From Okeania sp. SIO3B5 (lineage in GTDB: Bacteria > Cyanobacteriota > Cyanobacteriia > Cyanobacteriales > Microcoleaceae): 32,226 bases of DNA. Position numbers and translations under genes: made by a program. Under the pieces are notes generated by a model. It was given only the letters and a program-made list of their open reading frames with translations. It ran no database searches and was not told the origin of the DNA. The stretch covers positions 1 to 32,226 of the forward strand of contig NZ_JAAHHG010000068.1 of the NCBI RefSeq assembly GCF_010692555.1, written 5' to 3'. Positions 1 through 32,226 of the stretch are shown in pieces (position 1 is the first letter of the stretch; each line of letters opens with the position of its first letter).

Positions 1-56
1 GCAGGATGGCGGAAATAACTGACCAGTTAAAAAAGGTTCAAAAGCTTGTACAATAA
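1..56 (+). CDS. 3' end of an unidentified gene (partial)
   Basis: One frame is open from the window edge and closes with TAA at 54-56, reading ...RMAEITDQLKKVQKLVQ. The helical, charged ending looks like a protein C-terminus, but only 17 codons are visible. The ATG at 6-8 could also start a meaningless 16-codon ORF. No family can be assigned. Confidence 0.3.
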   Translation, partial: RMAEITDQLKKVQKLVQ

Positions 57-296
57 CCTTTCTTCCCTTCAGCATAGCTGCTATCCTAGATAACTAAAGC
101 CTCCTGCCTTCTGCCTTTTTGCACTAGGTAATCAGCTTATAATCTCCCATTTAACGGGAGAGAACTTCACAGTGCATATTAAATCAGTAGTCAGAAATAT
201 TGCTAGAATAACTGAAAATGTAGCTTTTGAATAAAATCTGGCAGAGGTTGATTCTACTAAAAGCTAGAATTAAAAATATAGAATTAAAAATCTAAT
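57..296. other. Intergenic stretch, no gene seen
   Basis: AT-rich DNA with a short tandem motif of the CTGCCTT type near 105-120 and no credible ORF. It leads into the composite repeat that begins near 297. I see no convincing promoter or terminator. Confidence 0.4.
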
Positions 297-494
297 GACC
301 AAAAAATAAAGTCTCAAGTCTTCCCTTTCAAAGGGATGAAAAAACAGTCGAGAGATGGCCAGGAAACCTACGCCATATCCAATCGACTAAGAGAAAATAA
401 ACTTCAATATTTCAAGCCTCTGACTTTCCTGCGGAATGCTGCACAAACAGGCAAAGATACCGATAACTGATAACTGATAACTGATAACTGAAAT
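297..494 (+). repeat. Composite dispersed repeat, copy 1, ending in ACTGATA heptamers
   Basis: It starts with GACCAAAAAATAAAGTCTCA, followed by a CCCTTTCAAAGGG hairpin, the motif CCATATCCAATCGACTAAGA, then TATTTCAAGCCTCTGAC. Next come a copy of the dispersed GTTTGCGCAGCATTCCGTAGGAAA-type repeat (424-447, minus orientation) and about four ACTGATA heptamers. The same order recurs at 31117-31274 and, inverted, at 7318-7460. The last heptamer abuts the ATG of the HetZ-related gene at 493, so the repeat forms its immediate upstream region and leaves no clear ribosome binding site. Confidence 0.7.
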
Positions 495-1623
495 GACTTT
501 GGCCCAAACACTGGAACAAGAGTGGAAAACCAAACTTCAGGAAGACTACCCAAACCATAGCTCAGATGTCCACAACAGTATTATTTGCTGGCTATTGGGG
601 AATAATCCTAGTCGCTTAGACGAGCTGACTCCTACTCAAAAGCAAATGGCATCTAAAGGGAGAGAGTTTCTTTATCGAATTCTAAAACAAAGATATTTAG
701 ACATTCCGCCAGAGCGAGCTTATCGAAACTTGATGCAACGCTTGAGTGGCCTAGTAATGCTGCGACAAAAAATACGAGCATGGGTAAATACCAGTCGCGA
801 TCGCCAACGAAGTGTAATTGATGTCCTACAGGAAGTGATCCAAGAAATGCTCAATAGCGATCGCTACCTACAGCAACAAATGACCAAAATCAGTGAATGT
901 ACAAAAAATCCCAATCTCCGCAACTCTCTATTATTAGCCAGTGTAGAAGAATATTGTATTAGACCGATTCGTAATCAGCCTTTACTGGTATATAGATTTG
1001 TTAATTATCTACGTCGAACTCAAAGAGGTGGCCTAACTCAAGTACCTGTAAAAGAATGGGTTAAATTAATCTCGGAAGATATTAGTCCTGGTGATACGGA
1101 AGACCGAGTAAGTTTGTTAGATGCTGTAGTAACTTCAGGGTATCAAGATACTGAAGAAATAGAGCAACAACATTTGCTCCGCTCTAAAGTCCAGGAGGAG
1201 TTTGAGAAATATTTAGTAGAAAAAGTTGATTCCAAGGCAGCAGAATGGTTGAAGCTTTATCTTCGAGGCAATACTCAAGAGGAAATTGCTCAAGCTTTAG
1301 ATATGCCTATCAAACAAGTGTATAGGTTACGAGAAAAAGTCAGTTATCATGCAATTCGTGTTTTTGCAGTTAAACAACAACCAGAATTAGTAGCTAGTTG
1401 GTTAGAAATTTCTCTGAATGAACATGGCTTAGGTTTAACTTCTAATCAATGGCAAAAATATTGGCAAAATCTCAATCCTCAACAACGTCATTTAATTGAA
1501 GGGTTAAAATCAGGTGCAAGTGTAGAGGAAATTGCTAAACAGTTAAACTTGAAAAGTAACCAAGTTATTAGCGAATGGACTAAATTATACCTATCTGCTC
1601 AATCCTTACGAAATAGTTCCTAG
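493..1623 (+). CDS. HetZ-related protein
   Basis: A 376-residue soluble protein. Its C-terminal half (about residues 230-372) has the same architecture as the C-terminus of the true HetZ at 23606-24775. Both have a helical segment with a helix-turn-helix-like repeat (TQEEIAQALDMPIKQVYRLR here), then 'SLNEHGLGLTSNQWQ' versus 'DLEHSLGLTPTEWA', then a second repeat (VEEIAKQLNLKSNQV) and a W-x-K-L-like end. These repeats resemble sigma-factor region 4 and suggest DNA binding. The N-terminal half differs from HetZ, so this is a paralogue, probably the family annotated as HetZ-related protein 2. HetZ regulates cell differentiation and patterning in heterocyst formers; the role of this paralogue is unknown. 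The first in-frame ATG is used, although it sits directly against a heptamer array. Confidence 0.8.
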   Translation: MTLAQTLEQEWKTKLQEDYPNHSSDVHNSIICWLLGNNPSRLDELTPTQKQMASKGREFLYRILKQRYLDIPPERAYRNLMQRLSGLVMLRQKIRAWVNTSRDRQRSVIDVLQEVIQEMLNSDRYLQQQMTKISECTKNPNLRNSLLLASVEEYCIRPIRNQPLLVYRFVNYLRRTQRGGLTQVPVKEWVKLISEDISPGDTEDRVSLLDAVVTSGYQDTEEIEQQHLLRSKVQEEFEKYLVEKVDSKAAEWLKLYLRGNTQEEIAQALDMPIKQVYRLREKVSYHAIRVFAVKQQPELVASWLEISLNEHGLGLTSNQWQKYWQNLNPQQRHLIEGLKSGASVEEIAKQLNLKSNQVISEWTKLYLSAQSLRNSS

Positions 1624-1743
1624 CTTCCATCAAGAGTGACATACTCCCACACTAAGCTTGCGCTATAGTGTAACCTCTCTCGTTTCGTAGCCCTACCATT
1701 GCATCGGACTCCACGAGCTTTAAGGACGGAATGCCCTGGCACC
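1624..1743 (-). ncRNA. IS200/IS605-type right end / TnpB guide-RNA-like region (minus strand)
   Basis: Directly downstream of the broken tnpB on the minus strand. Read on that strand, it has a short G-rich stem and ends in GTGGGAGTATGTCAC near 1635-1650, resembling the right ends of IS605-group elements. In this group, tnpB 3' ends plus the right end encode the omega RNA that guides TnpB. No transcript is shown here, and the associated protein is broken, so this is probably a fossil. Confidence 0.5.
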
Positions 1744-2040
1744 CTATTTTTTTATATTGATTGCCGCGTTTCCTAGGTGATGCTTCCCTACGGGATGCTG
1801 CGCAAACGCAAACACATCGCGGTCAATCACAACACCGCAATGTGGCCAACAATGAGTTCGTATATTTAATTCTTTATCGACTTTTTCCCCACAGTTTGAG
1901 CAATCTTGGCTAGTATTTTTGGGATTCACTCCTATAATTTTCACCTCCAGCATTTCCGGCTTTGACAGTCAAAATAGAGAGGAATTGACCCCATCCAGCA
2001 TCGTTAATTGATTTACTCAAACTGGTCTTTGCTAGCCCTA
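1744..2040 (-). pseudogene. TnpB (OrfB, IS200/IS605-like) C-terminal remnant
   Basis: The minus strand encodes the C-terminal part of an OrfB/TnpB RNA-guided nuclease. The upstream piece reads LAKTSLSKSINDAGWGQFLS, the conserved segment before the zinc ribbon. A frameshift near 1955 then separates it from IIGVNPKNTSQDCSNCGEKV...HCWPHCGVVIDRD and NAAINIKK. The four ribbon cysteines and the DRD motif of the RuvC-like domain are visible. Between DRDV and NAAIN lie 14 extra codons (FAFAQHPVGKHHLG), which are an in-frame copy of the dispersed small repeat (about 1765-1806). Everything N-terminal is missing, so it cannot be an active nuclease. Confidence 0.8.
1765..1806 (-). repeat. Small dispersed repeat inserted in frame in tnpB
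   Basis: 42 bp with core TTTGCGCAGCATCCCGTAGG on the minus strand, splitting the conserved DRD(V)-NAAIN motif of TnpB. Its length is a multiple of three, so the frame survives. The same repeat occurs at least nine more times in the window, near 424, 3299, 7356, 8396, 8437, 8693, 10448, 17247 and 18963. Confidence 0.75.
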
Positions 2041-2770
2041 TATATATTTTTTGGGGACAAGTCAAAGTGCCCCTACACAGTCGGCTAAGGCCAATGCCTA
2101 GCGTTCTGCTTACTTTTTATTATTGACTACTCCCCGCAGCTGTTGCCGAGGGGATTCTAAGTTGATACTACGCAACACCGATAAATCCTTGTTGCTTCGT
2201 TTTTTCGAGCGCTGACCAAAGATACACTCTTTGGGGACAAGTCAAAGTGCCCCTACACAGTCGGCATAGCGTCTAAACCATGCTTTGCTGCTTACTTTTG
2301 TCTAAACGTTTGTATATCCAGATAATAGCACAGGACAACTAAAGTTGTCTAATCTAAACGACTCCCTTGTTTTCATCCCCCGGTTAAAACACCTATGCTT
2401 TATAAACATCTTTCTTCACATAAAACTTGACAAAAATATCATTTGATGTAATAGAGTCTGAAAGCTCCTAGTGTCGTTGCGATCGCAACGACAAAAAACA
2501 ACTTTTAGGAGTACACAAATTAGTCAATTTGTCAAATCAGTAAAACCAACAAAATGCTCGTAAGCTTTTGATAATAGGCATTATCCACTTTTGTAAAGAT
2601 TTTTGCTTATAAAGCATAGGTTAAAACACGGGGGCTTTCAACGTCGCTTTTCGGTTAAAATAGCACAGGAAAACTAAAGTTGTCTAGTCTAAACGACTCC
2701 CTTGTTTTCATCCACCGGTTCAAACACGGGGGCCTTTAAAGTCGCTTTTCGGTAATTTATAGGATAATAT
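2041..2770. repeat. Repeat field with two pairs of direct repeats, no gene
   Basis: No credible ORF. A motif starting TTTTGGGGACAAGTCAAAG appears near 2050 and again near 2229, each time followed by CCCCTACACAGTCGGC and ending in TGCTTACTTTT. A second pair, with core AACTAAAGTTGTCTA and ACGACTCCCTTGTTTTCATC, lies near 2327-2390 and 2660-2720, and is followed by ACACGGGGGC and GTCGCTTTTCGGT. The layout suggests partial tandem duplications of decayed insertion-sequence DNA. Confidence 0.55.
2466..2512. repeat. 20-bp perfect palindrome containing HIP1, nested in an outer inverted repeat
   Basis: GTCGTTGCGATCGCAACGAC at 2473-2492 is a perfect palindrome centred on the HIP1 octamer GCGATCGC. It is framed by CTCCTA near 2466 and TAGGAG near 2506, so a larger hairpin is possible. 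It could be a terminator-like structure, but no gene clearly ends just upstream on either strand. Confidence 0.6.
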
Positions 2771-2822
2771 AGTCTTAATAAGTAGTGTATCGAGTATTTG
2801 AGTATTTAGATACTTGAATTAT

Positions 2823-3112
2823 TTGACATCCTCCCCGGCTGTTAGGCGCGGGGATTCCTACTGAGCCGTAGCTCTTCGGCGGGTTGACGCTTTGCTTCGC
2901 ATAGCTGCCGCTAACACAGGGTGCTGCTTCCTTGGCGGTAGTCTGATGCTTCCCTCCACGTCCGCGCACGAGTTTCCGCAATTCGCAGCTCCTCCGGAGG
3001 AGGCGTGCCCCCCGGCAACTAATAACAGTTTAGCATATATCCAATTCACTTGCATGCTCAAATAAAAAGTCGCCCTACAAGGGCGAGGCTTTAAACCCAA
3101 TTTTTCGGTAAT
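2823..3112 (-). ncRNA. Solitary IS200/IS605-type right end with guide-RNA-like fold, no tnpB
   Basis: Read on the minus strand it runs from ATTGGGTTTAAAGCCTCGCC, through GTTGCCGGGGGGCAC, to GGAATCCCCGCGCC, a GGCCGGGG-type hairpin and GATGTCAA. It matches the plus-strand copy at 16577-16842 almost base for base, except for about 25 extra bp here (near 2980-3005) that contain the palindrome CTCCTCCGGAGGAG. The terminal hairpin plus GATGTCAA resembles the 3' ends of TnpB-associated elements. No TnpB frame is adjacent. Confidence 0.6.
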
Positions 3113-3207
3113 TGGCGTATTTAGTGTAATTTTTTTAGAAATATTTTGCAGATGGTAAAAGTACACCAAATATATATATGGTAACTGCTTGATTATTACC
3201 ATTTTTT

Positions 3208-3390
3208 TACCGAAGAATTAAGGTTTAAAGCCTCTGCTTTAAAGGAGAAACAAGCGGTCGTTTTGCTGGCGCATAACTACGTTAACGCTACGCGACATAT
3301 TTGCGAAGCATGACCTAGGAAAAAGCGTAGCTTCCCGAAGGGTGGGATGGATGGGTTTCCTAACCATATCCAATCGACCAAGAGAAGAAA
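3208..3390 (+). repeat. Second type of composite dispersed repeat
   Basis: It contains ACCGAAGAATTAAGGTTTAA, a CTTTAAAGGAG hairpin, AAGCGGTCGTTTTGCT, a copy of the dispersed small repeat (3299-3321), GCTTCCCGAAGGGTGGGATG and CCATATCCAATCGACCAAGA. The same order is seen at 21155-21310, with a shorter relative at 8548-8640. No coding capacity. Confidence 0.6.
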
Positions 3391-3561
3391 AAAATTTTCA
3401 TGATTAGTCAATCCTCTTCTTTTCAAGGAGAGGTAATTATTAATTATTAATTATTAATTGTTGAATCAGCTTCAATAGCTCTAGTGAAGACGGTTGTTGC
3501 CTATTTTAATCCCGATTGTTAAATAGATGATTTCTATTAGTTTCAAACTAACAATTCAATA
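3391..3561. other. Short AT-rich upstream region with ATTATTA heptamers
   Basis: TAATTATTAATTATTAATTA-type heptamers lie at about 3435-3460. The rest is plain upstream sequence of the next gene, and no defined promoter can be read with confidence. Confidence 0.4.
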
Positions 3562-4674
3562 ATGCCAGCATACAACAAAAATAATGGGGAAAAGCAAATG
3601 GATCATCCCCAGATATTTGCTCTAATTGATAATATATTACCATTTGAAGCCTGTCTACACTATCAAATTTTACCTTTATCTATAGAAGGTAGTCGAGTTA
3701 GACTTGGTGTCGTTGACATCCAAGATTCTTCTGCTATAAATTATGCTCGCCGATTATTATCTTATTTAAATTGTTCGCTGGCAATGGAAGAAATTTCCTC
3801 TGAAACTCAGAGGTCAATATTATCATCTTATTTAAACTATATTGGCCGTCAAAAATCTGTCACTTCTAGTTCCTCTCAACCTAAATTACCCCATAATAAT
3901 CATCAACAAATTGATAATCATCAATCTCCTAAAAAAGGAAAAAATCAGCAATTTTCAGAGCAAAAAAAGACCGCAAATCAAGAATATTTAATTAAAAAAT
4001 CTCAAGACTCACAACAACAAACACTTCAAACTAAAATTCAACATCCACAAAATTATTTATGTGATGTTTTAGAATTATTTCTACCTAACTCTAAACAATC
4101 TATCTCTCCAGAAGCGATGGCTAATTTAGAGCCTCAACAGTTATTAAGAGAACTAATGATAAGAGTTTTAGACTCAGGAATTGGTAGACTTTATTTTGAG
4201 CAACAAAAATCACAAGGAAAAATTCTTTGGAGTCAAGATGGAGTTCTGCAATCTGTACTTGAAAACCTAGAACGAGACAAAATTGAAGGTGTTATTAACG
4301 AACTTAAAATCCTGACAAAAATGAGTTCAATTCCCATTAAAAAATCTCGGCAAGTAGAAATTGAAAGAATTTATCAAAATAATCATTTACTATTACGTTT
4401 GAGAGTGATGCCAGGACTTTATGGGGAAGAAGCAACACTACAGGTATTAAGAGGAGCTGCCTTAAAATTTTATCAACAGCAAAAGCTATCTTTATTGAGT
4501 CAAGATACCTTGAAATTAGGTAAACAATTACAGATTAAAATCAATCAAATTTATTGTAGTCAACATCTAGCTCCATTTCAACTAGATAGCTTGTTAACTT
4601 TGCAGAAGTTATTGGATAATGTTGAGCATCAGATTGAATGTATTATTTCTCAACAAAATCATCAAAATTTATAA
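3562..4674 (+). CDS. GspE/PilB N-terminal-domain-like protein without ATPase core
   Basis: 370 residues. Residues about 15-95 look like the MshEN/GspE N-terminal domain (IDNILPFEACLHYQILPL, then GSRVRLGVVDIQDSSAINYA). A Gln/Asn/Ser-rich linker (about 100-170) follows. The C-terminal part (about 195-310) resembles the N2 domain of type II secretion/type IV pilus ATPases, including LLLRLRVMPGLYGEEATLQV, which parallels the 'LRVSTLPTVYGEKVVLRLL' segment. The chain ends before any Walker A motif, so it should not hydrolyse ATP. A regulatory or adaptor role linked to pili or secretion is inference. An alternative start is ATG 3598 (MDHPQIF), preceded by GGGGA at good spacing, and it may be the true one. 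Confidence 0.65.
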   Translation: MPAYNKNNGEKQMDHPQIFALIDNILPFEACLHYQILPLSIEGSRVRLGVVDIQDSSAINYARRLLSYLNCSLAMEEISSETQRSILSSYLNYIGRQKSVTSSSSQPKLPHNNHQQIDNHQSPKKGKNQQFSEQKKTANQEYLIKKSQDSQQQTLQTKIQHPQNYLCDVLELFLPNSKQSISPEAMANLEPQQLLRELMIRVLDSGIGRLYFEQQKSQGKILWSQDGVLQSVLENLERDKIEGVINELKILTKMSSIPIKKSRQVEIERIYQNNHLLLRLRVMPGLYGEEATLQVLRGAALKFYQQQKLSLLSQDTLKLGKQLQIKINQIYCSQHLAPFQLDSLLTLQKLLDNVEHQIECIISQQNHQNL

Positions 4675-5071
4675 ATATGACAGGGAGTAGGGAGTAGGGA
4701 GTAGGGAGTAGGGAGTAGGGGGAAATTTGTTGTAACCATTCAGCGGTCAGCTATCAGCTTCATTACCTTTAAAAAGCGTTTCAGTACAGAAAATGCGGAT
4801 AGCTAGTTAACCAACTTTTGAGAAAAGCTCTACTACTATACTAGGGCTTGCGCTTATAAAGCTAAAAGTCAGGATAGCTTACGGTAATGGAGCTTTTTAT
4901 ATTCAGTTTATCTCCTAGTTATTGGCTCTTATTTGCCTCAAAATACTGAAATTTTCTGCTGAAATTCAAGAAAATTTCTTCACATAAAATGGCTGAAACC
5001 ATTGCCTGTTCAACCCATCTCCGCTTCCCCGCGTCTCCGCGTCTCCGTGTCCTAACCCCCAGTAACCCATC
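4675..5071. other. Intergenic region with two short tandem-repeat arrays
   Basis: GGGAGTA heptamers run at about 4683-4720 directly after the upstream gene, and a CGCGTCTC-type octamer repeat lies at about 5025-5052, close to the end of aroF. Between them is AT-rich sequence with no credible ORF. The two flanking genes converge here. Confidence 0.5.
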
Positions 5072-6133
5072 CTATACTAAAACAGGCTCCTCTAGTGGCC
5101 ACCGATTCATTGTTTTGCCAATTACTGCCATTTCCTGCATTAACCGATCAAATTTTTCAGGTGTCAGAGATTGAGGGCCATCAGATAGAGCTTTTGCTGG
5201 ATTTGGATGGACTTCAATCATCAGAGAATCTGTCCCTGCTGCAATAGCAGCCATTGCCATTGCCGGTACATATTCAGCTCTACCAGTACCATGACTGGGG
5301 TCAATCATAATTGGTAAATGAGTCAGCGATCGCAACACTGGTATTGCTGAGAGGTCCAAAGTATTACGAGCATACTGACGGTCAAATGTACGAATACCCC
5401 GCTCACAGAGAATTACATTTGGATTTCCAGCAGCTAAAATATACTCTGCAGCCATTAACCAGTCTTCGATAGTTGCAGCCATTCCCCGCTTCAAAAGTAC
5501 AGGTTTGTCTTGGGCACCTACCTTTTTTAACAGAGAGAAGTTTTGCATATTACGGGCACCCACTTGTAGCACATCAGCAACTTCAATCAATTTTGGTAAA
5601 TCAGCAGCATCCATTACTTCTGTGATGATACCCAAACCAGTTTTTTCTTTAGCTGCAGCTAGTAGATCTAAAGCACTTTCACCATGTCCCTGAAAAGAGT
5701 AAGGAGAGGTACGAGGTTTATAAGCTCCTCCACGCAAAAACCTAGCACCCGCAGCTTTAACCCGCTGGGCTGTTTCTACAATCATCTCCTCATTTTCCAC
5801 GGAGCAAGGGCCTGCAACCACAACTAAGGGGTGATGAAGGCCGAAAGTTACAGGCCCATCAGGAGTAGATACTACTACATCACTTGCTTCTCCATGGCGA
5901 TATTCTAAACTGGCTCGCTTATAAGGACGTTCAACCCGCATTACCTGTTCGATCCAAGGACTCAGTTCTTGCAGTTGTAATGGATCTAGGTCTGCAGTAT
6001 CTCCTACTAAACCTATGACAACTTTATAGCGCCCAACAATTTTTTCTGGTGTTAGACCCCAATTAGTTTTAAGGTCATTACAAAGACGGTCTATTTCGGC
6101 TTCTGGAGAACCAACTTTTGTTACTATAATCAT
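5072..6133 (-). CDS. aroF: 3-deoxy-7-phosphoheptulonate (DAHP) synthase
   Basis: Catalyses condensation of phosphoenolpyruvate and erythrose 4-phosphate to DAHP, the first step of the shikimate pathway for aromatic amino acids and quinone precursors. The 353-residue protein has a short N-terminal ferredoxin-like regulatory domain (about 1-70), as in Thermotoga-type enzymes, followed by the TIM-barrel. Signatures: GPCSVE (108-113), KPRTSPYSFQG (139-149), QVGARNMQN (190-198), LLKRG (213-217), DPSHGTGR (278-285), EVHPNP (307-312) and SDGPQS (317-322). The likely metal ligands Cys110, His281, Glu307 and Asp318 are all present. The start ATG gives MIIVTKVGS, the usual start for this family. It stands alone on the minus strand. 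Confidence 0.96.
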   Translation of the reverse strand: MIIVTKVGSPEAEIDRLCNDLKTNWGLTPEKIVGRYKVVIGLVGDTADLDPLQLQELSPWIEQVMRVERPYKRASLEYRHGEASDVVVSTPDGPVTFGLHHPLVVVAGPCSVENEEMIVETAQRVKAAGARFLRGGAYKPRTSPYSFQGHGESALDLLAAAKEKTGLGIITEVMDAADLPKLIEVADVLQVGARNMQNFSLLKKVGAQDKPVLLKRGMAATIEDWLMAAEYILAAGNPNVILCERGIRTFDRQYARNTLDLSAIPVLRSLTHLPIMIDPSHGTGRAEYVPAMAMAAIAAGTDSLMIEVHPNPAKALSDGPQSLTPEKFDRLMQEMAVIGKTMNRWPLEEPVLV

Positions 6134-6364
6134 TTTTTCTTTTGCAGCTAAATTTAGATGTGAGTCAAGGGACAGTTATTTCGACAATAACTTGGAATAG
6201 TCAAGTTTTGCTTATTTCTTAATAAATATGATATAATTGCAATTTTTATCTGTGGATGCGATCTTTTCACATCTCAATATCTATAAATAAATTGTTTAGG
6301 AATATTAAGACAGTGCTAGAGACGAGGTTCTCTCATCTCTATAACTATTAATCATAGAAGGAAA
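6134..6364. other. Spacer between aroF and PAM68 gene
   Basis: It should hold the aroF promoter, read on the minus strand. A TTGACT lies near 6195, but I cannot pair it with a clear -10 box. An imperfect inverted repeat, AGAGACGAG/CTCATCTCT at about 6319-6341, follows the end of the PAM68 gene and may be its transcription end, though no T-run follows. Confidence 0.35.
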
Positions 6365-6862
6365 TTAGCTTTTTGATTTAGCTTCTTTCCTGGCTTCTTT
6401 AACCCGTTGAAAGTTAGTTTTTAGTTCTTGCCAACCCAATAAACCACCTTTTCTATCTTCATCCCAAGAAGCAGAAAAAAGACCATAACTCAAACCAATA
6501 ACACTTAAACCAAAAAAGCCCATACTAACTAGCAAAACTGCTTGGTTTGGTAGTATTAAAATATCGTTGGTAATGATAAAGTAGCTAATAACAAAGGTTA
6601 ATAATGCCAATATTAGAGGTGTACCAGAGAATAACACCATACGACTTATCATTCGCCGACTAACTACTTCTGGGATAGAACTATCTTCTTTAAGTTGTTG
6701 GCGTTTTTGATTACTAATGTTTTTCGGCTGACTTTTTACATTAGAAGATTGTTGATCCTCTACTGTTTTTGTGTTGGGTGAGGGAGATGATTTCTTACCT
6801 TGCTTTTTACGGTTTTTAGCAGGCTCAAAAGGTAAAGGTTGACGTGATGATTCTGAGGGCAT
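6365..6862 (-). CDS. PAM68 family protein (photosystem II assembly, DUF3464)
   Basis: A 165-residue integral membrane protein. The N-terminal 65 residues are a basic, Lys/Ser/Gln-rich extension. Two membrane segments follow (about 74-95 and 106-128), then the family's conserved LFSASWDEDRKGGLLGWQE and a basic C-terminal helix. PAM68 proteins help early photosystem II assembly in thylakoid membranes and may also act near membrane-bound ribosomes. The gene starts 10 bp after rpsO, and rpsO-PAM68 linkage is common in cyanobacteria, so the two are probably cotranscribed. Confidence 0.9.
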   Translation of the reverse strand: MPSESSRQPLPFEPAKNRKKQGKKSSPSPNTKTVEDQQSSNVKSQPKNISNQKRQQLKEDSSIPEVVSRRMISRMVLFSGTPLILALLTFVISYFIITNDILILPNQAVLLVSMGFFGLSVIGLSYGLFSASWDEDRKGGLLGWQELKTNFQRVKEARKEAKSKS

Positions 6863-6872
6863 AATTCAGCTT

Positions 6873-7142
6873 CTAACCTCTAATACCAAGGCGAGTAATT
6901 AATGTTTTATAACGTTCTTGACTTTGTTTTTGAATATATGATAGTAAGCGCTTACGTTTACCAATCATTTTTAATAGACCTCTTTGGGATGAATAATCTT
7001 GCTTATTATTTTTTAAATGAGCACTTAATTTGCTAATTTTTTCGGTCAGCATCGCTACTTGGACATCTGCTGAACCTGTATCCGTTTCATGGGTTTGGTA
7101 CTCACCAATAATTTCTTGTTTACGTTGTTGCTTGAGAGCCAT
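6873..7142 (-). CDS. rpsO: 30S ribosomal protein S15
   Basis: 89 residues, the normal length for bacterial S15. The typical features are present: [15 protein letters not shown] (about 22-36), [18 protein letters not shown] (about 39-56), then the [10 protein letters not shown] basic motif and the C-terminal [13 protein letters not shown]15 binds 16S rRNA in the platform early in 30S assembly. It is the upstream member of the rpsO-PAM68 pair, and its own promoter should lie within 7143-7300. S15 often represses its own translation in bacteria, but I cannot identify such an element here. Confidence 0.97.
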
Positions 7143-7317
7143 ATATTTAACTTCTACTAATCTTTCTCAAAATTACTACAATCATTAACTATATCATCAA
7201 ATAATTATTCTGGACAATATGAAGAAGATAAGATTTTAATTAGCAGTTAGTCTAAATCTCTTGCTATTGGGCTACGCAAATAAGACGCGGAAATTTATAA
7301 ATGTTCAAAGTTGGTCA

Positions 7318-7460
7318 TTTCAGTTATCAGTTATCAGTTATTAGTACCTCTGCCTGTTTGCGCAGCATGACCTAGGAAAGTCAGAGGCTTGAAATATTGA
7401 ACTTTATTCTTTTTCATCCCCTTGAAAGGGGAGGCTATTGACCTTATTTTTTGGTCAGGT
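7318..7460 (-). repeat. Composite dispersed repeat, inverted copy
   Basis: Inverted copy of the element at 297-494 and 31117-31274. It runs from TTATCAG heptamers (7321-7340), through the small repeat (7356-7380) and GAGGCTTGAAATATT, to CCCCTTGAAAGGGGAGGC and TTATTTTTTGGTC. It lies between ruvA and rpsO. Confidence 0.65.
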
Positions 7461-7652
7461 CAGCAATTTATCAAAATAATATGGGTTGCGCAACCCCGTC
7501 TTTTAAGGCGAAATATTTTTGGAGAGTTGCTCACGCATCCCCGTTACAAAAATAACTTCTGACTTCTAACTTCTGACTTCGTTAATCCTCCTGTTGCCTG
7601 TTGCCTGTTGCCTGTTGCCTGTTGCCTGCGCACAGCGCTATATGTAACTTTT
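7461..7652 (-). repeat. Dispersed repeat with hairpin, plus TGTTGCC heptamers
   Basis: On the minus strand, 7461-7582 matches 14965-15085: TAACGAAGTCAGAAGT, TTATTTTTGTAACGGG, then TCGCCTTAAAAG(A/G)CGGGGTT and ATATTATTTTGATAAA. TGTTGCC heptamers run at about 7588-7627, just downstream of ruvA. Together with the copy at 7318-7460, these repeats fill the 510-bp gap between ruvA and rpsO. Confidence 0.6.
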
Positions 7653-8288
7653 TCAAAGTTGAGTTGGACGACTCAACCAACTAATAGCTTCCCTAATCCA
7701 ATGTTCTGGATTGGTATTTTTGGACATTTTAGCATCTTGACTAACAGCTTGTAATGCCTGTATTACCTCTTGACCTGTATATCCCAAAGCTAACAAAGTC
7801 ATTTCTACTTCTTCTTGAATAGCGGGTGTAACTCCCACAGGTACTGATGTAGTTAAACCAGCATCATGTCGCCACTCGGCCAATTTATTTTTTAATTCTA
7901 AAGCAATACGTTCTGCGGTTTTCGGGCCTACTCCTGGAGTTTTAGCTAAGACACGAGTATTACCTCCAACAATAGCTTGGACTAAATCTGGTAATTCTAA
8001 AGTATTTAACAAAGCGATCGCCAATTGTGTGCCAATACCACTAACACTTACTAACTGGCGAAACAAATCTCTTTCTGCAGAGATACCAAAACCGTACAAT
8101 AACATTTGGTCTTCCCGTATTTGTTGGTGAGTAAAAACTTGTATTTCTTCTCCCTGTTGTAAATTTTGAGTTAACCTCGGCAGAATTTGTAGCTCATAAC
8201 CTACTTGATTAACTTCTAAAATTAGAGTCACACGAATACCACTACCTTTTTGAACATCAGCTACTTTCCCTTTCAGATAATTAATCAT
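7653..8288 (-). CDS. ruvA: Holliday junction DNA helicase subunit RuvA
   Basis: Binds four-way Holliday junctions and loads the RuvB motor for branch migration in recombination repair. The 211-residue protein has the N-terminal OB-fold (1-65, starting MINYLKGKV), two helix-hairpin-helix motifs in domain II (VSGIGTQLA, 82-90; TPGVGPKTAERIA, 117-129) and a RuvB-contacting domain III (about 156-205, ALLALGYTGQEV type). Length is normal. It has no ruvB or ruvC neighbour, as is usual in cyanobacteria. Confidence 0.96.
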   Translation of the reverse strand: MINYLKGKVADVQKGSGIRVTLILEVNQVGYELQILPRLTQNLQQGEEIQVFTHQQIREDQMLLYGFGISAERDLFRQLVSVSGIGTQLAIALLNTLELPDLVQAIVGGNTRVLAKTPGVGPKTAERIALELKNKLAEWRHDAGLTTSVPVGVTPAIQEEVEMTLLALGYTGQEVIQALQAVSQDAKMSKNTNPEHWIREAISWLSRPTQL

Positions 8289-8889
8289 AAAAATTCATTT
8301 AAAGTTATTACAAAATTACATATTAACAACTGCCGAACCATCATTGAACTTACAACAGTTTTGACTTAATAAGATATTAATTTTTAGGTAAGCATTTCCT
8401 ACAGAATGCTGCGCAAAAAGCTCTTAGCAGTTAGCGCTTCCCTGCGGGATGCTACGCAAACAGCAAATAATGAATAATTTTTTCTAAGGTTGAAGAAGTA
8501 TATCTTGGCAGTAACTTTTAATTCTATCTCAATTTTTCAATTATTTTTACCGAAAAATTGTGGTCTAAAACCTCCTATTTTTCTTCTTTTAAGGAGATAA
8601 AAAGCGGTCGAGGTATAGTGAAGAAACTTGCGCCATATCAAATAAGAATATTCCTTATCTCAAACCTCCTTATTGCAAGAAGTACTGTTAACATTTGCGT
8701 AGCATGAACTAGGAAAGTTCCGACCATCGGAGGTTAACTGATAACTGATAACTGATAACTGAAATAACCTCCGTCTCTCATCAATAGCTTATAGCTGAAT
8801 GCTTAATGCTTAATTTTTTAGAGCTTTCGGTAATACAGAAAAGAGATTAAAATGAAACTATATCTTATTATTAAATTCCGATAATTTTC
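8289..8889. other. Intergenic region packed with dispersed repeats
   Basis: No gene is seen. It contains two adjacent copies of the small dispersed repeat (8396-8418, 8437-8461), a composite repeat starting ACCGAAAAATTGTGGTCTAA near 8548 with AAGCGGTCG, a third small-repeat copy (8693-8719), and ACTGATA heptamers at about 8740-8762. The last 70 bases are plain sequence before the MFS gene. ruvA and the MFS gene are divergent, so both promoters should lie here. Confidence 0.55.
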
Positions 8890-10182
8890 ATGTCATTGCC
8901 AAAACTTCATCTATCCCAATTATTTCCAAACTTAGACCGACAAATTTTAATTCTGGCAATGGGTAGATTATTATCTCAAATTGGTACAGGATTTACTTTA
9001 TTTTATGCACCAATTTTTTTTGTCAATCAAGTTGGTTTATCTACAACTTCAGTTGGTATTGCCTTAAGCAGCGCTCAAATTTCTGGCATAATTGCTCGTT
9101 TTCTAGGAGGTTCTTTCAGTGACTCTCAATTTTTTGGTCGTCGGATAACTCTATTATTATCATTAATTCTTTCGGCACTAGCTTCAGTAATAATGGCAAT
9201 AGCTAATAATTTTTATACTGTAGCGATCGGTAATTTATTACTAGGATTAGGTATTGGATTATATTGGCCGGCAATGGAAGCTATTGTGGCAGATTTAACA
9301 GTAGCAACCGAACGTAAAGAGGCTTATGCTGTTACGAGATTAGCAGACAATATTGGTTTGCAGTTGGGAATTATTTTTGGTGGAATAGTTGTGAATTTTA
9401 CGGGTGCTTATAGAGCATTATTTATAGTTGATTCTATTTCATTCTTGATTTTTGCAGGAGTTATATATTTAGCGGTCAAAGAAACTTATAAACCAGTTAA
9501 ATCAAATCATAAAATTGAAACAGAAAGGCAAAAAAATATTAATGGCTGGCTATTAGCTTTTAGCGATCGGAATCTAATTATTTTTGTGATGGTGAATGTT
9601 TTTTTTACTTTCTACATTTCTCAAATTCACAGCACAATACCTTTATATTTAAACAACTTTGTTTCCGGAAATTTTTCACCACTAATTATCAGTGCTATAT
9701 TTACAGGACATACTGCTTTGACTGTTATATTCCAATTACCAGTTGCGAGAAAATTACGCAATTTCAGCCATCCTCAAGCATTAATAATTTCAGCAATATT
9801 ATGGGGGTTAGGATTTTTCGTCATTGGTATTACTGGAATAGTAGAAATAGGCAATATTTTATTTACTACTTTAGCTTTAAGTTTATTTGCTATTGCAATT
9901 ATTTCTTATACTCCTTCTGCTTCAGCTTTAGTAGCGGACTTAGCACCAGAATCTTTGCGTGGTATTTATTTAGCAATTAATGCTCAGTGTTGGGCGATTG
10001 GATTTTTAATCGGACCGCTATTAGGAGGATGGGTATTAGATCGAACACAAATTGTGGTGAACATATTTTGGTTATCAATGGTAATAACTGTGGGAATTAC
10101 TGTTGGTGTTTTGCAGTATCTTGACCGTAGATTAATGAGTGAAAATTTGACTAATAGAGAGGGAGTAGGAAGTAGGAAGTAG
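8890..10182 (+). CDS. MFS transporter
   Basis: A 430-residue membrane protein with about 12 hydrophobic segments. It has the major facilitator arrangement: an N-terminal half (about 20-200), a hydrophilic loop (about 200-225, KPVKSNHKIETERQK) and a C-terminal half. The motif between helices 2 and 3 is GGSFSDSQFFGRR, a variant of the MFS motif A (GxLaDrxGrr). GLGIGLYWPAMEAIVADL fits an efflux-type helix 4-5 region. The substrate cannot be told. The last residues, GVGSRK, and the stop lie in a GGAAGTA heptamer array. The decayed copies downstream instead read 'RRLMSENMANTESN', so the native C-terminus was probably replaced by the heptamer array. Confidence 0.88.
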   Translation: MSLPKLHLSQLFPNLDRQILILAMGRLLSQIGTGFTLFYAPIFFVNQVGLSTTSVGIALSSAQISGIIARFLGGSFSDSQFFGRRITLLLSLILSALASVIMAIANNFYTVAIGNLLLGLGIGLYWPAMEAIVADLTVATERKEAYAVTRLADNIGLQLGIIFGGIVVNFTGAYRALFIVDSISFLIFAGVIYLAVKETYKPVKSNHKIETERQKNINGWLLAFSDRNLIIFVMVNVFFTFYISQIHSTIPLYLNNFVSGNFSPLIISAIFTGHTALTVIFQLPVARKLRNFSHPQALIISAILWGLGFFVIGITGIVEIGNILFTTLALSLFAIAIISYTPSASALVADLAPESLRGIYLAINAQCWAIGFLIGPLLGGWVLDRTQIVVNIFWLSMVITVGITVGVLQYLDRRLMSENLTNREGVGSRK

Positions 10183-10233
10183 GAAGTAGGAAGTAGGAAG
10201 TAGGGAGTAGAGAGTAGGGAGTAGGGAGAAATA
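10150..10233 (+). repeat. GGAAGTA / GGGAGTA heptamer array overlapping the MFS stop codon
   Basis: About eleven 7-bp units, first GGAAGTA and then GGGAGTA/GAGAGTA. The MFS stop codon (10180-10182) lies inside it. This matches the short tandemly repeated repetitive (STRR) heptamers known from filamentous cyanobacteria. Confidence 0.8.
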
Positions 10234-10398
10234 ATTGATGATTTCTTTGGGATAATTGATTTAATTTTTTATTATTGAATATCTCTAATGAATGGCAGAA
10301 ATATTTCAGTAGTCAGAATCAATAATTATTCAGCTATTAATGCTAAATTTTGAACTATTGGATATTTAATCAGACTGCTATTAGGAGGATGGGTATTA

Positions 10399-10613
10399 TA
10401 CCAATTTGATAAATATTTGCTACAAATAGCTAGGGTATTTCTTAGAATTTCCTACGGAATGCTTCGCAAACATAATTCATAATTCAGGAGTCAGAATGAA
10501 TAGATTTAATACCAGTTTTTAGGTCATAAATTCTCTTTTTTGTCAAAGGGAAATTTCCTACCAAATCTTTTTATTGCACTGATTATTCGTAACATTCTTT
10601 TTTCAAATTGATA
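10399..10613 (+). mobile_element. MITE with TACCAA ends, 215 bp, 3-bp target duplication
   Basis: Left end TACCAATTTGATAAA; right end, read inverted, TATCAATTTGAAAAA. It interrupts the MFS repeat between GGGTATTA and TTAGATCG, giving a TTA target duplication (10396-10398 and 10614-10616). A second copy with the same interior (AATACCAGTTTTTAGGTC, TTATTCGTAACATTCTTTTT) lies at 30324-30512. This copy also carries the dispersed small repeat (10448-10470). The 3-bp TNA duplication suits mobilisation by an IS5-like transposase (inference). Confidence 0.85.
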
Positions 10614-11168
10614 TTAGATCGAACAGAAATTGTGGTAAAAATATTTTGGTGATCAATGGTAATAACTGTAGGAATTGCTGTTGATATTTTGCAGCATCTT
10701 GACCACAGATTGATGAGTCAAAATATGGCGAATACAGAAAGTAATTAATGACATAAATATTTCAGTATTCAGAATCAATCATTATTCAGCTATTAATATT
10801 AGATATTTAGTCAGACCATCATTAGGAGTTTTGGTATGGGAGCAAACACAAATTGTGGTGAAAATATTTTGGTGATCAATGGTAATAACTGTAGGAATTA
10901 CTGTTGATATTTTGCAGTATCTTGACCGCAGATGGATGAGTGAAAATATGGCGAATACAGAAAGTAATTAATGACATAAATATTTCAGTATTCAGAATCA
11001 ATCATTATTCAGCTATTAATATTAGATATTTAGTCAGACCATCATTAGGAGTTTTGGTATGGGAACAAACACAAATTGTGGTGAAAATATTTTGGTTATC
11101 AATGGTAATAACTGTAGGAATTACTGTTGATATTTTGCAGTATCTTGACCGCAGATTGATGAGTGAAA

Positions 11169-12185
11169 CCCACATTCCGCACGACAAAATGTAGTACGTC
11201 AAGAGGGGAAAACTTGAGTAAGTATTTAGACTCAAGAAAAAAAAACCTCGAACTGTAATTCTAGATAAAAAGTGAAGAAAAAAAAGAGGAGAAAATGTCA
11301 GTAGAAGTGAGTAATTCAGTAGAAGTGAGTAATGTAGACCACTTAGGTTTAGTAGCAGGAATTATTGATGAGATGGGTATAGAAAAGAAAATTAATCAAC
11401 TACTCGGAGAACAGCTACCAGAAAAAATTACAGGGGGTCAAGCAGTCAAAGGAATGCTTTTAAATGCCTTAGGATTAGTGTCATCTCCACTATATTTATT
11501 TAGTAAATTTTTTGAGGGAAAAGCTATAGAACATTTAATCGGAACAGGGGTGAAAGCAGAGTATTTTAATGATGATAAATTAGGTCGGGTATTAGACCAA
11601 CTGTATCGCAGAGGATTAGATCAAAAATCAATTAGGTCGCCCTACTAATAGACCAACTTTACGCTGGATATTTCAATGTTTTCAGTCGATTCATTTATTG
11701 ATTAATTCTAGAGTTAAGAGCATATCTAATCTCACTTATGAACGTTTAGAATTATTAAAGTTTTTTCCTCCAAGTTGTCAAAGATACTATCTACTCAGTT
11801 AAAAAACTTGAAACAAAAGCAGTTACAGCGCTAAAATAATCAACAATTGAATAGTAGTGTAAAATTTAAACACTTGGCAATAATGAAGATGCGATCGCTA
11901 AGTGTGATAGAGGGACTTTGGCAATTTTTGAATTGGTCTATTGGTAACTTTGGGCAACTGATATTATTATATAAGGCATTTATGGAGTACCATAGGAATA
12001 ATAGCAAGTTAAAAAGCTTATCCCACAAGCTTTTGAGCCTACATCACTCCTTAACAAACTAGGGTGGATTTGCGTTGGCGGAGCCTAGCGGTAGCTACAT
12101 CGCCTCCTACCCCATACTATAAGTCTAAATACTTACTCAAGTTTTCCCCTCTTTATATACTACATTTTGTCGTGCGGAATGTAGG
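11169..12185 (+). mobile_element. IS1634-type element, internally deleted, 1017 bp
   Basis: Ends CCCACATTCCGCACGACAAA and, inverted at the right, CCTACATTCCGCACGACAAA; the inverted similarity continues through GAGGGGAAAACTTGAGTAAG for about 55 bp. It is flanked by GTGAAA at 11163-11168 and 12186-12191, which is the host MFS repeat sequence duplicated. The family's usual transposase gene is much longer than the coding material left here, so the copy is non-autonomous. About 380 bp between the coding remnant and the right end hold only short unrelated ORFs. Confidence 0.88.
11295..11802 (+). pseudogene. IS1634 family transposase, N- and C-terminal pieces only
   Basis: The first frame (11295-11648) encodes the N-terminal DUF4277-type domain: VDHLGLVAGIIDEMGIEKKI, the GQAVKGMLLNALG motif and EYFNDDKLGRVLDQLY. 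After residue about 112 it leaves the family sequence. In another frame (11641-11802) comes RPTLRWIFQCFQSIHLL... followed by LTYERLELLKFFP, which is the C-terminal end. The DDE catalytic core between the two pieces is missing. A good GAGGAGAAA ribosome binding site precedes the ATG. The element could move only with help from an intact relative. Confidence 0.85.
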
Positions 12186-12337
12186 GTGAAAATATAGCGA
12201 ATACAGAAAGTAATTAATGGCAGAAATATTTTAGTATTCAGAATCAATCATTATTCAGCTATTAATATTAGATATTTAGTCAGACCATCATTAGGAGTTT
12301 TGGTATGGGAGCAAACACAAATTGTGGTGAAAATATT

Positions 12338-12457
12338 GGGTGCATCTCATATTTGCAAAAATACTTTTTTCCTGTATATTCCCTGTTCCCTGTTCCCTGT
12401 TCCCTGTTCCCTAAAAGCAATAACTTTTTGGCTTTATTCACGCATTGAGATGCACCC
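12338..12457 (+). mobile_element. MITE with GGGTGCATCTC ends, 120 bp, 8-bp target duplication
   Basis: Starts GGGTGCATCTCATA and ends GCATTGAGATGCACCC. It interrupts the MFS repeat, duplicating AAAATATT (12330-12337 and 12458-12465). The interior carries four TGTTCCC heptamers and TTTTTGGCTTTATTCACGC. The same element at 31612-31725 splits a phospholipase-D-like gene. Confidence 0.9.
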
Positions 12458-12600
12458 AAAATATTTTGGTTATCAATGGTAATAAATTTAGGAATTACTG
12501 TTAATATTTTGCAGTATCTTGACCGCAGATTGATGAGTGAAAATATGGCGAATACAGAAAGTAATTAATGACATAAATATTTCAGTATTCAGAATCAAGA

Positions 12601-13002
12601 ATTAGTTTATGAGAAATTGAGAACCTCCACCAATTAAAAAAAACTAAATTATCAGATTTTGTAGGGTATTCAAATTAATTATACTTTTACCGGAATTGCC
12701 AGCTAAATTCGCCAGTCGTTCAAAATTAAACTCATAACTCATAATTATTTATCGCTCAAAATATCACACTAAACTAAATCTCAATATCTAAATATTACTT
12801 AGTACAAAACAAATACCTTAACTGTAAATTATTTTGGCTCCTGATTGACAAAAATCAATTCTTTAAGTTGATTAAATTCACAAACCTGTTAAATTAATCA
12901 AGATTTAATGAGACAATACATACAATACATTGTACTTGAGTGTCGGGACTGAACAATTTCATTCAACCTCACTCTCACTATATAGAATACCAAGAAGAAA
13001 AA
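12601..13002. other. Upstream region of psbP, no gene
   Basis: AT-rich, with no ORF of note. It should contain the psbP promoter, but I cannot identify its boxes with confidence. An alternative upstream ORF start at 12940 is rejected because the lipoprotein signal begins at 13003. Confidence 0.4.
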
Positions 13003-13545
13003 ATGTTAAAAAAAATTCTGGCCTTATTTTTAGTAGCGATCGCTCTGGTATTAACAGGTTGTGTTTCTATTGGCGGTGGACTACAAAGCTTCGTGGATAC
13101 AACTGATGGTTATGAATTCCTTTATCCTAACGGTTGGCTCGAAGTTAAAGTATCTGATGGCCCGGATGTAGTATTTCATGACCTAGTTGAGGCCACTGAG
13201 AATGTTAGTGTCGTTATTAGTCCCGTAGTTGGAGACCAAACTCTGACTGACTTGGGTACTCCGACTGAAGTAGGATATAAACTGAGTAAAAATGCCATTG
13301 CACCAACAGACTCTGGCCGGGAAGCAGAATTAGTAAGTGCAGAAGCACGAGAATATAAAGCTAAAACATATTATCAATTGGAGTACGCTGTTAAATTGGC
13401 TGATGGGAGAAAGCGTCATAATTTAGCAAGTGTAGGAATTAGTCGAGGTAAACTTTTGACTATGAATATTTCAACTACTGAAGCACGCTGGCAAAAACTA
13501 CATGATAAGTTTGAGCAAGTTATTAACTCTTTCTCTATATATTAG
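13003..13545 (+). CDS. PsbP-family photosystem II lipoprotein (CyanoP)
   Basis: 180 residues from ATG 13003, which is preceded by AGAAGAAA. The first 20 residues are a lipoprotein signal (MLKKILALFLVAIALVLTGC), with Cys20 the likely lipidated residue, so the protein should sit on the lumenal side of the thylakoid membrane. The mature part matches the PsbP fold: FVDTTDGYEFLYPNGWLEVK, DVVFHDLVEATENVSVVISP, then GREAELVSAEAREYKAKTYY and a C-terminal MNISTTEARW...INSFSIY. CyanoP assists photosystem II assembly or stability. It lies upstream of maf, an arrangement I believe is common in cyanobacteria. Confidence 0.93.
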   Translation: MLKKILALFLVAIALVLTGCVSIGGGLQSFVDTTDGYEFLYPNGWLEVKVSDGPDVVFHDLVEATENVSVVISPVVGDQTLTDLGTPTEVGYKLSKNAIAPTDSGREAELVSAEAREYKAKTYYQLEYAVKLADGRKRHNLASVGISRGKLLTMNISTTEARWQKLHDKFEQVINSFSIY

Positions 13546-13571
13546 TGAGAAGATTTTAGTAAGCATTCAGC

Positions 13572-13675
13572 TATTAGCTGTTAGCTCTCAGCTCTTATGA
13601 GGGGATTTTAATATATAGACTTTTATTAGCTGTTAGCTCTCAGCTCTTATGAGGGGATTTTAATATATAGACTTT
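13572..13675 (+). repeat. Perfect 52-bp tandem duplication
   Basis: The 52-bp unit at 13572-13623 is repeated at 13624-13675 without a mismatch (TATTAGCTGTTAGCTCTCAG ... ATATAGACTTT). Identity suggests a recent event. It sits just downstream of psbP. Confidence 0.85.
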
Positions 13676-14036
13676 AAAGCCAGCTTTTATTGTAAAATTT
13701 AATTCTCACTCAATTAGTAAAGCTTTTATCTAGGGCTTGCTGATTAAATCTCAAAGCATTTACTGATATTGGTTTTAGCCTTTTTAGGTCTTGAAAAACC
13801 TTGGTTTTCAGCTCCAATAGCTCAAAAAGGAGCGCATTTTGGGCCATATAGGGGAAGAAAATCAAGGGTCAATTTTTCTGACTACCTCTTCTATAATTCC
13901 CATTCCTCAGAGATGTCAATGCTGCACTGAATATTTTAGAAGTTGTGCAACCAAAAACCAAGGTTGAAACACTCAAAGAAACACTTTTCTGAAAATCCTG
14001 TACAACTATCACTTTTTGTTAGCATAGCTCCTCCGC
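13676..14036. other. Intergenic region with an end of an AGGGCTTGCTGA-type element
   Basis: AGGGCTTGCTGATTAA at 13732-13747 and the following 90 bp (GGTTTTAGCCTTTTTAGGTC, GGTTTTCAGCTC) match, inverted, the right part of the MITE at 20857-21146. The copy is incomplete. A CTCCTCCGCAGGAG palindrome lies at 14028-14041. No gene. Confidence 0.5.
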
Positions 14037-14231
14037 AGGAGGCTGTTGTCGCGGGCGGGCAGTCCGAGACATTAAACAAGACGAGGAGCCGACGTAATTC
14101 TACCCGTAGAAAGGTAGTTGATGGCAATGAGTCGTCTACCCACCCTGAGTCTTTCGTTCAGCGAGCGTCTGTTCGATTGATGGATGGGAATCCCGCGCTG
14201 CAGGTGCAGGTCAACGTCGGGAGGATGTCAA
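14037..14231 (+). ncRNA. Solitary IS200/IS605-type right end, second family, no tnpB
   Basis: A GC-rich island in AT-rich DNA. It has GTTGTCGCGGGCGGGCAG, TCTACCCGTAGAAAGGTAG, then GGGAATCCCGCGCTGC, a hairpin closing in GTCGGGAG, and GATGTCAA at 14224-14231. The 5' G-rich block and the 3' hairpin-GATGTCAA end parallel the copies at 2823-3112 and 16577-16842, but the middle differs, so this is another family. No TnpB codons lie upstream. Folding potential suggests an omega-RNA-like transcript or its fossil. The ORFs read through it are not protein-like. Confidence 0.5.
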
Positions 14232-14349
14232 ATTAGTCAGGACTAGCAAATTTTAAGTTTTCTCATCTTAAAAAATATCGTTAAATTATAGGTTATAGTC
14301 CTGACAAATTATCAATATTTTATGGAATATTTGTTGCTTGCTTGAAAAT

Positions 14350-14964
14350 ATGAAAACTCCAACCTTCATATTAGCCTCATCATCATCAGCTAGACTTCGC
14401 TTGTTACAAACTATTGGTATTCATCCTATAGTTATGCCTAGTAACTTTGATGAATCAAAAGTTAAATTAGTAGAACCTCGAAAATTAGTAGAAACATTAG
14501 CCCAGGCTAAAGCAGAAACAATAGCTAAGTCCCTAATGAAGGAAAACTTATCTGAAACACAATCAAATTTAATTTTAGGATGTGATTCAGTATTAGTTAT
14601 TGATGACGAAATCTATGGTAAACCTGCTGATAATAAAGAAGCGATCGCTCGATGGCAAAAAATGCGCGGTCAAGTTGGTCAATTGTATACAGGTCATTCT
14701 TTAATCGATCTAGTTAAAAATCAAACTATCGTAATTTGTAGAATGACAAAAGTTCATTTTGCTCCCGTTAACGACCGGGAAATAGAAGCTTATGTTGCCA
14801 CTGGAGAACCTTTAAAATGTGCTGGTTGTTTTGCCATAGAAGGCAAAGGTGGTTTATTTATTGAAAAAATAGAAGGTTGTCATACTAATGTAATTGGTTT
14901 AAGTCTACCATTATTAAGAGTTATGCTAAATAGTCTAGGATATTCAGTTAGTAACTTTTGGTAG
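14350..14964 (+). CDS. maf: Maf-family nucleotide pyrophosphatase
   Basis: 204 residues from ATG 14350; a TTG four codons earlier is less likely. Maf proteins hydrolyse non-canonical or modified nucleoside triphosphates such as dTTP/UTP or methylated variants, preventing misincorporation. Visible features: [13 protein letters not shown] (8-20) in the place of the family's SASPRR motif, [18 protein letters not shown] (77-94) with the catalytic Asp79, [15 protein letters not shown] (104-118), and [22 protein letters not shown] near the C-terminus. The SSSAR variant lacks the second arginine; whether this affects activity is unknown. It follows psbP after an 800-bp repeat-filled gap. Confidence 0.93.
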
Positions 14965-15085
14965 GTTTTAACGAAGTCAGAAGTCATAAACCAGAAGTTA
15001 TTTTTGTAACGGGAATTTGAACAAGCCTTCAAAAAAAAATCGCCTTAAAAGGCGGGGTTTTAGACTCATATTATTTTGATAAAAT
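14965..15085 (+). repeat. Dispersed hairpin repeat downstream of maf, possible terminator
   Basis: It starts just after the maf stop and matches 7461-7582 in inverted orientation. TCGCCTTAAAAGGCGGGGTTTT at about 15038-15060 is a stem-loop followed by a T-run, so in this orientation it could end maf transcription. The repeat ends ATATTATTTTGATAAAA. Confidence 0.6.
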
Positions 15086-15638
15086 ATCCGATTTTAAATC
15101 TAATAATTATTCTAAATTAAAGAGTAATAACAAACTTATTTCTTATACCATTTCTCCATGAAGTTGCACAAAGATGAGAATAGTCAGCGTAATAAGGTAT
15201 GAGCAACAATTATTAAGAGCAGCTTTACAAAGAATTGGTATTACACTTTTTTGCGAGCTAAAAAGGCTAAATTTTTTACCTGTTAATGCTTTGAGAGTTA
15301 ATCAGCAAGCCCTACTTACTGAATCGTTGACTCCTATTAACCATTATAATTTACTTCTTACTTTTGACTTATATTTTTATTCTACGTTTTGTGGTGCGGA
15401 ATGTGGGTTTTATACTACATTCTGCACCACAAAATGTGGGTTGTTCCCTTTGATCGCGGGCAGAGGGCAGGAGTCAGAATTCCCTTCTGCCTTCTGCCTC
15501 CTGCTTTCTGCCTTTCTTGATAAAATTTTTTCTTTAATGCCGTTGACAAATTCTTAAATAAGAATTATTCTGATTTACAGCAGTAAAAGCTGATACAGAT
15601 TAAATTGCTAAGTTACTAAATCATTTTGAGGTTAAGTT
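15086..15638. other. Intergenic region with insertion-sequence end fragments
   Basis: It contains TTAATCAGCAAGCCCT (15298-15313), an end of the AGGGCTTGCTGA family. At about 15388-15440 it has two inverted copies of an IS1634-like end (GTGCGGAATGTGGG, CTACATTCTGCACCACAAAA). TTCTGCC-type heptamers lie at 15483-15515. The long ORF through it is not credible. The final 80 bases should hold the peroxiredoxin promoter. Confidence 0.5.
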
Positions 15639-16208
15639 ATGGTTATTGAGCGCGTTCCTGATGTAGTATTCAAAACTCGTGTCCGTGATGAATCTGTTGA
15701 TGGACCTAACCCTTATCGTTGGCAAGACAAAACTACCCAAGAAATTTTTGGTGGCAAGCGTGTAGTATTATTTGCATTACCTGGAGCTTTCACACCAACC
15801 TGCTCATCTACTCACTTACCTCGCTATGAAGAACTATACGATGAATTCAAAGCACAAGGAATAGGCGAAATTATTTGTCTATCAGTAAACGATGCCTTCG
15901 TAATGTTCCAATGGGGTAAACAGCAAAATGCCAAAAATGTATTCCTATTACCAGATGGCAATGGAGAATTCTCTCGTAAAATGGGAATGTTAGTAGATAA
16001 GTCCAATATCGGTTTTGGTATGCGCTCCTGGCGCTATGCAATGGTTGTTAATGACTGTAAAATCGAAAAGATCTTTGTTGAAGAAGGTTTTAGCGACAAT
16101 TATGGTGACGATCCATTTGAGACATCTGACGCAGATACAGTATTAGCTTATCTCAAAGGTCAAGAACCACCAGCAGAAAAGCCAGCTAGATTAGAGTTTG
16201 TTGGTTAG
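15639..16208 (+). CDS. Type II peroxiredoxin (PrxII/Prx5 family)
   Basis: 189 residues; reduces hydrogen peroxide and organic hydroperoxides with thiol donors in the cytoplasm. The active-site motif PGAFTPTCSSTHLP (48-61) carries the peroxidatic Cys55, with Thr52 and Pro48 in place; the catalytic Arg is probably in GMRSWRYAMVV. KTTQEIFGGKRVVLFALPG and DNYGDDPFETSDADTVLAYL fit the family. The glutaredoxin domain fused in some cyanobacterial homologues is absent. A second Cys in VVNDCKIEKIF may or may not be resolving. The ATG follows GAGGTTAAGTT, an acceptable ribosome binding site. Confidence 0.94.
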   Translation: MVIERVPDVVFKTRVRDESVDGPNPYRWQDKTTQEIFGGKRVVLFALPGAFTPTCSSTHLPRYEELYDEFKAQGIGEIICLSVNDAFVMFQWGKQQNAKNVFLLPDGNGEFSRKMGMLVDKSNIGFGMRSWRYAMVVNDCKIEKIFVEEGFSDNYGDDPFETSDADTVLAYLKGQEPPAEKPARLEFVG

Positions 16209-16500
16209 TTTAGCTCTGTACAAAGAAGCTGAAACTTGCAAGAATAATACTATATGTAGCAGTTAAATGTGATTTTTGAACTGCAGCGTCTAAAATTAAC
16301 CTAAACAATAAATTTTTTCGCTATAAGGATATTTTCATATTGCTATATATAGTGTGTAAACATTCAGCTATTAGCTGTCAGCTAGCCTCCTCCGGAGGAA
16401 CTGCGGACTTCAGCAACAAGATTCTCTCATATAAGACAGTGTTTAAATTAACAACTGACTTTAAGGGTAAGGGAGCCAACTTTTGTAGTAAGACAATTAA
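16209..16500. other. Intergenic, CCTCCTCCGGAGGA palindrome, no gene
   Basis: AT-rich, with TATATATAGTG-type hairpins near 16345. The palindrome GCCTCCTCCGGAGGA at 16386-16400 is the same motif that is inserted in the solitary RNA-like copy at 2823-3112. No ORF. Confidence 0.4.
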
Positions 16501-16501
16501 T

Positions 16502-16575
16502 TAGGATTTACGCAGATACGCTATATATAGCGCTCAAAACTATTGTCCAATAGTCTTTATACTCTATAAATAGTG
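16502..16575 (+). mobile_element. Truncated MITE of the TAGGACTTACGCA family
   Basis: TAGGATTTACGCAGATACGC, followed by TATATATAG and CTATTGTCCAATAGT, matches the complete element at 21333-21423. The right terminal repeat is missing. It ends where the composite block at 16577 begins, suggesting that the latter inserted into or replaced it. Confidence 0.65.
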
Positions 16576-16576
16576 C

Positions 16577-16842
16577 CTTTACCGAAAAATTGGGTTTAAA
16601 GCCTCGCCCTTGTAGGGCGACTTTTTATTTTAGTATGCAAGTGAATTGAATATATGCTACAGTGTTATTAGTTGCCGGGGGGCACTCGGAAACTCGTGCG
16701 CGGACGTGGAGGGAAGCGTTAGACTACCGACAAGGAAGCAGCACCCTGTGTTAGCGACAGCTATGCGAAGCAAAACGTCAACCCGCCGAGAAGCTACGGC
16801 TCAGTAGGAATCTCCGCGCCTTCAGGCCGGAGAGGATGTCAA
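16577..16842 (+). ncRNA. Solitary IS200/IS605-type right end with guide-RNA-like fold, no tnpB
   Basis: Plus-strand near-twin of 2823-3112. It has ACCGAAAAATTGGGTTTAAA, the CGCCCTTGTAGGGCG hairpin followed by a T-run, GTTGCCGGGGGGCACTCGG, CCGGAGAGGATGTCAA at its end, and high GC in the middle. The upstream hairpin could terminate incoming transcription. No TnpB frame lies between 16209 and this copy; the tnpB remnant that follows starts downstream, not upstream. High similarity to the other copy indicates fairly recent spread. Confidence 0.6.
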
Positions 16843-16997
16843 GTAAGTCCTGTTAATAAAGCTTTTATCCTAAATTAAAAGCAATAGCTCATGGCTGACG
16901 CCTGAATGTTTAGGGAAGAAGGACGATAGTTTAGCCATGTCTTTTTAAAGCGTGGATGAAAAACGAACGGGCGATTTTAATCGCCTAAAAAATTTGT

Positions 16998-17381
16998 CAT
17001 TTTAGTCAGTTATGCGAATTGTACGGCATAGAGTTTATTGAAACTGAAGAATCTTATATCATGTCCGGTTGAATACTTATACTTTGGAGAAGGTAAGGCA
17101 GCGGGAGCTGGAGGCAGGAGGCAGAAGGAAAGAAAAGGTTAGAAGGGAAAAGGTTTTTTTATAACTGATTATCCGGACATGATATTACACCTCGCAAGCA
17201 AGCTTTTTAGATGATGATTTCCTGCCAAACAGGGCGTGAAAAACCCGTTTGCGTAGCATTCCGTAGGAAAAGCTGGAATTCATCAGGAAAGCGAGTACAC
17301 AGAGGTTTATATCAAACCAAAAACGGTTTGTTGGTAAATGCTGATGTGAATGGAGCAGCTAATATTCTCAAAAAAAAGTAG
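16998..17381 (+). pseudogene. Second TnpB (IS200/IS605-like) C-terminal remnant, split by a MITE
   Basis: Coding blocks in order: ELYGIEFIETEESY (ending at 17055), then after the MITE TSQASFLDDDFLP, a frame change, and KSWNSSGKRVHRGLY followed by QTKNGLLVNADVNGAANILKKK and TAG at 17379-17381. NADVNGAANI is the conserved third RuvC motif of TnpB. It carries two insertions: a 129-bp MITE between ESY and TSQ, and the 24-bp dispersed repeat GTTTGCGTAGCATTCCGTAG(GAAA) at 17247-17270. The zinc-ribbon part and everything upstream are missing or unrecognisable. Confidence 0.85.
17056..17184 (+). mobile_element. MITE with TATCATGTCCGG ends, 129 bp, TTA target duplication
   Basis: Perfect 12-bp terminal inverted repeats, TATCATGTCCGG and CCGGACATGATA, with TTA on each side (17053-17055 and 17185-17187). 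Removing it restores GAATCTTACACCTCG, which reads ESYTS in TnpB. The interior is purine-rich, with GGAGGCAG repeats. Confidence 0.9.
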
Positions 17382-17505
17382 CGACAACTTTGGAGTTTTC
17401 TCTCGAAGGAGTCAGTAGAGGTAGTTTGATAATGCCTTTAAGAATCCAGTTGTGGATTGCTTAAGAATCTTCGTCTCTTTAGAGCGGGGATTATCAATAT
17501 AGTGT
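17382..17505 (+). ncRNA. Right end / guide-RNA-like region of the second tnpB remnant
   Basis: Directly follows the TAG of the tnpB remnant and ends with AAGAATCTTCGTCTCTTTAG, GCGGGGATTATCAATA. This has the same plan as the other ends, a hairpin followed by a TCAA motif. The CTTCG side of the stem no longer fully matches GCGGGG, suggesting decay. Confidence 0.45.
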
Positions 17506-17696
17506 TAACCTATTTTAGTCACTAATAATAACCAAAATATATTTGAACACTCCCATTTTTTTAACTTCAGTTGATAAATAATCATATAACTTTTATCTAT
17601 TCAAACTAAAATAAATAGGAAAAATTAAATAGATTTGCAACCGATACATTATAGTTATATTTATTTGATTTGAATGGTATTTCCATACTCTCAAGA

Positions 17697-18527
17697 ATGA
17701 TCGTTGAAACTAGACAAAAAAGAATAGGTATTTTTGATAGTGGGATAGGAGGTTTAACTGTTCTTAGAGAGCTATATAGACAGTTACCTAGTGAATCTAT
17801 TCTTTACTTTGGAGATACAGCAAGATTACCTTATGGCACAAGAACTAGCAAAGAAATTGTGCAGTTTGTAGATGAAATTATAGAGTGGTTAATCAAGAGT
17901 GGAGTGAAAATGGTATTGATGGCTTGTAATACCAGTTCAGCTCTTGCTTTAGAAAAAATCAAGTCTAAATTTGATATTCCAATTCTAGGATTGATTGTAC
18001 CAGGGGCTAATGCTGCAGTAGAATTAGGAACAAGAATAGGCGTAATTGCTACTCCTGCAACTGCTGCTAGTAATGCCTATCGTAGAGCAATTCTAGAGGC
18101 AAATACTTCTGCTAAAGTGTGGCAAGTAGGCTGTCCCTATTTCGTACCTTTAATAGAGCAAAATCAACTACATAATCCTTACACATATCAGATAGCAGAA
18201 GAATATTTGATGCCATTAATACAGCAAAAAATTGACACATTAGTTTATGGTTGTACTCACTATCCCTATTTAGAACCAATATTGCGTTCATTTATACCTA
18301 GAAATGTTCATTTTGTAGATCCTGCTGTATCTCTAGTTAAAGTAGCTGCTAAAAAGCTAGAAATTATGAATTTGCAAAACTATGAGAAGGCAAAACCAAC
18401 AAAATTTGTAGTTAGCGGTTCTTCTCAAAAATTTGCTGAATTATCATTACAATGGCTTGGTTATAAACCAATTGTACAATCAGTTTCTTTATCTACTGTT
18501 ATAGACAAACCTATTTCTATAGCATAG
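17697..18527 (+). CDS. murI: Glutamate racemase
   Basis: Converts L- to D-glutamate for peptidoglycan. 276 residues from ATG 17697; the frame is open from a TTG nine codons earlier, but MIVETRQKRIGIFDSG is a natural start. The N-terminal FDSGIGGLTVL motif (13-23) carries the first catalytic Asp. MACNTSSA (75-82) provides Cys77, and YGCTHYP (184-190) provides Cys186 and its His. Length is typical. In many cyanobacteria murI sits close to the solanesyl diphosphate synthase gene; here the two are 3 kb apart with repeats between them. Confidence 0.96.
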   Translation: MIVETRQKRIGIFDSGIGGLTVLRELYRQLPSESILYFGDTARLPYGTRTSKEIVQFVDEIIEWLIKSGVKMVLMACNTSSALALEKIKSKFDIPILGLIVPGANAAVELGTRIGVIATPATAASNAYRRAILEANTSAKVWQVGCPYFVPLIEQNQLHNPYTYQIAEEYLMPLIQQKIDTLVYGCTHYPYLEPILRSFIPRNVHFVDPAVSLVKVAAKKLEIMNLQNYEKAKPTKFVVSGSSQKFAELSLQWLGYKPIVQSVSLSTVIDKPISIA

Positions 18528-18551
18528 ATATTTATCTAAATGTTGGCATTT

Positions 18552-18592
18552 ATACCCGCGCTCTCCTCGTCGGGAGCGGAGGGATGTCAATG
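18552..18592 (+). mobile_element. Fragment of an IS200/IS605-type right end
   Basis: ACCCGCGCTCTCCTCGTCGG followed by GAGCGGAGGGATGTCAA. This is the terminal hairpin and GATGTCAA only, without the rest of the RNA-like region. Confidence 0.45.
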
Positions 18593-18612
18593 TCAATCAA
18601 TGTTGCGGTTTC

Positions 18613-18740
18613 ACACGGAAGATGTTCAAACAATATAGAGCGATCGCTACAAGCTATGACAAGCGTTCAGTAAACTTTCTGGGAGGAATTCCTAAAGGTA
18701 GCCTCAGTCATTTTATTGGCATAGCGATCGCCATTGACTT
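18613..18740 (+). pseudogene. IS5-like transposase C-terminal fragment
   Basis: One frame reads RKMFKQYRAIATSYDKRSVN and then FLGGI. This is the C-terminal 'FKxxRxIATRYDK...' signature of IS5/IS4-type DDE transposases. About 40 codons remain and nothing catalytic. It may have supplied activity for the TNA-duplicating MITEs in the past, which cannot be shown here. Confidence 0.7.
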
Positions 18741-18778
18741 AGAGCATACAATACCCATTTTGTCAATTTTTTAATTGA

Positions 18779-18872
18779 TGACACGCCCTAATGTGGATTA
18801 GATTTTTTCCAATAATTCAGGTTCTGGCAAGATTTGACCATTTTTTTCTAATACACTATTTAAGGTGTGTCA
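18779..18872 (+). mobile_element. Possible small inverted-repeat element with TGACACGCC ends
   Basis: TGACACGCC near 18779 and GGTGTGTCA near 18865 are inverted with one mismatch, enclosing about 75 bp of AT-rich DNA. No target duplication is visible, so this is weaker than the other elements. Confidence 0.35.
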
Positions 18873-19018
18873 CGCCAATAGGCTGTTTTAGCTGACTTTG
18901 GTAGTAAGTATAAATTTACCTAAATTTAGTAAAGCTTTTATCTCAAACTAAAGACAATAGCTGTTTGCGTAGCATCCCGCAGGGAAGCGCTGAAGTACTC
19001 ACAGCTAAATGCTTACAT

Positions 19019-19209
19019 CCTACATTCCGCACGTTAGAATGTAGTATCTCAGGCTAGTCGTTGAAAACCTTGTCTGGCAATAACCATAAAGTTTATAAGT
19101 AAAAATACATATTACACACACTATTGACAGTTTTTTTAAGAAAAGAGGATGTAATCCACCTTCTTCGTAAAAAATACTGTTGTAGTATGCTTATCGTGCG
19201 GAACATGGG
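19019..19209 (+). mobile_element. Non-autonomous element with IS1634-type ends, 191 bp, 6-bp target duplication
   Basis: Starts CCTACATTCCGCACGTTAGA and ends with the inverse CGTGCGGAACATGGG. It is flanked by TTACAT at 19013-19018 and 19210-19215. The ends match the IS1634-type element at 11169-12185 and the target duplication is of equal size, so this is probably a MITE of that family. No coding. Confidence 0.85.
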
Positions 19210-19235
19210 TTACATATAAACTAAAATACTTTATT

Positions 19236-19330
19236 AGACATCTCCAAAAATCAAAAATAAAATCAATTATCACACAGAAATTATCAATTCTTTCTGCCTA
19301 CTGCCTACTGCCTCTTTTCTGGAGATGTCT
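19236..19330 (+). mobile_element. MITE with AGACATCTCC ends, 95 bp
   Basis: AGACATCTCC and GGAGATGTCT are perfect inverted ends, and the similarity continues for a few bases inward. ATT lies on each side (19233-19235, 19331-19333). Close to the right end are CTGCCTA heptamers, repeating the pattern of tandem repeats inside such elements. Confidence 0.8.
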
Positions 19331-19427
19331 ATTAGTTATTTTAAAATTTATTGGATACTTAAATTAATCTTAAGTAGCAGATAATTTCTAGTTCATATAG
19401 AGCTATAATATTATCTGTTGTTTTTTA

Positions 19428-19586
19428 CTAATGTAAATTAGTTCTTGAGTTAGCAATACCTTGTTGCCAAGATTTATTTTTTGTGATTTTTGCACCTCTT
19501 TGGGCTAATGTTAGTAGTAAATATACAGTAAATACATAACCAGTTGCTAGAATGGGAATAATTACAGGAATGTGATTGTAGTTCAT
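19428..19586 (-). CDS. Small single-span membrane protein (52 aa), unknown
   Basis: ATG at 19584-19586 on the minus strand and TAG at 19428-19430. The protein begins MNYNHIPVIIPILATGYVFT, continues through a hydrophobic stretch (about 7-29), then has a basic tail (AQRGAKITKNKSWQQGIANS). Composition and topology are like the tiny single-helix subunits of cyanobacterial photosynthetic or NDH-1 complexes, but I do not recognise the family. No good Shine-Dalgarno sequence precedes it. It is the only protein-like frame in the 3-kb gap between murI and sds. Confidence 0.55.
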   Translation of the reverse strand: MNYNHIPVIIPILATGYVFTVYLLLTLAQRGAKITKNKSWQQGIANSRTNLH

Positions 19587-20856
19587 GGTTTTATTTGATG
19601 GTGAGGAGGATTTTTAGATGTAAGTATTTTCTAGCTAAAAAGCTAAGTCATTAAAGATTAATTGAGTACTGTTTACTTAGTAATTAATTGAAGTCAATAC
19701 TAAGAAAAACAATTATTCTTTAATTTATTTTTAGAGCAAAAGAAATTTATAGACAAAATCTTTAACTCTTTGTATTTATAAGGTTGTAGCATTAAATAGT
19801 AATGCCAAGTAGCAGATATTTTTATTTTTTGAGTTCACATATTTGAACTTTTTTTTAGTTACCTTCTGCTTAGGTAGTCTCTAAACTTAAGATCCCAGAT
19901 TTTTTTTTAGAGAAAAGGTTATTCAGATTCTAAATTGTTGATAATTACTGAGTAATATTTGTCACCTGGAATACTATCAATCGAACGGAACTTTTAGCAA
20001 TCTAATTGCTTCATTAAACTATATATCGATCTAAACTCTTAACCAGGGACTATGTTTTAGTAACTAATAACCGATAGACGGTAGTCCTGCATAGTAATGG
20101 TATACAAGGAACAAAAGATGCTTGGCAGGGGAGCAAGATTCTCCCACTGCCGTACCTCGTAACAAAAATCATACAATGCACTACCACCGAATAGATTTTT
20201 AGAAGCTCAAATTAACTCAATTTCTGCACTTCAGTCATTGGTAGATATATCTCAGAAAGACTATGCAGCTATTAAGTTATCTTCATTATTATTATTAATT
20301 ATATAGAGTTCCTGATAGCTTAATTAATATAACCTATATAGCAAAAACTTTCTGGTTAATTTAGATCGAATATGATGATGACTAAATTATATATTTCAGC
20401 TCAGAAGTTTTTGACTATTCTCTTTACCAATAGGTAACTTTTAACTATTGATAAATTTTGGGTCTATTTATTTTTTGAATTCAAATTTTAGAGTAAACCT
20501 TCATAGTAGATTGAGTCAACCTTTAATGGTGAAAAATTTTGCTCTACTATTCCTAGCTCCTAGCCAATCTTGATAACTCGGTAAGTTGAGAGATAAATCT
20601 ATAATTAAGTCCAGTTCCTTAAAGGATAATCTAATGTTAGCCTATGAAGGTTATCAACTTTGAATACTTGAATTCTTACAGTTCCTACTATTAAAGTAAC
20701 ACAGTAAATACTATTTGTATATAGAATTTTGATAGTTACTTAACAATTAGACACAATCTATCATAAAAACTGACTTTGATTAACATTTAACTATTGGGTA
20801 TCAAAAAATAAAAAAATATTTTTATAGATTCGATTTACAATGGATGATTGATAATT
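19587..20856. other. Long AT-rich non-coding stretch
   Basis: No ORF with protein character on either strand. It contains the possible structured RNA near 20044-20165; otherwise I see only AT-rich sequence without recognisable repeats. It is less repeat-laden than the other gaps, so it could be regulatory DNA for the small gene on the left or sds on the right. Confidence 0.4.
20044..20165. ncRNA. Possible structured RNA
   Basis: Two nested or adjacent stems are visible: GGACT...AGTCC (about 20047-20087) enclosing ACCG-ATAGA-CGGT, and a strong hairpin, GGCAGGGGAG with CTCCCACTGCC (20124-20151). GGTA near 20099 and TACC near 20153 could close the second one. It stands out as GC-richer DNA in an AT-rich gap without genes. 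Read on the minus strand, the strong hairpin is followed by AAGCATCTTTTGTT, so it might be a terminator. No known RNA family is recognised. Confidence 0.3.
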
Positions 20857-21146
20857 AGGGTTTGCTGAAAAAGTCTTATGGGTGAGAGTAGGAGACAACC
20901 CACCCCTAACCCCTCCCCCTCCCAACCCACCCCTAGCCCCTCCCAGGAGGGGAGGGGGAGACAGGAGAAAAGGGAATGAGCAAGGAGGTAGGAGTAAGAA
21001 TTGTAAGAATGATTTTTCTGCCCAACTATGTGCCTAAAATACTAACTTTTCGAGGGTGAAGAGCTGAAAACCAGGCACTTTTTAAAGGCCCCAAAAAGGC
21101 TAAAACCTTTATCTGTAAATACTTTTAGATTTAATCAGCAAGCCCT
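20857..21146 (+). mobile_element. Element with AGGGYTTGCTGA ends, 290 bp, AATT target duplication
   Basis: Left end AGGGTTTGCTGAAAAA; right end, inverted, AGGGCTTGCTGATTAAA. AATT lies on each side (20853-20856 and 21147-21150). The interior has a C-rich repeat (ACCCACCCCTAACCCCTCCC type) and its inverse. No coding. Partial relatives start at 13732 and 15298. Confidence 0.75.
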
Positions 21147-21154
21147 AATTAATG

Positions 21155-21320
21155 CCCAAAGGTTTAAAGTCTCTCCTTTTAAGGAGAAAAAAGCGGTAGT
21201 TTTGCTACGCAACATCTAAAGCGGAGCTTCCCGTAGGGTGGGATGGCGTACTTCGGAGCGACTCTGTCACTCTTCGGGTCTCAAAGCCATATCCATGAGA
21301 CCAAGAGAAGAAATCAGATT
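21155..21320 (+). repeat. Composite dispersed repeat (same type as 3208-3390)
   Basis: AAAGGTTTAAAGTCTCTCC, a CTTTTAAGGAG hairpin, AAAGCGGTAGTTTTGCTACG, GCTTCCCGTAGGGTGGGATG and CCATATCCATGAGACCAAGA occur in the same order as at 3208-3390. There is an extra GC-rich segment near 21247-21285. Confidence 0.6.
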
Positions 21321-21332
21321 TCCTTATATTCT

Positions 21333-21423
21333 TAGGACTTACGCAGATACGCTATATATAGTACTCATAACTATTGTCCAATAGTTACTGGACTCTATAC
21401 ACAGTGTCTTTGCGTAAGTCCTG
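21333..21423 (+). mobile_element. MITE with TAGGACTTACGCA ends, 91 bp, ATTCT target duplication
   Basis: TAGGACTTACGCA at the left and TGCGTAAGTCCTG at the right are inverted ends. ATTCT lies on both sides (21328-21332, 21424-21428). The interior is self-complementary (CTATATATAG, CTATTGTCCAATAGT). A truncated copy is at 16502-16575. Confidence 0.85.
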
Positions 21424-21578
21424 ATTCTATTCCGTAACGGTTAAAACCCGAGTTAATTATCCATTGTTCATTATCCATTATCAATTAATGAACTATTTAC
21501 CTATATGAAGGGTGCTTGGCTTAGAATAAGAATATAATATGTAAAATTTTGTTAACTTGTAGCTTGATTGGCTAATCC

Positions 21579-22550
21579 ATGACCACTTCAACTCTCCTAT
21601 TTTCACCAGTAGAAGCAGACCTAAAACTGCTAACAGATAACTTAAAACAATTAGTAGGTGCTCGTCACCCAATCCTGTACGCTGCAGCAGAACATCTATT
21701 CCGCGTTCAAGGAAAGCGAGTGAGACCAGCTATAGTCTTTTTAATTTCACGGACTACCATGCCAAATCAAGAAATTAGTCCTAAACATCGTCGTTTAGCA
21801 GAAATCACAGAAATGATCCACACTGCTAGCTTAGTTCACGACGATGTAGTAGACGAATCAGAAATTCGCCGAGGTGTCCCCACTGTTCATAGCTTATTTA
21901 CCAATCGTGTTGCAGTACTGGCCGGAGATTTTCTCTTTGCTCAATCATCTTGGTACTTGGCCAATCTAGATAATCTAGAAGTAGTTAAACTACTTTCAGA
22001 AGTAATTATGGACCTTGCCGAAGGAGAAATTCAGCAAGGACTACATAAATTTGATACTGATTTATCAATAGATGCTTACTTAGAAAAGAGCTACTATAAA
22101 ACAGCTTCTCTAATTGCTAATAGTTCTAAAGCTGCAGCTACTCTTAGTGGTGCCTCGCCAGAACTAGCTCAGGATATGTACTACTATGGCCGATATGTAG
22201 GTTTAGCATTTCAGATAGTAGATGACATACTAGATTTTACCAGTGCAACAGAATCTCTAGGAAAACCTGCTTGTTCAGACCTGAAAAGTGGCCACTTGAC
22301 AGCACCTACGTTATATGCATTAGCAGAAAAGCCAACTTTAGAAAAACTAATCGAAAGAGAATTAGCCCAAGATGGGGATCTAGAAGAGGCAATTCAATTG
22401 ATTAAAGGTAGTCACGGTATTGAAAAATCTCAGGAATTAGCTACTAAATACGCAAAAATGGGTGTTGAACATTTAAAGTCTTTACCAGATTGTGATTCTC
22501 GTGAGGCTCTGATTAATCTTACTGACTATGTTTTAAGTCGGCTGTATTAA
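21579..22550 (+). CDS. sds: Solanesyl diphosphate synthase (long-chain trans-prenyl diphosphate synthase)
   Basis: Builds the all-trans C40-C45 prenyl chain used for the plastoquinone tail. 323 residues. The first Asp-rich motif, DDVVD (88-92), is preceded by TASLVH, whose small residues allow long products. The second motif, DDILD (215-219), follows FQIV. GKRVRPA (45-51) and KTASLI (174-179) are the usual substrate-binding elements. Length and motifs are normal. The start at ATG 21579 is the first in frame. The gene is probably monocistronic, with a MITE and a composite repeat within 160-420 bp upstream. Confidence 0.95.
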   Translation: MTTSTLLFSPVEADLKLLTDNLKQLVGARHPILYAAAEHLFRVQGKRVRPAIVFLISRTTMPNQEISPKHRRLAEITEMIHTASLVHDDVVDESEIRRGVPTVHSLFTNRVAVLAGDFLFAQSSWYLANLDNLEVVKLLSEVIMDLAEGEIQQGLHKFDTDLSIDAYLEKSYYKTASLIANSSKAAATLSGASPELAQDMYYYGRYVGLAFQIVDDILDFTSATESLGKPACSDLKSGHLTAPTLYALAEKPTLEKLIERELAQDGDLEEAIQLIKGSHGIEKSQELATKYAKMGVEHLKSLPDCDSREALINLTDYVLSRLY

Positions 22551-23033
22551 CTTTTAGTATTTTCCAATAAGTTAGTAAGAGTTAATTAATACTAGCAGTA
22601 GGATAAAACTTAAACATTGGCGATTAATTAATGCAGTTCTATTAATCTTTTGATAGCAATCTAATCTGTCTTCAGATGAGTTTAACTTTGCTATTTCATT
22701 AATGGATAATGGATAATGGATAATGGATAATTACTTCTCCCTTTTAGGGAGAGGATTGACGCTTAAGGAAAAAATTTATTTTTTTCCCTTTGAAAGGGCA
22801 GGTTAATAAAGCTGAATTATTTAATTATTAATTATTAATTATTAATTATTAGGTTAAATTCTATTTTCTCTATTTACTTGAGGTAGTTGAACTATTAATT
22901 AATGTAGCAAGGAATGAGTTGGTTAGTACTTATGTTGATGATGAACCTGAGACACTATAAAGGCTTTTACCACTGTTTCCTGTTCCCTGTTCCCTGTTCC
23001 CTGTTCCCTTAATTGTGAGAATATCTCAACATC
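22551..23033. other. Intergenic region with several short tandem arrays
   Basis: GGATAAT heptamers at 22700-22730, TTATTAA heptamers at 22828-22855 and TGTTCCC heptamers at 22979-23010. Between them are short hairpins of the CCCTTTTAGGG type. At 22905-22955 there is a fragment resembling the unit edge of the large array at 28.6 kb (AAGGAATGAGTTGGTTAG, TTGATGATGAA). No gene. Confidence 0.5.
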
Positions 23034-23513
23034 TTAAGCAATATCCGGAGGAATTTTGCTAGAGTTGGAATTAGAGGATGCCTGATACTGTTTTAGATAT
23101 ATATTTATCAGCTTTTGGACATCCTCTCTCTTAACCTCTGTAGCCGTTGTCAAATTACCAGGTGTTTCAAAAAAGACAAAGCTATCTAAAGGTTCAATTG
23201 CTATCATTTGGAAAAGTATATAAATAACTGGTACAGGTATAGCAACTACATTAGCCTCTACAATAGAAGATGAAGCATCTTTTTGAGTAGAAAAAGCATA
23301 AATAACACGTTTTTCTAATTCATATTTATTACGATGACCAAGGGTAGTCAAAACCCAATTTTGCGTGTCAGTTTGCAAAATATAGTACTCTAAATGTTGT
23401 AATTGTTGAGCTAAAAGTTTCAAGGCAGGTGTAATTGCTTCAACAACTTCTGCTGTATTTCCATTTTGAGGTGAATTTCTAATGAGTGCTTGGATTTGTC
23501 TATCTAAGTCCAT
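23034..23513 (-). CDS. Conserved cyanobacterial protein of unknown function next to hetZ
   Basis: 159 residues, soluble, acidic to neutral. It starts MDLDRQIQALIRNSP, has a predicted helical N-terminus (about 20-45, ITPALKLLAQQLQHLEYYIL), mixed beta-alpha sequence in the middle (NWVLTTLGHRNKYELEKRVI) and an IPVPVIYILFQM segment (about 92-103), then VFFETPGNL and a C-terminal helix with a Ser/Asn tail. It appears to be a family of cyanobacterial proteins kept beside hetZ, but I cannot name a function. It is transcribed divergently from hetZ with only 92 bp between, so the two may share control. Confidence 0.75.
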   Translation of the reverse strand: MDLDRQIQALIRNSPQNGNTAEVVEAITPALKLLAQQLQHLEYYILQTDTQNWVLTTLGHRNKYELEKRVIYAFSTQKDASSSIVEANVVAIPVPVIYILFQMIAIEPLDSFVFFETPGNLTTATEVKREDVQKLINIYLKQYQASSNSNSSKIPPDIA

Positions 23514-23605
23514 AATTTACGATCTAGTCTTTTCAGAAATTTTATGAAATCAGGGTGTATATGTAATGAATCGAAAAAAATATTAGCAGTTAATTTATTA
23601 ATACA

Positions 23606-24775
23606 ATGATGGGGGAAATCTGCCAAGTTGGCGAAGAAAATTTAAAGCTCTTGCTAGATGAATTTCAGCAATCTACTCGTGCATCAAAGCAAAATTGCCA
23701 ATCAGTAGCAGAGCGTATTACACAGGAAGTAGAAAGAATTTGCATGGAAAGCAAAAGAATTCAAGCTTCAGGGGAAATAAGTAAATGGGCAAAGAACCTA
23801 GCTCAACATCGTCTGAGACAATGTCTACATTACTATAAGCTTGGTTCTAGAGAAGGAAGAATACATTTACATAGCACTCTAAGTGCAATTGTTTATCGGT
23901 ATATCACTCCTCCTCAAATACAATCAAGTTATCAGGCAAGATTAAATCTGATCGAGGACTTTTTACAGCAATTTTATCTGGAAGCTTTGAATGCTTTTAG
24001 ACGAGAAACTGAGCTACCAGTAATGTACACTCCCCGTACATTATTAGAACTCGCCGAGTACATGGCCTTCACAGAGCGTTACGGCAAAAGGCGTATACCT
24101 TTGTCTGGTGGTCGTAGTCAACAATTGATTATTCTGCGTGCTCAAACATTTTCTCATCAACAACCAAAAGAAACATCTGTAGATATTGACCAAGCAGCAG
24201 AGGGAACAGCTACGGACTCAGATAAGACATGGAATGATGGGTCTATGCAACAGGTGCGGGAAGCAATGGCCGCACAACAGGATACAGGTGATGATATAAG
24301 TTCTCTGCGCCAGGTGGTAATAGAAGAACTTATGGCCTATCTGGAAGAACGTGGACAGCAAGACTGTGCAGAATATTTTGCACTGCGTTTACAAGACTTA
24401 TCAACTGGGGAAATAGAATCTATATTAAATCTTACTCCCAGACAAAGGGATTATTTACAGCAACGCTTTAAGTACCATTTGCTAAAATTTGCCATGGGAC
24501 ATAGTTGGGAATTAGTTCATCAATGGTTAGGAGCAGACTTAGAGCATAGTTTAGGCTTAACCCCCACAGAATGGGCAGCTCTACATGACAAAATTGACGC
24601 AGAACAGAAAAGTTTGCTAGATTTGAAGCATAAAGGTCTTTCTGACGAAGCGATCGCGAAGACTTTAGGTCGTAAAGTAAACCAGGTGAAGAAGAAGTGG
24701 CATAAGTTACTCGAACTTGCCTGGGAATTACGAAATCATTCAAATTCCGGAGCGAGTGCGTCAACTGATGAATAA
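23606..24775 (+). CDS. hetZ: Heterocyst differentiation regulator HetZ
   Basis: 389 residues. In Anabaena, HetZ is a DNA-binding regulator acting early in heterocyst commitment with HetR and HetP. N-terminal features: NLKLLLDEFQQSTRASKQNC, a helical region with HRLRQCLHYYKLGSREGRIH (about 71-90), and AFRRETELPVMYTPRTLLEL (about 132-151). A low-complexity linker (about 195-230) follows. The C-terminus has two helix-turn-helix-like repeats (STGEIESILNLTPRQRDYLQ; LSDEAIAKTLGRKVNQVKKK) as in sigma region 4. Its stop overlaps the patU start by 8 bp, so the two are translationally coupled. The 92-bp upstream gap lacks the GGGTCTAACCC-type HetR operator known for Anabaena. ATG 23609 is an equally good start. 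Confidence 0.9.
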   Translation: MMGEICQVGEENLKLLLDEFQQSTRASKQNCQSVAERITQEVERICMESKRIQASGEISKWAKNLAQHRLRQCLHYYKLGSREGRIHLHSTLSAIVYRYITPPQIQSSYQARLNLIEDFLQQFYLEALNAFRRETELPVMYTPRTLLELAEYMAFTERYGKRRIPLSGGRSQQLIILRAQTFSHQQPKETSVDIDQAAEGTATDSDKTWNDGSMQQVREAMAAQQDTGDDISSLRQVVIEELMAYLEERGQQDCAEYFALRLQDLSTGEIESILNLTPRQRDYLQQRFKYHLLKFAMGHSWELVHQWLGADLEHSLGLTPTEWAALHDKIDAEQKSLLDLKHKGLSDEAIAKTLGRKVNQVKKKWHKLLELAWELRNHSNSGASASTDE

Positions 24776-25790
24776 CGAAACGAATAAACAGGTGGAAACT
24801 TTTGAGGATAATTTCTTTGACTGGTTATTAGGGCCAAATTCTCAAGAAATATCAAACGTAGAGGAAAATCAAAAATCTATTCAGAATGGAAAAAAAGAAA
24901 TCAGGGTGCAGGAGTTAGAGTGGGAAGAATTAGACCCACTTGATTCTGAAGAAATTGACTATCCCTACGAACACGAAAGTCAGCCACTTACAGCTGGAGA
25001 AGTACCAACCGTGTATAATCGTTTCGAGACTGTATTACAAAAACGACTGAGAACCAAGATTGAATCTAAACCCCCACGATTCCCTTGGGAAAATAATCTG
25101 GTAAATTACGATGCTGAATATCCAGATGTGGAGGTGAGTAACTGGTTTTCCCCTATTAATTTGTGGGCATCACAGATGAAAAATATTAAGTGGGGCAAGT
25201 TAAATATACCTTTAACAGAAAATGTATTTGCTCAACTTCTGCAATCTTGTCAGGAAGTACCATCTGATTTACTACCTGGTAGTAGATTGGTTAGAGCAGT
25301 GAATAGTTTGTTCCCAAATCAATCTCAATCCTTAAACGATCTAGCTGGTTTAGTACTTGTAGGCGGCACTAGGGATGGAGAGTTAATTTCCGGTCGTATT
25401 ACTTCTTATAACACTGCAACTCCAAAGCAACAAATGTTGTTGTCTTTGCTCGCTGCCCAAGAAATTATCTCATCCTTAAATTTGACTTGTCATTTGAATC
25501 AGTCAGTGACAAAAAGACAGTGGCAAACTGCTTTAGGGTGGGTGAGCATCGAGGCTGAATATTATGTTCCTCAAGATTGTTCTTCTGCGTGTTTAAAGAT
25601 TAAAGGTAAATTACCTGAAGCAGCAAATTTCCAACTTCAAGGAGAAGGAGTTGAAGCAACTGCTGAACGTTCAGATGCAGGTACTCTATGTGTGGAGTTA
25701 TTTAACCCACAACCAGATGGAACATATCAGTTAATTATTAAATTCTTTGACTGGGAGCAGTCTTTAAAATTTGTTGTTCGCCTTCAATAA
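24768..25790 (+). CDS. patU: Patterning regulator PatU (unsplit)
   Basis: 340 residues from ATG 24768, which lies in ATGAATAA overlapping the hetZ stop. A longer frame starting with TTG at 24717 inside hetZ is less likely. The acidic N-terminal part (1-70) has FEDNFFDWLLGPNSQEI. The central and C-terminal parts (EVSNWFSPINLWASQMKNIK; LAGLVLVGGTRDGELISGRI; PDGTYQLIIKFFDWEQSLKF) make an alpha-beta domain. In Anabaena the locus is split into patU5 and patU3 after hetZ, and PatU3 affects heterocyst pattern. Here it is a single frame, as in filamentous cyanobacteria outside that lineage. The biochemical role is unknown. Confidence 0.85.
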   Translation: MNNETNKQVETFEDNFFDWLLGPNSQEISNVEENQKSIQNGKKEIRVQELEWEELDPLDSEEIDYPYEHESQPLTAGEVPTVYNRFETVLQKRLRTKIESKPPRFPWENNLVNYDAEYPDVEVSNWFSPINLWASQMKNIKWGKLNIPLTENVFAQLLQSCQEVPSDLLPGSRLVRAVNSLFPNQSQSLNDLAGLVLVGGTRDGELISGRITSYNTATPKQQMLLSLLAAQEIISSLNLTCHLNQSVTKRQWQTALGWVSIEAEYYVPQDCSSACLKIKGKLPEAANFQLQGEGVEATAERSDAGTLCVELFNPQPDGTYQLIIKFFDWEQSLKFVVRLQ

Positions 25791-25982
25791 TTGATAGTGG
25801 ATAATGAATGGTGGATAATTACTTCATGGATTAATTATTAATTATTAATTGTTAACGTGCCTATGCTTTTAAAAGGGAACAGGGTAGAATTTAGACTGTA
25901 GAGTAGAGGTTTTAAGTTCCATTAATATCACTTTTGAATTCTAAATTTTGACTTTTGACTTTTGACTTTTGACTTTTAACTT
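25791..25982. repeat. patU-to-TgpA gap with TTTTGAC heptamers
   Basis: TTAATTA heptamers near 25832-25850 and TTTTGAC heptamers at 25945-25975. The latter ends 3 bp before the ATG of the next gene and occupies the place of its ribosome binding site. Confidence 0.6.
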
Positions 25983-28322
25983 ATGTGGCGACAGATAGAA
26001 ACATCTCCTAAACCTGTTCCTGAAGATTCTATTCTATTGCGAGTCATGGTACAGGCGTTAGTCATAGTAGGTATTATTGCCGTTGATGTGGCTGCCGGAG
26101 TGGCAACAGATGAACTGCCTTTAACTGTTTGGGCTGCTCCCCTAAGTATTATAGGAGCAGTTTGGAGTTGGTATAACCGCTACAAACGAAACATACCAGC
26201 TAAATTTTGTTTGGCGATCGGAATGTTATTATCGTTAGCTGCTTTTCTGAGTAGATTAGTGACTGAGTTGAGTGATACGCGACTGGTATTGGCAGAATTA
26301 TTGATTCAACTTCAGGTATTACATAGCTTTGACTTGCCCAGACGGAAAGATTTGGGTTATTCGATGACTATCGGGCTAATTTTGTTAGGAGTTGCAGGTA
26401 CTATCAGTCAAACTTTAACTTATGGCCCAGTGTTGCTGCTATTTATCGCGATCGCTATTCCTTGCCTGATTTTAGATTATAGGTCTAGGTTAGGTTTACA
26501 GTCAAAAATTTTAGGTCAAACATTAGAAGTTAAGAAAAAGCAGCAGAAAATATCTTTATTAAATGCTACTTTATCTCCCAAGCGATTAACAATATTATTA
26601 TTAGTAATTATTGGATTAGGTCTAGGAATTTTTGCTCTTTTACCTAGATTACCTGGTTATCAAGTACGAACTTTTCCTGTTAGTGCGCCGATTAATTTTG
26701 ACGTAGAAAATTTTGATGGGCGAACTATTACAAACCCTGGTTATATTAGTCAAGGTAGGGGAAATGGAGATGATTCTGGAGGAGGAAGTGGAACTAATCA
26801 AGAATCAGGTCCTGGAACTTTAGATAATACTTATTATTATGGATTTAATACTAAAATAAATCAAAATTTACGCGGACAATTAATTCCTCAAATTGTCATG
26901 CGAGTGAGGTCACAAGCTGAAGGTTTTTGGCGAGTATTAGCCTTTGATAAATATACAGGCGAAGGTTGGGAAATTTCTCGGAACGATAAATCCTTTACCT
27001 TAAATCGCCCCCGTTGGTCTTACCAATTTTATGTTAATTGGCCGACTAATAGGCATGAAAATGAAACTAGAGAAGTAATTCAAAGCTACACAATTGTTTC
27101 TCAGTTGCCAAATTTAATTCCGGCTTTATATCAAGCAAGGGAAGTCTATTTTCCTACTGAAAAAATAGCAATTGACCCTGATGGTAATTTGCGTTCTCCT
27201 CTTGAATTGCGGGAAGGTTTAACGTATACAGTCATTTCTGATGTTCCTTATCGAGACCGTACTCTTTTGAATCAGGTAGGTACAAATTACCCAGAAAGTA
27301 TTAGTAAGTATTATTTACAAATTCCTCCAGAAATTGCCGAAAAAGTAAGAGAAAAAACAGAGGAGATATTAGGGAACAAAAATAAAGTTGCTCAAGAAAG
27401 TCAACCTATTACTTCGCCTTATGAAAAAGCACTTTATTTAGCTCAGTATCTGAAACAAAATCCTAATTATAAACTGCAAAAAGAACCTCCATTTTTTGCT
27501 GAAGGTGAAGATTTAGTATCAGCATTTTTGTTTGGTTATCAAAATAGTCCGGAAGGGGAGAAAATTATCGGCGGTTATGGCGACCACTTCTCTACTGTTT
27601 TGACAATAATGTTACGTTCTATTGGAATTCCGGCAAGATTAGTAGCGGGTTATTCTGCTGGGGAATTTAATCCTTTTACTGGTTTATATGTGGTTAAAAA
27701 TACAGATGCTTATATGATGACGGAGGTATATTTTCCTGAGTATGGATGGTTTGCTTTTAATCCTATTCCGGGAATGCCTTTAATTCCTCCTTCTATTGAA
27801 AAGAATGAAACTTTTAGTGCATTAATGACTTTTTGGAAGTGGGTAGCTGGTTGGTTACCTTCTCCTGTAACTGGTTTTTTAGAGAGATTTATTGGTGGGA
27901 TATTCGGTTGGGTATTGGGAATTATTGGTTGGTTTTTTGCTCTCTTTTCTCAAGGTTGGCAAGGGATATTTACTGGTTTAATTTTAGCTACTTCTTTGGC
28001 TTTCTTGGGATGGTTATTGTATATATTTTGGCGAGGATGGCGTTACGATCGGTGGTTATCTAGGTTATCTCCAATGGAGAGTATATATCAACAAATGTTG
28101 AGTTTGATGGCGAGTAAGGGATTAGTTAAACATCGTTTTCAGACGCCTTTTGAATATAGTCAAGCTATTAAGGAATATCATTCTATAAGTGAAGTAGAAA
28201 TAATTGAAGAGATTTCTCAAGCTTATGTGGAATGGCGTTATGGCAGTAAGGAAGTTAATTTAACTAGATTAAAAAATTTACTCCGAAGTTTAAAGCAGAG
28301 TATTAGGCGTAGGTTAAATTAA
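25983..28322 (+). CDS. TgpA/DUF3488-type membrane protein with degenerate transglutaminase domain
   Basis: 779 residues. The N-terminal membrane domain has about five to six helices within residues 20-220, ending VIIGLGLGIFALLPRLPG. A large extracytoplasmic part (about 225-610) holds the transglutaminase-like domain. A second membrane region follows (about 640-685), then a cytoplasmic tail (about 690-779, DUF4129-like). In active TgpA-like proteins the triad is Cys (GFCEHFA), His (DAHAWAEV) and Asp (VDPT). Here the places read GYGDHFS (Gly533), DAYMMTEV (Tyr577) and FNPIPG (Asn593), so all three are replaced. The fold is otherwise intact, with LRSIGIPARLVAGYSAGEFN. It probably acts as a non-enzymatic envelope or cell-wall protein (inference). 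The start lies directly after a heptamer array. Confidence 0.85.
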   Translation: MWRQIETSPKPVPEDSILLRVMVQALVIVGIIAVDVAAGVATDELPLTVWAAPLSIIGAVWSWYNRYKRNIPAKFCLAIGMLLSLAAFLSRLVTELSDTRLVLAELLIQLQVLHSFDLPRRKDLGYSMTIGLILLGVAGTISQTLTYGPVLLLFIAIAIPCLILDYRSRLGLQSKILGQTLEVKKKQQKISLLNATLSPKRLTILLLVIIGLGLGIFALLPRLPGYQVRTFPVSAPINFDVENFDGRTITNPGYISQGRGNGDDSGGGSGTNQESGPGTLDNTYYYGFNTKINQNLRGQLIPQIVMRVRSQAEGFWRVLAFDKYTGEGWEISRNDKSFTLNRPRWSYQFYVNWPTNRHENETREVIQSYTIVSQLPNLIPALYQAREVYFPTEKIAIDPDGNLRSPLELREGLTYTVISDVPYRDRTLLNQVGTNYPESISKYYLQIPPEIAEKVREKTEEILGNKNKVAQESQPITSPYEKALYLAQYLKQNPNYKLQKEPPFFAEGEDLVSAFLFGYQNSPEGEKIIGGYGDHFSTVLTIMLRSIGIPARLVAGYSAGEFNPFTGLYVVKNTDAYMMTEVYFPEYGWFAFNPIPGMPLIPPSIEKNETFSALMTFWKWVAGWLPSPVTGFLERFIGGIFGWVLGIIGWFFALFSQGWQGIFTGLILATSLAFLGWLLYIFWRGWRYDRWLSRLSPMESIYQQMLSLMASKGLVKHRFQTPFEYSQAIKEYHSISEVEIIEEISQAYVEWRYGSKEVNLTRLKNLLRSLKQSIRRRLN

Positions 28323-28341
28323 GATAATAAGAAGAAGGTAA

Positions 28342-28494
28342 TATCAAATCCGGTAGCATCGGTGTAATTAGATGGGGAGATGGGGAGATGGGGAGATGGG
28401 GAGATGGGGAGATGGGGAGATGGGGAGATGGGCAAATATTTGGTAATGGTTGAAGATGGAACATTTTTTTATACCGAATTAAACGGATTTGATA
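28342..28494 (+). mobile_element. MITE with TATCAAATCCG ends and an 8-mer array inside, 153 bp
   Basis: Ends TATCAAATCCGGTAGCATCG and, inverted at the right, TATCAAATCCGTTTAATTCG, with similarity over about 27 bp. TAA lies on both sides (28339-28341, 28495-28497). The interior is about eight copies of GGGGAGAT (28371-28432). It lies 19 bp downstream of the TgpA-like gene stop. Confidence 0.88.
28371..28432 (+). repeat. GGGGAGAT octamer array inside the MITE
   Basis: About eight near-perfect 8-bp units. The purine-only strand could favour slipped or unusual structures. Its position fully inside the MITE suggests that it travels with the element. Confidence 0.85.
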
Positions 28495-28529
28495 TAATTT
28501 AATACGAAAAAACTACGCTCGCTTATGCA

Positions 28530-30260
28530 TATAGGAAGGAATGAGCTGGTTAGGAATTATGTTGATGATGAAGCAAATAAGGGAAAATTTTTTCCTACAG
28601 ATGAGCTGTTCCCTACTATGATTTTCGGGACATAAATTAGGGATTTTTTGGATAAAAACACTATATATGCCATAGTGCTATAGTTCTTATCTACTATATA
28701 TAGTTCCTGACCATAAGTTCTGATGGAGTAGGGAAAGGAATGAGCTGTTCTCTACAAGGAAAATGTTTTTCCTACAGATGAGCTGTTCCCTACTATTGTT
28801 TTAGGGACATAAATCAGGGATTTTTTGGATAAAAACACTATATATGCCATAGTGCTATAGTTTTTATCTACTATATATAGTTCCTGACCATAAGTTCTGA
28901 TGGAGTAGGGAAAGCAATGAGCTGCTTAAGAGTGATGCTGATGATAAATCAAATCAGGGAAAATGTTTTTCCTACAGATGAGCTGTTCCCTACTATTGTT
29001 TTCGGGACATAAATTAGGTATTTTTTCGATAAAAACACTATATATGCCATAGTGCTATAGTTTTTATCTACTATATATAGTTCCTGACCGTAAGTCCTGA
29101 TGGAGTAGGGAAAGGAATGAACTGAACTATGATTTTCGGGACATAAATTAGGGATTTTTTGGATAAAAACACTATATATGCCATAGTGCTATAGTTCTTA
29201 TCTACTATATATAGTTCCTGACCATAAGTCCTGATGGAGTAGAGAAAGGAATGAGTTGGTTCAGACTGATGCTGGCGATCAAGCAAATCAAGGAAAATGC
29301 TTTTCCTACAGATGAGCTGTTCCCTACTATTGTTTTCGGGACATAAATTAGGTATTTTTTGGATAAAAACACTATATATGCCATAGTGCTATAGTTTTTA
29401 TCTACTATATATAGTTCCTGACCGTAAGTCCTGATGGAGTAGAGAAAGGGATGAGTTGGTCCAGACTGATGCTGGCGATCGAGCAAATCAAGGAAAATGT
29501 TTTTCCTACAGATGAGCTGTTCCCTACTATTGTTTTCAGGACATAAATTAGGGATTTTTTGGATAAAAACACTATATATGCCATAGTGCTATAGTTCTTA
29601 TCTACTATATATAGCTACTGACTATAAGTCCTGATGGAGTAGAGAAAGGAATGAGTTGGTCCAGACTGATGCTGGCGATCGAGCAAATCAAGGAAAATGT
29701 TTTTCCTACAGATGAGCTGTTCCCTACTATTGTTTTCAGGACATAAATTAGGGATTTTTTGGATAAAAACACTATATATGCCATAGTGCTATAGTTCTTA
29801 TCTACTATATATAGCTACTGACTATAAGTCCTGATGGAGTAGGGAAAGCAATGAGCTGTTCTCTACTATGATTTTAGGCACAGGAGTTAGGGATTTTTTG
29901 GATAAAAACACTATATATGCAATAGTGCTATAGTTTTTATCTACATATATATAGTTCCTGACCGTAAGTCCTGATGGAGTAGGGAAAGCAATGAGCTGCT
30001 TAAGAGTGATGCTGATGATAAATCAAATCAGAGAAAATGTTTTTCCTACAGATGAGCTGTTCCCTACTATTATTTTCGGGATATAAATTAGGGATTTTTT
30101 TGACTAAAACACTATATATGTCATAGTGCTATAGTTTTTATCTACTATAGTCATTCTGAATAAGACTGGAACACTTGATTTAGCTGAAACTCTTTCAAGG
30201 CAAGAAACCTTTGTCCCAATCTTAACTGGAATGACTATATATGTAGTTCTTTAACGTAAG
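28530..30260 (+). repeat. Nine-copy long tandem array with conserved palindromic core
   Basis: The core GATAAAAACACTATATATGC, followed by CATAGTGCTATAG and CTACTATATATAG, starts at 28651, 28828, 29028, 29162, 29362, 29562, 29762, 29901 and 30102. Spacings are 177, 200, 134, 200, 200, 200, 139 and 201. The long unit has a 65-bp segment (ACTGATGCTGGCGATC, GGAAAATGTTTTTCCTACAG) that the short units lack. Each core can form CACTATATATG/CATAGTG and CTATAG/CTATATATAG-type hairpins. Unit ends (GGGACATAA, GTAAGTCCTGA) resemble the TAGGACTTACGCA MITE ends. No credible protein. The function is unknown. Confidence 0.9.
30150..30235 (+). mobile_element. MITE with GTCATTC ends, 86 bp, TA target duplication
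   Basis: It sits in the ninth array unit, where the other units read CTACTATATATAG. Left end GTCATTCTGAATAAGACTGG; right end, inverted, GTCATTCCAGTTAAGATTGG. TA flanks both sides (30148-30149, 30236-30237). The TA duplication suits an IS630/Tc1-like transposase (inference). Confidence 0.85.
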
Positions 30261-30323
30261 TCCTGATGGAGATCGATTCTATTGCTTTTTTTCACTGACA
30301 TTATTGACTTGATAAATACCTAA

Positions 30324-30512
30324 TACCAAATTGATAAATGTTTGCTACAAATAGTTAGGCTATTTCTTAGGAGTCAGGAGTCAGGAGTCTTATGGGAATG
30401 GCTTCAATACCAGTTTTTAGGTCGTAAATTCTCTTTTTTGTCAAAGGGATATTTCCTACAAAATCTTTTTATCCCACTTATTATTCGTAACATTCTTTTT
30501 TCACGCTTGGTA
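30324..30512 (+). mobile_element. MITE with TACCAA ends, 189 bp, second copy
   Basis: Same family as 10399-10613. Ends TACCAAATTGATAAATG and, inverted, TACCAAGCG; TAA on both sides (30321-30323, 30513-30515). Its interior holds AGGAGTC heptamers in the place where the first copy has a different insert. Confidence 0.85.
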
Positions 30513-30653
30513 TAACTCTGTACCACATAATTTACAGAATTTGGCATCTAGAACGTGGGTAGAAAAACCACAACCACTGCATACTTTTTCTCTTTTTTTA
30601 GCTGTTTTTAGGGATTGTTTAATTAAATCTCCAAAATGCTTACTTATAATGTT
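30501..30653 (-). pseudogene. Zinc-ribbon protein remnant, ending inside a MITE
   Basis: The minus-strand frame reads HFGDLIKQSLKTAKKREKVC, then SGCGFSTHVLDAKFCKLCGT and ELYQA, with the stop at 30501-30503 inside the right end of the MITE. Two CxxC pairs form a short zinc ribbon. There is no good start codon, and the frame closes upstream at 30654. The MITE insertion supplied the present C-terminus. The parental family cannot be named. Confidence 0.45.
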
Positions 30654-30811
30654 TTACAATGAATGTGCCAATGTACCTAAAAGTTAGAGCATTTTTGAGG
30701 ATAGTGAAGTACAGTTATAAGACTATTTATTCCGATATTCACTGTTCCCTGTTCCCTGTTGCCTAGAACAATAAAACTTTGTACCTCATCCACTAGAAAA
30801 CTGCTGTAATT
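30654..30811. other. Short gap with TGTTCCC heptamers
   Basis: A brief TGTTCCC heptamer run at about 30743-30762, then about 50 bp before the ATG at 30812. No convincing ribosome binding site. Confidence 0.4.
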
Positions 30812-31096
30812 ATGTCTGACCTAGAATCAAATTTATCTGCTCTAGTTGCTAAGGTTTCACAACTGGAAAAACAACAAGTTACTCTCAAAAAATATGTTGT
30901 TAAGTTGAAACATACTTTAGACGAGCAGATAGAAGATTTTAATCATCGACTAGAAGCAGAAGATATCGAAAATGTACAGGAAAACTTTGTTGCTTTAACT
31001 CTACGTTTAGATGAATTATTAGCTTTCAATAATCTCAGAAAATCAACTACGGAAACTCAAGATAAATCTCCGAATAATTGGCAAAATAAAGACTGA
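30812..31096 (+). CDS. Small coiled-coil protein, unknown function
   Basis: 94 residues. Residues 1-75 have a heptad-like spacing of Leu/Val (LESNLSALVAKVSQLEKQQV, TLKKYVVKLKHTLDEQIEDF), predicting a long coiled coil. The tail (STTETQDKSPNNWQNKD) is polar. I do not recognise a family. Codon use is like that of its neighbours, and the frame is clean from ATG to TGA, so it is probably real. It may be a partner or adaptor protein, but the context gives no clue. Confidence 0.6.
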   Translation: MSDLESNLSALVAKVSQLEKQQVTLKKYVVKLKHTLDEQIEDFNHRLEAEDIENVQENFVALTLRLDELLAFNNLRKSTTETQDKSPNNWQNKD

Positions 31097-31116
31097 AGAG
31101 TATCAAAATAAATTAG

Positions 31117-31274
31117 TGTTTAACCAAAAATAAGGTCTCAAGCCTCCCCTTTTAAGGGGATGAAAAAAATCAACTTCGGTATTTCAAGCCTCCTTATTGT
31201 AGAGGTACTGATAACGCAGTTCCTCCGTTAGAATGCTAACTGATAACTGATAACTGATAACTGATAACTGAAAT
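31117..31274 (+). repeat. Composite dispersed repeat, third copy, truncating a gene
   Basis: ACCAAAAAATAAGGTCTCAA, CCCCTTTTAAGGGG, TATTTCAAGCCTCC and about five ACTGATA heptamers occur in the same order as at 297-494. Its last bases (CTGATAACTGAAAT) abut the first surviving codon of the phospholipase-D-like gene, whose N-terminal part is gone. Confidence 0.7.
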
Positions 31275-32173
31275 TACCGTACTGATAGTCGTGGTGTATT
31301 AATCGAAGCATTAGAAACAGTTCAAGCACGATTAATTATTGTTTGTCCTTGGTTAAACTGTAATAGTATTGATGAAAATTTACTGAAGAAATTCAAGGAT
31401 TGTTTAAACCGCAATTGTCAGATAGATATTGGTTGGAAATATTTAGGCGATCGCTTGAATATTGGCAAAGGTTGGAAATATAATGCTTTGGTAGATTTAC
31501 AAGAATTGGAAGAAAGTTATCCTGGTCTATTTCGGTTGAAGTTATTAGGAACTCACGAAAATTTTTTGGTGTGTGATGAGAAGTTTACTTTTGTGGGGAG
31601 TCATAATTTTTGGGTGCATCTCATAGCAAGCAAAAATACTTTTTTCCTATATATTTCCTGTTCCCTGTTCTCTGTTCCCTAAAAGCGATAAATTTTTGGC
31701 TTTATTCACGCATTGAGATGCACACTAATTTTTTAGCTTCTGGCGAGGAAAGTATGGAACGAGAAGTGGGAATTTTGACGAGTGATTCAGAAATTATTCA
31801 AGGATTAATTTATCGTTTTGATGATGGTGAAAGTTTGGATGAAGCAGAAATTAATCGTAGATTTGCAGCAAGTGTGAAAAATTTGGATGAGGTGGAATAT
31901 TTGTCTGGAGTTATTGATGAAAGTGAAATGGAGTTTAGGGATTTTTCGATGGTGGTACATGAAGATGAGGAGGAGGAAGAAGAAGTAGAATATTTACCTG
32001 GAGATGTTGATGAGAATGAAATGGAATTTCAGAATATTTCGATGATGGTAGATGAAGAAGAGGAGGAGGAAGAAGAAGTAGAAGAAAGTCAAGAACCTGT
32101 ATATCCAACATCAGGACAAAAACACCGATTGGCCAAGCTATTTGGTTGTGTTTGCTGGCGCAACACTTCGTGA
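31272..32173 (+). pseudogene. Phospholipase-D-like (HKD) protein, truncated and split by a MITE
   Basis: The first piece (31272-31611) reads RTDSRGVLIEALETVQARLI, CPWLNCNSIDENLLKKFKDC, and the active-site strand THENFLVCDEKFTFVGSHNF. After removal of the MITE and one 8-bp duplication it continues LASGEESMEREVGILTSD...IIQGLIYRFDDGES, the expected end of the domain. The HxKx4D motif reads H-E-N, so the catalytic Lys is lost. The start is cut off by the composite repeat, and the 122-bp insertion shifts the frame. The C-terminal tail has two direct acidic repeats (VEYLxGxxDExEMEF followed by runs of Glu), an unusual extension. Confidence 0.85.
31612..31725 (+). mobile_element. MITE with GGGTGCATCTC ends, 114 bp, second copy
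   Basis: It starts GGGTGCATCTCATA and ends GAGATGCACAC. TAATTTTT is duplicated on both sides (31604-31611, 31726-31733). Excision restores SHNFLASG in the phospholipase-D-like frame. The interior has TGTTCCC heptamers, fewer than in the copy at 12338-12457. Confidence 0.92.
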
Positions 32174-32226
32174 ACGTGTTGTTTGGAATGATAGTCTAGC
32201 TTGCTGCCAAGAAAAGTATAAATTAG

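What the first reader, a model, noticed from the sequence alone, without database searches (positions are those of the whole stretch)
2823..3112. Solitary TnpB-guide-RNA-like ends without tnpB, nearly identical to a copy 13.5 kb away
Seen: 2823-3112 (minus) and 16577-16842 (plus) match over about 265 bp with the end hairpin-GATGTCAA, and neither has a tnpB frame upstream. Known: in IS200/IS605 elements this region encodes the omega RNA, whose guide comes from sequence just after the end. Each copy is followed by different sequence, so each would carry a different potential guide. They could be guide-only units that use TnpB supplied in trans, or simple decay products.
Basis: partly seen in the sequence, partly recalled or inferred. 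Interest (0 to 1): 0.7.

Follow-up and report, generated by a model that had tools for sequence, protein, structure and literature searches.

The report
Jumping guide-RNA genes without their nuclease
The two sequences are copies of a small jumping element in a marine cyanobacterium that has lost its nuclease gene but kept, next to a likely promoter, the guide RNA that the nuclease uses, so each new insertion would create a guide RNA against its own empty site, probably served by nuclease made by relatives in the same genome.

Summary
Both stretches are copies of one short non-autonomous IS200/IS605 element in an Okeania genome (about 40 full or partial copies; ends TTTAC|CGAAAAATT... and ...GGATGTCAA). 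The window copies occupy 2823-3107 (-) and 16583-16842 (+). Copy 1 has precise empty sites in two other Okeania genomes. Autonomous ~1.34 kb elements with the same ends and tnpB (ISDra2-TnpB homologues, at least two intact) are in the same genome, as is a tnpA beside the same left end. The short elements are internal deletions that keep a terminator-like left-end hairpin and an extended -10 motif (TGnTAnnnT, the putative tnpB promoter), joined directly to the last ~152 nt of the autonomous element, the omegaRNA scaffold. At least two, probably four, junctions arose separately and all leave the whole scaffold. The scaffold no longer codes for protein, but its base pairs are kept with compensatory changes. 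Rfam's HgcC model also picks out these right ends genome-wide. Best reading: a transposable, self-promoted omegaRNA gene mobilised by TnpA and retained by TnpB, both in trans. Anatomy, mobility and RNA-level constraint are shown; transcription, TnpB loading and cutting are inferred. Passive hitch-hiking is the main rival. Rated a new variant of a known kind.

The parts
16578..16582 (+). target / TnpB TAM-type pentamer TTTAC at the left edge of copy 2
   Evidence: alignment of 28 copies: left flanks diverge upstream of TTTAC/TTGAC; uninterrupted paralogous repeat sites
16583..16842 (+). copy 2 of the short non-autonomous IS200/IS605 element
16604..16620 (+). left-end hairpin followed by a T run; terminator-like
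   Evidence: conserved in nearly all copies
16655..16663 (+). extended -10 motif TGCTACAGT (putative tnpB promoter element of the left end); predicted RNA start near 16670
   Evidence: TGnTAnnnT kept over 36 distinct sequences; homologous position in full-length elements; a strict sigma-70 scan does not call it
16668..16842 (+). omegaRNA scaffold, homologous to the last codons of tnpB plus right end
   Evidence: covariance model R1, E 2.5e-33; structure counts
16751..16772 (+). 22-nt small palindromic repeat inserted in a scaffold loop; absent from other copies
16811..16833 (+). right-end hairpin
16839..16842 (+). right cleavage-type tetramer TCAA ending the element
16843..16858 (+). potential 16-nt guide of copy 2 (flanking DNA)
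3108..3111 (-). target TTAC at the left edge of copy 1
2823..3107 (-). copy 1 of the element
   Evidence: exact empty site in L264 and L265
3070..3086 (-). left-end hairpin of copy 1
3027..3035 (-). extended -10 motif TGCTAAACT of copy 1
2823..3022 (-). omegaRNA scaffold of copy 1, with 25-nt and 22-nt inserts
   Evidence: R1 E 1.1e-27
2980..3004 (-). 25-nt palindromic insert (GCCTCCTCCGGAGGAGCTGCGAATT)
2893..2914 (-). 22-nt palindromic insert
2807..2822 (-). potential 16-nt guide of copy 1; the same 16 nt lie intact next to TTAC at the empty site in G004
14045..14231 (+). third omegaRNA-like right end, of another tnpB group, preceded only by a tnpB C-terminal fragment from about 13910
   Evidence: R1 E 1.9e-16; sequence

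Best explanation
Each copy is a transposable guide-RNA gene: a non-autonomous IS200/IS605 element produced by deleting the tnpB coding region so that the left-end (tnpB) promoter lies directly upstream of the omegaRNA scaffold. A Y1 transposase (TnpA) supplied by other elements moves it by recognising the end hairpins, cutting after TTAC at the left and after TCAA at the right. Its short RNA starts about at the scaffold and runs past TCAA into flanking DNA, which gives a new 16-20 nt guide at every site. TnpB made by the autonomous relatives binds it and cuts the rejoined empty site (TTAC plus guide), so repair from a sister chromosome restores the element. It would thus live off both proteins of its relatives. 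Shown: anatomy, shared ends, precise insertion, different deletion junctions, conserved -10 motif, conserved RNA pairing without coding. Inferred: transcription, TnpB loading, cutting, retention, the identity of the TnpA.
For: About 40 copies in the genome, with defined ends and different flanks. Exact empty site of copy 1 in two Okeania genomes, with the 16-nt guide beside TTAC intact in one of them. Autonomous elements with the same LE and RE and tnpB, two with apparently intact frames (C54/L049, C346/L065); TnpB is a close homologue of ISDra2 TnpB, E 6e-74. tnpA beside the same LE (L078). TGnTAnnnT in 36 distinct upstream sequences: T-15 36/36, G-14 36/36, T-12 35/36, A-11 35/36, T-7 34/36, while the n positions vary. 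Different junctions keep the whole scaffold; no LE-RE pair under 230 bp was seen. Scaffold pairing over 58 sequences: 95.6% of cells paired, 132 cells with both sides changed against 49.8 in shuffles, 9 pairs changed on both sides. Pair 6-24 is U-A in 24/24 Okeania short elements and C-G in 19/19 tnpB elements; pair 46-79 is G-C in 16/24 of the former and C-G in 19/19 of the latter. Rfam HgcC matches these right ends, reaching 8-13 nt past TCAA. Length fits the ~150-nt reRNA and the donor-joint model of ISDra2 (PMC8612924).
Against: No transcript data. A strict sigma-70 scan finds no promoter in copy 2, and the motif is lost in several copies of the second family. Minimum folding energy of either window copy is no better than shuffles (z 0.9 and 0.6). 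One scaffold pair (60-71) is an A-A mismatch in 18 of 24 Okeania short elements. The short elements are closely related, so copies are not independent tests. A 5-bp microhomology (TTAGT) could partly explain the shared deletion boundary. No autonomous element with the U-A/G-C states of the main subfamily was found, so those changes could have arisen in an unsampled tnpB parent.
Confidence: 0.6

Rival explanations
1. Passive short element: an ordinary PATE/MITE mobilised by TnpA. The scaffold is kept only because it overlaps the right end, and the RNA does nothing.
For: The right-end hairpin and TCAA are under DNA-level constraint by TnpA; most copies are young; no expression data; a 286-bp short element with similar ends and no scaffold-start motif exists in the same genome (L011).
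Against: About 152 nt of right end is kept in all main families although the end hairpin takes only about the last 40; internal helices far from the end covary; TGnTAnnnT is kept while neighbouring positions vary.
Confidence: 0.27
2. Decoy: the short-element RNA is made and binds TnpB, but its main effect is to titrate TnpB away from autonomous elements or from chromosomal cutting.
For: Short copies are a large share of all omegaRNA loci in the genome; scaffold pairing is kept.
Against: The 3' boundary and TTAC adjacency, which matter only for targeting or transposition, are intact in nearly all copies.
Confidence: 0.07
3. Simple decay: leftovers of tnpB elements that lost their middle one by one.
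For: The genome holds many broken tnpB copies, and the 14045-14231 right end looks like one.
Against: Copies share one junction and near-identical sequence at different sites with precise ends and empty sites, so they transposed as short elements.
Confidence: 0.03
4. Domesticated guide RNAs that regulate host genes with a nuclease-dead TnpB.
For: RNA-guided TnpB-like repressors (TldR) exist elsewhere (PMC13418256, abstract).
Against: Copies are numerous, recently moved and have unrelated guides; the related TnpB examined keeps the RuvC-type motifs (alignment).
Confidence: 0.03

Closest known systems
PATEs (palindrome-associated transposable elements) / MITEs of IS200/IS605
   Same: short, no protein, both end hairpins, left target tetramer, right TCAA-type end, many copies, mobilised in trans
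   Different: these keep the complete omegaRNA scaffold and the -10 motif of tnpB directly upstream; that cassette is not part of the PATE definition (from memory; literature searches found no description)
reRNA/omegaRNA of ISDra2 TnpB (PMC8612924, PMC10097598)
   Same: RNA from tnpB 3' end plus right end, ~150 nt, guide from flanking DNA, TAM equals target site; cognate TnpB here is a close homologue
   Different: here the RNA unit is separated from tnpB and would be its own gene, not processed from tnpB mRNA
Stand-alone omegaRNA loci reported for IscB-rich genomes such as Ktedonobacter racemifer (recalled from memory, not found in the library)
   Same: omegaRNA without adjacent nuclease, presumed to act in trans
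   Different: those concern IscB; here it is a TnpB family with defined transposable units, promoter fusion and several likely separate origins
Rfam RF00062 HgcC
   Same: model matches the right ends of this genome with its 3' end 8-13 nt beyond TCAA
   Different: scores stay below the gathering cut-off; HgcC is curated from archaea (from memory)

Membership tests
IS200/IS605 family element | insertion next to a fixed short target (TTAC/TTGAC) without target duplication | tested here: met
IS200/IS605 family element | imperfect hairpin near each end, right end closing in TCAA | tested here: met
IS200/IS605 family element | encodes TnpA and/or TnpB | tested here: not met
   no such frame in either window copy; therefore filed as a non-autonomous derivative
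PATE/MITE derived from IS200/IS605 | short, non-coding, multi-copy, ends shared with an autonomous element in the genome | tested here: met
PATE/MITE derived from IS200/IS605 | moved by TnpA in trans | not testable with these tools
   a tnpA with the same LE is present; movement shown only by empty sites
TnpB omegaRNA | homologous to the right end of tnpB elements, with conserved covarying structure | tested here: met
TnpB omegaRNA | guide drawn from the 3' flank with the TAM at the empty site | tested here: met
   by sequence only: empty site; TTAC next to the guide in G004
TnpB omegaRNA | transcribed, bound by TnpB, directs cleavage | not testable with these tools
   no expression or biochemical data
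independent transcription unit | own promoter upstream of the scaffold | tested here: inconclusive
   TGnTAnnnT conserved, but strict consensus scan negative

The most novel reading that the evidence does not exclude
Repeatedly evolved transposable guide-RNA genes: separate tnpB elements in different cyanobacterial genera each lost the nuclease gene by a deletion that fuses the tnpB promoter to the omegaRNA scaffold, giving elements that multiply as self-programming guides and use TnpA and TnpB of their relatives.
Probability: 0.5. Interest if true: 0.78.

Novelty: new variant of a known kind. Interest (0 to 1): 0.62.

Why it matters
If true, the guide and the nuclease of a TnpB system have split into separate mobile parts, with tens of guides sharing one enzyme, as guides share one effector in CRISPR. 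It would explain how elements without TnpB avoid loss on excision, and it offers natural tests of TnpB working in trans.

Tried and rejected
Rfam at gathering threshold: nothing in the window or in five related loci. Single-sequence folding energy: no better than shuffles, so structure was tested by covariation instead. An alternative helix (columns 10-15 with 95-100) showed no compensatory change. Orthologous insertions to compare element and flank conservation: only two pairs, too few. An apparent lead that copy 2 would target its repeat relatives was weakened: most uninterrupted repeats compared match the guide for only about the first 10 nt. The window region around 3222-3500 belongs to a different dispersed repeat.

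Full report
Observation. The two stretches are real and related (85% over the whole length including a 25-nt insert; E 3e-94). They are two of 41 matches in the 11.06 Mb genome of the window. The organism most likely belongs to Okeania: a family-specific pattern hit only Okeania records. Aligning 28 copies fixes the ends: TTTAC (sometimes TTGAC or another NTTAC) then CGAAAAATTGGG..., and ...GGATGTCAA; left and right flanks differ in every copy.

Mobility. Joining the two flanks of copy 1 as a query finds the uninterrupted site in two other Okeania genomes, exact at the junction and without duplication. In G004 the 16 nt that would be the guide of copy 1 lie intact next to TTAC. Copy 2 lies inside a dispersed ~100-bp repeat whose other copies run through the junction.

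Parents. The genome holds at least 151 OrfB_IS605 matches and 20 Y1 transposase matches. A subset of tnpB elements of about 1.34 kb has the same left end and the same right end. Two of those I read have an apparently intact TnpB (L049, L065); several are frameshifted. TnpB of L049 matches Pfam OrfB_IS605 and Cas12f1-like TNB and ISDra2 TnpB in the PDB (8bf8, 8h1j; E 6e-74). A tnpA with the same left end is present in L078. The last ~152 nt of these elements, from codons L-V-A-G-G onward, corresponds to the right part of the short elements.

Anatomy. From left to right the short element has a terminator-like hairpin with a T run, a TGnTAnnnT motif at the position of the putative tnpB promoter of full-length elements, the scaffold, the right-end hairpin and TCAA. 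In the Okeania family the motif ends 4 nt before the scaffold, so the predicted start is at the scaffold boundary (inference). Over 36 distinct upstream sequences the five defining positions are kept in 34-36, while the four n positions vary. A strict consensus scan does not call copy 2, and several second-family copies have lost the motif.

Separate origins. A second family in another genus (G025, G028, G031) keeps more of the leader and joins the scaffold a few codons earlier; it has its own scaffold sequence type. L130/L182/L125 and the second element of L167 have still other junctions. Two origins are well supported and four are likely. A shared TTAGT microhomology may have favoured one boundary. 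Of 82 short LE-RE pairs seen, none is under 230 bp and 80 have the scaffold-start motif; the sample was partly gathered by similarity to these elements, so this is not an unbiased count.

RNA-level constraint. In the short elements the tnpB frame is broken by stops, a frameshift and inserts. Yet in an alignment of 58 short and tnpB right ends, excluding the right-end hairpin, 95.6% of cells pair, 132 cells carry a change on both sides against 49.8 in shuffles, and 9 pairs do so (1 of 500 shuffles). Within short elements alone: 97.5% paired and 36 double-changed cells against 14.5. Related sequences can exceed such shuffles without structure, but sliding the partners by 1-3 columns drops pairing to 25-42% and double changes to 2-12 cells. 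Pair 6-24 is U-A in all 24 Okeania short elements and C-G in all 19 tnpB elements; pair 46-79 is G-C in 16 of 24 of the former and always C-G in the latter. Pair 60-71 is lost in most Okeania short elements. The GAC near -99 and the GUC at -5 to -3, unchanged in the alignment, could form the pseudoknot described for ISDra2 (PMC10097598); this is an inference.

Independent recognition. The Rfam model HgcC, searched against the genome, gives 111 matches at E up to 10, all below the gathering score. Of 65 that I compared, chosen on contigs where I knew or expected a right end, 51 coincide with a listed one, and the model's 3' end lies 8-13 nt beyond TCAA. A model built here gives 146 matches in the genome and three full-length ones in the window.

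Mechanism. ISDra2 TnpB binds a ~150-nt reRNA and cuts the donor joint next to the TAM, and sister-copy repair is proposed to restore the transposon (PMC8612924); TnpB can act as a drive of this kind in plasmids (PMC11870625). The simplest reading is that short elements take part in this cycle with borrowed TnpA and TnpB. Nothing here shows transcription or TnpB binding.

Comparison and novelty. As DNA these are PATE/MITE-type derivatives of IS200/IS605. As RNA they are TnpB omegaRNAs without tnpB. The combination with a tnpB promoter and several separate origins was not found in the library searched, which lacks most subscription papers; stand-alone omegaRNAs for IscB and PATEs in Geobacillus are recalled from memory only. 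I therefore rate it a new variant of a known kind.

Noticed in passing
whole genome; e.g. window 16722-16855: Rfam RF00062 HgcC, an archaeal RNA whose function I recall as unknown, matches TnpB-type right ends including the first nucleotides of the guide; HgcC may itself be an archaeal omegaRNA.
   Followed up: partly
window 13910-14231: A third omegaRNA-like right end from a different tnpB group, with only the tnpB C-terminal piece left.
   Followed up: partly
window 16751-16772, 2893-2914, 2980-3004: Small palindromic repeats of 22 and 25 nt inserted in scaffold loops of some copies and absent in others; a larger CCCACCCC...GGGGTGGG hairpin replaces a stem in L057 and L180 and probably others.
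   Followed up: partly
L241, L183, L146: Another short-element family of about 370-440 bp with an extra block, similar between copies, between the left end and the scaffold; no Rfam match.
   Followed up: no
L167 (G004): Two short elements of different junction type in direct head-to-tail contact; the right end of one adjoins the TTTAC of the next.
   Followed up: no
L011 1501-2058: Two unrelated short elements nearly back to back; the second has similar ends but no recognisable scaffold.
   Followed up: no
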